DNA of 64,000 bases from Prevotella sp. (GTDB taxonomy: Bacteria; Bacteroidota; Bacteroidia; Bacteroidales; Bacteroidaceae). A program made the translations under genes and the position numbers. Shown piece by piece: positions 1 to 64,000 of the stretch. The first letter of the stretch is position 1. The number at the start of each line of letters is the position of its first letter. Below the pieces are notes generated by a model that was not told the origin of the DNA, ran no database searches, and saw nothing but the letters and a program-made list of their open reading frames with translations. The stretch spans positions 145,257-209,256 of the forward strand of contig JAIKZG010000009.1 in the NCBI GenBank assembly GCA_024682415.1, given 5' to 3'.

Positions 1-7
1 ACCTCGC

Positions 8-1570
8 ATGAAGCATCGCCCTGACTGTTATTTCAAAGAGGGTAAGGAACAGATATTGGTAAGTCCGGGAGCACTTGATATGGCAGGCATGATAATCACT
101 CCTCGTGAGAAAGATTTCAATGGCCTTTCTGCTGTCGAGGCTGAAAGCATTTTAAAAGAATGTGGCATAACCAATGAAGATGCGGATAAAATTGTGGCGC
201 TTATCAATGATGAGGAAAAACGGGCTTCTCAGAATGAGGATATGACAGAACCGATGGTTACTGTAGGTATCGTGAGTGGCAGCGAAATACATTTTACTCT
301 TAATAAGCCATATCTTGCCAAAGGCGAGAAAATAGAGGGTGAGCAGATCGCGCAATTCTCAGAGGGTGGTATTCTTTGGAACGGAAGCAGATATCAGGAG
401 TTGCAGTTCATTCCTTCTGGTAATGATGCTTCGTTCACTCTTTCTGATGTTACAATCGGAGTGAATTTCCATTGGGAACGCAAAGAAGCGCAGACCTTTG
501 TCGGCAATCTTAAACTTGTGGTAGACGCCGACAAAATATGCGCTATCAATGAGTTATCAGTTGAAAGATATCTTGAGAGCGTTATCTCAAGCGAGATGAA
601 GGCTTCTGCCTCATTGGAATTATTGAAAGCTCATACCGTGATTTCTCGCAGCTGGCTTCTCGCTCAGATGGAGAAGCGCAAACGTTTGTCGGAAAACAAT
701 AATGTGTTTTTCTCTTTCATTAAGAAGGATGACGAACTGATACGTTGGTATGACCGTGAAGACCATTTGCTGTTTGATGTCTGCGCGGACGACCATTGTC
801 AGCGTTATCAAGGTATAACGAGAGAAACGAGCAAAAATGTGGCAGCTGCCGTGAAAGCGACAAAGGGTCAGGTGCTTATGAGTAAAAACGAAGATGGCGA
901 AACTGAAATATGCGATGCTCGTTTTAGCAAATGTTGCGGTGGCATAAGCGAGGAATATCAATATTGCTGGGAGGATATGGAAAAAACATATCTTAAGGCA
1001 GTAAAGGATGATGCTTCTGATGCTTCATTGAGCGGTAAGGATGAAGAATTGTTGGATCTTACCGTTGAGGCTAATGCCGAGAAATGGATTCGCTCAAATC
1101 CTGACGCATTCTGTAATACTGATGACGCAAAGGTTCTGAAACAGGTGCTTAACGATTACGACACCGAAACTCATGATTTCTATCGTTGGAAGGTGGAATA
1201 CACCACAGAGGAACTTACGCAGCTTGTAAGTGATAATTTGAAGATAGACTTCGGAGAAATAACAGATTTGCAACCATTGGAGCGTGGCAAAAGCGGACGT
1301 ATTTCAAGGCTACGCATTGTGGGTAAAAACAGAAGTTTTGTGCTTGGCAAGGAATTGGAAATCCGTCGCGCGTTGAGCACAAGCCATCTGTATAGTTCTG
1401 CATTCGTCGTAGACAAAAAGGATGGAAAGTTTATCCTCACCGGAGCGGGCTGGGGGCATGGCGTAGGGCTATGCCAGATAGGGGCTGCCGTAATGGGAGA
1501 GCAAGGATATGATTACAGCAAGATATTGCTGCATTATTATAAAAACGCTGAAATAACAAAAATATACTAA
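8..1570 (+). CDS. SpoIID/LytB-domain protein (C-terminal part; probably truncated at the left window edge)
   Basis: C-terminus GAGWGHGVGLCQIGAAVMGEQGYDYSKILLHYY is SpoIID-like; the frame stays open through the 7 nt upstream of the first ATG. Confidence 0.8.
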   Translation: MKHRPDCYFKEGKEQILVSPGALDMAGMIITPREKDFNGLSAVEAESILKECGITNEDADKIVALINDEEKRASQNEDMTEPMVTVGIVSGSEIHFTLNKPYLAKGEKIEGEQIAQFSEGGILWNGSRYQELQFIPSGNDASFTLSDVTIGVNFHWERKEAQTFVGNLKLVVDADKICAINELSVERYLESVISSEMKASASLELLKAHTVISRSWLLAQMEKRKRLSENNNVFFSFIKKDDELIRWYDREDHLLFDVCADDHCQRYQGITRETSKNVAAAVKATKGQVLMSKNEDGETEICDARFSKCCGGISEEYQYCWEDMEKTYLKAVKDDASDASLSGKDEELLDLTVEANAEKWIRSNPDAFCNTDDAKVLKQVLNDYDTETHDFYRWKVEYTTEELTQLVSDNLKIDFGEITDLQPLERGKSGRISRLRIVGKNRSFVLGKELEIRRALSTSHLYSSAFVVDKKDGKFILTGAGWGHGVGLCQIGAAVMGEQGYDYSKILLHYYKNAEITKIY

Positions 1571-1574
1571 GATC

Positions 1575-2900
1575 ATGAAAAAGTCACCATGGGCATGGGT
1601 GCCCTCGCTCTATTTTGCAGAAGGACTGCCAAATGTTATTGTGGCAGAACTTTCAGTGCTGATGTATCAGCAACTTGGATTGAGTAATGCTGAGATTGCT
1701 TTATATACCAGTTTGTTTTATTTGCCATGGGTGATAAAGCCTTTCTGGAGTCCATTCGTGGATATTCTTAAAACAAAACGTTGGTGGATTCTCGCAATGG
1801 AGCTTTTGCTTGGTGCTGCTTTCGGCGGTATCGCATTCTCTATTCCTACATCTTTCTGGCTTCAAGCCACAATCTGTCTTTTCTGGCTCTTGGCATTTTC
1901 AAGCGCCACTCATGATATTGCAGCCGACGGATTCTATATGCTTGGTCTCAATGAGCATGATCAGGCGTGGTTTGTGGGTATACGCAACACTTTTTATCGC
2001 ATTGCGTCAATATTCAGCAAGGGATTGCTCATTTGGCTGGCAGGCTTTTTGCAGGTCGCGTTTAGAGGGCAGATTAAATATTCATGGAGCATCGTATTTT
2101 ATGCAGTTGCTGGTATCTTCATCGGGTTGTATCTATGGCACAACTATGTAATGCCACGTCCGAAAGCAGATGTAGCGAATAAGGTATTGACACATAAAAA
2201 AAACGGTAAGGCAGCGAAACAAAGTGCTGGCGAGATATGGAGAGAAATCGTGGAAACTGTTGTTACTTTCTTCCGCAAGCCATACGCACTCACAGCTGTG
2301 CTCTTTATGCTGTTATATCGTTTCCCAGAGGCATTGCTTTCTAAGATTTCCATTCTTTTCCTTCGTGATTTTCCTCATGCAGGTGGATTGGGGCTGTCGC
2401 CACAGGAATTCAGTTTCGTGTATGGCACAATCGGTGTAATCGGTTTGCTTGGCGGTGGTATTCTTGGCGGAATTCTTGCCAGCAGAGATGGATTAAAGAA
2501 ATGGCTTTGGCCAATGGTGTTGGCAATAACTGTGCCTGATTTGGTTTATGTCTATCTTAGCTATGCTCTGCCGGAAAGTCTTTGGCTCATTAATGCTTGC
2601 GTGTTTATAGAGCAGTTTGGCTATGGCTTTGGTTTCACAGCCTATACTCTCTACCTTATATATTATAGTCAAGGCAATTTCAAGACAAGTCATTATGCCA
2701 TCTGCACTGGTCTTATGGCAGCGAGCATGATGCTCCCCGGTATGCTTTCGGGTTGGCTTGAGTCGAAGTTGGGCTATCGTTATTTCTTCCTTTTGGTTAT
2801 TGGAGCATGCTTCGTAACATTTATAGTTACGGCTTTGATTAAGTTTGACCCCGAGTTTGGCAAGAAGAAAGTGGAAGAAGAGCAAATAGAGGAAGACTAA
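1575..2900 (+). CDS. MFS transporter, AmpG-like
   Basis: Multi-TM protein; N-terminus YFAEGLPNVIVAELSVLMYQQLGLSNAEIALYTSLFYLPWVIKPFWSPFVD. Confidence 0.8.
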   Translation: MKKSPWAWVPSLYFAEGLPNVIVAELSVLMYQQLGLSNAEIALYTSLFYLPWVIKPFWSPFVDILKTKRWWILAMELLLGAAFGGIAFSIPTSFWLQATICLFWLLAFSSATHDIAADGFYMLGLNEHDQAWFVGIRNTFYRIASIFSKGLLIWLAGFLQVAFRGQIKYSWSIVFYAVAGIFIGLYLWHNYVMPRPKADVANKVLTHKKNGKAAKQSAGEIWREIVETVVTFFRKPYALTAVLFMLLYRFPEALLSKISILFLRDFPHAGGLGLSPQEFSFVYGTIGVIGLLGGGILGGILASRDGLKKWLWPMVLAITVPDLVYVYLSYALPESLWLINACVFIEQFGYGFGFTAYTLYLIYYSQGNFKTSHYAICTGLMAASMMLPGMLSGWLESKLGYRYFFLLVIGACFVTFIVTALIKFDPEFGKKKVEEEQIEED

Positions 2901-2918
2901 TTTATATAGATATATTTT

Positions 2919-3443
2919 ATGAAAGATTTTAAGACTTTAGTGCAGATGCGTCGCAGTCATCGTCAGTTTACTGATGAGGAGATAAGCGCGGAAGATGTGA
3001 AACTCATTCTTCGTGCGGCTCTTATGTCGCCTACAGCTCGCGGACAGCGCGCATGGCAGTTTGTAGTAGTAGACGATAAAACGGATATCGAAAAACTCTC
3101 TGACGCTAAGGAGAGTGGCTCACAGCTTATAAAGGGCGCTCCATTGGCAGTCGCGATTCTTGGCGACCCTACATTGGATTGTTGGCTTGAAGATTGCTCT
3201 ATCGCTGCTATTAGCATGCAATATCAGGCAGAAGATTTGGGATTAGGCAGTTGCTGGGTGCAGATGAAAGGTCATGCTCTCAATGACGGCACAAGTTCAG
3301 AGGATGTTGTGAGAGGAATACTTAATATCCCACAAAATCTTGAAGTGCTCTGCGTTGTCGCGTTTGGACATAAGGCAGATGAACGCAAACCACAAAACGA
3401 AGATAAGTTGAAGTGGGAAAATGTACATATAGGTAAATATTAA
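2919..3443 (+). CDS. Nitroreductase family protein
   Basis: MRRSHRQFTDEEIS...MSPTARGQRAWQFVVVDD nitroreductase FMN-binding signature. Confidence 0.88.
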   Translation: MKDFKTLVQMRRSHRQFTDEEISAEDVKLILRAALMSPTARGQRAWQFVVVDDKTDIEKLSDAKESGSQLIKGAPLAVAILGDPTLDCWLEDCSIAAISMQYQAEDLGLGSCWVQMKGHALNDGTSSEDVVRGILNIPQNLEVLCVVAFGHKADERKPQNEDKLKWENVHIGKY

Positions 3444-4210
3444 TGAATGTAATATTGATAGGTGCCGGCAGATTGGCAACTAATTTAGGTAAAGCACTTG
3501 TTCTATCTGGTAATAAGGTAGAACAAGTGTTTAGCCGTACAATGGAGTCGGCTTCTTGCCTTGCAAAGCAGATAGGTGCGGAAGCTATCTGTGATTATGG
3601 GCAGATAAGGGGTGATGCCGACATATATATCATCTCTGTAAAGGATAGCGCATTAAAAGAAGTGATAGAAAAGGCTACAGAGAAACGCAGTGATAAACTT
3701 TTCGTTCATACGGCAGGAAGCATGCCTATGGATATGCTTAAAGGTTATGCCAATCATTATGGCGTGCTTTATCCTATGCAGACATTCTCAAAAGAGAAAG
3801 AGGTGGATTTCAAGCAGATACCTTGCTTTGTTGAAGCAAACAATGACGACGCAAAGCAAGTGATAACAGATTTGAGCAACAGTATTTCCGACAGCGTGTA
3901 TTATCTTTCCACGGATGAAAGAAAATATCTGCACCTTGCAGCCGTTTTTGCCTGTAATTTCTCAAATCATTGTTTCGCTATAGCTGAAAAAATATTGGGC
4001 GAACATGGATTGCCATTCAGCGTGATGTTCCCTTTGGTGGATGAGACTGCGCGCAAGGCACACACAATGTCGCCGAAAGACGGACAGACCGGGCCTGCCG
4101 TGCGCGAGGATAGAAACGTTATGGCTAAGCAACAAGCATTGCTTCCTGATGATTTTGCCAAGATATATGAGCAGCTTTCTGAAAGCATAATCAAAATGAA
4201 GAATGAATAA
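3443..4210 (+). CDS. Rossmann-like / DUF2520 domain protein
   Basis: N-terminal VILIGAGRLATNLGKAL and DUF2520-like C-terminus (ACNFSNHCFAIAEKIL...MSPKDGQTGPAVREDRNVM). Confidence 0.82.
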   Translation: MNVILIGAGRLATNLGKALVLSGNKVEQVFSRTMESASCLAKQIGAEAICDYGQIRGDADIYIISVKDSALKEVIEKATEKRSDKLFVHTAGSMPMDMLKGYANHYGVLYPMQTFSKEKEVDFKQIPCFVEANNDDAKQVITDLSNSISDSVYYLSTDERKYLHLAAVFACNFSNHCFAIAEKILGEHGLPFSVMFPLVDETARKAHTMSPKDGQTGPAVREDRNVMAKQQALLPDDFAKIYEQLSESIIKMKNE

Positions 4211-4284
4211 CGCTTTATAAAAGTTTAAGGGCGTGCATTGTAATATTAAGAGTATTGTAAAATAGAGGGCGTGCAAAAATAAAA

Positions 4285-4803
4285 ATGATAAACTACGATT
4301 TAAATAAGATAAAAGCGATAATCTTTGATGTAGACGGAGTGCTTTCAGCCGAGACTATAGTCCTGGCAGCGAGTGGCGAACCATTGAGAACCGTAAACAT
4401 CAAAGACGGTTACGCTATACAGCTGGCGCAGAAGATGGGCTTGAGATGCGCCATCCTCACAGGTGGAAACACCGAAGCTGTGCGCATAAGATATGCCAAC
4501 CTTGGAATGGAAGACATTTATATGAAATGTGCCGTTAAGATAAAGACATATATGGAATTTAAATCCAAATATAATCTTGCCGACGACGAGATAATATATG
4601 TGGGCGATGATATTCCTGACTATGAGATAATGAAGCAGGTGGGCTGTCCATGTTGCCCGAAAGATGCCTGCAACGAGATAAAAGAGATAAGCACTTATGT
4701 GAGCGACAGGATAGGAGGACACGGAGTAGGTCGCGACATAATCGAGCAGGTGCTCAAAGCGCAAGGCAAATGGATGAGCAATGCAAAGGCATTCGGATGG
4801 TGA
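4285..4803 (+). CDS. HAD-IIIA phosphatase, KdsC-like
   Basis: [10 protein letters not shown] and [24 protein letters not shown] motifs. Confidence 0.82.
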
Positions 4804-4854
4804 TATCAGAATGCAGCCGGACAATAAACATAGAATGAAGATTTACGGAAAAAG

Positions 4855-5418
4855 ATGAAGATAATATTAGCAAGTAATTCCCCACGCCGACAAGAATTGC
4901 TCAAAGGGCTTGATGTGGATTTCAGAGTAGAGGTGAAGAAAGGCATTGATGAAAGCTATCCTGAGGATATGCCTATAAATCAGGTGCCTGAATATCTTTC
5001 AATGAAGAAAGCTTCTGCTTATGAGATAGGCGATGATGAACTTCTGCTCACTGCCGACACATTGGTGATTCTCGACGGAAAAGCGTTAGGCAAGCCGAAA
5101 GACGCTTCGCAGGCAAAGGAAATGTTGCACTCATTGAGCGGAAAAACTCATCAGGTGATAACTGGCGTATCGTTCACGACAAAAGATAGACAACACCATT
5201 TTTCCGTTTCTACAGATGTAACTTTTAAGCAGCTGAGCGACGAGGAGATAGACTATTACATCACCAATTACAAACCATTTGACAAGGCCGGTTCTTATGG
5301 CATTCAGGAATGGATAGGCTATATCGGCGTTACCTCGTTGCATGGCAGCTATTTCAATGTCATGGGATTGCCAGTGCAGCGCATATATGAAGAGTTGAAG
5401 AGAGAAGGCTTTATGTAA
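4855..5418 (+). CDS. maf: Maf family nucleotide pyrophosphatase
   Basis: IILASNSPRRQELL, ADTLVILDGKALGKPKD, YDKAGSYGIQ-like motif. Confidence 0.92.
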   Translation: MKIILASNSPRRQELLKGLDVDFRVEVKKGIDESYPEDMPINQVPEYLSMKKASAYEIGDDELLLTADTLVILDGKALGKPKDASQAKEMLHSLSGKTHQVITGVSFTTKDRQHHFSVSTDVTFKQLSDEEIDYYITNYKPFDKAGSYGIQEWIGYIGVTSLHGSYFNVMGLPVQRIYEELKREGFM

Positions 5419-5491
5419 AGGCATGGAAGAATTATTTTCCTAAAAAATAGACTAAACAATATATTACAAAAACTATATTAATTATTTTATT

Positions 5492-7483
5492 ATGAACAAA
5501 CTTATAACTACGGTCTGCGCACTGCTATTTACAATGGCAGCGCAGGCTCAGCATGGTTATCCTTACACACAGGTGCCATTCACTTCGGTGAAAATCACTC
5601 CTAACACCTTTTGGGGCAATCGCATCAAGGCAGCGCGAGAAGTTACCATCCCTTTGGCTTTCAGCAAGTGTGAGAGCGAAGGCAGATACCGCAACTTCGT
5701 TTGGGCTGCCCATCCAAGCGACAAGTATGACGTAAGCAAGTTTATGGGCTTCTCGTTTGATGATACTGATGTGTATAAAACCATCGAGGGAGCAAGCTAT
5801 GTGCTCCAGACTTATCCCGACAATCGACTGAAGATGTATATCGACAGCGTGCTCAACATTGTCGCTGCTGCTCAGGAGAAGGATGGCTATCTTTACACCG
5901 CGCGCACCATCAATCCTAAAAAGCCTCATTCATGGTCTGGCGATAAGCGATGGGTGAAGGAAGAAGTGTTGAGCCACGAGCTTTACAATCTCGGTCACAT
6001 GGTGGATGCAGCGTGCGCGCATTATCAGGCTACAGGTTCTGACAAGTTTCTCAACATCGCCCGCCGTTATGCCGACTGCGTGGTTAGGGAAGTAGGCTCT
6101 AAGTCGGGACAGGCAACTGTTGTGCCGGGTCATCAGATTGCTGAGATGGCATTGGCACGCTTGTATGTGCTCACCGGCGAAAAGAAATATCTTGATGAGG
6201 CTAAGTTCTTCCTCGATTTCCGTGGAAAAACTTCTATTAAGAATATGTATAGCCAGAGCCATAAGCCAGTAGTAGAGCAGGATGAGGCTGTGGGCCATGC
6301 AGTAAGAGCCGGATATATGTATGCAGGCATGGCTGATGTGGCAGCGCTTACCGGCGACTCTGCCTACATTAAGGCTGTAGACGCTATCTGGAGTAATATC
6401 GTGGATAAGAAATATTATATCACAGGCGGTGTAGGCGCGCGTCATGCCGGCGAGGCTTTTGGTGCAAACTATGAATTACCTAACATGACAGCTTACAATG
6501 AAACTTGCGCTGCCATCGCTCAGGTTTATCTCAATCAGCGAATGTTTCTTCTTCATGGCGATGCAAAATACATCGATTGCCTGGAGCGCACATTATATAA
6601 TGGCGTAATCAGCGGAATGAGCATCGATGGTGGCAAGTTCTTCTATCCTAATCCATTGGCTTCTGATGGTAAATATGCTTTCAACGCTGATAATACCAAG
6701 ACACGTCAGCCATGGTTCGGATGCGCTTGCTGCCCAAGCAACCTTTGCCGTTTCATTCCTTCAGTGCCTGGCTATATGTATGCCGTGAAAGATAACAATC
6801 TCTATGTAAACCTCTTTGCCGGCAACAATTCAGACATAAAGATTGGTAAGGGCATGGTTTCCTTGTCAGAGTCTACACAATATCCATGGATCGGTGATAT
6901 TGCTATTACCATAAAGAAGAACAACGCAGGCTCTTTTGCCATGCTTGTCCGCATTCCAGGATGGGCACAGAATAAGGTAGTGCCAAGCGATTTGTATCAT
7001 TATGCCGACAAAGTAAACCTGGGCTACAGCATTGAGGTGAACGGCGAGAAAATAGATGTTTCTTCACTTGAAAATGGTTATGCCAAGATTAATCGCAAAT
7101 GGAAGAAAGGCGATGTAGTGCGCATTCATTTCGATATGCAGCCACGATTGGTAGAAGCAAACAATAATGTGGAAGCCGACAGAGGAAGAGTTGCAGTAGA
7201 GCGCGGTCCGTTGGTTTATTGCGCTGAATGGCCTTATAATGATTTCGATTTGTTCCATACCATTATGCCTCGTAATCCAAAGTTCTCTGTTGAGAACAAC
7301 GCTCAGCTTTTCAACGGCATTACAACGATAAGCGCCCCTGTCAGTGTGTTGAGCGAAACTTCCGACGGCTTTGTTAAGACAGACGTGAAGAAGCTCACAT
7401 TAATTCCATATTATGCGTGGAATCATAAGGGAGCAGGCCAAATGGAAGTGTGGCTCAATGCCTCATTAGGTGGTGCTAATTAA
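5492..7483 (+). CDS. Glycoside hydrolase family 127 (beta-L-arabinofuranosidase, DUF1680-type)
   Basis: Signal peptide; YNETCAAIA and GCACCPSNLCRFIPSVPGYMYA motifs characteristic of GH127. Confidence 0.85.
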   Translation: MNKLITTVCALLFTMAAQAQHGYPYTQVPFTSVKITPNTFWGNRIKAAREVTIPLAFSKCESEGRYRNFVWAAHPSDKYDVSKFMGFSFDDTDVYKTIEGASYVLQTYPDNRLKMYIDSVLNIVAAAQEKDGYLYTARTINPKKPHSWSGDKRWVKEEVLSHELYNLGHMVDAACAHYQATGSDKFLNIARRYADCVVREVGSKSGQATVVPGHQIAEMALARLYVLTGEKKYLDEAKFFLDFRGKTSIKNMYSQSHKPVVEQDEAVGHAVRAGYMYAGMADVAALTGDSAYIKAVDAIWSNIVDKKYYITGGVGARHAGEAFGANYELPNMTAYNETCAAIAQVYLNQRMFLLHGDAKYIDCLERTLYNGVISGMSIDGGKFFYPNPLASDGKYAFNADNTKTRQPWFGCACCPSNLCRFIPSVPGYMYAVKDNNLYVNLFAGNNSDIKIGKGMVSLSESTQYPWIGDIAITIKKNNAGSFAMLVRIPGWAQNKVVPSDLYHYADKVNLGYSIEVNGEKIDVSSLENGYAKINRKWKKGDVVRIHFDMQPRLVEANNNVEADRGRVAVERGPLVYCAEWPYNDFDLFHTIMPRNPKFSVENNAQLFNGITTISAPVSVLSETSDGFVKTDVKKLTLIPYYAWNHKGAGQMEVWLNASLGGAN

Positions 7484-7490
7484 TGTAAAA

Positions 7491-7677
7491 ATGGATAAAT
7501 TTTTGCTCTCTGCTATTGATTTGCATTGTTTCTTTGTTTATATTTGCTTTTGAAGGCTATAAACTTGGTGTGTTTCGCATTCCTAACACAAAAGTGAAGT
7601 TATTTATGAAACATCAATTTCCTAAGGATGCAACTACCAAAGTAATAAACAAAAAGAAAACAACTTATTGTGAATGA
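7491..7677 (+). pseudogene. Small single-TM ORF, ATGA-coupled to the avd-like gene; apparently needs a 1-nt frameshift in a T5 run
   Basis: Frame ending TGA 7675-7677 reads WINFCSLLLICIVSLFIFAFEGYKLGVFRIPNTKVKLFMKHQFPKDATTKVINKKKTTYCE*. The only nearby ATG (7491, MDKF...) is in another frame and joins it if one T of 7500-7504 is removed. Stop overlaps the avd ATG (7674) as ATGA. Confidence 0.4.
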
Positions 7678-8039
7678 TTGCAGAGAGCAAGTTGCCGCTA
7701 TACAGAGATTTGTTCAACTTGCTGAATGGCATTCTCGACATGTGTAAGTCGTATTCTAAGTTCTTCAAAATGACGGTGGGTGAACGCACTGTCAAGGAGT
7801 GCTTGGATTTGATGGCGCTTTTCCTAAGAGCGCGCAACGTGAGAAAGAATACCGAAATAGTGGAAGAGATGGACGCAAAATTTGAAATGGTGCTCGTATT
7901 GTTTCGGGCAGGCGTTCAGCAGCGAGTCATTTCTGAAGCTCAATACGCACGCTTCGCCGTGTTGTTGGCAAATGTTGGAGCGCAGATAGCGGATTGGAGG
8001 CGTGAGTGCCATAAGCGCGATGCCTCAGGCGAAATTTGA
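7674..8039 (+). CDS. avd: Avd-like four-helix-bundle protein (DGR accessory variability determinant family)
   Basis: ~120 aa, all-helical, basic; upstream of RT; C-terminal block ISEAQYARFAVLLANVGAQIADWRRE resembles known Avd layout. Confidence 0.7.
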   Translation: MIAESKLPLYRDLFNLLNGILDMCKSYSKFFKMTVGERTVKECLDLMALFLRARNVRKNTEIVEEMDAKFEMVLVLFRAGVQQRVISEAQYARFAVLLANVGAQIADWRRECHKRDASGEI

Positions 8040-8424
8040 AATAATGAGACAGCAGACAATCTTGTTCTAAATTCAGGGGGAATATAATTGTTTTAGATTA
8101 TTAATTCGTGACCACTTGAGTTTTGGTTACTGATACTCCCCAAAGGGTCATCGACAGACTAATTGCGAGTCCGCATTCCTCCTATTAATAAGTTTCGTTT
8201 TCAGGTGCGGAGGAGCGTAGTTCGTTAAGATGAAACAAAACAGATGACAAAAGGCGTTTCAGGCAGAATACCTACCTGCCAGTGATGGTAGCTTATGTTT
8301 CGCCTCGAAATTGTGCCCTTGGCTACAAAAACTCCGGTGCGTCGCCTTGTCGCGCCGCCCGGCCTGCTTTGGAGAGCTTAGTTTTATGAAGCTATAAACT
8401 TAGTATTATTTTAATTTATATAAA
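8040..8424 (+). ncRNA. Structured spacer between avd and RT (candidate RT-associated RNA; TR not identified)
   Basis: 385 nt without a convincing ORF. Possible stems: 8109-8113/8146-8150 enclosing 8122-8126/8140-8144; 8171-8175/8206-8210; 8252-8256/8301-8305 enclosing 8262-8266/8276-8280 (alternative 8272-8276/8287-8291); GC-rich hairpin ~8334-8362; near-palindrome 8377-8403. Confidence 0.5.
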
Positions 8425-9723
8425 TTGAAAGAATTCCCTAAACCGATGTGGCGTTATCTCAATAAAATCGGCGACGAGAAGAATAGTGAGCTTAGCATCG
8501 ACGATGTATTTGCCGCCTATTTCGCTCTTCGCAAAAACAAGAGGAGAACGCCCAGCGCATTAAGATTTGAACTTGATTTCGAGCGCCGCTGCGTTGATTT
8601 GCATAAACGCATAAATGCCCGCACTTATCATCCGGGACGCTCGGCTGTCTTTATTGTTTCCCATCCGATAGTAAGGGAGATTTTCGCCCCTGCCTTTGAA
8701 GACAGGATTATCGATATGATTCTTCAACGGAAACTTGTCCCGTTGCTTGAGCGTTTTTATATCACCGACAGTTATTCTATTCGTAAGGGGAAAGGCGTGT
8801 TGTTTGCCGTGAAGAGGGTAGCGCAGCACATTCGCAAATGCTCTAAGGAGTATACTCAGGACTGCTATATTCTGAAACTCGATCTGCGCAGTTATTTCAT
8901 GTCGCTTAATAAGGAGATGTGCCTTAAAATGATGACCGATTTCGTTTATCGTGAATATAAGGGCGCCGACAAAGACGTGTTGATATATCTTATCCGTGAG
9001 GTTATCCTCGACTGCCCTCAGCACAACTGCCAGAGGCTTACTCCGCCTGACTCGTGGCTCAAGTTGCCGTGGCATAAAAGCCTGTTTAATGTTCCCGACA
9101 ATCATGGTCTTCCCATTGGGCGGATGACGAGCCAGATATGCGCCATGTATGTGCTTGTGCAGCTCGATAAGCTCATAACCAAGAACTGGGGAGTGAGATA
9201 TTATGGGCGGTATATGGACGATATGGTGTTGATACACAGAGATAGAAAATATCTGTTGCAGGTGGAGCAGAAGATAAAGGCATGGCTTGCGGAGCACGAC
9301 CTCAGCCTGCATCCCCACAAGCGATATCTGCAACATTATACAAAAGGTGTGAAGTTTGTAGGAGTAGTAATCAAGCCGTGGCGCAAATACATCAGTAATC
9401 GCACGGTAAGTCGTGCCGTGGAACGCATAAATCATTATAATCAGCTTATTTCCGAGAACAAATATCTCGTGTTTGAGTATGCCGAGGAGTTTGCCTTTTC
9501 GCTCAATTCCTTTCTTGGCATGATTTCGCATTACGACTCTTATAATGTGAGAGTAAACTTGGTGCGTAGGCTCGATGACGCGTGGTGGCGTGTGTTTTAT
9601 TTCAACAACGGCTACAAGCGTGTGTCGGTGAAGAAACGTTTTAGAAGTAGATTTGTGGAGCAGAGAAAAATACATATACAATTGCAAAATGACTTTACTC
9701 GAATTATTGGATATACAAAATAG
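8425..9723 (+). CDS. DGR-type reverse transcriptase (TTG at 8425 or ATG at 8446)
   Basis: RT motifs YILKLDLRSYFMSL (motif A), GLPIGRMTSQ (DGR-like motif B region ending SQ), YGRYMDDMVL (catalytic YMDD), KGVKFVGVVIKPWRKYISNRT. Confidence 0.9.
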   Translation: MKEFPKPMWRYLNKIGDEKNSELSIDDVFAAYFALRKNKRRTPSALRFELDFERRCVDLHKRINARTYHPGRSAVFIVSHPIVREIFAPAFEDRIIDMILQRKLVPLLERFYITDSYSIRKGKGVLFAVKRVAQHIRKCSKEYTQDCYILKLDLRSYFMSLNKEMCLKMMTDFVYREYKGADKDVLIYLIREVILDCPQHNCQRLTPPDSWLKLPWHKSLFNVPDNHGLPIGRMTSQICAMYVLVQLDKLITKNWGVRYYGRYMDDMVLIHRDRKYLLQVEQKIKAWLAEHDLSLHPHKRYLQHYTKGVKFVGVVIKPWRKYISNRTVSRAVERINHYNQLISENKYLVFEYAEEFAFSLNSFLGMISHYDSYNVRVNLVRRLDDAWWRVFYFNNGYKRVSVKKRFRSRFVEQRKIHIQLQNDFTRIIGYTK

Positions 9724-10156
9724 CTCAAATGGCAAACGCATGTTTCTCATTAAGATAGGAGCGTTTTATCGCGCCTACGATAATGCTGCCTTTGCCATTC
9801 ACAACCTCATGGGCTATAAGATAGTAAGGAAAAGAGGCAAGGACGGCAAGCCTTTGTTTTATGTCGGTTTCCCTGCCACTCAGCTCGACAAGGTTGTCGA
9901 CGAGATAAATGCCCATGGTGGCAGAATGGGTCAGGTGGAAGAGGGCATTATTGGCTTCAAGGATATAAGTTATGTGGTGGAAGAGGGCGCGAAGATTATT
10001 GATGCCGACAGCTTCAGCCGGCATAAGCATGTCGATGGCAATGTGTCAGCGCTTGTTAAGACTTTGTCTTCCTTATTGTCGGAATTGACAAAAAACACAA
10101 ATATTAATATCGACATTCATATCACCGTGGGCGACAATGCTTCTAAGAAGAAATGA
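9689..10156 (+). CDS. MutS N-terminal-domain-like (MSL) DGR accessory protein
   Basis: MFLIKIGAFYRAYDNAAFAIHNLMGYKIVRKRGKDGKPLFYVGFPATQLDKVVDEI resembles MutS domain I; overlaps the RT 3' end by 35 nt. ATG at 9689 preferred over 9653. Confidence 0.6.
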   Translation: MTLLELLDIQNSSNGKRMFLIKIGAFYRAYDNAAFAIHNLMGYKIVRKRGKDGKPLFYVGFPATQLDKVVDEINAHGGRMGQVEEGIIGFKDISYVVEEGAKIIDADSFSRHKHVDGNVSALVKTLSSLLSELTKNTNINIDIHITVGDNASKKK

Positions 10157-10182
10157 GGAAGTTTTTATAGTTGGCATGCTTC

Positions 10183-10608
10183 TTGCGAAGCCATGAAATG
10201 ATAATAGGAAGATTTGCCCGTTCCATTATTTTATAATCTTTGCTTTAAGAAGCGAAAAACGCAAGCGTAGTCTTTAATACTATTTAACAACGAGGTGAAA
10301 CTATGTTTATAGTTGTAGCAGATTGTTAATAAGAAAGTGAAACTATGTTTATAGTTGTAGCAGATTGTTAACGGAAAGTGAAACTATGTATATAGTCGTA
10401 GCAGATTGTTAATAGATAGTGAAACCATGTTTGTAGTTGTATCAGAATGTTAATAAGAAGTCATTTCTACGGCTATAATTGCCATTCGTCTTAAATTTTC
10501 CCTCTTTCTCCATGCCTTGAATGAAGAGTTCTTCGCTGTGTTATATGTAAAATGAAAGACTAAGAAGCTGATTATTAACATCCTCATTTGCCGATAATCG
10601 TAAAAACA
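10183..10608. repeat. Dispersed ~425-bp intergenic element, copy 1
   Basis: Near-identical core to 60084-60508 (e.g. aagatttgcccgttccat...ctttgctttaagaagcgaaaaacgcaagcgtag...cgaggtgaaactatgtttatagttgtagcagattgttaa), with weaker identity to gattattaacatc...tgccgataa...gtaaaaaca. Confidence 0.9.
10295..10455. repeat. Four tandem ~41-42 bp units, each with a hairpin (AACTAT-GTTT-ATAGTT)
   Basis: Unit starts at 10295, 10337, 10378, 10419; core gtgaaactatgtttatagttgtagcagattgttaa. Confidence 0.9.
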
Positions 10609-10691
10609 TGAAAGTTATTCGCGGCTCTTCCTCATTTTGCTATATTTTTATAAAAAAAAGATGAAAGAGAGAGTAATAGAAAATAATTCAC

Positions 10692-10699
10692 TAACTTTG
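10692..10699 (+). promoter_or_regulatory. Bacteroidota -7 box TAACTTTG upstream of the S9 peptidase gene
   Basis: Matches TAnnTTTG. Confidence 0.6.
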
Positions 10700-10781
10700 T
10701 CTGCTGTGCAAAAACGGAAGAATGCTTCCCCTAAGCTTATAGCTTTTTGAAAAGAAAATAAAAACATATAAAGTAGTACTA

Positions 10782-12980
10782 ATGAATAGGTTATTGACAT
10801 TTTGCGTCATGGCATTGTTAAGTACGGCAAATATCATGGCAAGTAGCAAATTAGATTTAAAGAGTATCACTAAGGGTGATTTCAGCGCGGAATATCTCAG
10901 CGGAATAAACCCGGTGAGCGGAACAGACCAGTATGCCAGCATAAAGGATGGCAAGCAGATTATACAATATTCTTTCAAGACAGGCAAACAGACGGCTGTG
11001 CTCTTCGATGTGGCTCACACGATGGGGGAGAAAGTGGAAGAAATAGATGGCTATAGTTTTTCGCCTGACGGCACAAAAATGCTTATTCAGACAAAGACAG
11101 AGAAGATTTATCGCCGCTCGTTTAAGGCACAGTTTTATATCTACACCATTGCTTCAAAGAAACTGGAGAAACTCTCCGACGGAGGAATGCAGCAGGTGCC
11201 TACATGGTCGCCTACAGGTCAGCAGATTGCTTTCGTGAGAGATGGCAACATCTTCCTCGTGAAGCTGCTCTATGACAATGCGGAAACACAGGTGACGAAA
11301 GATGGTAAGTTTGGTGAGGTTATCAACGGATTGCCAGACTGGGTGAACGAAGAGGAATTCGGATTTAATAAGGCTCTCGTGTTTAATGCTGATGGCACAA
11401 AGCTGTGCTGGCTGCGTTATGATGAAAGCAAGGTGAAGTCTTACTCTCTGCAGATGTTCAAGGGACTGAAGCCTGAGAAGATGGAGAATGCCGATTATCC
11501 AGGTCTTTACACATACAAATACCCTAAGGCAGGTGAGCAAAACTCTACTGTTACGGCATGGAGCTATGATGTGAAGTCACGCCGAACAAGACAGTTGCAG
11601 GTGCCTGTGGATGCCGATGGATATATGCCTCGCATCAAGACAACTAACGATCCTAATAAAATTATTGTCTACACAATGCCACGTCATCAGGATGTGCTCA
11701 ACCTCTATGTGGTGAATCCAAGTTCTACGGTGGCGCAGCTGTTGATAAAGGAGAGTTCGGCAAAATATGTGAAAGAGGAAGCGATGGAGGATATAACTAT
11801 CGGCAAAAACTCAATTCTTGTGCCGAGCGACCGCAGCGGATATATGGGATTGTATCTGTATAACATCAATGGTACTCTTCTTCGCAAGATAACTCCTAAT
11901 TATGATATTACTTCTGTGTATGGATATGATGAGCAGAATGGCGACATTTATTATCAGGCTGCTGCCGTAAATCCTCACGATCGTCAGGTTTTTGTATCTC
12001 ATAAAAACGGTAAGGTGGAACGTCTTACCGACAAGGAGGGATGGAATTCTGCCGTATTCTCAGGTGATTATAAGTATTTCGTAAACAACTGGAGCGATTA
12101 TGATAATCCTTATGTATATACCGTGCGCAGCAATAGTGGCAAGGTGATTTCTACTCCTATCGACAATGCCAAACTTAAGGCTAAGACTAAGGAATATGGC
12201 TGGACAAAGAAGGAGGCTTTCTCTTTCACAACATCTGAGGGCGTACGCCTCGATGGATGGATGGTGAAGCCTGCCAATTTTGATGCGTCTAAGAAATATC
12301 CTGTGATAATGTTCCAGTATAGCGGCCCAGGTAATCAGCAGGTTACTAACTCATGGGACGCTGGCTCAATGGGCAATGGTGGCGCATTTGATATGTATAT
12401 GGCTCAACATGGCTTTATCGTGGTTTGCGTAGACGGACGCGGCACAGGCGGAAGAGGTGCTGAGTTTGAGAAATGCACTTATCTGAAGCTTGGCGACCTT
12501 GAGTCGAAAGACCAGGTGGAAACCGCTATTTGGCTTGGCAAGCAGAGTTATGTGGATGCCGACAGAATAGGAATATGGGGATGGAGCTTTGGTGGCTTCA
12601 ACACATTGATGAGCATGAGCGAAGGTCGTGGCGTGTTCCGTTGCGGTGTGGCTGTAGCTCCTCCTACCAACTGGAAGTTCTATGATACTATTTATACGGA
12701 GAGATATATGCGCACTCCAGGCGAGAATGCCGACGGATATGGCATAAATCCTATCAATCGCGCTGCAAATCTGCATGGAGAGCTGTTGATATGTCATGGC
12801 TTGGCCGACGATAATGTTCATCCACAGAATACATTTGAATATTCAGAGGCATTGGTTCAGGCTGATAAGGATTTCCATGAGGTGGTTTATACAAATCGCA
12901 ATCATAGTATTTATGGCGGAAACACTCGCAATCATCTGCTTCGCCAGATAAGCAAGTTCTTCATTGAGAAGATGAAGTAA
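10782..12980 (+). CDS. S9 family peptidase, dipeptidyl peptidase IV-like
   Basis: Beta-propeller plus hydrolase domain; GIWGWSFGGFNTLM nucleophile elbow, HGLADDNVHPQNT, RNHSIYGGNTRNHL. Confidence 0.92.
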   Translation: MNRLLTFCVMALLSTANIMASSKLDLKSITKGDFSAEYLSGINPVSGTDQYASIKDGKQIIQYSFKTGKQTAVLFDVAHTMGEKVEEIDGYSFSPDGTKMLIQTKTEKIYRRSFKAQFYIYTIASKKLEKLSDGGMQQVPTWSPTGQQIAFVRDGNIFLVKLLYDNAETQVTKDGKFGEVINGLPDWVNEEEFGFNKALVFNADGTKLCWLRYDESKVKSYSLQMFKGLKPEKMENADYPGLYTYKYPKAGEQNSTVTAWSYDVKSRRTRQLQVPVDADGYMPRIKTTNDPNKIIVYTMPRHQDVLNLYVVNPSSTVAQLLIKESSAKYVKEEAMEDITIGKNSILVPSDRSGYMGLYLYNINGTLLRKITPNYDITSVYGYDEQNGDIYYQAAAVNPHDRQVFVSHKNGKVERLTDKEGWNSAVFSGDYKYFVNNWSDYDNPYVYTVRSNSGKVISTPIDNAKLKAKTKEYGWTKKEAFSFTTSEGVRLDGWMVKPANFDASKKYPVIMFQYSGPGNQQVTNSWDAGSMGNGGAFDMYMAQHGFIVVCVDGRGTGGRGAEFEKCTYLKLGDLESKDQVETAIWLGKQSYVDADRIGIWGWSFGGFNTLMSMSEGRGVFRCGVAVAPPTNWKFYDTIYTERYMRTPGENADGYGINPINRAANLHGELLICHGLADDNVHPQNTFEYSEALVQADKDFHEVVYTNRNHSIYGGNTRNHLLRQISKFFIEKMK

Positions 12981-13030
12981 AGGCGGATTTATAGTTGAGA
13001 ATTCCTCGCCTTTAAAAGGCATAAAAACAA

Positions 13031-13072
13031 AAAACTCCTGCTTACATATATTGAAAGTAAGCAGGAGTTTTT
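13031..13072. terminator. Bidirectional intrinsic terminator
   Basis: aaactcctgcttac / gtaagcaggagttt stem flanked by A and T runs, between convergent genes. Confidence 0.9.
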
Positions 13073-13089
13073 TCGTATCAGCGATATTT

Positions 13090-15600
13090 TTATATCTTTC
13101 TGAATCTCGCGAATTTAAGAAGCAGTTGCTTTTCGCCTGTGTTCTCGAAAGCTACAGTGGCTTTGGTGTTCTCGCCTGTGCCTTCTATCTTCTTCACCAC
13201 GCCTATTCCAAAGCGTTGATGTTCTATTTTGTCGCCTACAACGAGAGATGCAGAGCCTTGCTTCATCTGTGTGGTCTCAGCTTGGAAGTTGCCGGCGTTT
13301 GTCGTTGGTGAAACTGAGCGACCGCCATTTGTCATCGCGTCTGAAATGCGACGCAGATTGCCACCGCCACGTGCTATACGCTGTTTAAATCCGTCAGAGA
13401 ATGGGTCGATGGCTGCTTCAGCGCGATGTGGAGATGTAATCTTCGGTTTTACGTCGGCACGGAACTGGCTCGCCACAGGATTGCTGTTCTGCATACGGCT
13501 GCTATATCTTTGATAGTCGCTTCCCCAAGGGTGAGAGCCAGTATAGCTTCTGTTAATCTCGTAGTCGGAAGAGCCACCAAATCCTCTGCCGATTTCATTG
13601 TAGCTTGCTGTGGCGCCATTCATTCCACCTTTCACATCAAGATATTTCGCGTCAATATCTTTTATGAAGCTTGATGGTATGTAAAACTCCATTTTGCCAT
13701 AGCGATAACGATTTTTGGCGCACGTCATCACGCAATGTTTCTCGGCTCTTGTAATGGCTACATACAGCAGTCGGCGTTCTTCCTCCATTTCCTTTAACGA
13801 ATCCATTGAACGCTGACTTGGGAATATTCCTTCGTCAAGACCTACTATGAACACTGTGGGAAATTCAAGACCTTTGGCGGCATGCACTGTCATGAGTGAA
13901 ACCCTATTTTTTGCTTCCTCGCTGTCGTCGTTATCTTCCAAATCGCTCATTAATGAAACATCTTGCAAATAGTCGTTAAGTGATATTTCATTAAGCATAT
14001 CTTCCTCTTTGCGGTTGTCTACAAATTCCTGCATACTGCTTAAGAATTCATCTACATTGTCCTGGCGGTCGAGGTCGTCAGGGTCTTTGCTTTTGAATAT
14101 CTCTTCGTAGAGTCCGCTTTCTTTTATTATTCTGCTGCCAAGTTGAAAAGCGTCCAATGTTTCATTTAAAGCAATGAAGCTGTCAATGAGCGACTTAAAC
14201 AGGTTAAGCTTGTTGAGAGTGCCTTTGTTTACGTTAAGACCGTAAATTTCTGGCGCTCCAATCACATTCCAAAAACTTGTGGAGTGGGAGTGGGCTGCCT
14301 GTGCTATCTTTTCAAGCGTTGTGTTGCCTATTCCTCGGGCAGGATAGTTTATTACGCGCTTTATGGCTTCCTCGTCATTGGGGTTTACCACAAGACGGAA
14401 ATATGCTATTATGTCTTTTATTTCCTTACGTTGATAGAAACTCTGTCCGCCATGTATGCGATAGGGAATACCGCTTTTCATAAATTCTTCCTCAAATGTG
14501 CGGCTCTGCGCATTGGTTCTGTAAAGAATGGCAAAATCTCCCCATTGGCATTTATCTTTGTGCTTTATCCTTTCAAGCTCTTTAGCTACGATAGACGCTT
14601 CCTCACGGTCGGAGTAAGCAGGGCGCAGCAATATCTTGTCGCCTTCAGCGTTTTCGCTGAACACATCCTTGGGTATCTGTCCTCTGTTGTGCTTTATGAG
14701 GCTGTTGGCTGCTTCCACTATTCTTTGAGTAGAACGATAGTTGCGCTCCAATTTGAATAGCTTGGCGTTATCGTATATCTTAGTGAATTTCAGAATGTTG
14801 TCGATATTTGCTCCTCTAAAGCCGTAGATACTTTGAGCGTCATCACCTACTACGCAGATATGTCTGTTCTCGCGGGTGAGCAATAATAATATCTGATGCT
14901 GGGCGTAGTTGGTGTCCTGATACTCGTCTACTAATATGTATCTGAATCTGTCTACGTATTTCAATCGGATTTCTTCATTGGTAGCAAACAGTTCGAAAGT
15001 GTTTGTCAGCAAGTCATCGAAATCCATTGCGTTGGCTGCTCTGCATCGGCGTGAATACTCGGCAAAGATTTTCCCTGTTGCCGGTATCTTGCTTTTATAG
15101 TCGTATTCGTATAGGCTATGATCTTTCTGATAGTCGGAAGCATTCATCAACTGGTTTTTTGCCATGCTGATATGGGCGTGTACGGTTGACGGCTTATATA
15201 CCTTGTCGTCAAGTCCCATTTCCTTGATGATTGCCTTTATCAGCGAGCGTGAGTCTGATTCATCATAAATGGTGAAATTCTGGTCATATCCGATGGATTG
15301 TGCTTCTTTGCGCAGAATGCGTGAGAAAATAGAGTGGAACGTGCCCATCTGTAATTTGCGCGCGCTGTCGTTGCCTACGAGTGAGCCGATACGCTCTTTC
15401 ATCTCGTTGGCAGCTTTATTTGTGAAGGTAAGGGCAAGTATGCTCCATGGGAAATAGCCTTGCTGCAACAGATAGGCTATTTTATATGTCAATACTCTCG
15501 TCTTGCCGGAACCCGCGCCTGCTATTACAAGCTGTGGCCCGTCAATATATTCTACAGCCTCACGCTGATTGTCATTAAGTTCTGCTAATAAATCCATCAT
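13090..15600 (-). CDS. pcrA: UvrD/PcrA-type superfamily I DNA helicase
   Basis: LNDNQREAVEYIDGPQLVIAGAGSGKTRVLTYKIAYL, VDEYQDTNYAQ, PcrA-like C-terminus KIEHQRFGIGVVKKIEG. Confidence 0.94.
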   Translation of the reverse strand: MMDLLAELNDNQREAVEYIDGPQLVIAGAGSGKTRVLTYKIAYLLQQGYFPWSILALTFTNKAANEMKERIGSLVGNDSARKLQMGTFHSIFSRILRKEAQSIGYDQNFTIYDESDSRSLIKAIIKEMGLDDKVYKPSTVHAHISMAKNQLMNASDYQKDHSLYEYDYKSKIPATGKIFAEYSRRCRAANAMDFDDLLTNTFELFATNEEIRLKYVDRFRYILVDEYQDTNYAQHQILLLLTRENRHICVVGDDAQSIYGFRGANIDNILKFTKIYDNAKLFKLERNYRSTQRIVEAANSLIKHNRGQIPKDVFSENAEGDKILLRPAYSDREEASIVAKELERIKHKDKCQWGDFAILYRTNAQSRTFEEEFMKSGIPYRIHGGQSFYQRKEIKDIIAYFRLVVNPNDEEAIKRVINYPARGIGNTTLEKIAQAAHSHSTSFWNVIGAPEIYGLNVNKGTLNKLNLFKSLIDSFIALNETLDAFQLGSRIIKESGLYEEIFKSKDPDDLDRQDNVDEFLSSMQEFVDNRKEEDMLNEISLNDYLQDVSLMSDLEDNDDSEEAKNRVSLMTVHAAKGLEFPTVFIVGLDEGIFPSQRSMDSLKEMEEERRLLYVAITRAEKHCVMTCAKNRYRYGKMEFYIPSSFIKDIDAKYLDVKGGMNGATASYNEIGRGFGGSSDYEINRSYTGSHPWGSDYQRYSSRMQNSNPVASQFRADVKPKITSPHRAEAAIDPFSDGFKQRIARGGGNLRRISDAMTNGGRSVSPTTNAGNFQAETTQMKQGSASLVVGDKIEHQRFGIGVVKKIEGTGENTKATVAFENTGEKQLLLKFARFRKI

Positions 15601-16334
15601 TTCTTTTTCTTGTATATTCCGCCTGATACAGAGTTGGTGTTGATGTCTTCACCTTCTTTGGGGAATGAAGGGATAAATTTCATTTCGTGCTGTATGCGTC
15701 GCTGACGCTTGCGCATATATGAACTTGGATTGCTGCTGTCGAATCTGCGAGGATTAGGCAAAGTGGCGGCAATAAGCGCGCATTCCGAACGCGTAAGCTC
15801 GGCGGCGGTTTTGCCGTTGAAATGATATTTGGCAACAGCGTCTACTCCAAATATGTTCTGCCCCATTTCAATGCTGTTGAGATATACTTCCATAATGCGT
15901 TGCTTGCTCCAGAATAGCTCGATAAGAGCAGTGAAGTATACTTCCAGGCCCTTTCTCACCCAAGTGCGGTCGGGAAACAGAAAGACATTCTTCGCCGTCT
16001 GCTGAGATATTGTGCTCGCTCCATGTTTCTTTCCGCCTTTCACGTTGTGCTTGGCGGCTTTCTCTATTGCCTCGTAGTCGAATCCGTGGTGGAGAAGGAA
16101 ACGCTGATCCTCACTTGCCATTACTGCTACCGGCATGCTTGGCGACATATCTTCAATAGAAACCCAGTGATGATGCATTATCATGCTCTCGTCTGTTCCA
16201 ATGTTTTCTATTGAGCGGAGTACCATAAGCGGAGTTACGTATACAGGCATAAATCTGTATACGATTACGGCTAAAATCGTGGATGCGAAAAAGAAGGCTA
16301 CTGCCCATCTGAGGATATTCTTAAATAGTTGCAT
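15597..16334 (-). CDS. mtgA: Monofunctional biosynthetic peptidoglycan transglycosylase
   Basis: ASEDQRFLLHHGFDYEAIEKA, GASTISQQTAKNVFLFPDRTWVRKGLE GT51 motifs. Confidence 0.92.
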   Translation of the reverse strand: MQLFKNILRWAVAFFFASTILAVIVYRFMPVYVTPLMVLRSIENIGTDESMIMHHHWVSIEDMSPSMPVAVMASEDQRFLLHHGFDYEAIEKAAKHNVKGGKKHGASTISQQTAKNVFLFPDRTWVRKGLEVYFTALIELFWSKQRIMEVYLNSIEMGQNIFGVDAVAKYHFNGKTAAELTRSECALIAATLPNPRRFDSSNPSSYMRKRQRRIQHEMKFIPSFPKEGEDINTNSVSGGIYKKKK

Positions 16335-16535
16335 GTTGCTTATTTGTGTAAGTATATAAACATAAAAAAGACGGACGCTTAATTACTCACTTTCTCAAGT
16401 TTGTGATCAGCCATCCGCCCATCCTTAAAATTTCAATGTAAGAACTGCCCTAAACTCACGTTCCGGACCTTTCCATAATTCTACTTTGTATATAATTAAT
16501 AAAAAACTTCTGTTTTTATAATCGCACACATAGAA

Positions 16536-17246
16536 TTAGTCCAATGTGCCGTTGTTGGCCTTGTTTACCATTGCCTTGCTGGCATACATGTAAACTTCTA
16601 CACGGCGATTTTCTCTGCGACCTGCTGCTGTAGAGTTGCTTGCTACAGGGTTGTCCTCGCCATAACCTGTTGTGCTCTTAATCTGAGAATAAGAAACACC
16701 ATTGCCTGTAAGGTAGTTGGTTACAGCCTGTGCTCTGCGCTGACTCAAGTCGAGGTTCTTCTGATAGCTCTGTTCTGCGTTGCAGTTCTTCCATCCCTGA
16801 TTGTCAGTATAACCCTGTACGGCGATGTCGCAGTCAGTATTGTTCTTCATCACCTGAGCAAACTTATTCAAAGATGTTCTTGCTGAAGAACTCAATGTGC
16901 TGCTGCTTGTGCTGAAAAGGATACCGTTGTCGAATGTTACCTTTACTGCCTGTAGACCATTAGCATCGGTTGTGGTTTCAACAGTAGCGTTAGGCACTTG
17001 TCTTGCCTGTTCTGCCACCTTGTCCATGTGATGACCGATGATTGCGCCTGTTCCAGCGCCTACGGCAGCGCCTATGGCAGCACCGATAGCTGTAGACTTT
17101 GTATTATGGCCTATAACTTGTCCTAATATTCCACCTAATACAGCACCGGCTCCTGCGCCGATACCAGCTCCTGTGCCCTGTTTTGTCTGACATCCGAATA
17201 TGGTCAGAAGGCACAGACCAAGTGTAAATAATTTAATCTTTTTCAT
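16536..17246 (-). CDS. OmpA-family lipoprotein with glycine-zipper domain
   Basis: Lipobox [28 protein letters not shown]-terminal VQGYTDNQG...[13 protein letters not shown]...NRRVEVYM. Confidence 0.92.
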
Positions 17247-17282
17247 AATTTATGTGTTCTTTTGTTTTGTATTAACTGGAGG

Positions 17283-17290
17283 CAAAGGTA
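17283..17290 (-). promoter_or_regulatory. -7 box TACCTTTG (minus strand) for the OmpA-family gene
   Basis: caaaggta on plus strand, divergent from the proS promoter. Confidence 0.6.
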
Positions 17291-17333
17291 ACTCTTTTTT
17301 TTATATCGCCTCATACTTATCAACATTTTTTTG

Positions 17334-17341
17334 TAATTTTG
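17334..17341 (+). promoter_or_regulatory. -7 box TAATTTTG for proS
   Basis: Matches TAnnTTTG 30 nt upstream of ATG 17371. Confidence 0.6.
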
Positions 17342-17370
17342 CACCCAAATTTATAAAGCTAATCAAGAAA

Positions 17371-18849
17371 ATGGCTAAAGAACTGAAAGAATTAACTAAA
17401 AGAGCTGACAATTACAGTCAGTGGTACAATGACCTTGTCATTAAAGCCGGTCTTGCCGAATTGTCTCCGGTAAGAGGCTGCATGGTCATAAAACCTTACG
17501 GCTACGCCATCTGGGAGAAGGTGCAGCAGATTATGGATGCTAAGTTTAAGGAGACAGGCGTGCAGAACGCATACTTCCCCTTGCTTATCCCCAAATCTTT
17601 CCTCTCTCGTGAGGCAGAGCATGTGAAGGGCTTCGCTAAGGAGTGTGCCGTCGTTACTCACTATCGTCTTAAAGCATCAGAGGATGGAAACAGCGTTGTG
17701 GTAGACCCTGCCGCAAAACTCGAAGAGGAACTTATCGTTCGTCCAACTTCTGAGACAATTATATGGAATACTTATAAGGGATGGATTCATTCTTGGCGCG
17801 ACCTGCCATTGGTATGCAATCAGTGGTGTAACGTTATGCGTTGGGAAATGCGTACCCGTCCTTTCCTCCGTACAAGTGAGTTCCTCTGGCAAGAGGGCCA
17901 CACAGCTCATTCTTCTTCTGAGGAGGCAAGAGCACGCGCTGAGCAGATGCTTCACGTTTATGCCGACGTAGTTGAGAATTATATGGCAGTGCCTGTGCTT
18001 CAGGGCGTAAAGAGTGCCACAGAGCGTTTCGCAGGTGCTGTTGATACATATACTATCGAGGCTATGATGCAAGACGGTAAAGCTTTGCAGAGCGGTACAA
18101 GCCACTTCCTCGGTCAGAACTTCGCTAAGGCATTCGATGTGCAATATATAGATAAGGAGAACAAGTTGCAGTATCCTTGGGCTACATCTTTCGGTGTAAG
18201 TACACGTCTGCTCGGTGCTCTTATCATGGTTCACAGCGATGATAATGGTCTTGTTTTGCCTCCAAAGATTGCTCCGCTGCAGGTGGTAATCGTGCCTATC
18301 GGCAAGGGTGATCAGCAGCAGGCTATCGCTGATAAGTTCGCTCCTGTTATCAAAGGCTTGCGTGATTTGGGTATTACAGTGAAATATGATGATGCCGAGA
18401 ACAAACGTCCTGGCTTCAAGTTCGCTGATTATGAGCTTCGCGGTGTGCCTGTTCGCCTTGTTATGGGTGGAAGAGATCTTGAGAACGGCACTGTCGAGAT
18501 TATGCGTCGTGACACATTGGAGAAAGAAACAGTTTCTTTCGACGGTTTGGTAGAGCGTGTAAAGAACTTGCTCGACGATATGCAGAAGAATATCTTTGAG
18601 AAGGCTCGTAAATATCGTGACGCTCATGTATATGAGTGCGAGAATTACGAGGAGTTCAAGGAGCGTGTTAAGGACGGCGGATTCTTCCTCTGCCATTGGG
18701 ACGGTACAGCCGAAACTGAGGCTAAAATCAAGGAAGAAACTCAGGCTACTATCCGTTGCATTCCGTTTGCTTATGAGCAGACCGATGGCGTGGATATGGT
18801 AAGCGGCAAGCCTTCTAAGTATAGAGTTATTATCGCAAGAAGTTATTAA
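17371..18849 (+). CDS. proS: Prolyl-tRNA synthetase
   Basis: [49 protein letters not shown]; class II aaRS motifs. The ORF-track start at 17200 lies upstream of the promoter. Confidence 0.95.
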
Positions 18850-18892
18850 TTAATAAGATATTACAAAGAGATAAAAATATCATTATAAAATA

Positions 18893-20587
18893 ATGGACTG
18901 GATAATAAATCTATTTACGAACAGTGAGTCGGTGGCTCACATCGCGCTTCTCTATGCCATTGTCATCGCTTGCGGTGTACTCCTCGGCAAGATGAAGATC
19001 GCAGGTATCTCTCTTGGTGTAACCTTTGTGCTCTTTATGGGTATCTTGGCAGGTCATGTAGGATTTACAGGCCCTACACCAATTCTCACGTTTATACAAG
19101 ACTTCGGACTTATCCTTTTCGTGTTCTGCATCGGTTTGCAGGTAGGTCCGGGCTTCTTCGACAGTTTTAAGAAAGGTGGCGTCACGCTCAATCTTCTTTC
19201 TACTCTCATGGTCTTGCTTGACATCGCTGTGATGTTTGGTTGCTATTATCTTTTCTTCGATACAAGCAATCCTAACAACTTGCCTATGATGGTGGGTACT
19301 CTCTATGGTGCTGTTACCAATACTCCTGGTCTTGGTGCGGCCAATGAGGCTCTCGGTTCTGTCTTCCATGATAATGTGCCACAGATTGCCAATGGTTATG
19401 CCTGCGCATATCCTCTTGGTGTGATAGGTATCATCGGCGCTACTATTGCCATTCGTTATATCTGTCGTGTGGATTTGGCAGAGGAAGAGGCTGAACTTAA
19501 TAAGCAGGAGGGTGAAAATCCTAAGGCTAAGCCTTGCCACTTGCATTTAAGAATAGACAATCAGCATATCGCCGGTCGTAAGCTGAAGCAGATAACAGAA
19601 TTCCTGAATCGTGATTTTGTCTGCACTCGTATTCTTCACGAGGGAGTGGTTACAATTCCTTTGCAGGACACTGTCTTTAATCTCGGCGACGAAATCATTG
19701 TTGTTTGCGCTGAGGGTGACGCTTCTGCCATAAGTGCCTTTATCGGTTCTGAGGTTGAAGGTGAGCTTTCACAGGCAAGCGAGGGCGAGACAGAGTTGAT
19801 TTCTAAGCGCGTGATGGTGACAAATCCTCAGATGAACGGTAAGGTGCTTGGTAAGATGCACTTCAACAGTGTTTATGGCGTAAATGTCACTCGCGTCACT
19901 CGTCAGGATATTGAGCTTTTCGCTTCACGCAACCACCATTTCAAAGTCGGCGACCGTGTTACTGTTGTTGGTCCTGAGGAGAATGTAGAGCGTGTAGCTT
20001 CTATGCTCGGTAACTCTATAAAGAGCCTTAACACTCCGAATATTGCTACAATATTCATTGGTATCATGATTGGTATCGTCTTTGGTAGTATTCCTTTGGC
20101 AATACCAGGCATGCCTGTTCCTTTGAAACTTGGTATCGCAGGCGGTCCTCTTATCATCGCTATCTTGATAGGTCGCTTTGGATATAGATTCAAACTCGTC
20201 ACTTATACCACCGTTTCTGCCAACCTTATGCTGCGAGAAATCGGTCTTGTGCTCTTCCTCGCGTCGGTAGGTATCAAGGCTGGCGCAGGCTTCTGGGAAA
20301 CAGTAGTTCAGGGAGATGGTTTGAAATATGTTGGTACTGGTTTCTTGATTACAATTATTCCTATCCTTATCGTGGGCACTATCGCCCGCATGAAGTATAA
20401 GTTTAATTACTTCACAATCATGGGTATGATTGCCGGTACTTACACCGATCCACCAGCATTGGCTTATGCTAATCAGACATGCTCAAAAGAGGCTCCGGCT
20501 GTAGGTTATTCTACTGTTTATCCTCTTAGTATGTTCCTTAGAATATTCACAGCTCAGATTATTGTGCTTTTCTTCTGTGGGGCATAA
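18893..20587 (+). CDS. Putative AspT/YidE-family transporter with TrkA-C domains
   Basis: Duplicated membrane halves ([35 protein letters not shown]) around two TrkA-C-like regions. Confidence 0.85.
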
Positions 20588-20613
20588 CTGTAGAAAAATA
20601 TAGTAAATAAAAT

Positions 20614-20655
20614 AAGTCGCGCATCATGGCTAATTATCAGCTTGATGCGCGACTT
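20614..20655. terminator. Bidirectional intrinsic terminator
   Basis: aagtcgcgcatca / tgatgcgcgactt stem followed by T-run. Confidence 0.9.
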
Positions 20656-20679
20656 TTTATATTAAGAAGTTTGACGTTC

Positions 20680-22518
20680 TTATTCGTAATCCTTTTCTTT
20701 GTCAAGTTGCTCAATGAAGTTGTCGAGTACACTCTTTTCTACATCGCCCATAGCATATTCACGTTCAGCGTCTTTGCGTATTTCCGCTATCCATTCACGG
20801 CGGGCGGTAACATAATCTTCCCTTATGCGCATGGCGTCTTCTTCCGTAATTTCATCAATGCCATAGTAATCGCATATCACATCGTATGACCATGCCCAGC
20901 GATACTCGCTATAGTTGTTGTTTATCTCTGTGAAGCGATCTATCACATCGTTGATGTTGTCAATTTCGCCATTCTTAATCTCGTTTACCAAAGCGTCTTC
21001 TTCTGAAGCAGGTAAAAGTAGTCCGCTTAGGTCATTCCATTTGCCTATGCCTGTCTGAGAGAGAGGGCGTGTAAGCTCATGACGTTTCATCACTGCGCCC
21101 ATATATATGCGCAATGCCATGTCGTAGTATTTTATACCCTTGTGGAGAGATGAGTTCCTGATGATATATTCATGATAAATATAGTTGCTCACATTATCGC
21201 CCGACGCTGCAAGCAAATCTTCAAGAATATGCTTCGCCTGTAGAATCTCACCTACGGAGAACGGACTGAGCCAATCGAAATTTACTACGCTCTTCTGTCC
21301 GCTGCGAGGGCGTACATCTCTCTTGGGCCATTTTCTGATATCACGATAAAGACCCACAGTAGTGATGTTTCTGCCCGGCACGAGATTCATCTGCTCGCCG
21401 TTGGCGATAAGATAAGAGAATGGTAGGGCACGAGTGTCGGGATGATACATCAGTTTGCCAAAGCATACACTGAAAGTACCGATATTGGCAGGCATGAGGA
21501 TGTAAGCCCCACTGGCTGTTTTCGTGCCTCGCTCAAGAATGCCGTAGTGCATAGGGCCCATCTTGTAAGCATGGTTGCTGAAGTTGGTCGCGCTGCCGGC
21601 ATTGTAGAATGAGAACATTCCGCCGATGAGTAATGAACTCTTGTGGTGACTTGCGGTGAATGGGCCACAGAACGCTGCACACGCCTCACCATTTGCCATA
21701 TATGAATTAGCGAAGAATACACTGTTCTCGGCAGTAAATCCATTTGTTATCTGGCATGCTTCGCCCACAAAGCAGTTCTCTATCTTAGCGCTGTTGAGGA
21801 TGGAAGAACCATCAAAGATTATTGAGTTCTCGCAAATTACTCCCGAACCTATGTAAACACTTGCTTCGGGTATGCTTTTGATGGAGCAGTCGCTTAGACG
21901 CACAGCGCCACGCACTTCGCAGTCGTTGCTTATCTGAGTGTTAATCACTTCCGATGTATTGATGATTTTCACTCTGTCGCCTATAGTGCCACGTTCAGGC
22001 TGAGAGCAGTTGATTTCTTCTCTCACCATCGCGCGAATAGCATGAGTAAACTCCCTGTCGGAACTGTATTTCACCATTAGAGCTGCCAACTGACTTGTAA
22101 GCCCGTCGAAGAGAATTACATTGCCGTCGCCCACTTCGTTAAGCACTGAAATGATGTTGCCTTCACCAAAGGTTGCCCCCTCGGTGGTTTCCATCGTGCT
22201 CACGTTGGTTATCACGCAGTCTTCGCCTATGTCGTAGCCGTTGATATAGTTGCCTATATTTTCTATCAGACAGTTATCGCCTATCTTCACATTGCGTAGC
22301 GTGGCATTGCGTATGCCGGAATGCTTGGTGAAGTCTTTTGCCACTTCAACGCTCTTCTCAAACAATCCGAGTTTCACTTCGCCATAGAAATTCACACCAC
22401 GGATATGAGCAGGCGAGAAGTCCTCGGCTACACTTATCTCAGTCCAATTTTCAGCCCAACAGCCGTTTTCTTCCAACGTGAGTATCTCATCGTCGGTCAG
22501 CGTTCTGTATTCTTCCAT
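20680..22518 (-). CDS. DUF4954 family protein (left-handed beta-helix-like)
   Basis: MEEYRTLTDDEILTLEENGCWAENWTEISVAEDFSPAHIRGVNFYG; hexapeptide-like repeats. Confidence 0.82.
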   Translation of the reverse strand: MEEYRTLTDDEILTLEENGCWAENWTEISVAEDFSPAHIRGVNFYGEVKLGLFEKSVEVAKDFTKHSGIRNATLRNVKIGDNCLIENIGNYINGYDIGEDCVITNVSTMETTEGATFGEGNIISVLNEVGDGNVILFDGLTSQLAALMVKYSSDREFTHAIRAMVREEINCSQPERGTIGDRVKIINTSEVINTQISNDCEVRGAVRLSDCSIKSIPEASVYIGSGVICENSIIFDGSSILNSAKIENCFVGEACQITNGFTAENSVFFANSYMANGEACAAFCGPFTASHHKSSLLIGGMFSFYNAGSATNFSNHAYKMGPMHYGILERGTKTASGAYILMPANIGTFSVCFGKLMYHPDTRALPFSYLIANGEQMNLVPGRNITTVGLYRDIRKWPKRDVRPRSGQKSVVNFDWLSPFSVGEILQAKHILEDLLAASGDNVSNYIYHEYIIRNSSLHKGIKYYDMALRIYMGAVMKRHELTRPLSQTGIGKWNDLSGLLLPASEEDALVNEIKNGEIDNINDVIDRFTEINNNYSEYRWAWSYDVICDYYGIDEITEEDAMRIREDYVTARREWIAEIRKDAEREYAMGDVEKSVLDNFIEQLDKEKDYE

Positions 22519-22547
22519 ATCAGTTTTCAGTTATATATCTGTAATTC

Positions 22548-23807
22548 TTATATTTCTTCCTCTTCGGTGGTAGGATACCAGAAATCATTATATGGATATT
22601 TCTGCACATGCAACTGCTTCACTTTCTTATAGAGCACATCGCGCAGCTCCTCCACGTTTTCCTTTTCCTTAGCCGAGATAAAGATGCAGTCGCCGCCCAC
22701 ACGAGCCATCCACGTCTGTTTCAGCTCATTTAGTGAGATATTCTCCTTTGTAGGAGGGGTGAGGTCGTCGGCTTCCTTTTCTGTCCAGTGATAATTATCT
22801 ATCTTGTTGAACACAATAAGGTGAGGAGTCTCCGCGCAGTCAAGTTCTTTGAGCATGTTGTCTACCACCTTTATCTGCTCTTCAAAGTCGGGGTGAGAAA
22901 TGTCTACCACATGAACAAGCAAATCAGCTTCGCGCACCTCGTCGAGAGTAGACTTAAATGAATCTACCAAGTCGGTAGGCAGCTTGCGTATAAACCCTAC
23001 GGTATCAGCCAATAGAAAAGGCAGATTTTGAATACCCACCTTGCGCACTGTCGTGTCGAGAGTGGCGAAAAGCTTGTTTTCCGCGAATACATTACTCTTT
23101 GAAAGCAAGTTCATGATAGTGCTCTTGCCCACATTAGTATAGCCCACAAGAGCCACGCGGATAAGTCTTCCTCTGTTTTTGCGTTGAGTTGTCTTCTGTC
23201 TGTCTATTTCCGTAAGGCGTTTTTTCAGCAAAGTGATGCGGTTGAGAATGATACGTCTGTCCATCTCAAGCTGAGTCTCACCAGGTCCGCGCAATCCTAC
23301 AGAACCTTTTCCGCCACCAGAGCCAGAACCGCCACCTTGACGTTCAAGGTGAGTCCATAGTCGTTGTAGTCGTGGAAGCATGTATCTATATTGCGCAAGC
23401 TCCACCTGTGTTTTGGCATTAGCTGTCTGCGCGCGCATGGCGAAAATGTCGAGAATTAGTGATGTTCTATCAAGAATTTTCACTTTTAGCTCTGCCTCAA
23501 TATTGCGTATCTGCTTCGCGCTCAGTTCATCATCGAAAATCACCATTCCGACAGGGCGTTCTGCTTCTTCCTCGTCTTCTATATATTTTCTTATCTCTTC
23601 GAGCTTACCCTTGCCCACATAAGTTACCGAGCTTGGTCCGCCCACGCGTTGAGTGAATCGCTTCACGGTAACGGCACCAGCGGTGTCGGCAAGAAATTCC
23701 AGTTCGTCGAGATATTCCGTAGTCTTAGCTTCGTTCTGATTTTGCGTTATCAATCCTACCAATATCGCTGTTTCAGCCTTAGCTTCTGAAATAACAAATT
23801 CCTTCAT
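22548..23807 (-). CDS. hflX: GTPase HflX
   Basis: GGSGSGGGKGSVGLRGPGETQLEMDRR; VGYTNVGKSTIMN; ADTVGFIRKLPTDLVDSFKSTL. Confidence 0.95.
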   Translation of the reverse strand: MKEFVISEAKAETAILVGLITQNQNEAKTTEYLDELEFLADTAGAVTVKRFTQRVGGPSSVTYVGKGKLEEIRKYIEDEEEAERPVGMVIFDDELSAKQIRNIEAELKVKILDRTSLILDIFAMRAQTANAKTQVELAQYRYMLPRLQRLWTHLERQGGGSGSGGGKGSVGLRGPGETQLEMDRRIILNRITLLKKRLTEIDRQKTTQRKNRGRLIRVALVGYTNVGKSTIMNLLSKSNVFAENKLFATLDTTVRKVGIQNLPFLLADTVGFIRKLPTDLVDSFKSTLDEVREADLLVHVVDISHPDFEEQIKVVDNMLKELDCAETPHLIVFNKIDNYHWTEKEADDLTPPTKENISLNELKQTWMARVGGDCIFISAKEKENVEELRDVLYKKVKQLHVQKYPYNDFWYPTTEEEEI

Positions 23808-23943
23808 TAAAAATGTTTATGATGTTGTGTATGTGAGAATTTTATTGAATATAATACCTTATTATATATGCAAAAATACTATTATTGCATCGATTTTCAA
23901 AAAAAATCTCCTTATTTGTGTTTGTCGTTATGCCTTTTATCCT

Positions 23944-23951
23944 TACTTTTG
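23944..23951 (+). promoter_or_regulatory. -7 box TACTTTTG for nagB
   Basis: Matches TAnnTTTG ~40 nt upstream of ATG. Confidence 0.6.
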
Positions 23952-23992
23952 TGATGTAATAACTAATTTATAAAATCAGAAATCTAAGAATT

Positions 23993-24775
23993 ATGCGGCT
24001 TATAATTACATCAGATTATGATGCCATGTCGGAATGGGCGGCATCTTACATAGTGGAAAAGATAAACAAATTTGCTCCTACGCCTAACCATAAATTCGTG
24101 CTCGGACTCCCCACAGGCTCGTCGCCTGAAGGTATGTATGCCCTCCTTGCCAAGGCTTGCGAAGAGGGTAGGGTGTCGTTCCGAAATGTCGTAACTTTTA
24201 ATATGGACGAATATGTAGGCTTGCCGGAAAGCCATCCAGAAAGTTATCATTCCTTTATGCAAAGAAATTTGTTCAGCAAGATAGACTGTCCTAAGGAAAA
24301 CATACATATCCTCAATGGCAATGCCAAGGATTTGGAGGCAGAATGTAAGGCTTATGAAGAAGAGATACGCAAGGCAGGCGGCATCGACTTGTTTATTGGT
24401 GGCATTGGCGCAGATGGTCATATCGCGTTTAATGAGCCATGCTCTTCACTCCGCTCACGCACTCGTGTGAAAACCCTTACCACCGACACTCGCATCGCTA
24501 ATTCTCGCTTCTTTGAGGGCGATATGAATAAAGTTCCTCGTTACGCATTGACAGTGGGAGTAGGCACAGTTATGGATGCCCGCGAAGTGCTTATCCTTGC
24601 TAACGGTCATCATAAGGCAATGGCGTTGAAAGCGGCTGTTGAGGGCAGCGTCACTCAGATGTGGACGATAAGCGCCCTTCAGATGCACGAGCGTGGTATA
24701 ATCGTGTGTGATGAAGCAGCCTGCGATGAGCTTAAAGTTTCCACCTACAAATATTTCAAGGACATAGAAGGATAA
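23993..24775 (+). CDS. nagB: Glucosamine-6-phosphate deaminase
   Basis: [58 protein letters not shown]. Confidence 0.95.
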
Positions 24776-24797
24776 TCACGTTACATCTTCATATACG

Positions 24798-24850
24798 AAA
24801 AAATAGGATACCTCAAATAAAATGAAGTATCCTATTTTTTATAGTGTAAT
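24798..24850. terminator. Bidirectional intrinsic terminator
   Basis: aaataggatac / gtatcctattt stem between convergent nagB and asnS. Confidence 0.85.
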
Positions 24851-24890
24851 GCAATTACGATAATAATTGCGGAATTTCAAAATCTGATGT

Positions 24891-26294
24891 TTAGAACTCT
24901 GCGTTCTTTGGAGTACGTGGGAATGGAATCACGTCGCGAATGTTCTGCATACCTGTTACGAAGAGAATCAGACGCTCGAAACCAAGACCGAAACCTGCGT
25001 GTGGGCAAGAACCATATTTGCGAGTATCGAGATACCAGCCATAATCGCTCATGTCCATGTTGCGGTTGTTGATTTCTTCCATAAGCTTGTCGTAGCTTTC
25101 CTCACGAACGCTACCGCCGATGATTTCACCGATGCGTGGGAATAATACGTCTGTGCCCTGCATGGTCTTGCCGTCAGCGTTCTTCTTCATATAGAATGCC
25201 TTGATTTCGCTTGGGTAGTCGTTCATGATTACAGGACGCTTGAAGTGCTCCTCTACGAGGTAACGCTCATGCTCTGAAGCCAAATCCATGCCCCAGCCTG
25301 TAACAGGGAACTCAAACTTGTGGCCATTCTTCTGTGCTTCTTCCAAAATGTTGATACCCTCGGTGTAAGAAAGGCGAACGAAGTCTTCTTTCAATACCGA
25401 TTCAAGAGTTTCGAGCAAAGTCTTGTCTATCATCTTGTTCAAGAACTCAAGGTCGTCATGACAGTTGTCGAGTGCCCACTTCACGCAATATTTTATGAAG
25501 TCTTCCTCCAAATCCATCAAATCTTCCTTGTCCATGAACGCAACCTCTGGCTCAATCATCCAAAACTCTGCCAAGTGGCGAGGAGTATTGCTGTTTTCAG
25601 CGCGGAAAGTAGGACCGAAAGTGTAGATAGCTCCGAGAGCTGTCGCGCCAAGCTCGCCTTCAAGCTGTCCGCTTACGGTAAGGTTGGCTTTCTTTCCGAA
25701 GAAATCACGATCGTAAGCTACGTTTCCGTCCTTGCCTGTTCTGTTGAGGTCAAGAGTAGTAACCTGGAACATCTCGCCTGCTCCCTCTGCGTCGCTTGCA
25801 GTGATAAGAGGAGTGTTGAAATAGAAGAAGCCATGGTCATGAAAATACTTGTGGATGGCGATAGCCATGTTGTGGCGAATACGGAATACAGCGCCGAATG
25901 TATTGGTGCGCAGACGCAGATGAGCATACTGACGCATATATTCGAAGCTTTGTCCCTTCTTCTGCATTGGATAATCGCTGCCGCAAAGGCCATAGATTTC
26001 CAATTCCTCACATTGTATTTCTACGCTTTGACCTTTTCCCTGGCTCTCCACCAAAGTACCCGTAACGTTTATGCAGGCACCTGTTGTAATCTGGCGTAAT
26101 TTCTCAGCGTCTTCCTTCTCAGGATCAACGACAACCTGAATATTTTTGATTGTAGAACCATCGTTAAGTGCGATAAAGTCGACGGCTTTACTGCTGCGAT
26201 GAGTTCTGATCCAACCTTTCACATTTATGGTAGTACCATAGTCGGTGCGCTTCAGCGCATCGACTACTTTAGTTCTACGAATAGTTCCTAACAT
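24891..26294 (-). CDS. asnS: Asparaginyl-tRNA synthetase
   Basis: Class II aa[60 protein letters not shown]. Confidence 0.95.
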
Positions 26295-26336
26295 GTTTGT
26301 ATCTTAATTCTTGTGTTTGTTTTAATCAAATTCTGA

Positions 26337-27815
26337 TTATTCAAATGCGCCCATACGGAGCATATCTACCTCCTGCTCTGTGAGGTAACGCCAGTCGCCA
26401 CGGCGAAGGTTCTTCTTTGTAAGACCAGCGAACTGTACACGGTCGAGTTTCACAACGCGATAGCCGAGGTGCTCAAATATACGGCGCACGATACGGTTGC
26501 GACCGCTGTGAATCTCGATGCCTACCTGAGTCTTGTCCTGATCGTCAGCATATTCAATAGAATCTGCGTGTACCTCGCCGTCCTCAAGCTCAATGCCCTC
26601 AGCAATCTTCTGCATATCATCAGCAGAAACTACCTTGTCGAGGAATACGTGGTAAACCTTCTTCTTCAAGAACTTAGGGTGAGTAAGCTTGCTTGCCAAA
26701 TCACCATCGTTGGTAAGGAGAAGAACACCGGTAGTGTTTCTGTCAAGACGACCTACAGGATAGATACGCTCTGTGCATGCGTCCTTAACCAAGTCCATAA
26801 CAATCTTGCGCTCCTGTGGATCATCGCTTGTTGTTACATAGTTCTTTGGCTTGTTGAGAAGCACATAAACCTTCTTTTCCAAAGAAACAATCTGGTCGTT
26901 GAAGCTAATCTTGTCTGTGCGTAATACCTTGGTACCCAATTCAGTAACAACTTCGCCATTAACCTTTACTACACCAGCCTCGATGAACTCATCAGCCTCA
27001 CGGCGTGAGCAGATGCCGGCATTAGCCAAGTACTTGTTCAAACGCAATGGAACTGTCGGGTCGATGTTGTCCTCCTTGTATTCTATGCGCTTCTTCAAGC
27101 TATATTTTGCGTTTGGATCGTAATCGCTTGTGTGCTGACGGAATGGGTTGTTAGGACGGCTGTTGTATCCACCCTGGCGGTTATTGTTGTATCCACCTTG
27201 GCGATTGTTGTTGTATCCACCCTGGCGGTTATTGTTGTATCCGCCTTGGCGATTGTTATTGTATCCACCCTGGCGATTGTTATTATATCCACCCTGGCGG
27301 TTGTTGTTATTATATCCACCTTGGCGGTTGTTGTTACCATATCCACCTTGGCGGTTGTTATTGCCATATCCACCCTGGCGGTTGTTGTTACCATATCCGC
27401 CTTGGCGATTGTTATTGCCATATCCACCCTGGCGGTTGTTGTTACCATATCCGCCTTGGCGATTGTTATTGTATCCACCTTGGCGGTTATTGCCATATCC
27501 GCCCTGGCGATTATTATTGTATCCACCCTGGCGATTGTTGTTGTAACCACCCTGGCGATTGCCATATCCACCTTCGTTGTTGTAGCGTGAACGATAGTTC
27601 TGTGAACCCTCGTTGTTACCGCCTAACAAGCCTGCACCGAATCCCTCAGGGAGAAATCCGCCCTCATCATTGTTGTGAGATGATGAAGAATGGTTGCTGC
27701 TGTAGGCATGTCCTGCATGGATGCGCTGACGTGGTCTGCGACCTGCACCGTCAGAATTAGCATTACTCTCGTTAATCTGCTCTTGCGGTTTGTTGAATAA
27801 TTCTTCGTTGTCCAT
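26337..27815 (-). CDS. Ribosomal pseudouridine synthase (RsuA/RluB family) with long N-terminal [Y(G/N)NNNRQGG]n repeat domain
   Basis: C-terminal S4 domain plus VGRLDRNTTGVLLLTNDGDLASKLTHP; about 16 RQGGY units N-terminal. Confidence 0.92.
   Translation of the reverse strand: MDNEELFNKPQEQINESNANSDGAGRRPRQRIHAGHAYSSNHSSSSHNNDEGGFLPEGFGAGLLGGNNEGSQNYRSRYNNEGGYGNRQGGYNNNRQGGYNNNRQGGYGNNRQGGYNNNRQGGYGNNNRQGGYGNNNRQGGYGNNNRQGGYGNNNRQGGYGNNNRQGGYNNNNRQGGYNNNRQGGYNNNRQGGYNNNRQGGYNNNRQGGYNNNRQGGYNSRPNNPFRQHTSDYDPNAKYSLKKRIEYKEDNIDPTVPLRLNKYLANAGICSRREADEFIEAGVVKVNGEVVTELGTKVLRTDKISFNDQIVSLEKKVYVLLNKPKNYVTTSDDPQERKIVMDLVKDACTERIYPVGRLDRNTTGVLLLTNDGDLASKLTHPKFLKKKVYHVFLDKVVSADDMQKIAEGIELEDGEVHADSIEYADDQDKTQVGIEIHSGRNRIVRRIFEHLGYRVVKLDRVQFAGLTKKNLRRGDWRYLTEQEVDMLRMGAFE
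27150..27575. repeat. 24/27-bp in-frame tandem minisatellite coding for (N/G)NNNRQGGY units
   Basis: Repeating tatccaccctggcggttgttgtta-type units on plus strand. Confidence 0.95.
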
Positions 27816-27946
27816 TTCTTTAAAATTTTGTTTAGCCTCACGGCCAGGTTAATGAATTAAAAACTAATAATTAATTGGTTGTTGTTTTTTAAAACTTGAA
27901 ATATTTGTTTTTAATATGTATGTTCAAATAATTAAAAGTCAAAAAA

Positions 27947-29293
27947 TTACATTCCCGTGTAGTTGCTTGGAGTGATAGCTCTCAGCTCTGCCTTGATGCT
28001 GTCGCTCACATTCAGACCGTCAATGAATTCGTGGATTGTCTCCTCTGTCATTGTCTTGTTTGTGCGTGTGAGAGCTTTCAGTGCCTCGTATGGATGAGGA
28101 TAAGCCTCGCGGCGCAGAATTGTCTGAATGGCTTCTGCCACTACAGCCCATGTATTGTTTAAGTCTTCTTTTAATTTATCTTCGTTGAGAATGAGTTTCC
28201 TCAATCCTTTCAATGTGCTCTGAATGGCGATAATGCTATGGCCGAGAGGCACACCTACATTACGCAGCACAGTAGAATCCGTAAGGTCTCTTTGCAGACG
28301 TGAAACTGGCAACTTCTGCGCTAAGAATTGCAGAATAGCGTTTGCCATGCCGAGGTTGCCCTCGCTGTTTTCGTAGTCGATAGGGTTCACCTTGTGAGGC
28401 ATTGCGCTTGAGCCTACTTCTCCTGCCTTGATTTTCTGCTTGAAATATTCCATAGAGATATACATCCAGAAATCGCGGTCGAGGTCGATGATGATAGTAT
28501 TTATTCTGCGGATAGCGTCGAAAAGCTCACCGAGGTTGTCGTAGTTGCTTATCTGCGTAGTCCACTGCTCGCGGCTCAGTCCTAATTTCTCACTTACGAA
28601 TTTATTTCCGAATTCCTTCCAGTTGTATTGCGGATAAGCCACATGATGAGCGTTGTAATTACCGGTAGCGCCACCGAATTTAGCTGTGATAGGACATGAC
28701 TTCACGCTGTTGAGCTGCTCTGTCAATCTGTAAACGTAAACCATAATCTCTTTGCCGAGACGGGTAGGAGAGGCTGGCTGTCCGTGAGTCTTTGCCAACA
28801 TTGGAACGTCTTTCCATTCTTCCGCGTAAGCTTTCAACTGTGAAATAAGTTCTTCTATTTGTGGGTAATAGACGTTGAGCAGTGCTTCTTTCAGTGCGAG
28901 AGGTGTCGCTGTGTTGTTTATATCTTGAGATGTAAGGCCGAAGTGTATGAATTCCTTGTATTCTTCCAGTCCGCCGATTGCGTCAAACTGTTCTTTAATA
29001 AAGTATTCTACGGCTTTTACATCATGATTTGTAGTCTTTTCTATGTCTTTTACTCGTTGTGCGTTTTCCTCGTTGAAGTAGCGATAGATGTCGCGCAAGC
29101 GGTCGAAAAGCTTGTGGTCGAAATTAGCTAATTGTGGTAGAGGCAGTTCACACAATGTGATGAAATACTCAATCTCAACACGGATGCGGTAACGAATTAG
29201 TGCGTACTCAGAGAAGTAGCCGGCTAAAGGTTCTACTTTTGCTCTGTAGCGTCCGTCTATCGGAGAGACGGCAGTAAGTGAATCAAGTTTCAT
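27947..29293 (-). CDS. purB: Adenylosuccinate lyase
   Basis: SPIDGRYRAKVEPL; GSSAMPHKVNPIDYENSEGNLGMANA signature. Confidence 0.95.
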   Translation of the reverse strand: MKLDSLTAVSPIDGRYRAKVEPLAGYFSEYALIRYRIRVEIEYFITLCELPLPQLANFDHKLFDRLRDIYRYFNEENAQRVKDIEKTTNHDVKAVEYFIKEQFDAIGGLEEYKEFIHFGLTSQDINNTATPLALKEALLNVYYPQIEELISQLKAYAEEWKDVPMLAKTHGQPASPTRLGKEIMVYVYRLTEQLNSVKSCPITAKFGGATGNYNAHHVAYPQYNWKEFGNKFVSEKLGLSREQWTTQISNYDNLGELFDAIRRINTIIIDLDRDFWMYISMEYFKQKIKAGEVGSSAMPHKVNPIDYENSEGNLGMANAILQFLAQKLPVSRLQRDLTDSTVLRNVGVPLGHSIIAIQSTLKGLRKLILNEDKLKEDLNNTWAVVAEAIQTILRREAYPHPYEALKALTRTNKTMTEETIHEFIDGLNVSDSIKAELRAITPSNYTGM

Positions 29294-29334
29294 GTCCTGA
29301 ACTTAGTCTATATATGTTTTATGATTGTTGTGCG

Positions 29335-29342
29335 CAAAAGTA
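29335..29342 (-). promoter_or_regulatory. -7 box TACTTTTG (minus strand) for purB
   Basis: caaaagta on plus strand. Confidence 0.6.
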
Positions 29343-29427
29343 CGAATTAATTTTTTATTTCTGTGCTAAAATAAATATAAAGTTTTGCAATATGATAAAA
29401 TATTTTGCTCGTTTCGTGTCTATTTAT

Positions 29428-29435
29428 TACTTTTG
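29428..29435 (+). promoter_or_regulatory. -7 box TACTTTTG for the DUF4450 gene
   Basis: Matches TAnnTTTG. Confidence 0.6.
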
Positions 29436-29470
29436 CCATCGATTATTTCTAAATTATTCACATATTTTCA

Positions 29471-32449
29471 ATGATTTACATGCATAAACGATTATCGCTT
29501 TTAGCTTTTGGCTTGTCTTTTTTCATGCCTTTTTCTTCAATTTCAGCTCAGAATAAAACTCAAAAGGTGGGCGATTTTATAGAATCTAAATCTTATAATG
29601 AAGATAATCGCGGCGCGCAGCGTTCCATGAACTATTTCCCAGAGGGCAACGGATGGGCCTGCGTGAATGGCAACAACCGCTTCACTCGCGCTCTTTATGG
29701 CGGCTACACCGATTTCCGCATCGAAACGAGCGATCGCCCTGTATTTGCCGCATATAAAAAGAAAGATTATCGCAATGTTTCTTTCCGTGTGACGATAAAC
29801 AATGTTACGCTTGCCCTTGATTCCACATCTTATTGCAAGGCTCTCTATGTGCCTGGCACGCGCTCTTATGTAGTGGGCGATAAGTCGTGGGGCAACACCT
29901 TATTATATATTGACGCATTGGCTTTTGCCGACAGTGAGGGCGCTGTGTGGCGCGTTTCGTTGAAAGACGATAAAAACAAAAAGGTGAAAGCCGACATTGT
30001 ATGTCGTACGTCGGACATTGCTAATCCTAAACTTCGCAGAAACGGCGACATGGGCGCAGACCCTTACGGAGTGTTTGAGGCAAGCGACAGAAATGTAAAC
30101 TTTCTGCGTGGTAGCGTGAAAAGTGGCAGCACCATTTATTTCGTAATCGAAAATCAGCAGATGCGCGTTGCTTCTGCAGCTGAGGGCAAAGCTCTTTACG
30201 CCAAGGCAGAGAAATATCGCAGAAGCATTGCCGAGAGGATATCATTCTCCACTCCTGATCCCTATATCAACAATCTCGGTGGAGCTATCTCGATAGCTGC
30301 CGATGGCGATTGGGATGGCGATACATGGCTTCACGGCTGTGTGGGATGGCGTTCGCAGCTTGCAGGCTGGCGTGCAGGATATGCTGCCGACCCTCTTGGC
30401 TGGGACGATCGCGCGAAAAATCATTTCAAGGCATATTCCGAAAGTCAGCTCACGAATGTGCCTGCCATATATTCTCACCCTTCTCAGGACAGCGCGAAGA
30501 ATCTGTGCCGAGCTGTTGAGAAATGGGGCACACCAATGTATAGCAACGGCTATATATGCCGTTATCCTCATAAGGCTGACAAGATGAACCATTACGACAT
30601 GAACCTCAACTACATTGACGCTCTCCTCTGGCATTTCTCATGGAATGCCGACACTGCCGAAATGCGTTCTCTGTGGCCTACGCTTGCCCGACACCTTGCA
30701 TGGGAAAAGATGAACTTCGACCCTGATAATGACGGACTCTATGACGCTTACTGCTGTATATGGGCAAGTGATGCGCTTTACTATAATAGTGGAGGTGTAA
30801 CTCATTCATCTGCTTATAATTATCGAGCTAACTTATTGGCTGCGCGCATAGCTGAAATCTTGGGTTGCGACGCAGCGCCTTATAAGAAAGAAGCCGACAA
30901 AATACTTAATGCCATGAACTCCCGACTTTGGCTTGGCGAGCAAGGCACATGGGCAGAATTTCAGGACTTCATGGGGCTGAAGCGAAAGCACACTTCGCCT
31001 GCTCTCTGGACTGTCTATACAGCCATCGACTGCGGAGCGGGAAGCAAGGAGCAGTTTGCCAAAGCTGCCGACTGGGTTTCACGAAACATTCCTCACATCA
31101 AGGTGGAGGGCGCGAATATGCCTAAGGGCGATTGGCAAACCATTTCCACATCTAATTGGCTGCCTTATTCATGGAGTATCAACAATGTAGCTCCTGCCGA
31201 GGTGATGAATATGGCTTTGGCTTATTTCGAGGCTGGTAAAAAGCGTGAGGGTTTTAACCTTATGAAGAGTAATATTCTTGATCAGATGTATTTGGGCGGA
31301 AGTCCTGCCAATTTTGGTCAGCTAAGCTTCTACGATGCTGCGCGAGGCGAATGCTATCGTGATTTCGGCGATGTCATAGGTATTTCTTCGCGAGTGTTTG
31401 TGCAAGGCCTGTTTGGCATTGTGCCCGATGCTCTTAACGGCAAATGCCTTATCCGCCCTGGCTTCCCCGATGAATGGGACAAGGCAGATTTCCATGCTCC
31501 TTATCTTGATTATAGCTTCCGTCGCACCTCAAAGGGTGATGTTTATACATTCCATCCTCGTTTCGCTCAAAAGCTGTCTATCGACATGGATATTAACGGT
31601 AAGATACTTTCAAGAGTGGAGCAGGGCGACAGCATTGTGTTTACAGTGGCTCGTGAGAATGATAGCTCGGCTATGGTGGAATATGTAGCCCCTGTTAAGA
31701 AAAACCTGCCAGAGCTTGCCGATATTCAGCCGAAAGGCAAACTGGTGGAACTGAGTATGGACAAAACGTTTAACGCCAATGTGAGCGACATCTTCAAAAA
31801 TGAGTATCTTTCGCCAGCTTCTCCTTACACCACGCTTCGTATTCCTAAGCAGGGCATTGGCGAGTGGTGTCATCCAGAGTTGTCGGCAGATATTGATGAT
31901 TCCGTTTTTCGCAGTAAAATCAGTAATGGAGAGTTCGCCACAGGTCTTGGCGTTGCTTTCCGCAGCCCTAAGCAAGGTCATAACATAGCATATACATCTT
32001 TGTGGGATAATTATCCCGACAGTATTTCTATTAATGTCCGTGGCAAATATTCTAAGGCATATCTGCTTCTCGCAGGCTCTACCAACCACATGCAGAGCCG
32101 TATTGCCAATGGCGTTGTCGTTGCCACTTATTCCGACGGCACTTCTCAATGTCTGCAACTCGTAAATCCTGACAACTGGTGCCCTATAGAGCAGGATTAT
32201 TTCATCGATGATAAAGCTTTCTGCGCAGCAGGTCGCCCTTATCGTTTGCATTTTGGCAGCGGAGCGGTGAGCCGTAATCTTGGCGACGTTCTTGATATTA
32301 AGGGCGTGTATGGCAGAGAGATACCTGGCGGAGCTGCCCAAATTCTCACCTTGCCGCTCAATCCGGCAAAGAAACTCGTGAATATCACTCTTCGCACATT
32401 GTCAAATGATGTAGTTATCGGACTTATGGCGGTAACATTTGAGAAATAG
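29471..32449 (+). CDS. DUF4450 family secreted protein (glycosidase-like fold)
   Basis: Signal peptide; N-terminus NYFPEGNGWACVNGNNRFTRALYGGYTDFRIETSDRPVFA; alpha/alpha-barrel-like central region (DGDWDGDTWLHGCVGWRSQLAGWR). Confidence 0.75.
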   Translation: MIYMHKRLSLLAFGLSFFMPFSSISAQNKTQKVGDFIESKSYNEDNRGAQRSMNYFPEGNGWACVNGNNRFTRALYGGYTDFRIETSDRPVFAAYKKKDYRNVSFRVTINNVTLALDSTSYCKALYVPGTRSYVVGDKSWGNTLLYIDALAFADSEGAVWRVSLKDDKNKKVKADIVCRTSDIANPKLRRNGDMGADPYGVFEASDRNVNFLRGSVKSGSTIYFVIENQQMRVASAAEGKALYAKAEKYRRSIAERISFSTPDPYINNLGGAISIAADGDWDGDTWLHGCVGWRSQLAGWRAGYAADPLGWDDRAKNHFKAYSESQLTNVPAIYSHPSQDSAKNLCRAVEKWGTPMYSNGYICRYPHKADKMNHYDMNLNYIDALLWHFSWNADTAEMRSLWPTLARHLAWEKMNFDPDNDGLYDAYCCIWASDALYYNSGGVTHSSAYNYRANLLAARIAEILGCDAAPYKKEADKILNAMNSRLWLGEQGTWAEFQDFMGLKRKHTSPALWTVYTAIDCGAGSKEQFAKAADWVSRNIPHIKVEGANMPKGDWQTISTSNWLPYSWSINNVAPAEVMNMALAYFEAGKKREGFNLMKSNILDQMYLGGSPANFGQLSFYDAARGECYRDFGDVIGISSRVFVQGLFGIVPDALNGKCLIRPGFPDEWDKADFHAPYLDYSFRRTSKGDVYTFHPRFAQKLSIDMDINGKILSRVEQGDSIVFTVARENDSSAMVEYVAPVKKNLPELADIQPKGKLVELSMDKTFNANVSDIFKNEYLSPASPYTTLRIPKQGIGEWCHPELSADIDDSVFRSKISNGEFATGLGVAFRSPKQGHNIAYTSLWDNYPDSISINVRGKYSKAYLLLAGSTNHMQSRIANGVVVATYSDGTSQCLQLVNPDNWCPIEQDYFIDDKAFCAAGRPYRLHFGSGAVSRNLGDVLDIKGVYGREIPGGAAQILTLPLNPAKKLVNITLRTLSNDVVIGLMAVTFEK

Positions 32450-32467
32450 CAGCGTCTATCTTAATAG

Positions 32468-33109
32468 ATGAAATACAATACTTATATATTTGATTTGGAT
32501 GGCACTCTCCTTGACTCTCTCGACGACCTCATGCTGAGTTGCAACTACGCGCTTCGCGCTAACGGTATGCCAGAGCGCACTTATGATGAAGTGCGTCGCT
32601 TTGTGGGCAACGGAGTAAAGAAACTCATGGAGCGTGCCATTCCCGATGGATTGGATAATCCAAAGTTTGAGAAGACTTATGCGGAATTCCGCGCTCACTA
32701 CATGGAGCATAATCTCGACCACACCAAGCCTTACAATGGTGTGATGGACGTGTTGAAATCGCTTCGCGACAACGGCAAGCGTGTGGCAGTGGTGAGTAAT
32801 AAGTTTTATGCTGCCACACAGGAGCTGTGCAGCCATTTCTTCGGCTCTCTTGTAGAGGTTGCCATAGGCGAGCGAGAGGGCATTAACAAGAAGCCTGCTC
32901 CCGATACAGTCGTTGAGGCTTTCCGTCAGCTCGAAGTGAGCAAGGAAAATGCGGTGTATGTCGGCGACAGTGATGTTGATGTTCAGACGGCACGCAACAG
33001 CGGCTTGCCCTGCATCAGCGTGTTGTGGGGCTTCCGTGATAAGGAATTCCTCATTGCCAATGGAGCTACCACTTTCGTTTCCTCACCAGAAGAGATACTT
33101 TCTATATAA
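32468..33109 (+). CDS. HAD family hydrolase, phosphoglycolate phosphatase-like
   Basis: YIFDLDGTLLDSLDDL; VVSNKF; YVGDSDVDVQTARNSGL. Confidence 0.9.
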   Translation: MKYNTYIFDLDGTLLDSLDDLMLSCNYALRANGMPERTYDEVRRFVGNGVKKLMERAIPDGLDNPKFEKTYAEFRAHYMEHNLDHTKPYNGVMDVLKSLRDNGKRVAVVSNKFYAATQELCSHFFGSLVEVAIGEREGINKKPAPDTVVEAFRQLEVSKENAVYVGDSDVDVQTARNSGLPCISVLWGFRDKEFLIANGATTFVSSPEEILSI

Positions 33110-33166
33110 AGCAATTCGTTTGCGGGGAAACGTTCCTTTTGTATAACCCACAAAAATAAAAAGAAA

Positions 33167-33565
33167 ATGGCAAAACAAGCTTACGTTAAGGCGAATAAAG
33201 AATGGCTCATCGCTAAAAGCAAGGAAGAGGGAGTGAAAGCCCTTCCTAAGGGCATATATTATAAAGTGATTGCCGAGGGCGACGCTGATAGCGGTCATCC
33301 TACGGCGAGAAGCATAGTTACTGCTCACTACACAGGCAAAACTATCAATGGCAAGAAATTCGACAGCAGTCGTGGTGGTGTGCCTTTGGCTTGCCGTCTT
33401 TGCGATCTCATTGAGGGCTGGATTATTGCCATGCAGCAAATGCACGTCGGCGATAAATGGGAAGTATATATCCCTGCCGAAATGGGCTACGGCAAATTCT
33501 CTCAGCCTGGCATTCCCGGTGGCTCAACGCTCATCTTCGAGATAGAACTATTGGCTTTCGATTAA
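33167..33565 (+). CDS. FKBP-type peptidyl-prolyl cis-trans isomerase
   Basis: VTAHYTGKTINGKKFDSS; LIEGWIIAMQQMHVGDKWEVYIPAEMGYGKF; STLIFEIELL. Confidence 0.93.
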   Translation: MAKQAYVKANKEWLIAKSKEEGVKALPKGIYYKVIAEGDADSGHPTARSIVTAHYTGKTINGKKFDSSRGGVPLACRLCDLIEGWIIAMQQMHVGDKWEVYIPAEMGYGKFSQPGIPGGSTLIFEIELLAFD

Positions 33566-33580
33566 TTGACACTACAAAAT

Positions 33581-33602
33581 GGGTTCGCATTTTTGCGAAC
33601 CC
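33581..33602 (+). terminator. Perfect hairpin gggttcgc-atTTTt-gcgaaccc downstream of FKBP gene
   Basis: 8-bp perfect stem 16 nt after the stop codon. Confidence 0.6.
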
Positions 33603-33865
33603 ATTTCTGCACTGCATTTGCGGTTCCCACTTTTTACAATGTCATTTTGTAGGGTACGCTGCGCCTTTGTAATTATTGCAAACCCATTTCTGCACTGCAT
33701 CTGCGGTTCTCACTTTTTACAATGTCATTTCGTAGGGTACGCTGCGAGTTTGTAATTCTTGCAAACCCATTTCTGCATTGCATTTGCGGCTTTGTAGTTT
33801 TTACAATGTCATTTCGTAGGCTACGCTGTGGGTTTGTAATTCTTGCAAAGTCATTTCGTAGGTGC
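33597..33865. repeat. Three ~83-bp tandem repeats plus a partial fourth
   Basis: (g/a)aacccatttctgcactgcatttgcggtt...acaatgtcatttcgtagggtacgctgcg...tttgtaattcttgc starting at 33597, 33680, 33763; partial at 33847. Confidence 0.9.
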
Positions 33866-33929
33866 AGTTATGGTTTTGCAATTATTTTAATTTTTCTTCT
33901 TTTTTGCTTGCAGATTAGAAAATAAGGTT

Positions 33930-33937
33930 TATATTTG
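33930..33937 (+). promoter_or_regulatory. -7 box TATATTTG for the fimbrillin/FISUMP gene (predicts ~325-nt 5'UTR)
   Basis: Matches TAnnTTTG. Confidence 0.5.
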
Positions 33938-34020
33938 CAGTTAGAATGTGCGTAGCACCTTATGTTTTGGTGTAGCGTGCCTTATTGGTGAAAAATATAG
34001 CATTAGCTATTATCGTGTTC

Positions 34021-34173
34021 TTCTAACGAATCTGGAAAATTCAATAAAGTATCAGGACATCGGGTAATGGTTTAATGTCTACGTATAGCGTAGGCACTAT
34101 TCGTTTATTATCTATTTGGTACTTAGGTTTTCCAGAACCTGTTAGAAAATAGATGGCGAATAGATGCCTACGC
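34021..34173 (+). promoter_or_regulatory. Structured, pseudoknot-capable 5' leader of the FISUMP lipoprotein gene
   Basis: Helix A: 34021-34027/34141-34147 and 34031-34039/34128-34136. Helix B: 34088-34103/34157-34173 (one bulge) and 34110-34117/34147-34154. The 3' strand of A lies in the loop of B. Confidence 0.55.
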
Positions 34174-34269
34174 ATCGTTTTTATATCTATTGCAGGATTT
34201 AATACTATGCTTCTATTTCTTCACCAATCTTAGTTTGAAACAAATAATCAAAAAATTAGGAGGATTAAT

Positions 34270-35697
34270 ATGAAGAAACAATTATTATTTATGGCGTTCA
34301 TGGTATTAGCAGCTATGAATTTCGCTTCTTGCTCATCTTCTGATGATGTGCAGAATGAGCAAGGCAATCAATTATTGCTTTCTGCCGGAATTATGGCACA
34401 AAAAGAGCCTTACAATATTGGCGAGTGGGGTTCTACCATAGATGTCGGAGATATTGACGCACAGGCAAAAGAGAATGTTTTCAGCGATTATGGCGACAGC
34501 ATTCTTACTCGTACTCCTACTGACAATAATAACTGGGACGGGATGAACAACCGCAATATTGCCGTGCAAATAGGAAGTAACGCTCCCGACAAAAGCACGA
34601 TTAACGCAAACGGCAGTATTTCTTTCGCTTCGCCTTATTATTTCACTACGACAAATAATGTGAGCGTTACTTCCTGGTATCCATATTCCGCATCACTAAG
34701 TACTTTTGCCGTACAGACAGACCAAACGTCTTACGCAAATTATGAAGCAAGCGACTTACTTTATGCTACTACACAGATGAATCAGAGTTCACCGAGCGGT
34801 ACGCTTACTTATTCTCACAAGACAGCGAAAGTGATAGTATATGTAACGGTGAATAATGTGCAATATCTTGCGAGTGACGCAATTACTGCCGTTTCAATGA
34901 GTAATCTTAAAACTTCGGCAACCGTTTCTAACGGCAATCTTACAGCGTCGGACAGCAATGGTACTATAAAGATGTATAATAATGTCGCAAGCCGTACGAC
35001 AAGCAATAATTCTACAGCGACATTCGAGGCTTGTGTGATTCCGCAGACGGCAGCAATAGGTTTAACAATTAATTATTGTGGAACTACTTACACAACAACA
35101 CTTTCAAGTAAAACTCTCACGGCAGGTAATCAGTATACAGCGAATGTTACAATTACTGTTCAAGGTTCAGGCACAATTAATGGTCATGCTTGGGTGCGTT
35201 TAGGCAGTCCTTTGAAATGGGCGACAATGAATGTCGGAGCAAGTGCCGTAACAGGTTCCGGTGGGTATTATCAATGGGGAGCAACTACGGAGTATAAAAA
35301 TGAAACTCAATATTGGACAGGAACTTTGATAACTCCCACAGGTGGTCATGACATAGCGAGAATAAGATGGGGAGGAACATGGCGTATGCCAAGATATGAT
35401 GAAATGGCATGGATAATCAACAATTGTAATTGCTCATATACCACACAGAACAGCGTTAATGGTTGGCTATGCAGATCAAATCGCACTGGAAATAATAATT
35501 CCATTTTCATTCCTATCTGTGGCAGATATCAGGTAAATGAATCCACTATAGGAGACAGGGAAATCGGTTTGTATTGGGTTGCTGAAGGACAAAGTAATGT
35601 TTCAAAAGCACAATCATATAACTCGTATTCACATAGACATCAAATGAGTGGTGATGATAAAAGATGCGGGCAAAATGTTCGTGCTGTTTCTGATTAA
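34270..35697 (+). CDS. Fimbrillin-like lipoprotein with C-terminal FISUMP (C-type-lectin-like) domain
   Basis: Lipobox NFASCSSSDD; C-terminal HAWVRLGSPLKWATMNVGAS...YQWGATTEY...WGGTWRMPRYDEM...GLYWVAEG...CGQNVRAVSD. AGGAGG at 34258-34263. Confidence 0.8.
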   Translation: MKKQLLFMAFMVLAAMNFASCSSSDDVQNEQGNQLLLSAGIMAQKEPYNIGEWGSTIDVGDIDAQAKENVFSDYGDSILTRTPTDNNNWDGMNNRNIAVQIGSNAPDKSTINANGSISFASPYYFTTTNNVSVTSWYPYSASLSTFAVQTDQTSYANYEASDLLYATTQMNQSSPSGTLTYSHKTAKVIVYVTVNNVQYLASDAITAVSMSNLKTSATVSNGNLTASDSNGTIKMYNNVASRTTSNNSTATFEACVIPQTAAIGLTINYCGTTYTTTLSSKTLTAGNQYTANVTITVQGSGTINGHAWVRLGSPLKWATMNVGASAVTGSGGYYQWGATTEYKNETQYWTGTLITPTGGHDIARIRWGGTWRMPRYDEMAWIINNCNCSYTTQNSVNGWLCRSNRTGNNNSIFIPICGRYQVNESTIGDREIGLYWVAEGQSNVSKAQSYNSYSHRHQMSGDDKRCGQNVRAVSD

Positions 35698-35718
35698 ATA
35701 TAAAACCCTTTACATATT

Positions 35719-35975
35719 AAGTTCTTCCCCGTTTGGGGAAAATTAGAAGGGGCATAAGATATTTTCATAGCTTCATAAAGCTAAGTTTATAGTCAGTGGT
35801 GCGTAGCTCGTGAGAGTCAAAGCACCACTTTTAAAGAGAATTAGTTTCAAAATAAAGATAATAGGGAAGTTCTTCTTCCCATTGAGGGCGATCAGAATTT
35901 TCGTTTTCAGCTGATTGCCCCCTCCTTGAGTTGCGGTGCACTGCTCGTGAGAGTGAGTGCATCGCTTTTGTTGTA
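35719..35975 (+). repeat. Two diverged ~140-bp units each ending in a hairpin with a shared gctcgtgagagt loop
   Basis: Hairpin 1 agtggtgc 35795-35802/gcaccact 35822-35829; hairpin 2 gcggtgcact 35933-35942/agtgcatcgc 35956-35965; additional stem gggcgatcag 35886-35895/ctgattgccc 35911-35920. Confidence 0.65.
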
Positions 35976-36264
35976 AACAACTTCTGAGCATTGCAATTTT
36001 ATAGATATATTTGCCAAGATATAGCCTATTTTACTGCTATCCCCAAATTTAAATCGTTAAATCTGTCAGCTATCCCCGAATTTGAAATGGTGGATTTGTC
36101 GTCTATCCCCGAATTTGGCTTGCAGTTGATGGAAAAACACGGAGCGAAAACGCGTGCTATGTATCATGAGGCAAAGTTTTTGGTATATATGGTAAAGTCG
36201 GTGTGGGAGGATTTGTATAACTTTGAACCCCAATAAAACCTATACATATATTATAAACAACTCT

Positions 36265-38784
36265 ATGAACAAAAAGATAAAGGTGGCGACTCTGCTTTGC
36301 CTATGCGGATTGTTTGGCAATGCGCAGGCAAAGATTGTGGTAACGGCACAGAATGAGAATGCGGTAAGAGTGAGAATCATTGCGGATGACGCGAAAGCGA
36401 AAGATGAAATCGTTTTCATAAACAATCAGCACAAGACTCGATTTAAACGGGAAGAGAATGATAAACTCATCTCTGTAAAGACACGCAGATTTACTGCCGT
36501 TTTCAGCAAGGTGGACAGCACTTTCTCTGTTTTTAATGCTGATGGAAAACTTGTAGTGAAAAGTCGTCCGCTCACCAAGCAGGGCGAAGCCTCTTTCCTT
36601 TCTCCTGAAAATGAACATATATATGGCACGGGACAGTTTCAGGATGGCTATCTGAATATCCGTGGACTGTCGAGAAAGCTCACTCAGGTGAACACGCAGA
36701 TTTCTATTCCTATGATTTTGTCGAGCAATGGTTATGCCTTGCTGTGGCATAACTATGGGCTTACGGAATATAACCCATCTACAGAAAAGGTGGTGATGAC
36801 TCCTTCGACTGCTGATGGTGAGAGCGTGACGGTGAACGTGACCTCTACCACAGGCAACAAGCAGGAGCGCAGAAATGTGCATGCTTTCTTTGCCGACATT
36901 GACGCACCAGCGGATGGTGATTATTCTTTGCTGATAGATGTGGGGCAGAAGATGGCGCGCAAATATTATGTGGCTGTAGACGGCAAGGTGATGGAAAATT
37001 TCAATAATATTTGGCTTCCGCCTACAACATCGTTTATCACGCATCTTTCCAAAGGTCGCCATAAGGTAGAGTTTCGTGGCGACAGAAACGACAAGCCTGT
37101 GTTGGGCCTGCGCCGTGTGGATGCCTCTACCACTTTCTGCTCGCCAAATGCCGACGCTACTGATTTCACAGTATTCGTGGGCACAGCCGACGAGGCGATG
37201 GCAAGCTATCGCAGCCTTACGGGAAATGCTCCGCTTATGCCTAAATGGGCTATGGGCTACGTGCATTGCCGTGAGCGTTACGATAGTCAGCAGGAACTGC
37301 TTGCCAACGCCACGGAGTTTAGAAAGAGAAATATTCCGCTCGACATGATTGTGCAGGACTGGCAGTATTGGGGAAAATATGGCTGGAACGCTATGCGATT
37401 TGACGAGGGCAAATATCCTGACCCTAAGCTTATGGTAGACAGCTTGCATAAAGAGAATGTGCGCCTTATGCTTTCCGTGTGGTCGAAGATAGACAGAAAC
37501 TCGGAACTGGGAAATCAGACAGAGCAAAAGGGATATTACATTAAGAATACGGAATGGGTGGATTTCTTTAATCCCGACGCAGCGAAATTTTATTGGAACA
37601 ACTACAGCGCGCGTTTGCTCAAACCATATCATATAGACGCTTGGTGGCAGGACGCTACTGAGCCAGAGAATGACGACCTTAACGGCAGACTTGTAAACAA
37701 CGGCACGATGGCAGGCGATGATTATCGCAATGTGTTCCCAATGTATGTGAACAAGACTGTTTATGAGGGGCTGCGCAGAGATAATCCCGATAATCGCGCT
37801 ATGATTCTCACTCGCTCTGGTTTTTCGGGAATGCAGCGATATGCCACTGCCACATGGTCGGGCGACGTGGGATTTGACTGGGAAACTCTTCGCCGCCAGA
37901 TTGTCGGCGGACTTGGCATGATGGCAAGCGGACTGCCTTGGTGGACTTATGACGCAGGTGGATTCTTCCGCCCACAGAATCAGTATGCGAGCGAGGATTA
38001 TCACGAATTGCTTCTTAGATGGGTGCAGACGGCAACATTCCTTCCTCTCATGAGAGTGCATGGATATATGAGCCAGACAGAGCCATGGCGATATGGCGAG
38101 AAGGCTTGCAAGGGTATTGAGAAATGTATCCGTCTGCGTTCTCGATTGCTACCTTATATATATTCAGAGTCAGCGCATGTATCTTTCGATGGCTCTACAT
38201 TGATGCGTCCGCTTGTGATGGACTTTGCCGACGATGAGCAGGCATTAAATCAGGAAACGGAATATATGTTTGGGCATTCATTGCTTATCGCGCCTGTGCT
38301 TCAGGCAAAGCAAAAGCAGCAAAAGGTGTATCTGCCTAAGGCTATGGGCGGATGGTATAGATTCATGGCGAATGGTGCTGAAGCAACGCCTATGAATGGC
38401 GGACAATATGTGAACGTAGATTTGCAGTCGCCTCTCGATGGCGGATTTTTGCCAGTGTTTGTAAAGGCAGGCTCAATTCTTCCGCTTGGAGTGGAGAAGC
38501 AGTATTCATTGCAGAAAACGGACGAGCCTATTGAAATACGTGTCTATCCAGGTGCTGACGCTTCGTTTACGCTCTACGACGACGAGGGCACAAACTATAA
38601 TTATGAGCGTGGCGAGTGCGCGCGCATAAAATTCTCATGGAATGATTCTAAGGCTGAGCTAAGTATCGGCAAGCGTGAGGGCAGATATCAAGGTATGCCT
38701 AATGTCATGAAATTCCGCGTCGTTGTCATTGGAAAGAATATAGATAAGGTGATAGAATATAATGGCAATCAAGTTAAAATTTAA
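36265..38784 (+). CDS. Glycoside hydrolase family 31 (alpha-glucosidase/xylosidase-like) with PA14-like insert
   Basis: MLSVWSKIDRNSELG, DAWWQDATEPEND, ATWSGDVGFDWETLRRQIVGGLGMMASGLPWWTYDAGGF. Signal-peptide start at 36265 preferred. Confidence 0.92.
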   Translation: MNKKIKVATLLCLCGLFGNAQAKIVVTAQNENAVRVRIIADDAKAKDEIVFINNQHKTRFKREENDKLISVKTRRFTAVFSKVDSTFSVFNADGKLVVKSRPLTKQGEASFLSPENEHIYGTGQFQDGYLNIRGLSRKLTQVNTQISIPMILSSNGYALLWHNYGLTEYNPSTEKVVMTPSTADGESVTVNVTSTTGNKQERRNVHAFFADIDAPADGDYSLLIDVGQKMARKYYVAVDGKVMENFNNIWLPPTTSFITHLSKGRHKVEFRGDRNDKPVLGLRRVDASTTFCSPNADATDFTVFVGTADEAMASYRSLTGNAPLMPKWAMGYVHCRERYDSQQELLANATEFRKRNIPLDMIVQDWQYWGKYGWNAMRFDEGKYPDPKLMVDSLHKENVRLMLSVWSKIDRNSELGNQTEQKGYYIKNTEWVDFFNPDAAKFYWNNYSARLLKPYHIDAWWQDATEPENDDLNGRLVNNGTMAGDDYRNVFPMYVNKTVYEGLRRDNPDNRAMILTRSGFSGMQRYATATWSGDVGFDWETLRRQIVGGLGMMASGLPWWTYDAGGFFRPQNQYASEDYHELLLRWVQTATFLPLMRVHGYMSQTEPWRYGEKACKGIEKCIRLRSRLLPYIYSESAHVSFDGSTLMRPLVMDFADDEQALNQETEYMFGHSLLIAPVLQAKQKQQKVYLPKAMGGWYRFMANGAEATPMNGGQYVNVDLQSPLDGGFLPVFVKAGSILPLGVEKQYSLQKTDEPIEIRVYPGADASFTLYDDEGTNYNYERGECARIKFSWNDSKAELSIGKREGRYQGMPNVMKFRVVVIGKNIDKVIEYNGNQVKI

Positions 38785-38790
38785 ATAATA

Positions 38791-40896
38791 ATGAAGAAAC
38801 TATTTTTACTACTATTCACTGCTATAGGCTGTTGGCTCAACGTGGGCAACGGCTGCGCGCAGATTACTAAACCGTCGCTTCACGTTGAGGGTCGTCAGCT
38901 TGTAGACGACAAGGGGCATGTGGTGCTTCTCCATGGCGTGATGGACACTCCGAATGTGTATTTCAACGGCAGACGATGGGGCGATTATTGGGGCTATCCT
39001 GATGAGGCTGTAGAGCCATGTATCGCGTATTTCGACAAACTTTATACTGCGCTTACCGACAATAGCCAAGGGGCTTATTGCGATGTGTTTCGCCTGCATC
39101 TCGACCCTTGCTGGACTAACGACCCCACAAAGCCGAGAATACCACTTAGTGAGGGCAACGATGGAAGCGAAGCCAATATTTCGCAGTTCAGCGAGGCGCG
39201 ACTTCAGAAGTTTTTCTCATCTCTTTATATAAAGCTCATTGAGAAAGCGTTGGCTCACGGACTATATGTAGTGGTGCGTCCTCCTGGCGTTTGTCCTCCT
39301 ACCATTCAGGTGGGTGGAGAGTATCAGCAGTATCTGTTGAAGGTTTGGGACATCGTTTCCAAGAATGTGGATATGCAGAGATATGCCGGCAGAGTTTCTA
39401 TAGAGCTTGCCAATGAGCCAGTGAAGCTCGTTGATGCCAATGGCAAAGAAACAGCCAGAGCATGCCATGATTTCTTTCAGCCTATCGTGGATAAGATTCG
39501 CGCCAACGGATTCGATGGCATTATATGGGTGCCTGGCACAGGTTGGCAGGCTAACTACAGAAGCTACGCAAGCTATCCTATCACGGGGCATAATATAGGC
39601 TATGCCGTTCATGCTTATGTGGGATGGTATGGCAATGAAGACAAAAATGCCAACGGCGAAACGTTTATCAGGCAGTTTGGCGAAAGTGTGCCTGTGGTAA
39701 AGACCAATCCTGTGATAATTACCGAGGTGGACTGGAGTCCGGAGAAAGAGGGCACAGGTCATTATAATGAACATGGCGAATGGGTAGTAGCCAACTACGG
39801 TACATGGGCCACCGGCACCACCTCTCATTGGGGAAATGCCTATAAAGCGATGATGGATTATTATGGCAACATTTCAATGACCCTCAGCGGCACAGGCTGC
39901 TATCTCGACATCGATAAATATCTTAACAACGGCATTGTAGCTCCAGCTTTTGTAGCGGATATGCAGGCAAATGGTCTCGACCCAAACGAGGCTTGCTCAA
40001 AGGCTTGCTTCGACTGGTATAAGGATTATGCTCAGGCTAACATCGACCATCAGCAGCCTTTCACAAGGGATGATTCCGTGGTGGTGAGCATTTCGGCGGA
40101 GAAGCCTTCTTTCACCATCATGCCCAACGGCTCATTGCCGATAAACATCGTTGCCACTTATCGCTCGGGCAGAAAAGCCGACGTGGCATGGAAATGTGAT
40201 TATGCTGTAGACAATAACGGCGTAGTAACTATTGCCGACAGCTGGCTGCACGCCAATGGAAATGGCAAGGTGAAAATTACCGCTACATATAAAGATGAGA
40301 AAGGCAATGAGGCTGAAACTTCATTTGAGGTAGACGTTACGATGTTTCCATTAACCACAGAGAGTTTCGATCCTCGTATCTGGGAATCAGGCACATTCGA
40401 TGAGGCTACCCACACGCTGATAACAGGGCAGTGGGGCTTTGGCGGATGGAGATATTCTAATCCTCTCGACCTTTCAGGTTATAGGTATCTTATCGTAAAG
40501 CTGAAGAAAAAGTCTACTGCTCACCCTTCATTCCGCCTTTTTGATGAAAACAGTTATTGGACGGGCGCATGCGAAAACGACATGACAGACAAGACAGAGA
40601 TAGCGATAGATTTGCATAACATGAAGAAAACCAAGGATGGGCAGACGCTGACTTGCGATCCTTCTCACATCTATATCGCAGGCTTCTGGAGCTTTGGCGG
40701 TTCGCCGATAGAGATTGAGGGCGTTTATGTGAGCGACGACGGCCACACTGCTTCTGCCATTGCAGATGTCATCGCCAAGCAGCATGAAAGCGACAGCTTT
40801 ATCTATGATTTGTCGGGACGCAGAGTTTCTGCCGACAAGTCTTCTTTAAAGAAAGGTATCTATATTCGCAACGGACATAAATTCATTATAAAATAA
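38791..40896 (+). CDS. Glycoside hydrolase family 5 (cellulase-like) with Ig-like domain and T9SS-like tail
   Basis: LHVEGRQLVDDKGHVVLLHGV, VSIELANEPVKL, VIITEVDWSPE; C-terminus SFIYDLSGRRVSADKSSLKKGIYIRNGHKFIIK. Confidence 0.85.
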   Translation: MKKLFLLLFTAIGCWLNVGNGCAQITKPSLHVEGRQLVDDKGHVVLLHGVMDTPNVYFNGRRWGDYWGYPDEAVEPCIAYFDKLYTALTDNSQGAYCDVFRLHLDPCWTNDPTKPRIPLSEGNDGSEANISQFSEARLQKFFSSLYIKLIEKALAHGLYVVVRPPGVCPPTIQVGGEYQQYLLKVWDIVSKNVDMQRYAGRVSIELANEPVKLVDANGKETARACHDFFQPIVDKIRANGFDGIIWVPGTGWQANYRSYASYPITGHNIGYAVHAYVGWYGNEDKNANGETFIRQFGESVPVVKTNPVIITEVDWSPEKEGTGHYNEHGEWVVANYGTWATGTTSHWGNAYKAMMDYYGNISMTLSGTGCYLDIDKYLNNGIVAPAFVADMQANGLDPNEACSKACFDWYKDYAQANIDHQQPFTRDDSVVVSISAEKPSFTIMPNGSLPINIVATYRSGRKADVAWKCDYAVDNNGVVTIADSWLHANGNGKVKITATYKDEKGNEAETSFEVDVTMFPLTTESFDPRIWESGTFDEATHTLITGQWGFGGWRYSNPLDLSGYRYLIVKLKKKSTAHPSFRLFDENSYWTGACENDMTDKTEIAIDLHNMKKTKDGQTLTCDPSHIYIAGFWSFGGSPIEIEGVYVSDDGHTASAIADVIAKQHESDSFIYDLSGRRVSADKSSLKKGIYIRNGHKFIIK

Positions 40897-40907
40897 TAAG
40901 GTAAAAA

Positions 40908-42236
40908 ATGTATCACACAGCAAAGAAACTATTCTTATCGGCAAGCGTAATGCTGTCTATGGGAGCGGCAGCGCAAAACATGCCTATCATTCAGACGCAA
41001 TACACCGCCGACCCTGCGCCGATGGTGCACAACGACACCGTTTTCCTCTACACCACTCATGACGAGGACGATGCCACAGGATTTAAGATGTACGACTGGC
41101 TTTTGTTCACTTCTACCGACATGGTGAACTGGACGGCACACGGCGCAGTGGCTTCCACGAAGAATTTCGCCTGGCGTTCGCGCGACAATGGAGCGTGGGC
41201 AGAACAAGTAGTAGAGCGCAATGGCAAATACTATATGTATTGTCCGCTTCATGGTCATGGCATTGGCGTGCTCGTGAGCGACAGCCCTTACGGCCCATTC
41301 CACGATCCACTCGGCAAACCTCTTGTATGGAACCCTAAAAATTGGTACGACATCGACCCTACAGTATTCATCGACGACGATGGTCAGGCATATATGTATT
41401 GGGGCAATCCTAACACCTATTATGTGCGCCTGAATGAAGATATGATTTCCGTTAAGGACACTGTAACTCAGATTCCTCACATCAATGATTACCAGGAGGG
41501 CCCATGGTTTTACAAGCGCAACGGACATTACTATCTTGCCTTTGCTTCCACCTGCTGCCCTGAGGGCATAGGCTATGCTATGAGCGACAGCCCTACTGGC
41601 CCTTGGACTTATCGTGGTCATATCATGGATCACACTCCGAAGACTCGTGGCAACCACCCAGGCATTATTGATTATAAAGGCAAATCTTATGTCTTCGGAC
41701 TCAACTATGATATTCTGCGCCTACAGACAAAGGAGCATAGCGAGCGCCGCTCTGTTTCTGTGGCAGAGATGCACTACAATGCTGACGGCACAATTCAGGA
41801 AGTGCCTTATTTCAAGGAGGCCACTTTGAAGCAGATAGAGTCGTTTAATCCTTATCAGCGTGTTGAGGCTGAAACGATGGCGTGGGGATATGGCTTGAAG
41901 ATAAAGAAGATAGACGATAAAGGTATTTGCGTTACAAGCATCGATGATGGCGACAGCCTTATCGTCAAGGGCGTAGACTTTGGCAAGAATGGCGCAAAGG
42001 AAATCTTTGCTTGTGTAGCTTCCGACAAGGAAGGCTCAAGCATAGAGGTGCGTTTGGATAGTGCCGACGGCAAGCTGGTGGGTACGCTCCCTGTTCCTTC
42101 TACAGGCTCAATGAGCAGATATGGCATTCAGACCGCCAAGATTAAGGGCGCAAAGGGCGTTCACAATCTCGTGTTTGTGTTCCGTGGTTCTGCCAAGACC
42201 AATCTCTTTAACTGGGATTTCTGGGAAATGAAGTAA
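40908..42236 (+). CDS. Glycoside hydrolase family 43 with CBM6-like C-terminal domain
   Basis: QYTADPAPMVHNDTVFLYTTHDEDD; IDPTVFIDDDGQAYMYWGN; EGPWFYKRNGHYYLAFAS. Confidence 0.93.
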   Translation: MYHTAKKLFLSASVMLSMGAAAQNMPIIQTQYTADPAPMVHNDTVFLYTTHDEDDATGFKMYDWLLFTSTDMVNWTAHGAVASTKNFAWRSRDNGAWAEQVVERNGKYYMYCPLHGHGIGVLVSDSPYGPFHDPLGKPLVWNPKNWYDIDPTVFIDDDGQAYMYWGNPNTYYVRLNEDMISVKDTVTQIPHINDYQEGPWFYKRNGHYYLAFASTCCPEGIGYAMSDSPTGPWTYRGHIMDHTPKTRGNHPGIIDYKGKSYVFGLNYDILRLQTKEHSERRSVSVAEMHYNADGTIQEVPYFKEATLKQIESFNPYQRVEAETMAWGYGLKIKKIDDKGICVTSIDDGDSLIVKGVDFGKNGAKEIFACVASDKEGSSIEVRLDSADGKLVGTLPVPSTGSMSRYGIQTAKIKGAKGVHNLVFVFRGSAKTNLFNWDFWEMK

Positions 42237-42265
42237 CCATAATTTAGAATTAACCATTTTGATAA

Positions 42266-42303
42266 CAATCTGCGTCATGGAGTTTTGTCTCTTGGCGCAG
42301 ATT
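42266..42303 (+). terminator. Hairpin downstream of GH43 gene
   Basis: aatctgcg / cgcagatt followed by tttctttttt. Confidence 0.7.
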
Positions 42304-42354
42304 TTCTTTTTAAGACAGCGAGAAAAAGCTATTTTTTGAATAATCAAATTCTGT

Positions 42355-42670
42355 TTTGTAAATAAAAGTGTTTTGATGAAACGAATGGTGGCGATTTTGT
42401 AAATAAAAACGTTTTGAAAATCTTATTAGGGGTGATTTCTCAAAAAAAAACGGATTAATTTACAAAACAATGATGATTTCAATTTTCAAAACGCTTTTAT
42501 TTACAAAAAATCGATGATTCAAAAAATAAAAACGTTTTTATTTACAAATTTATGGCTGTTTGAATTTTCAAAACGTTTTAATTTACAAAATGGGGTGGTG
42601 TCGTTTCATCAAAACGTTTTTATTTACATTTCACTTTGATTTTTCATCAAAACGCTTTAATTTACATTTT
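42355..42670. repeat. Cluster of ~8 copies of TTTGTAAATNAAANCGTTTTGA(AAA/TGAAA), two forward then six reverse
   Basis: Copies near 42355, 42396, 42440, 42481, 42518, 42562, 42603, 42642; several have an AAAACGTTTT palindromic core. Confidence 0.85.
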
Positions 42671-42729
42671 CGCTTGTAACTATTTGAAGATTAAATACTT
42701 AAAATTTTGCCTTTACAGAATTTAACGTC

Positions 42730-42825
42730 AAAAACATGGCATTTTTGCCGCATTTTCAGCCATAGAGCCTTTAAAAAGAACGCTGCAAGCTGGCCTCTTT
42801 TCCCGTGCGGAAATGCCATGTTTTT
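42730..42825. repeat. Long inverted repeat (15-bp perfect arms) 3' of the araC-family gene
   Basis: aaaaacatggcattt 42730-42744 / aaatgccatgttttt 42811-42825. Confidence 0.8.
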
Positions 42826-42844
42826 CCAAAATATCGGGGCAAAA

Positions 42845-43648
42845 TTACGCGTTGGCGCAGAAATGGCTTGGCGTTTTGCCCGTAATCTTTTTGAATACGC
42901 GATTGAAATTGTTGGGAGTGTTGTAACCCACTTCGTAGGCTATCTCCTGCATGGTCTTGTTGCCGTCGGCAAACAGCTCTATTGCGCGAGTGATGCGCTG
43001 ATAGTTGAGATAGGAGTTGAAGCGGATGTCGGATTTCAGAAACAGGCGGCTGAGGTTGCGCTCGGAGAAGCCGAACTCGCGCGCCACGCTTTCCACGGTG
43101 AGATCTTCTTGCAGATGACGGTTGATGAAGTCGAGCACAGGGCGCAGACGCTGGTCGTCGGGCAGCACAAGGGCTTTGAGTGGGAGAGTGTAGCTCGTGC
43201 TTATAGTGCTGAGAAGTCGGAAAAAGCTCGTGGCATAGTAATACATATCTTCATTGCTGCGCTTGCTTATGATGTTGCTGGCGGAAGATATGAATTTTAG
43301 GTTGGCTAAAATAAGCGGGTCGGCATTATAGACGGCAAACTGCTGGCGAGGGTCGTTTTTCTTTAGGTGCATGTTGCAGTGAAACATCTGCAAGGCTATC
43401 TTCTGATTGTTGCTCGACAGCTTGTGCTCCACTTTCTCGGGAATCCACGCGATATGACGCTCGGGCACAAAATAGCTCATTGTGCCAATCTGAATGTGGA
43501 GTGTGCCCGACAGCGTGAATATTATCTGATGCTTGTTGTGGCTGTGGGGCGGAAGGTTGATGCCTTCCTTCATGGTCTTCTTTATGTATATCTCGTCGCT
43601 TGCCGAAGAGTCTATGCTCGCGATGTAGTTTTGCTGGTCTGCGGTCAT
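42845..43648 (-). CDS. AraC family transcriptional regulator with cupin-like N-terminus
   Basis: LPPHSHNKHQIIFTLSGTLHIQIG; HTH AEVLEFGFSERNLSRLFLK-like (VAREFGFSERNLSRLFLKSDIRFNSYLNYQRITRAIELFADGNKTMQEIAYEVGYNTPNNFNRVFKKITGKTP). Internal Met (43648) preferred. Confidence 0.92.
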   Translation of the reverse strand: MTADQQNYIASIDSSASDEIYIKKTMKEGINLPPHSHNKHQIIFTLSGTLHIQIGTMSYFVPERHIAWIPEKVEHKLSSNNQKIALQMFHCNMHLKKNDPRQQFAVYNADPLILANLKFISSASNIISKRSNEDMYYYATSFFRLLSTISTSYTLPLKALVLPDDQRLRPVLDFINRHLQEDLTVESVAREFGFSERNLSRLFLKSDIRFNSYLNYQRITRAIELFADGNKTMQEIAYEVGYNTPNNFNRVFKKITGKTPSHFCANA

Positions 43649-43705
43649 GGCGTAAAATGATAATTTTATTGCATAATATGAAAATTCGGTGTAAAGATAA
43701 CCAAT

Positions 43706-43713
43706 TACCTTTG
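43706..43713 (+). promoter_or_regulatory. -7 box TACCTTTG for the phenolic acid decarboxylase gene
   Basis: Matches TAnnTTTG. Confidence 0.6.
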
Positions 43714-43770
43714 CATTCGGAAATAAATAACAAAGCAATATAGTATTATATTTAAATAAAGGTTTAGATT

Positions 43771-44274
43771 ATGAACAACTTGGAAGAATTTGTAGGATCA
43801 CATTTTATTTATGACTATGCCAACGGCTGGACATACGAATTTTACGTAAAGAACGAAGACACTGTGGATTACCGTATTCACAGCGGCATGGTAGGTGGCA
43901 GATGGGTGAAGAACCAGAAGGCCGACATCGTGAAGCTCACCGATGGCGTGTATAAGGTTTCGTGGACAGAGCCTACAGGCACCGACGTAAGCCTTAACTT
44001 TATGCCTAAGGAGAACAAGCTCCACGGCGTAATCTTCTTCCCTAAGTGGGTGCAGGATCATCCTGAGATTACTGTCTGCTTCCAGAATGAGCATATCGAC
44101 CTCATGGAGGAGAGCCGCTTGAAGTATGACACATATCCTAAATATGTAGTTCCAGAGTTTGGCCGCATCTTCTTTGCTAAGAATGAGGGCAAGAATAATG
44201 AGAAGGTAATCTCTCAGGCTCCTTACGATGGCATGGTAGACGACATCGTGAACGGCAAGCTCACATTCGAGTAA
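43771..44274 (+). CDS. padC: Phenolic acid decarboxylase
   Basis: [46 protein letters not shown]...[19 protein letters not shown]. Confidence 0.92.
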
Positions 44275-44369
44275 ACGGCAAACGGTCAATGTGGGGCGGA
44301 GAATCCGTAATTGCTATTTCAGTTTAGATTTTTATAATGTAATTTTTGAGTTTAAGTGCCTTTGGGCAA

Positions 44370-44410
44370 AAAGAGAGCATGCTTCGCTTAGGTGATGGCA
44401 TGCTCTCTTT
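44370..44410. terminator. Bidirectional intrinsic terminator
   Basis: aaagagagcatgc / gcatgctctcttt stem. Confidence 0.85.
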
Positions 44411-44439
44411 CGTTATTCTGTTTATGGACAAACGTGCTG

Positions 44440-44916
44440 TTACAGCTCGCTGTAGTCAGGAATGTCTTTCAGAAATTCGTAGGCGTTGTCGGCATAGTTT
44501 ATGCGGCAGCAGAAATGGCTCATGCCGTTGCTCACTATGAGGTAGTCTACGTGAAGAAGGCTGTTGTAGGCTGTGATTTGCTCAAACACTTTTTGCGTAA
44601 TCTGTATGTGTGGCGCTTTATATTCTACAATCATGCGTGGGTGGAGGTTTTTATCATAGAGCACGCTGTCGGCACGCAAGGTTTTGTTGCCCACTTGCAG
44701 TTTCACTTCGTTGGCAAGGAGTGATTGCGGAAAATGCTTCTGGCTGATAAGGAAATGGATAAAATGCTGGCGCACCCACTCTTCGGGAGTGAGGGCTACA
44801 TATTTGCGGCGCAGCACATCGTAAATGGCTTGCTTTTCGGGTGTGCCTTTTAGTTTTATGTCGAATGGCGGTAGGTTTAATGGGTTCATTTTCTGTATTT
44901 TATGATAAGTTTCCAT
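44440..44916 (-). CDS. Type I restriction enzyme HsdR N-terminal-domain-like protein (stand-alone)
   Basis: EWVRQHFIHFLI...ADSVLYDKNLHPRMIVEYKAPHIQITQKVFEQITAYNSLLHVDYLIVSNG; nuclease-like E-x-K motif. Confidence 0.8.
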   Translation of the reverse strand: METYHKIQKMNPLNLPPFDIKLKGTPEKQAIYDVLRRKYVALTPEEWVRQHFIHFLISQKHFPQSLLANEVKLQVGNKTLRADSVLYDKNLHPRMIVEYKAPHIQITQKVFEQITAYNSLLHVDYLIVSNGMSHFCCRINYADNAYEFLKDIPDYSEL

Positions 44917-44920
44917 CTTT

Positions 44921-45215
44921 GGGAATGAAAATAAAAACAAGTTTTCATTTTGCATTCCTCTCGATTTAACGTAACTTTTGAGAAGTTAATTTCATCTCGG
45001 CATAAAAAAAGAATAAATTCTTTTTATTCTGCACTCGATTTTTAGCGAACTTTAGCTTCGCTGAAGTTACTCCATCTCGGGAATGAAAATAAAAACAAGC
45101 TTTCATTTTGCATTCCTCTCGATTTAACGTAACTTTTGAGAAGTTAATTTCATCTCGGCATAAAAAAAGAATAATTTCTTTTTATTCTGCACTCGATTTT
45201 AAGTAACTTTGTACA
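44921..45215. repeat. 158-bp tandem duplication of AT-rich imperfect hairpins upstream of holA
   Basis: gggaatgaaaataaaaacaag(t/c)tttcattttgcattcctctcgatttaacgtaacttttgagaag at 44921 and 45079, each followed by cataaaaaaagaata..ttctttttattctgcactcgattt. Confidence 0.9.
45204..45211 (+). promoter_or_regulatory. -7 box TAACTTTG for holA
   Basis: Matches TAnnTTTG. Confidence 0.6.
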
Positions 45216-45236
45216 AAATTACAAAGAAAAAACAAT

Positions 45237-46265
45237 ATGGCAGGAAAAGCTGTAGGCCAATCTTATGAAATGATAATGCGCGACCTCAGAGCGGGCAAGT
45301 TTTCACCTCTTTATATATTAATGGGAGATGAAAGCTATTATATTGATAAGATTTGCGATTATATAGCAGGAAATGCGCTCCAGCCGGAAGAGCGGGATTT
45401 TAATCAGGATATTGTCTTCGGCAATGACGTTACGGTAAACAAGGTGCTCGATTTGGCAAAAGGTTTCCCGATGATGGCGGCGAGAAGGGTGGTGATAGTG
45501 AAGGAATCGCAAGACTTGAGCCACACGGAACTGCTTGAGAAATATTTCGAGAAGCCTGTGAAGAGCACGGTTCTCGTGTTTTGCCACAAAAACGGCTCTG
45601 TAGACAAGCGAAAGAAAATCCTTTCTTTGGCAATGGCTAATGGCGTGGTGTTTGAGAGCAACAAGAAAAAGGATTATGAACTTTCGCCTTTCATAGAGAA
45701 TTATCTGAAGGAGAGGGGAGTGGCGATAGAGAAAAAGGCTACGATGATGATGGTGGAGAATATCGGCTCTGATCTTCACAGGCTGATTTCAGAGCTTGAC
45801 AAGCTGCAAATCACTCTTCCAGCCAATGATAAACGCATCACTCCCGACATTGTGGAGAAGCAGATAGGTGTAAGTAAAGATTTCAATGGTTTTGAGCTGA
45901 GAAATGCCATTATTAGCAAGGACGTGTATAAGGCTAACGAGATTATGAAATATTTTGATAGCAACCCTAAGGCAGGTTCTCCTTATATGCTGTTGCCTCT
46001 CATCTTCAATTTCTTCGAAAATCTTATGCTTGCTTATTATTGCCCTAACCCACGAAATGAGCGCGAGCTCGCAGCTTTCTTAGGGCTGAAATCTTTGTGG
46101 GGAGTGCGCGACTATATCACGGGCATGAGGAATTTCACTGGAAGAAAGACAATGCAGATTATAGATAAGATTCGCGAAACTGATGCGAAAATTAAAGGCT
46201 TAGATTCTAAAAATACCCCGTCGGGGGACATAATGAAGGAGCTAATCTTCTTCATTTTGCACTAA
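45237..46265 (+). CDS. holA: DNA polymerase III subunit delta
   Basis: FSPLYILMGDESYYIDKI; LVFCHKNGSVDKRKK; LHRLISELDKLQI. Confidence 0.92.
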   Translation: MAGKAVGQSYEMIMRDLRAGKFSPLYILMGDESYYIDKICDYIAGNALQPEERDFNQDIVFGNDVTVNKVLDLAKGFPMMAARRVVIVKESQDLSHTELLEKYFEKPVKSTVLVFCHKNGSVDKRKKILSLAMANGVVFESNKKKDYELSPFIENYLKERGVAIEKKATMMMVENIGSDLHRLISELDKLQITLPANDKRITPDIVEKQIGVSKDFNGFELRNAIISKDVYKANEIMKYFDSNPKAGSPYMLLPLIFNFFENLMLAYYCPNPRNERELAAFLGLKSLWGVRDYITGMRNFTGRKTMQIIDKIRETDAKIKGLDSKNTPSGDIMKELIFFILH

Positions 46266-46270
46266 AATAT

Positions 46271-46301
46271 AGCCCTTTTGATTGCTTCAAAAGGGCTTTT
46301 T
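46271..46301 (+). terminator. Intrinsic terminator after holA
   Basis: agcccttttga / tcaaaagggct followed by T-run. Confidence 0.9.
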
Positions 46302-46992
46302 CTTTCTCTTTTTCATTTTATCGTAGACATGAAATTTGGTAATAAAGTGCTGAATTTCATGTGAGTTATGCGTTTTATTCCTATCTGAGAATCGTGTATT
46401 TTCGTACTTCTCGCCAGTTGATTAGCTGTGGCTTGAAAACGCTGAAAAAGGGCAATTTGCGTTCGTCTGGATTTATCGTTTGCAAATTTTGTGATTTATG
46501 ATTTTATAATTTACGGTTTTAAATCTTTCTTTCTTCTAAATTTCTTTGCGATTTATAAATTAAAACAATAAAGCAATCAACTGAATTTATTCTTTAAAAC
46601 TTTATATATTAAAAGGTAAAATAACGCGTTGAATTATATAAACGTATGTGTATGCACTTTAATTCTTAAAGAATAACTATCTAAAATTTAATAAGTTACA
46701 TTTTACAATGCACGCAATATTTAGCTATTTACATATAGTTTGGTTCTCTGAATTTGCATATTATCTATAAATAGAGGGATTTATAATAATATAACTATCT
46801 ATATTTTAGTGTATTACAAATTTTGGTTGCTTAAAAACTTTGTTGAGGTTTATTCGTGGATAATTTATATCTCCGCAATTTATAGTATTCTCTCTTGATT
46901 TTATTTAGAATTATAAATTGATTTATGATAATAAAATTAAATTTAATAAAATAAATTATGGTTTATGTATTGCAAGTTTTACGGAAAAGATT

Positions 46993-47000
46993 TATATTTG
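46993..47000 (+). promoter_or_regulatory. -7 box TATATTTG for the HTH gene
   Basis: Lies inside the ORF-track's N-terminal extension. Confidence 0.55.
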
Positions 47001-47047
47001 TAAATGCATTGGCAAATGTGCCAGAAATTACACTTAAAAAGACTATA

Positions 47048-47548
47048 ATGGATATGAAAGATAGAATTCGCCAATTGATGGAGAGTCAAAAAATGTCACA
47101 GCAAACTTTTGCTGATGCTATAGGATTGTCACCGGCAACATTGAGTAACATTTTTAATGGAAGGACAAAACCTACCCTAAATCATGTTGATGCAATCATG
47201 TCGTGTTTTCCAAATCTTAATCTTGGATGGTTGCTCTATGGTCAGGGTGATATGTATGTGCCATCAGATGGCAATGATGTTGATGGCAATAATTCTGCAT
47301 CGGATGATGATATGGGTGAAAATGCCGGTGGTGTTTCATTTTCTGATGGTGGCGCAAATATGATGGCAGGTCAGAATGATCTGTGGAATGGCGCTCCTAC
47401 TCCACAGGGTGGCAATATGGCAAAAAATCAGGGCAGAAAGATTGTTGCGCCAGAAGTGAAATATTCTGACAAACCGCAACGCCAGATTACGGAGATAAGA
47501 ATCTTCTTTGATGATCAGACTTGGGAAACGTTTGTTCCTAAAAAATGA
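47048..47548 (+). CDS. XRE-like helix-turn-helix transcriptional regulator
   Basis: MDMKDRIRQLMESQKMSQQTFADAIGLSPATLSNIFNGRTKPTLNHVDAIMSCFP; low-complexity D/N/G linker; C-terminal ITEIRIFFDDQTWETFVPKK. Confidence 0.88.
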   Translation: MDMKDRIRQLMESQKMSQQTFADAIGLSPATLSNIFNGRTKPTLNHVDAIMSCFPNLNLGWLLYGQGDMYVPSDGNDVDGNNSASDDDMGENAGGVSFSDGGANMMAGQNDLWNGAPTPQGGNMAKNQGRKIVAPEVKYSDKPQRQITEIRIFFDDQTWETFVPKK

Positions 47549-47556
47549 AAATGGGT

Positions 47557-47655
47557 TAATATGTTTGTGCAAAGATGTGGTTATATTTAAGCAAAAAATA
47601 AATAAAATTATTTTGTACTACAATTTAAGTACACTACCTTTGCACAAACATATTA
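47557..47655. promoter_or_regulatory. 18-bp perfect inverted repeat flanking a 63-bp spacer that carries the pyrK promoter
   Basis: taatatgtttgtgcaaag 47557-47574 / ctttgcacaaacatatta 47638-47655; -7 TACCTTTG at 47635-47642 overlaps the right arm; TTTG 19 nt upstream. Confidence 0.85.
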
Positions 47656-47659
47656 TAAT

Positions 47660-48442
47660 GTGATGAAGAAATATTGTGTAGACTTGACGGTAAAGTCTAT
47701 TGAGAGGTTGAGTGATAAGCATGTTCTTATTAAACTAACCGATGAAAAACCGTTGCCTGATATGGTGCCAGGACAATTTGTAGAGATAAAGGTGGATGGC
47801 TCTTCTTCCACTTTCCTGCGTCGCCCTATTTCAATTAATTTTTTTAGTCGTGAACAAAATGAGATGTGGTTGCTTGTCGCTACCGTTGGCGACGGCACAA
47901 TGGCTCTCGCAAAGTTGAATACGGGCGATAAACTTAGTTGCTTATTCCCTCTTGGCAATGGCTTTTCTATGCAGCCGAAGAATGGTGGCAAGAAAGTGTT
48001 GTTAGTCGGAGGTGGCGTAGGTGTAGCTCCTCTGCTTTATATGGGCAGCGAGCTGAAAAAGCAAGGTTTGCAGCCTACATTCTTGCTCGGAGCACGAAGC
48101 AAAAACGATTTGCTTGAGCTGGATTTATTTGAGGAGATAGGCGATGTATGCGTAACCACGGAAGACGGCTCATTGGGCGAGAAAGGTTTTGTCACCAATC
48201 ACAGCATTCTTAATAATGTGGTGTTCGACTTGATAAGCTGCTGCGGTCCTAAGCCGATGATGATGGCTGTGGCGCGCTACGCGAAGAAAGCGGATATAGA
48301 ATGTGAGGTTTCTCTTGAGAATATGATGGCTTGCGGACTCGGAGCATGTCTTTGCTGTGTGGAAAAGACGGTGGAAGGCAATGTATGCGTGTGCAAGGAA
48401 GGACCTGTATTTAATATTAATAAACTGACATGGCAAATCTAA
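47660..48442 (+). CDS. pyrK: Dihydroorotate dehydrogenase electron transfer subunit
   Basis: [37 protein letters not shown]-terminal Cys cluster CGLGACLCC. Confidence 0.92.
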
Positions 48443-49338
48443 ACGTAGAAATAGGTAAACTCGCGTTGAAAAATCCCGTAATGACTGCTTCTGGCACGTT
48501 TGGTTATGGATTGGAGTTTGCTGATATCGTTCCTTTGGATGGTATCGGCGGAATAATCGTTAAGGGCACAACTCTTGAACCTCGTCAGGGTAATGATTAT
48601 CCTCGTATGGCAGAAACGCCTCAGGGCATGCTTAATTGCGTGGGATTGCAGAATAAGGGTGCAGATTACTTCTGTAAGCACATTTATCCGCAGATAAAGG
48701 ACATAGATACTAATATGATTGTAAATGTGTCGGGTTCTTCTCCTGATAATTATGCAGCCTGTGCCGCAAAAATCAACGAGCTGGAGAATATTCCCGCAAT
48801 TGAGCTTAATATCTCATGCCCGAATGTGAAAGACGGCGGAATGGCTTTCGGTGTTACTTGTGAGGGTGCGGCAAGCGTGGTAAAGGCTGTGCGCAAGGCG
48901 TATGACAAGACTCTTATCGTAAAGCTCTCGCCAAACGTCACAAATATAGCTGATATTGCCCGTGCCTGTGAAGCTGAGGGCGCAGACTGTGTTTCCTTGA
49001 TAAACACTCTTATGGGTATGGCTATCGATATTGAGCATCGATGCCCGAAATTGAGCATTAAGACTGGCGGACTTAGTGGCCCTGCAGTTAAGCCTGTTGC
49101 CGTGCGCATGGTTTGGCAAGTGAGTGATGCCGTTAAGATTCCTGTTATCGGATTGGGCGGTATCTCTACGGCTGAAGATGCGATAGAATTCCTGATGGCT
49201 GGTGCGTCGGCAATAGAAATAGGTACTGCCAATTTTATCGACCCTGCTACTACTATAAAGGTGCGCGACGGTATTAATATGTGGCTTGATGAGCATAATG
49301 TGAAGTCTGTGAAAGACATCATCGGAGCTGCAAAATAA
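48430..49338 (+). CDS. pyrD: Dihydroorotate dehydrogenase catalytic subunit (class 1B)
   Basis: [67 protein letters not shown]. Confidence 0.95.
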
Positions 49339-49385
49339 TAGAAAAAAGCGAATAAAGGCGTTATCGCCTGCTTCTTATAACAAAT

Positions 49386-49422
49386 AAAAAGCGGATGTGT
49401 TTTGATTGCACATCCGCTTTTT
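49386..49422. terminator. Bidirectional intrinsic terminator
   Basis: aaaaagcggatgtg / cacatccgcttttt between convergent pyrD and dnaJ. Confidence 0.92.
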
Positions 49423-49451
49423 CTTATTTAATATTGATTTCTCTTACAGAC

Positions 49452-50621
49452 TTATTTGAAATAGTTCTTAAACTTCTCAAAGATTGTCTTCTTTGTAGCG
49501 TCGTCACCTTTGAAGTTGTCGCTGTCCTTAAACTTCTCAATGGCTTTCTTCTCGTCCTTTGACAATGTCTTAGGCACATATACGCTGATGTTGATAAGGA
49601 TGTCGCCCTTGCCAGAGCCATAGCCCTGAACGGCTGGCAATCCTTTGCCACGCAGACGAAGAGTTTTGCCAGGCTGAGTGCCAGGTTCAATCTTTATCTT
49701 CACCTTTGTGCCCTCAATGGTAGGTATTTCAGCTTCGCCACCGAGAGTAGCGGTAGGGAAGTCGAGTAGGAGGTTGTAAATCACGTCCTGTCCGTCGCGA
49801 ACGAATGTATCGTTCTTCTCCTCGCTGATGAATACCTGAATATCGCCTGTTATGCCATTGTGCTGACCAGCGTTACCCTTGCCCTGAGCTGTTACCACCA
49901 TGCCCTCGGCTACGCCTGCAGGGATGTTGATTTCGATAACTTCCTCACCCTTGACAACACCCGTGCCATGACATTCGTGACATTTGTTCTTTATAATTGT
50001 TCCCTCACCGTGGCAGTCAGGACATTCTGTCTGTGTCTGCATCATGCCGAACATAGAGCGAACGGTACGCATTACGACGCCCGAACCATGACATGTAGGA
50101 CATGTTTCCGCGCCGCTGCCTGCCTCTGCTCCTGTGCCGTGGCAATGCTTACATTCTACATCCTTTTTCACCTTGAATTTCTTGGTAACGCCTGTCATAA
50201 TCTCCTGCAAGGTGAGCGTTACTCTCAGGCGCAAATCGGCACCGCGATATTGTGGCTTGCGTCCGCCACGACCACCGCCGAAGCCTCCGAAACCACCAAA
50301 GCCTTCAAATCCACCACGACCACCGAAAATGTCGCCGAAAGCAGAGAAAATGTCGTCCATAGAGAAGTCACCTCCTCCGAATCCGCCTGCGCCACCGCCC
50401 GGAGCATTGAATCCAAACTGGTCGTATTGCTGACGTTTCTTCGGGTCGTGGAGCACATCATAAGCCTCCGCAGCCTCCTTGAACTTCTCCTCAGCTTCTT
50501 TGTTGCCGGGGTTGCGATCAGGGTGATATTTTATAGCAAGCTTTCTATAAGCTTTCTTTATCTGGTCTTCTGTAGCATTCTTGTCAACGCCCAGAACTTC
50601 ATAATAATCTCTTTTTGCCAT
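49452..50621 (-). CDS. dnaJ: Chaperone DnaJ
   Basis: J-domain [25 protein letters not shown]; four CxxCxGxG zinc motifs. Confidence 0.97.
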
Positions 50622-50668
50622 AATCTTATGTTCTTATTGAACTGTTTTGCTCTTTCCGAACTATGCTG

Positions 50669-51265
50669 TTATTGTCCTACCGCAACTTTCGCGTGTCTGA
50701 TAACCTTGTCGTTGAGCGTATAGCCGTTCAACACGCAGTCGATGATTTTGCCCTTCTTGTCATCGCCCATGCCAGGCACCATCGCAATGGCTTCGTGGAA
50801 ATCTACGTCGAAGTCTTTGCCTTCGGTCTCGATTTTCTTCACGCCCATGCTGCCAAGCACTTTGATAAACTTCTGAGCGATAAGTTCCCATCCTTCCTCA
50901 AGCTTCTCGGCACTCTCTGCCTTGTCGGCATTGGCAATAGCGCGCTCCATATCGTCGAGGATAGGGAGAATGGCATTCACCGTCTTCTCGCTGCCGTTGA
51001 GGATAAGCTCTGCCTTTTCCTTTATGGTGCGCTTCTTGTAGTTATCAAATTCCGCTACTGTGCGCAGATATTTGTCTTTCAGCTCCGCAATCTGCTGTTC
51101 GGCTTCAGCCAAAGCTTCTTCCGGAGTTTTTTCTTTTGTTTCTTCTTCCGCTGTCTGCTCCTCAGCCTTGTTTTCTTCGGTAGCAGCCTCTTGTGTAGAA
51201 TCCTCGTTGTTCATAGCAGGATTCTCTTCCTGAATGTCTTTCTTTATATCTTTTTCGTTTGCCAT
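50669..51265 (-). CDS. grpE: Nucleotide exchange factor GrpE
   Basis: RTVAEFDNYKKRTIKEKAEL; HEAIAMVPGMGDDKKGKIIDCVLNGYTLNDKVIRHAKVAV. MANEKDIKK start preferred. Confidence 0.95.
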   Translation of the reverse strand: MANEKDIKKDIQEENPAMNNEDSTQEAATEENKAEEQTAEEETKEKTPEEALAEAEQQIAELKDKYLRTVAEFDNYKKRTIKEKAELILNGSEKTVNAILPILDDMERAIANADKAESAEKLEEGWELIAQKFIKVLGSMGVKKIETEGKDFDVDFHEAIAMVPGMGDDKKGKIIDCVLNGYTLNDKVIRHAKVAVGQ

Positions 51266-51297
51266 AATTATATCTTTGTTTCTATAATATATACATA

Positions 51298-51367
51298 CAA
51301 AAAACATGCCAAACGGGTACAATCATGCTCCTTTTTCGCATAGCTGTGCCGATTTGGCATGTTTTTT
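51298..51367. terminator. Hairpin between grpE and the ABC-F gene
   Basis: aaaaaacatgccaaa / tttggcatgtttttt. Confidence 0.8.
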
Positions 51368-51388
51368 ATGAAGTTTTAATATATTATG

Positions 51389-53011
<1,623 letters not shown>

Positions 53012-53198
53012 TTAAATTTATATACGATTTTACAAAATCGGTGCAAAGGTACTCATTTTCTTTGTGATAACAAAAATAAAAAAAGTCAAAAGACTCAAAT
53101 CTTCCCGGTTTAGAAGAATTGAGCCTTTTGTGTTTGTTTGGAATAATATATTGAAATAAATTCGAATCGCTTTAATTTAAAATGCGACTCAGCGAACC

Positions 53199-53468
53199 TT
53201 AAGCTTCTGCTCCAGATTCAGGAATGACTGAAACGAAACTCTTGTTCTTGCGACCCTTGTGGAACTGTACAGTACCATCAACGAGTGCATAGAGAGTGTC
53301 GTCCTTACCAATAGCAACGTTAGTGCTTGGATTGTGCTTTGTGCCACGCTGACGAACGATGATGTTGCCTGCTACGCACTTCTGTCCACCCCAAATCTTT
53401 ACGCCTAATCTCTGTGAAGCTGATTCACGTCCGTTCTTAGAACTACCTACACCTTTTTTGTGTGCCAT
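53199..53468 (-). CDS. rpmA: 50S ribosomal protein L27
   Basis: [29 protein letters not shown]. Confidence 0.97.
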
Positions 53469-53486
53469 GATGAATTTCCTCCGTTT

Positions 53487-53804
53487 TTAAGCGATTACTT
53501 GTTTAACTTCTACCTGAGTGAACTGTGCGCGGTGACCGTTCTTCTTGCGAGAATCCTTGCGACGCTTCATCTTGAAGACGATAATCTTATCGCCCTTTAC
53601 GAGTGGGTTCACTACTTCTACTACTACCTTAGCACCTTCTACAGTTGGTGCACCTACTGTGACTGTACCCTCGTTGTCTACGAGCAATACCTTGTCAAAT
53701 TCAACAGTCTTGCCTTCTTCGGCGTCCTTGATACGGTTTACAAAGAGCTTCTTGCCCTCTTCAACCTTGAACTGCTGACCGTTAATTTCTACAATTGCGT
53801 ACAT
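53487..53804 (-). CDS. rplU: 50S ribosomal protein L21
   Basis: [48 protein letters not shown]. Confidence 0.97.
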
Positions 53805-53892
53805 TTATTTTAATTATATAAACGGGTTTTTCCGCAAGGCGAATGGAGCATCTACCATTACTTGTTCGAGCCTTTACGGACTAAATCGGCTG

Positions 53893-53900
53893 CAAAGGTA
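53893..53900 (-). promoter_or_regulatory. -7 box TACCTTTG (minus strand) for rplU-rpmA
   Basis: caaaggta on plus strand. Confidence 0.6.
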
Positions 53901-53946
53901 CTAACTTTCCTTCTAATGAGGATTGCTTATATTATTCGCATTTATA

Positions 53947-55254
53947 TTATTTAACGTTATTTAGTAGGAAATTCTTAAATGCGCCGAAATCATTGTCCAT
54001 CAACACACTTTGTTTCTTTCCTTTCATAAATGCCGCCAGTCTTTCGGGTATTTCCACTTCCGCTCCGATGATTTCTTCCACCGTGTCTTTGAATTTCGCG
54101 GGGTGGGCAGTTTCGCAGAACACTCCCGTTTCGCCATCTTTCAGTCCTTCTTTCAACGCGCGGTAGCCACAGGCTCCATGAGGGTCGAGAATATATCCGT
54201 CGATTTCATAGCAGGCTTTCATCGTTTCGCCTATCTGCTCGTCGCTGTAGGTAGCTCCGCTCACATGGCTTTTGATTGTTTCCCATGAGCCATCGTATAG
54301 GTCGAGAATGCGTGCGAAGTTGCTTGGCGCGCCCACGTCCATAGCGTTTGCCAACGTGTGCAAACTTGCCTTCGGTTCATATTTTCCTGTAAGCAGATAC
54401 TTATAGAAAATGTCGTTGGCGTTGTTGGCAGCGATAAATCTCTTTATTGGCAGTCCCATCTGCTGACCGAATAAGGCTGCTGTGATGTTGCCGAAGTTTC
54501 CGCTCGGCACGCACACCACAAAGTCTTTTGCCTTGCCCAGCTTCTTTGCCTGTGCGTAGGCATTGAAATAATAGAATGCCTGTGGCAAGAATCGTGCCAC
54601 ATTTATGGAGTTGGCAGAAGTGAGCTTCATCTTTGCGTTAAGCTCCTTGTCCATGAAAGCGTTCTTCACGAGAGCCTGGCAGTCGTCGAACACGCCGTCT
54701 ACTTCTATGGCTGTTATGTTTTGTCCGAGGGTGGTAAACTGGCTTTCCTGTATCTTGCTCACCTTGCCTTTAGGATAGAGCACATACACATGAATGCCTT
54801 CCACACCGAGGAAACCATTTGCCACGGCAGAACCAGTGTCGCCACTTGTCGCCACGAGCACATTCACTTCCTCTTTGCCTTCCTGCTTAGTGAAATATTG
54901 CAGCAGTCGTGCCATGAATCGCGCGCCCACATCCTTGAATGCCAGCGTAGGGCCATGAAACAGTTCAAGAGAATATATGTTTTCCTCCACCTTTTTTATA
55001 GGAGTGGGGAATGAAAGAGTGTCGTAAACAATCTTTTTCAGTGCTTCGTGTTCTACGTCTTCACCGAAGAATGCCTTTGCCACTTCGTAAGACATTTCCT
55101 GAAACGACATTTTGTCAATGCTTTCAAAGAAATTCTGTGGCAACTTATTGATTTTCTCAGGCATATACAAGCCTTTATCTGGCGCAAGACCTTTCACTAC
55201 GGCTTCATGCAGTGTGGCTAATGGCGCCTGCTTGTTGGTACTATAATATTTCAT
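53947..55254 (-). CDS. thrC: Threonine synthase
   Basis: LELFHGPTLAFKDVGARFMARLLQYF; ATSGDTGSAVANGF; VPSGNFGNITAALFGQQMGLP. Confidence 0.95.
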   Translation of the reverse strand: MKYYSTNKQAPLATLHEAVVKGLAPDKGLYMPEKINKLPQNFFESIDKMSFQEMSYEVAKAFFGEDVEHEALKKIVYDTLSFPTPIKKVEENIYSLELFHGPTLAFKDVGARFMARLLQYFTKQEGKEEVNVLVATSGDTGSAVANGFLGVEGIHVYVLYPKGKVSKIQESQFTTLGQNITAIEVDGVFDDCQALVKNAFMDKELNAKMKLTSANSINVARFLPQAFYYFNAYAQAKKLGKAKDFVVCVPSGNFGNITAALFGQQMGLPIKRFIAANNANDIFYKYLLTGKYEPKASLHTLANAMDVGAPSNFARILDLYDGSWETIKSHVSGATYSDEQIGETMKACYEIDGYILDPHGACGYRALKEGLKDGETGVFCETAHPAKFKDTVEEIIGAEVEIPERLAAFMKGKKQSVLMDNDFGAFKNFLLNNVK

Positions 55255-55260
55255 GATAAA

Positions 55261-56502
55261 TTATAATTTCATAAACTCGTCCATGAATTCATGGAGCGTC
55301 AATAATCCATATCCACCGCTCACGCAGCTCACTTCGTCATATTCTGTCACGCCGTCAGGCTCAATGCCCTTATGCCAGAATATGAACGGCACGGGCTCTT
55401 TCACATGAGTGCGTATCTCCACAGGGGTAGGGTGGTCGGGCAGAATAGCTATGCTTACAGGCTCATACCATGTCTTCACCTCATTATATATAGGCTCTAT
55501 TATGCGCTGGTCGAGATATTCTATCGTGTGCAGCTTCAATTCAAGGTTGCCATCGTGGCCTGCTTCGTCGCTTGCCTCAAGATGCAGAAATACGAAGTCG
55601 TCTTTTCTTAAAGCCTCTATCGCAGCCTGCGCCTTGCCCTCATAATTGGTATCTGAAAGTCCTGTTGCACCTGGCACATCAATGTTTCTCAATCCGGCAT
55701 AATGCCCGATACCTTTTATCAAATCAACAGCCGATATGCACGCGCCACTCTTAATCTGCGGATAAAGGTTGGCAAGCGTTTCCATTGATGGGCGGTAACC
55801 TCCGCTCCATGGCCATACGGAGTCTGCCAAGTCCTCACCGCGTCTTTCGCGCGCCTTGTTGAAAGGGTGCTCAGTCAGCAGCACCTGCGATTCAAGGATA
55901 AGAGTATTTATAAGGTCGGCAGTCTCTCTTGCTGTCATTCTGTCGCCGTCTTTCCTGTCTTCCCATCCCTTTTCAGGCTTCACCATCAGCTCGCGCCATG
56001 GTTCATTGGGGTGGTCGTGAGGAGGAGCGCACACAATGTGCTTGTTGCCACCCCTTATTATTAATAGGTGGCGATATTGAATTCCTGTGATAAACTGCAC
56101 GCGGTCGTTGCCAAGTTTGGCGTTGAGATATTTTATCAGCGTGTCGGCATCTTCTGTTTTCAGATGTCCACCATGATGATTTTTAATCACCCCGTCGTCA
56201 AGGCATACTATGTTGCATCTCAAAGCCAAGTCGTCCTCTCTCATTTCATATCCTATCGACGCAGCTTCCAGAGGCCCTCTTCCTTCATACACCTTGTTGA
56301 GGTCGTAGCCCAGTATGGCAGTGTTGGCCACTTCCGAGCCTGGCAGAAAACCATCGGGAATGGTGTTGAGCCTGCCAGTGCGCCCTTTCTTAGCCAGCAT
56401 ATCCATGTAGGGCGTGTCGGCATATTGCAGAAGCGTCTTGCCGCCTAATCTCTCCACGGCATGATCCGCCATGCCGTCACCTAAAATGATAATGTGTTTC
56501 AT
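55261..56502 (-). CDS. apgM: ApgM-family phosphoglycerate mutase-like protein (possible homoserine kinase from operon context)
   Basis: MKHIIILGDGMADHAVERLGGKTLLQYADTPYMD; lies between thrC and thrA. Confidence 0.88.
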   Translation of the reverse strand: MKHIIILGDGMADHAVERLGGKTLLQYADTPYMDMLAKKGRTGRLNTIPDGFLPGSEVANTAILGYDLNKVYEGRGPLEAASIGYEMREDDLALRCNIVCLDDGVIKNHHGGHLKTEDADTLIKYLNAKLGNDRVQFITGIQYRHLLIIRGGNKHIVCAPPHDHPNEPWRELMVKPEKGWEDRKDGDRMTARETADLINTLILESQVLLTEHPFNKARERRGEDLADSVWPWSGGYRPSMETLANLYPQIKSGACISAVDLIKGIGHYAGLRNIDVPGATGLSDTNYEGKAQAAIEALRKDDFVFLHLEASDEAGHDGNLELKLHTIEYLDQRIIEPIYNEVKTWYEPVSIAILPDHPTPVEIRTHVKEPVPFIFWHKGIEPDGVTEYDEVSCVSGGYGLLTLHEFMDEFMKL

Positions 56503-56507
56503 AAGCC

Positions 56508-58943
56508 TTATATGTTTGCTATTGACATGATATTCGCGAATACGCCTGCTGCCGTCACTTCAGCTCCAGCTCCATAGCCCTGTATCTGCATAGGGTATTC
56601 TTTGTAGCGTTCTGATGTGAGCAGCACGATATTGTTTGAGCCTTCCAAATTATAGAAAGGAGAGTTCCTGTCTACTTCCTGCAATGCCACTTGGGTGTTG
56701 CCCTGCTGCATGGTCGCTACGAAGCGCCAACGTTTTCCCTCACTCTCCAACTGCTTTCTGCGAGCCTCAAAGTCGGCATCGAGCGCTGGCAGCTTCTTCC
56801 AGAAATCGTCTACGCTGCCCTCAAAATAATCGTCGGGCACAAACAGATGTTTTTCCACATCGCCTGTTTCTACCTTATATCCGGCTTCGCGTGTAAGGAT
56901 TACGAGCTTTCTTACCACATCCGTTCCGCTAAGGTCTATTCGTGGGTCTGGCTCGCTGTAGCCGCTCTCTTTCGCTCTGCGCACAGCTTCAGAGAAAGGC
57001 ACGTCTGCCGAAATCTCATTAAATATGAAGTTGAGCGTGCCCGATAGCACAGCCTCTATCTTTGAAATCTTGTCGCCAGAGTTTCTAAGGTCGTTGATAG
57101 TGCCTATGATAGGTAATCCAGCGCCCACATTGGTTTCAAATCTGAACAATACGCCACGTTTCAGTGCGGTGCGTTTCAGCGACAGATAATTCTCATAATC
57201 GCTTGAAGCCGCAATCTTGTTGGCTGCCACCACGCTCACATTGCTGTTGAGCAGCGGTTGGTATATCTCGGCTATCTCCTTGCTTGCCGTGCAGTCTACA
57301 AACACGCTGTTAAACATGTTCATGCCTATGATAGTTTCCTTTATCAGCTGCGCGTTGCTTTTCTCCGACTGCTTCAGTTGCTCACGGAAGTTGTCGAGGT
57401 CGAGTCCGTCGCGGTTGTATATGGCGTTTTTGCTGCTTGCTATTCCCACCACGTTCAGTTTCAGTCGGCGGCGGTTTTTCAAATCCTCATATTGGCTCTT
57501 TATCTGCTCTATAAGCATACCGCCAACTGTGCCCACACCGCATATAAAGAGGTTGAGCACCTTGTATTCTGAAAGGAAGAATGAGTCGTGGAGTACGTTG
57601 AGTGATTTCCTGAGCGATTTTCCGTCTACCACGAATGATATATTTGTTTCGCTTGCGCCCTGTGCGCATGCTATCACGCTTATGCCCGAACGCCCAAGCG
57701 TGCCAAACAGCTTACCGGCGATACCAGGCGTGTGCTTCATGTTTTCACCCACGATAGCCACCGTGGCGAGTCCGCTTTCCGCGCTCATCGGGAACATCGC
57801 GCCCGTAACGATTTCCTTGGCAAACTCCTCATTGAGCACTCTCACCGCTTCTTGCGCATCGGCATCTCTCACGCCTATTGACGTAGAGTTTTCCGATGAA
57901 GCCTGCGAAACGAGGAACACGCTTATACCATTGTTGGCCAAGGCTGTGAATATACGCCTGTTTACACCGATTACGCCCACCATGGAAAGACCTGTAACCG
58001 TAATCAGCGTAGTGCCGCTTATGCTTGATATACCTTTGATAGGCTTGCTGTCGTTTTCTATCTCTTTCTTAATTATCGTGCCTGTTCCGTCGGGGTTGAA
58101 AGTGTTCTTCACCATTATCGGAATGTCCTTTATCAGAACAGGATATATCGTAGGAGGATACACCACCTTTGCACCGAAGTTGCAAAGCTCCATTGCCTCC
58201 ACATAGCTTAGCTCATTGATGGTGTAGGCGGTCTTTATCACTCTCGGATCGGCAGTCATAAATCCGTCTACGTCTGTCCATATCTCCAACACCTCAGCGT
58301 CGAGCGCGCCTGCTATTATCGCAGCCGTATAGTCAGAGCCGCCTCTGCCCAAATTGGTTATCTCGCCCGTATCTCTGTCGGTGCTTATAAATCCTGGCAC
58401 GAGCGAAACTCTTGGCAGCTCGGCAAAAGCATCCCTTACGAGCTTGTTGCTAAGCTCCATGTCGAGCATATTCTTCTTGTTCTTAAACTCGGTCTTGATA
58501 AATTCGCGCGAGTCAAGCCACTGCGACCCCCTTATGAGTGTCGCCACAATCTGCGATGATATGCGCTCGCCGTAGCTTACTATGGCGTTCTGCGTCTTTT
58601 CGCTCAAATCATGTATCAGGAATACGCCGAAATAAATAGAGCGCAGCTGCTCCAGCAGGGCGTCTACTTTCGAGAATAGTTTTTCCCTTGCCTGAGTGTC
58701 AGTAATAATAGTGTCTATTATGGTGTGGTGTCTGTCTACCATTTCGCTGTAGGCGGCACGCCATTCCTCGTCGCCTTTCAGAGCCAGTTGAGCTGTAGCC
58801 AGCAGTTTGTCGGTAATGCCTCCGAGGGCGCTCACCACCACAATGACAGGCTGTTTTTTAGCCTCTCTCTCCACTATGCGTTTCACGCTTAGAATACTTT
58901 TTACGGAACCCACGGATGTTCCGCCGAATTTTAATACTTTCAT
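56508..58943 (-). CDS. thrA: Bifunctional aspartate kinase/homoserine dehydrogenase
   Basis: MKVLKFGGTSVGSVKSI; GRGGSDYTAAIIAGAL; HSD domain GVGTVGGMLIEQI. Confidence 0.95.
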   Translation of the reverse strand: MKVLKFGGTSVGSVKSILSVKRIVEREAKKQPVIVVVSALGGITDKLLATAQLALKGDEEWRAAYSEMVDRHHTIIDTIITDTQAREKLFSKVDALLEQLRSIYFGVFLIHDLSEKTQNAIVSYGERISSQIVATLIRGSQWLDSREFIKTEFKNKKNMLDMELSNKLVRDAFAELPRVSLVPGFISTDRDTGEITNLGRGGSDYTAAIIAGALDAEVLEIWTDVDGFMTADPRVIKTAYTINELSYVEAMELCNFGAKVVYPPTIYPVLIKDIPIMVKNTFNPDGTGTIIKKEIENDSKPIKGISSISGTTLITVTGLSMVGVIGVNRRIFTALANNGISVFLVSQASSENSTSIGVRDADAQEAVRVLNEEFAKEIVTGAMFPMSAESGLATVAIVGENMKHTPGIAGKLFGTLGRSGISVIACAQGASETNISFVVDGKSLRKSLNVLHDSFFLSEYKVLNLFICGVGTVGGMLIEQIKSQYEDLKNRRRLKLNVVGIASSKNAIYNRDGLDLDNFREQLKQSEKSNAQLIKETIIGMNMFNSVFVDCTASKEIAEIYQPLLNSNVSVVAANKIAASSDYENYLSLKRTALKRGVLFRFETNVGAGLPIIGTINDLRNSGDKISKIEAVLSGTLNFIFNEISADVPFSEAVRRAKESGYSEPDPRIDLSGTDVVRKLVILTREAGYKVETGDVEKHLFVPDDYFEGSVDDFWKKLPALDADFEARRKQLESEGKRWRFVATMQQGNTQVALQEVDRNSPFYNLEGSNNIVLLTSERYKEYPMQIQGYGAGAEVTAAGVFANIMSIANI

Positions 58944-59137
58944 CTTTTTTAGTAAATGTCGTCTTCTCTTAAATCACTATTCATGCCTCCCCATCTACGA
59001 TTGGGGCCAGACGTGAACTTAAATGCAAAAATAATAACTTTTATGTGTTTCGCAAAGATTTTCCGTTTGTTTTTCAATTTTTAATTAATATGGCGTGCTT
59101 TCCTTTCAATATGTTTGTGAGAGTGAATGTTTTGCTA

Positions 59138-59145
59138 TAAATTTG
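59138..59145 (+). promoter_or_regulatory. -7 box TAAATTTG for the methyltransferase gene
   Basis: Matches TAnnTTTG. Confidence 0.5.
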
Positions 59146-59206
59146 CAGCTAAAATTACGAAAACTAATTATCAAACATAAAAACTTACATATATACATAT
59201 AATAAT

Positions 59207-60001
59207 ATGCAAAACAGACATTTGGATCGAAAGCAATATTTCGAGGAAGAATCAGCTACATCTAAAAACTATTATCTGCCTTATCTCAGGCGCTTCACCA
59301 ATGTGGGCAAGGGCGTGAGAGTTATTGAAGTGGGCTGCGGAGAGGGTGGCAATCTCCTGCCTTTCTATAATGACGGCTGCCATGTTTCGGGCATAGACTT
59401 CTCAGAGGGGCGCATAGAGCAGGCCAACACATTCTTTCGCGCTCATGGTGCCGACGGCGATTTCCGTTCGGGCGACTTCCTTAAAGCTGAATCACCTAAA
59501 AGCGAGAGCGAAAAATATGATATTGTGCTCATGCACGATGTGATAGAGCATATTCCGCAAAACCTAAAGAAGCCTTTTCTTACCCACATTCAGGAGTTTA
59601 TGAAGAAAGACGCCGTCTTCTTCTGTGCCTTCCCCGCATGGCGTATGCCTTTCGGAGGTCATCAGCAGATAGGGCGTGGCTTCGCCTCTAAGCTGCCGTT
59701 TATCCATCTTCTGCCGAAGCCTGTCTACAGATGGCTGCTCAATCTCAGCGGCGAGAACGACGGCACGATAAAGGAGCTTTTCTCCATCCGTGAGTCGCAG
59801 ATGCGAGTAGAATGTTTTGAGCACCTCGTCAAGGAATGTCATTTTGCTATGAAAGACCGCGTGTTCTGGTTTATCAATCCTCATTATTTGCAGAAGTTCG
59901 GCTTGAAGCCTCGTGTGCTCAGAGCACCCATCTCCAAGATTCCTTACGTAAGGAATTTCTTTACCACCTCTTGCTTCTATATGCTTAAGAAAGCAGCATA
60001 A
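59207..60001 (+). CDS. Class I SAM-dependent methyltransferase
   Basis: VIEVGCGEGGNLLPFYNDGCHVSGIDFSEGRIEQA; YDIVLMHDVIEHI. Confidence 0.88.
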   Translation: MQNRHLDRKQYFEEESATSKNYYLPYLRRFTNVGKGVRVIEVGCGEGGNLLPFYNDGCHVSGIDFSEGRIEQANTFFRAHGADGDFRSGDFLKAESPKSESEKYDIVLMHDVIEHIPQNLKKPFLTHIQEFMKKDAVFFCAFPAWRMPFGGHQQIGRGFASKLPFIHLLPKPVYRWLLNLSGENDGTIKELFSIRESQMRVECFEHLVKECHFAMKDRVFWFINPHYLQKFGLKPRVLRAPISKIPYVRNFFTTSCFYMLKKAA

Positions 60002-60083
60002 ACTTATACCTACTGCGCTGCATTTCGTGGCTTCTCGCTCTTTGCAAAGTCATAAATGCAGCGCAGTCGCGCATTCTTATTTA

Positions 60084-60508
60084 TTGCAAGCTATGAAATG
60101 AAAATAAGAAGATTTGCCCGTTCCATATTTTTATAATCTTTGCTTTAAGAAGCGAAAAACGCAAGCGTAGTATTTAATACTATTTAACAACGAGGTGAAA
60201 CTATGTTTATAGTTGTAGCAGATTGTTAATAAGAAAGTGAAACTATGTTTATAGTTGTAGCGGATTGTTAATAGAAAGTGAAACTATGTATATAGTCGTA
60301 GCAGATTGTTAATAGATAGTGAAACCATGTTTGTAGTTGTATCAGAATGTTAATAAGAAGTCATTTCTACGGCTATAATTGCCTTTCGTCTTAAATTTTT
60401 CCTCATTCTCTTCGCTTTGAATGAAGATTTATTCGTAACTTTGCCTTTAAAATTAAAGGTGGAGAAGCAGATTATTAACATCTTCCTCTGCCGATAACTG
60501 TAAAAACA
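60084..60508. repeat. Dispersed ~425-bp intergenic element, copy 2
   Basis: Same layout as 10183-10608; four repeat units at 60195, 60237, 60278, 60319. Confidence 0.9.
60436..60443 (+). promoter_or_regulatory. -7 box TAACTTTG at the 3' end of element copy 2 (absent in copy 1)
   Basis: Matches TAnnTTTG; would give a ~400-nt leader for the helicase gene. Confidence 0.5.
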
Positions 60509-60669
60509 GAAAAATAGAGCAAACTGTCTGCTATATATAATAATGTAGAGGCAGCGTCTTTCGCAATTGCGAATTACTTGTATATAAAAGCTGTAACGAG
60601 CATTACGATAGGCAGACATATTTTTGATATAAAGTGAATTAAAATCACTGCATACTAATTTTGATGTGG

Positions 60670-60836
60670 CTTAGTTGCTAAAAGTTCGACCAAAATAAAA
60701 GTACACAGCCACGGAGAAGTCAGGATGCACCTTGCTATAGGTGCACCCTTTTCCGTGTATATGTGTACATAGGGCAATCTTTGGTCGGACTCCCTCGCAA
60801 CTAAGATACACGAGAAAGGTGGTGCATCTTTTTTTT
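60670..60836 (+). ncRNA. Nested long hairpin / candidate leader RNA upstream of the helicase gene
   Basis: cttagttgc 60670-60678/gcaactaag 60797-60805; agttcgaccaaa 60683-60694/tttggtcggact 60780-60791; gtacaca 60701-60707/tgtgtac 60762-60768; cacgga/tccgtg; tgcacc 60726-60731/ggtgca 60740-60745; then ggtgcatc + T8 at 60821-60836. Confidence 0.6.
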
Positions 60837-60855
60837 ATTATCAGATTTTAGCAAG

Positions 60856-63800
60856 GTGAACAACGAACCAAAGTCTTTTGATAACGTAAATAGTCGAGTA
60901 ATAGACGATTTAAGGCAGACCGTCACCCGTGGCAGCAAAATAGAAATCGCTGCTGCCAGCTTCTCTATATATGCCTACGAAGTGTTGAAAGAGGAGTTGG
61001 AACAAATTGATGAATTGCGTTTTATCTTTACTTCGCCTACATTTATTAAGGCTAAAAACGAAAGTAAGGAGAAACGGGAATTCTATATTCCAAAACTTCA
61101 TCGTGAGCGTAATCTTTATGGTTCTGATTTTGAGATAAAACTGCGCAATGAGCTGTCGCAGAAAGCGATAGCACGCGAGTGCGCCGACTGGATACGCCGT
61201 AAGGCTCGTTTTAAGACCAATATTACGGAGCGCATGATGAACGGCATGCTTAATGTGAAAAATTCAGATAACGAGTCTTTCACTTATATGCCATTTAATG
61301 AATTTACCACAACTGAGATAGGCGTAGGGCGAAGTAATAAAATTCCGCAGCTTATCACTAAATTTCCATCACCGCTTGCAGTAGCCTATCTGCAAAACTT
61401 TGAAAACCTATGGAGCGACGGCAAACTCTTTGAAGATGTCACCGACACCATTGTGGAAAGCATTGCCACAGTGTATAATGAAAATAGTCCTGAATATATC
61501 TATTTTATAGCCTTATATAATATATTCAAGGATTTCCTCAACGATGTTTCCGAGGATGAATTGCCCAATGAAAAGACAGGATTCAAGGACAGCGTGATAT
61601 GGAATAAACTCTATAATTTCCAGAAAGACGCAGCTCTCGCCATTATCAATAAACTTGAAAAATATAATGGCTGCATTCTTGCCGACAGCGTAGGCTTGGG
61701 CAAGACCTTTACGGCGCTTGCCGTGATCAAGTATTATGAGAGCAGAAACAAGAATGTACTTGTGCTCTGCCCTAAGAAGCTATACAACAACTGGGACACT
61801 TATCACAACGATTATGTAGACAATCCGCTGGTTAAAGACAGGCTCAATTATAAAGTTCTTTTCCACACCGACCTAAGTCGCAATAGTGGGCGAAGTAATG
61901 ATATCGACCTCAGCCGCTACAACTGGGGCAACAACGATTTGCTTGTAATAGACGAGAGCCATAATTTCCGCAATGGCGGCAATGTGGATGAAGACGAACT
62001 TGAAGAGGCCGACCACATAAACCGATATCAGCGACTGATGCAAAACGTGATACGCAAAGGCGTGAAGACAAAGGTGCTGATGCTTAGTGCTACGCCTGTA
62101 AACAATCGTTTCAACGATTTGCGTAATCAGTTGCAGTTGGCTTATGAGGGGCATACTGCTGATTTTAACAACGCTCTTGAAACGGATAAAGACATCGACA
62201 ATATATTCCGCGACGCGCAGAAGGCTTACAACAACTGGTCGAAGCTCGATCCAGAGCATCGCACCACGCAGCGTTTGCTCGACAGCCTTGATTTTGATTT
62301 CTTCAAAATGCTTGATGCTGTGACCATTGCGCGCAGTCGCCGCCACATAGAAACTTATTACGACACTAAGGATGTGGGAAAATTCCCTAAGCGTCTTGCG
62401 CCTGTATCGCGTCGCCCTAAGCTCACCGATATTCCCGATGCCATCACATTCAAGGGCATTGCCGAAAAATTGCTCATGCTCAATTACAGCGTGTATGCGC
62501 CTTCGCGATTTATTCATCCGAGCATGCTCTATAAATATAATCTCAAAATGGGTAATAGCGGCAGTGGCATAAGCATCACCGGTCAGGAGAAAGGTATTTG
62601 CAAACTCATGGCGGTAAACATGCTCAAACGTCTGGAAAGCAGCGTGAATTCTTTCCGCCTCACATTAGAAAGAGTGCGCGCCACGATAGAAAAGCAGATA
62701 GCCATTGTAGATGATTATGTGGAAAATCATCAGGCAAAGAGCATTTCAGCGGGCGAAGATTATGGTATGGTGGCAGAGCTTGACGCAGAAGATAGCGAAA
62801 ACGCAGCCTGCGTGGGCAATAATATGTCTATTCGCTTAGAGGATATGGACTATGCGTCGTGGAAAAGAGAAATGGCGGAAGACCTTGCCGTTATTGATTA
62901 TCTGCTGCGAAGCATATCCGGCATTTCGCCAATCCACGACTCCAAACTGCGCCAATTGCTTGGTGATTTAAGCCATAAGATAGCCCACTCTATAAATGGC
63001 AACAATCGCAAGATACTTATCTTCACTGCCTTTTCAGATACGGCGGAATATCTGTATCAGCATATTGTGGAAGCTCTCAACACAGCTACGCGTGGCGAGG
63101 TGAATGTGGCAATGGTTACGGGCAATGCCAACAAGAGCACCGTGAAGAGCATTCATGGCGATTTCAACAAGATATTGACGCTTTTCTCGCCAATATCCAA
63201 GAATAAGTCTACCATATATCCGGAAATAAACGATACTATTGATGTGCTTATCGGCACCGACTGCATTTCCGAGGGACAAAATCTGCAAGACTGCGACTAC
63301 ATAATCAATTACGACATTCATTGGAATCCTGTGCGTATCATTCAGCGTTTTGGTCGTATCGACCGCATAGGCTCAAGAAATGAGAAGATACAGCTGGTAA
63401 ACTTCTGGCCCGATATGGAGCTTGACGAATACATTAAGCTGAAGGGCAGAGTAGAATCGCGAATGCGTGCTCTCAATATTGTGGGCGGCGGCGATGAAGA
63501 TGTGCTTTCGCCCGAGCAGCAGGCCGATTTAGACTATCGCAAGCAGCAGTTGCTGAAGATGCAGCATGAGGTGGTAAACATCGAAGACATGAATACTGGC
63601 ATAAGCATCACCGATTTGGGGCTCAACGAGTTTCGCATGGACTTGCTTTCTTATCGCAAGCAGCATCCTAACATCGACAGCGCGCCTTTCGGAATGAGTG
63701 CCGTCACTAAGGGCAGCTCTATTGTGAAGCCCGGAGTGATATTCCTGCTGCGCAACATCAATAATGGTGTAAACATAGGGCAGCGTAATCTTATTCATCC

Positions 63801-64000
63801 TTATTATATGGTGTATCTTGCCGACGATGGCACTGTGGTGACCGATCATCTGCACCCTAAGCAGATTCTCGATTATATGCGTGCCGCCTGTGCCGGCAGA
63901 AATGAGCCTATAATGCCGCTGTGCAGCGCCTTTAATCGGGAAACGCGTGACGGCTGCAACATGAAGCATTATTCTCAGCTCCTGCAGAGTGCCATAAAGA
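60856..64000 (+). CDS. Large SF2/SNF2-like helicase with PLD-like N-terminal region (truncated at right edge; GTG start inferred)
   Basis: Own translation: N-terminal GSKIEIAAASFSIYAYEVLKEELEQIDELRFIFTSP; Walker A ADSVGLGKTFTAL; DESHNFRN; LMLSATPVNNRF; TDCISEGQNLQDCDYIINYDIHWNPVRIIQRFGRIDRIGS. Open to position 64000; absent from the ORF track. Confidence 0.88.
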   Translation, partial: MNNEPKSFDNVNSRVIDDLRQTVTRGSKIEIAAASFSIYAYEVLKEELEQIDELRFIFTSPTFIKAKNESKEKREFYIPKLHRERNLYGSDFEIKLRNELSQKAIARECADWIRRKARFKTNITERMMNGMLNVKNSDNESFTYMPFNEFTTTEIGVGRSNKIPQLITKFPSPLAVAYLQNFENLWSDGKLFEDVTDTIVESIATVYNENSPEYIYFIALYNIFKDFLNDVSEDELPNEKTGFKDSVIWNKLYNFQKDAALAIINKLEKYNGCILADSVGLGKTFTALAVIKYYESRNKNVLVLCPKKLYNNWDTYHNDYVDNPLVKDRLNYKVLFHTDLSRNSGRSNDIDLSRYNWGNNDLLVIDESHNFRNGGNVDEDELEEADHINRYQRLMQNVIRKGVKTKVLMLSATPVNNRFNDLRNQLQLAYEGHTADFNNALETDKDIDNIFRDAQKAYNNWSKLDPEHRTTQRLLDSLDFDFFKMLDAVTIARSRRHIETYYDTKDVGKFPKRLAPVSRRPKLTDIPDAITFKGIAEKLLMLNYSVYAPSRFIHPSMLYKYNLKMGNSGSGISITGQEKGICKLMAVNMLKRLESSVNSFRLTLERVRATIEKQIAIVDDYVENHQAKSISAGEDYGMVAELDAEDSENAACVGNNMSIRLEDMDYASWKREMAEDLAVIDYLLRSISGISPIHDSKLRQLLGDLSHKIAHSINGNNRKILIFTAFSDTAEYLYQHIVEALNTATRGEVNVAMVTGNANKSTVKSIHGDFNKILTLFSPISKNKSTIYPEINDTIDVLIGTDCISEGQNLQDCDYIINYDIHWNPVRIIQRFGRIDRIGSRNEKIQLVNFWPDMELDEYIKLKGRVESRMRALNIVGGGDEDVLSPEQQADLDYRKQQLLKMQHEVVNIEDMNTGISITDLGLNEFRMDLLSYRKQHPNIDSAPFGMSAVTKGSSIVKPGVIFLLRNINNGVNIGQRNLIHPYYMVYLADDGTVVTDHLHPKQILDYMRAACAGRNEPIMPLCSAFNRETRDGCNMKHYSQLLQSAIK

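Follow-up and report, generated by a model that had tools for sequence, protein, structure and literature searches.

A Prevotella cassette with the reverse transcriptase, Avd and leader RNA of a diversity-generating retroelement, probably orphaned of its template repeat and target

The window analyzed here is a stretch of 64,000 nt from a Prevotella sp. genome (contig JAIKZG010000009.1, positions 145,257 to 209,256, forward strand). It contains a short cassette with the genes of a diversity-generating retroelement (DGR), in which the original prediction recognized no template repeat (TR). Is such a locus a DGR, the remains of one, or something new built from its parts? The original prediction allowed two answers: that the TR and its targets are remote, or that a DGR-derived reverse transcriptase (RT) was repurposed to a dedicated structured RNA. 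The features of the cassette are as follows.

7674..8039, + strand: gene of the bAvd accessory protein (avd), 121 aa; PF22296 E 2.3e-11 and phrog_3206 E 4e-17; paralogues at cassettes C2 and C38 of the same genome
8139..8253, + strand: leader of the DGR template RNA; match of covariance model R1, and covariation
8147..8152, + strand: 5' strand of the closing helix P1 (GUCAUC); pairs with 8243-8248
8243..8248, + strand: 3' strand of the closing helix P1 (GAUGAC); pairs with 8147-8152
8254..8424, + strand: TR slot, holding non-TR sequence by composition, TR similarity test and near-copy searches
8377..8398, + strand: 22-nt part of a hairpin repeat that occurs genome-wide; 21/22 identical to several genomic places
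8425..9723, + strand: DGR-type RT, 432 aa; profiles, invariant residues and 8ub7 (E 2e-17)
9689..10156, + strand: MutS-domain-I-like protein, 155 aa; PF01624 E 1.7e-6; overlaps the RT end

Profile scores and coordinates bear out the predicted tight order of three genes, avd, RT and MutS-domain-I, each with an intact ORF. The Avd accessory gene adjoins the RT gene; its product exceeds the Pfam family cut-off, and the PHROG family that it matches is named "Avd protein of DGR". The gap between avd and the RT gene is 385 nt long (8040-8424). The MutS-like gene, whose PF01624 match is also above cut-off, has its ATG 35 nt inside the RT 3' end; it is an accessory common to related DGRs, and roughly half of the related loci have a homologue. 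Its position is fluid: it stands elsewhere in the operon, and not after the RT, at two related loci (L043 and L075), and comes first in C38. A "small TM ORF" had also been proposed at the cassette start; it spans 20 codons when begun at the ATG at 7491 and 53 when begun at the TTG at 7516, and its status as a gene has no support. The upstream gene is an ordinary GH127 (E 5e-121), as had been stated. Because the flanks consist of Maf, GH127 and a DPP IV peptidase, the location is not obviously a prophage.

The RT, which starts at TTG, matches RVT_1 (E 2e-21) and the RT family phrog_1423 (E 7e-73). It carries GLPIGRMTSQ and YMDD, which correspond to the (I/V/L)GxxxSQ motif 4 and the YxDD of the DGR clade. 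Among solved structures it matches 8ub7 best, an entry titled "Reverse transcriptase" that we take to be the RT of the Bordetella phage BPP-1. Retrons and DRT/UG systems likewise pair a standalone RT with an RNA of its own and an accessory gene, and an assignment to them was considered. It was rejected: their models score far lower for the window RT than phrog_1423 does (at best RT_UG4, E 6.5e-22; retron St85, E 2e-14), and its nearest sequence kin are all DGR RTs. The window RT descends from DGR RTs, with which it groups at 100/100 and 96/92 support, and its place is among the RTs of TR-bearing relatives (96/92), nearest to that of C2. None closer than C2 was found in 398 genus genomes or in the family and order samples.

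We compared the conservation of this RT with that of its kin. It retains 22/22 invariant and 42/44 near-invariant residues. Its terminal branch is longer (0.87 vs 0.44 and 0.40), and it is altered at 30 of 141 kin-conserved sites, compared with 15/126 and 14/125 in the sister RTs; relative-rate tests gave mixed results (p 0.001-0.7). A template lost recently, with selection slightly relaxed since, would account for this state, and so would a shift in role; without orthologs of the exact cassette the two look alike. In a genome of another family (G791), three DGR-type RTs with in-frame stops (L076, L077 and L078) represent decaying DGRs, unlike the intact window RT.

The same genome harbors two paralogous cassettes, both ordinary DGRs whose TR/VR mismatches are directed at adenines. 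In C2 (L040), whose RT is 52% identical to that of the window, the avd, RT and MutS-domain-I genes accompany a 130-nt TR; all 15 VR mismatches are at A, and the target is a fimbrillin-like (Mfa_like_1) lipoprotein of 592 aa. C38 (L041; RT identity 40%) has the order VR - MutS_I - avd - TR - RT, and its TR/VR mismatches are at A bar one. A TR was present in all 21 related loci checked, which comprised C2, C38, loci of 15 other genomes and four phage records. Adenine-directed TR/VR pairs were found in 14 of the 15 other-genome loci and in the four phage records; at L043 the TR is clear and the VR is masked by N. In these relatives the VR lies within 2 kb of the TR. Because the 21 TR-bearing relatives behave alike, the cassette family is a DGR family and the window copy is its exception. 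The window shares with Bacteroidales DGRs such as C2 the gene order, bAvd, the leader module, an RT with IGxxTSQ and YxDD and the overlapping MutS-domain-I gene; C2 has a TR and a VR in the Mfa_like_1 lipoprotein, whereas the window has neither.

The absence of a TR/VR pair was examined at several scales. Within the window, the longest adenine-only near-repeat of the gap is 23 nt, close to the shuffled maximum of 21, and the statement that the window holds no A-substituted copy of the 385-nt spacer thus stands. Elsewhere in the assembled genome (2.52 Mb in 49 contigs, 86.9% complete) there was neither an adenine-only near-repeat nor a VR, and no VR was found in 398 other genus genomes. A TR with its cognate VR is therefore absent from the window and the assembled genome, with 13% of the genome unassembled. 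A DGR target gene usually carries a C-type-lectin-like VR domain; here the neighbors are the GH127 and DPP IV peptidase genes. Other intergenic parts of the cassette were considered as a TR, but the whole-cassette genome search returned only paralogous coding sequence, an interspersed repeat of ~430 nt and the 22-nt repeat piece. A repeat at 10169-10613 was rejected as a TR/VR pair; its mismatches are spread over all four bases. The description of the locus as a DGR gene set without a recognizable TR agrees with the window and genome searches and with the composition of the slot. The idea of a remote TR and remote targets is unsupported: the genome search proposed for it found no VR, and the slot is not TR-like.

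Mini-ORF arrays were observed at window positions 10295-10460 and 60195-60360 and at four other loci of the same genome (L079, L080, L081 and L082). Each of the six holds exactly four tandem mini-ORFs spaced by 42/41/41 nt, and nearly all units follow GTGAAACT or GTGAAACC. A mini-ORF consists of eight codons and then TAA (MFIVVADC, MYIVVADC, MFVVVSEC, MVIVVTEC, MFVVVREC and others), and the peptides follow M-[FYV]-[IV]-V-V-x-[DE]-C. None of the 24 units is broken, and 24 of 41 differences fall at third codon positions, which suggests translated 8-residue peptides ending in Cys. The arrays had no match in phages or plasmids and no Rfam family.

The avd-RT gap contains a leader module that is conserved in the related loci (GGGUCAUCGAC ... 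GUUAAG ... GAUGAC). A 21-nt motif common to the gaps of the window and C2 is the 5' strand of P1 across relatives. The 3' strand lies directly before the TR in relatives, and the TR begins 0-23 nt after it in the four that were measured. The strands change together: GUCAUC/GAUGAC in C2, GUUAUC/GAUAAC in L042, GUCGUC/GACGAC in L058, GUUACC/GGUAAC in L059 and GUUGCC/GGCAAC in L043, among others. P1 was tested by partner swapping, as a MAFFT alignment of all leaders misplaced the short ones; the mean score was 15.9 with the own partner and 11.1 with swapped partners, and none of 2000 swaps was as good. In a five-sequence leader alignment, 8 of 15 pairs had changes on both sides. In an eight-sequence alignment, which was fitted to the structure and is favored by this, the share of paired cells is 95.5%, with a covariation score of 0.476 vs 0.197 when shuffled (0/500). 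P1 is 100% paired in these eight sequences, and that of the window is perfectly paired.

The covariance model R1 was built from five relatives with the window left out. A cmsearch with R1 gave a single match in the 64 kb, at 8139-8253 (38.5 bits, E 8e-8), and genome-wide C2 and the window alone fell below E = 1. Among 398 genus genomes, every other leader found (G260, G024, G302, C2, G077 and G254; 6/6) immediately precedes a TR. The leader is therefore part of the template RNA in this DGR group, and the window has kept it. No Rfam family corresponds to the leader, and the cassette has chance-level Rfam matches only. In one of its two answers the original prediction had a dedicated structured RNA in the avd-RT spacer. 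Positions 8139-8253 are indeed structured, but they form an ordinary DGR leader, and just the 176 nt that follow are unusual.

The BPP-1 DGR has a homologous RT and the avd - RNA - RT order in common with this group. Its structured spacer is placed 3' of the TR in PMC12875486, whereas the covarying module here is 5' of the TR. The four core BPP-1 components named there do not include a MutS-like gene (PMC12875486).

From the end of P1 to the RT start there are 176 nt, where the TR belongs in relatives. This slot is GC-rich and A-poor up to 8376. Its A content (19%) and its AAY frequency (2.4 per 100 nt) are below those of all 19 real TRs compared, which range over 25-39% and 7.2-13.9, respectively. 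In Smith-Waterman comparisons with 20 TRs, the slot had one match at p <= 0.05, a chance-like result; a real TR matches 17-19 of the 19 others. An IMH-like GTGCGTCGCCTTGTCGC within the slot was considered as a TR remnant arisen by chance; the TR similarity test does not support it. Searches of its own genome, of 398 further genomes of the genus and of phages and plasmids gave no near-copy of the slot. Folding was not significant for the slot (z -1.8, 10/200 shuffles as good) or the whole gap (z -0.7). The 22-nt repeat piece at 8377-8398 lies just 3' of the GC-rich part, which suggests, without proof, that the slot was replaced by rearrangement. The repeat to which this piece belongs is a composite, REP-like hairpin (GTGGTGCTTTGACTCTCACGAGCTACGCACCACTGGCTATAAACTTAGCTTTATGAAGCTATAAA), present at window ~35785-36000 (- strand) and at more than twelve similar genomic sites.

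The cassette is not classed as a functional DGR: RT, Avd and leader are those of a DGR, and the TR/VR pair and the target are absent. On balance we lean towards an orphaned DGR in which the TR was replaced and the target lost, with the RT-Avd-leader machinery intact. The cassette descends from DGRs of this genus that bear a TR and have the order avd - leader RNA - TR - RT - MutS-like. Unrelated sequence would have taken the place of the TR, and the target gene with its VR would be gone, with none remaining. Mutagenic retrohoming from this locus could then not work, because the TR is replaced and no VR target is left. The RNP would probably still form and reverse-transcribe, since leader RNA, Avd and RT are intact. 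We infer both the loss, instead of a new role, and the residual RT activity. Loss of TR and target, which the original prediction did not name beside its two alternatives, fits best with a TR in all 21 relatives, the leader at the right place, the non-TR slot, the lack of a VR, an RT changed at more conserved sites and a mobile-looking repeat fragment on the 3' side of the slot. Against it stand the intact ORFs, the conserved RT residues and the perfect P1, so that either decay is yet to set in or selection is still acting. The mixed rate tests also count against it, as does the fact that there is no ortholog of the exact cassette by which to date the TR loss; moreover, a VR could sit in the part missing from the 86.9% complete assembly.

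The same intact parts, leader helix and MutS-like protein included, would be expected of a repurposed RT, in which RT-Avd would bind the former leader and copy the new segment 8254-8400 into a cDNA with another role, for example in defence or regulation. About twice the sister RTs' change at conserved sites would suit such a role shift, and the slot folds somewhat better than its shuffles. We consider this unlikely: that fold is not significant, the same slot occurs in no second genome among the 398 others of the genus, no TR-less relative was seen among those examined, and the nearby genes are housekeeping. It is rather unlikely, too, that the DGR swapped its diversifying template for a new RNA segment, with RT and Avd still docking on the conserved leader and copying a dedicated structured RNA into cDNA that has no part in diversification; this would be an exaptation seen in one genome, next to two ordinary DGRs. 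The slot sits exactly at the post-leader TR position, 176 nt before the RT, and the incomplete assembly would leave room for a conventional DGR in which the TR is unusually A-poor and the VR lies in the missing 13% or on an element that this strain lacks. This appears quite improbable, as the composition of the slot is outside the range of the 19 real TRs, it has no similarity to TRs and no near-copy in the genomes, phages and plasmids searched, and relatives have their VR less than 2 kb away. Finally, the window RT might act in trans as a helper on the TR-RNA of C2, whose P1 strands are identical to those of the window leader; in the remaining leaders of the comparison the covarying pairs are different. 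A common P1 is expected from kinship, C2 owns complete Avd, RT and MutS-like genes, and the two RTs are just 52% identical; we regard such help as very improbable.

If the RNA of the slot were used, the locus would illustrate a route by which a mutagenic retroelement becomes a new RT system. It offers a natural "template-minus" DGR beside two complete ones in one genome, which allows the functions of leader, RT and template to be taken apart. A covarying leader just 5' of the TR, without an Rfam match, is present in this genus's DGR group. The most reusable result is this leader, which offers a search handle for locating DGRs and the start of their TRs.
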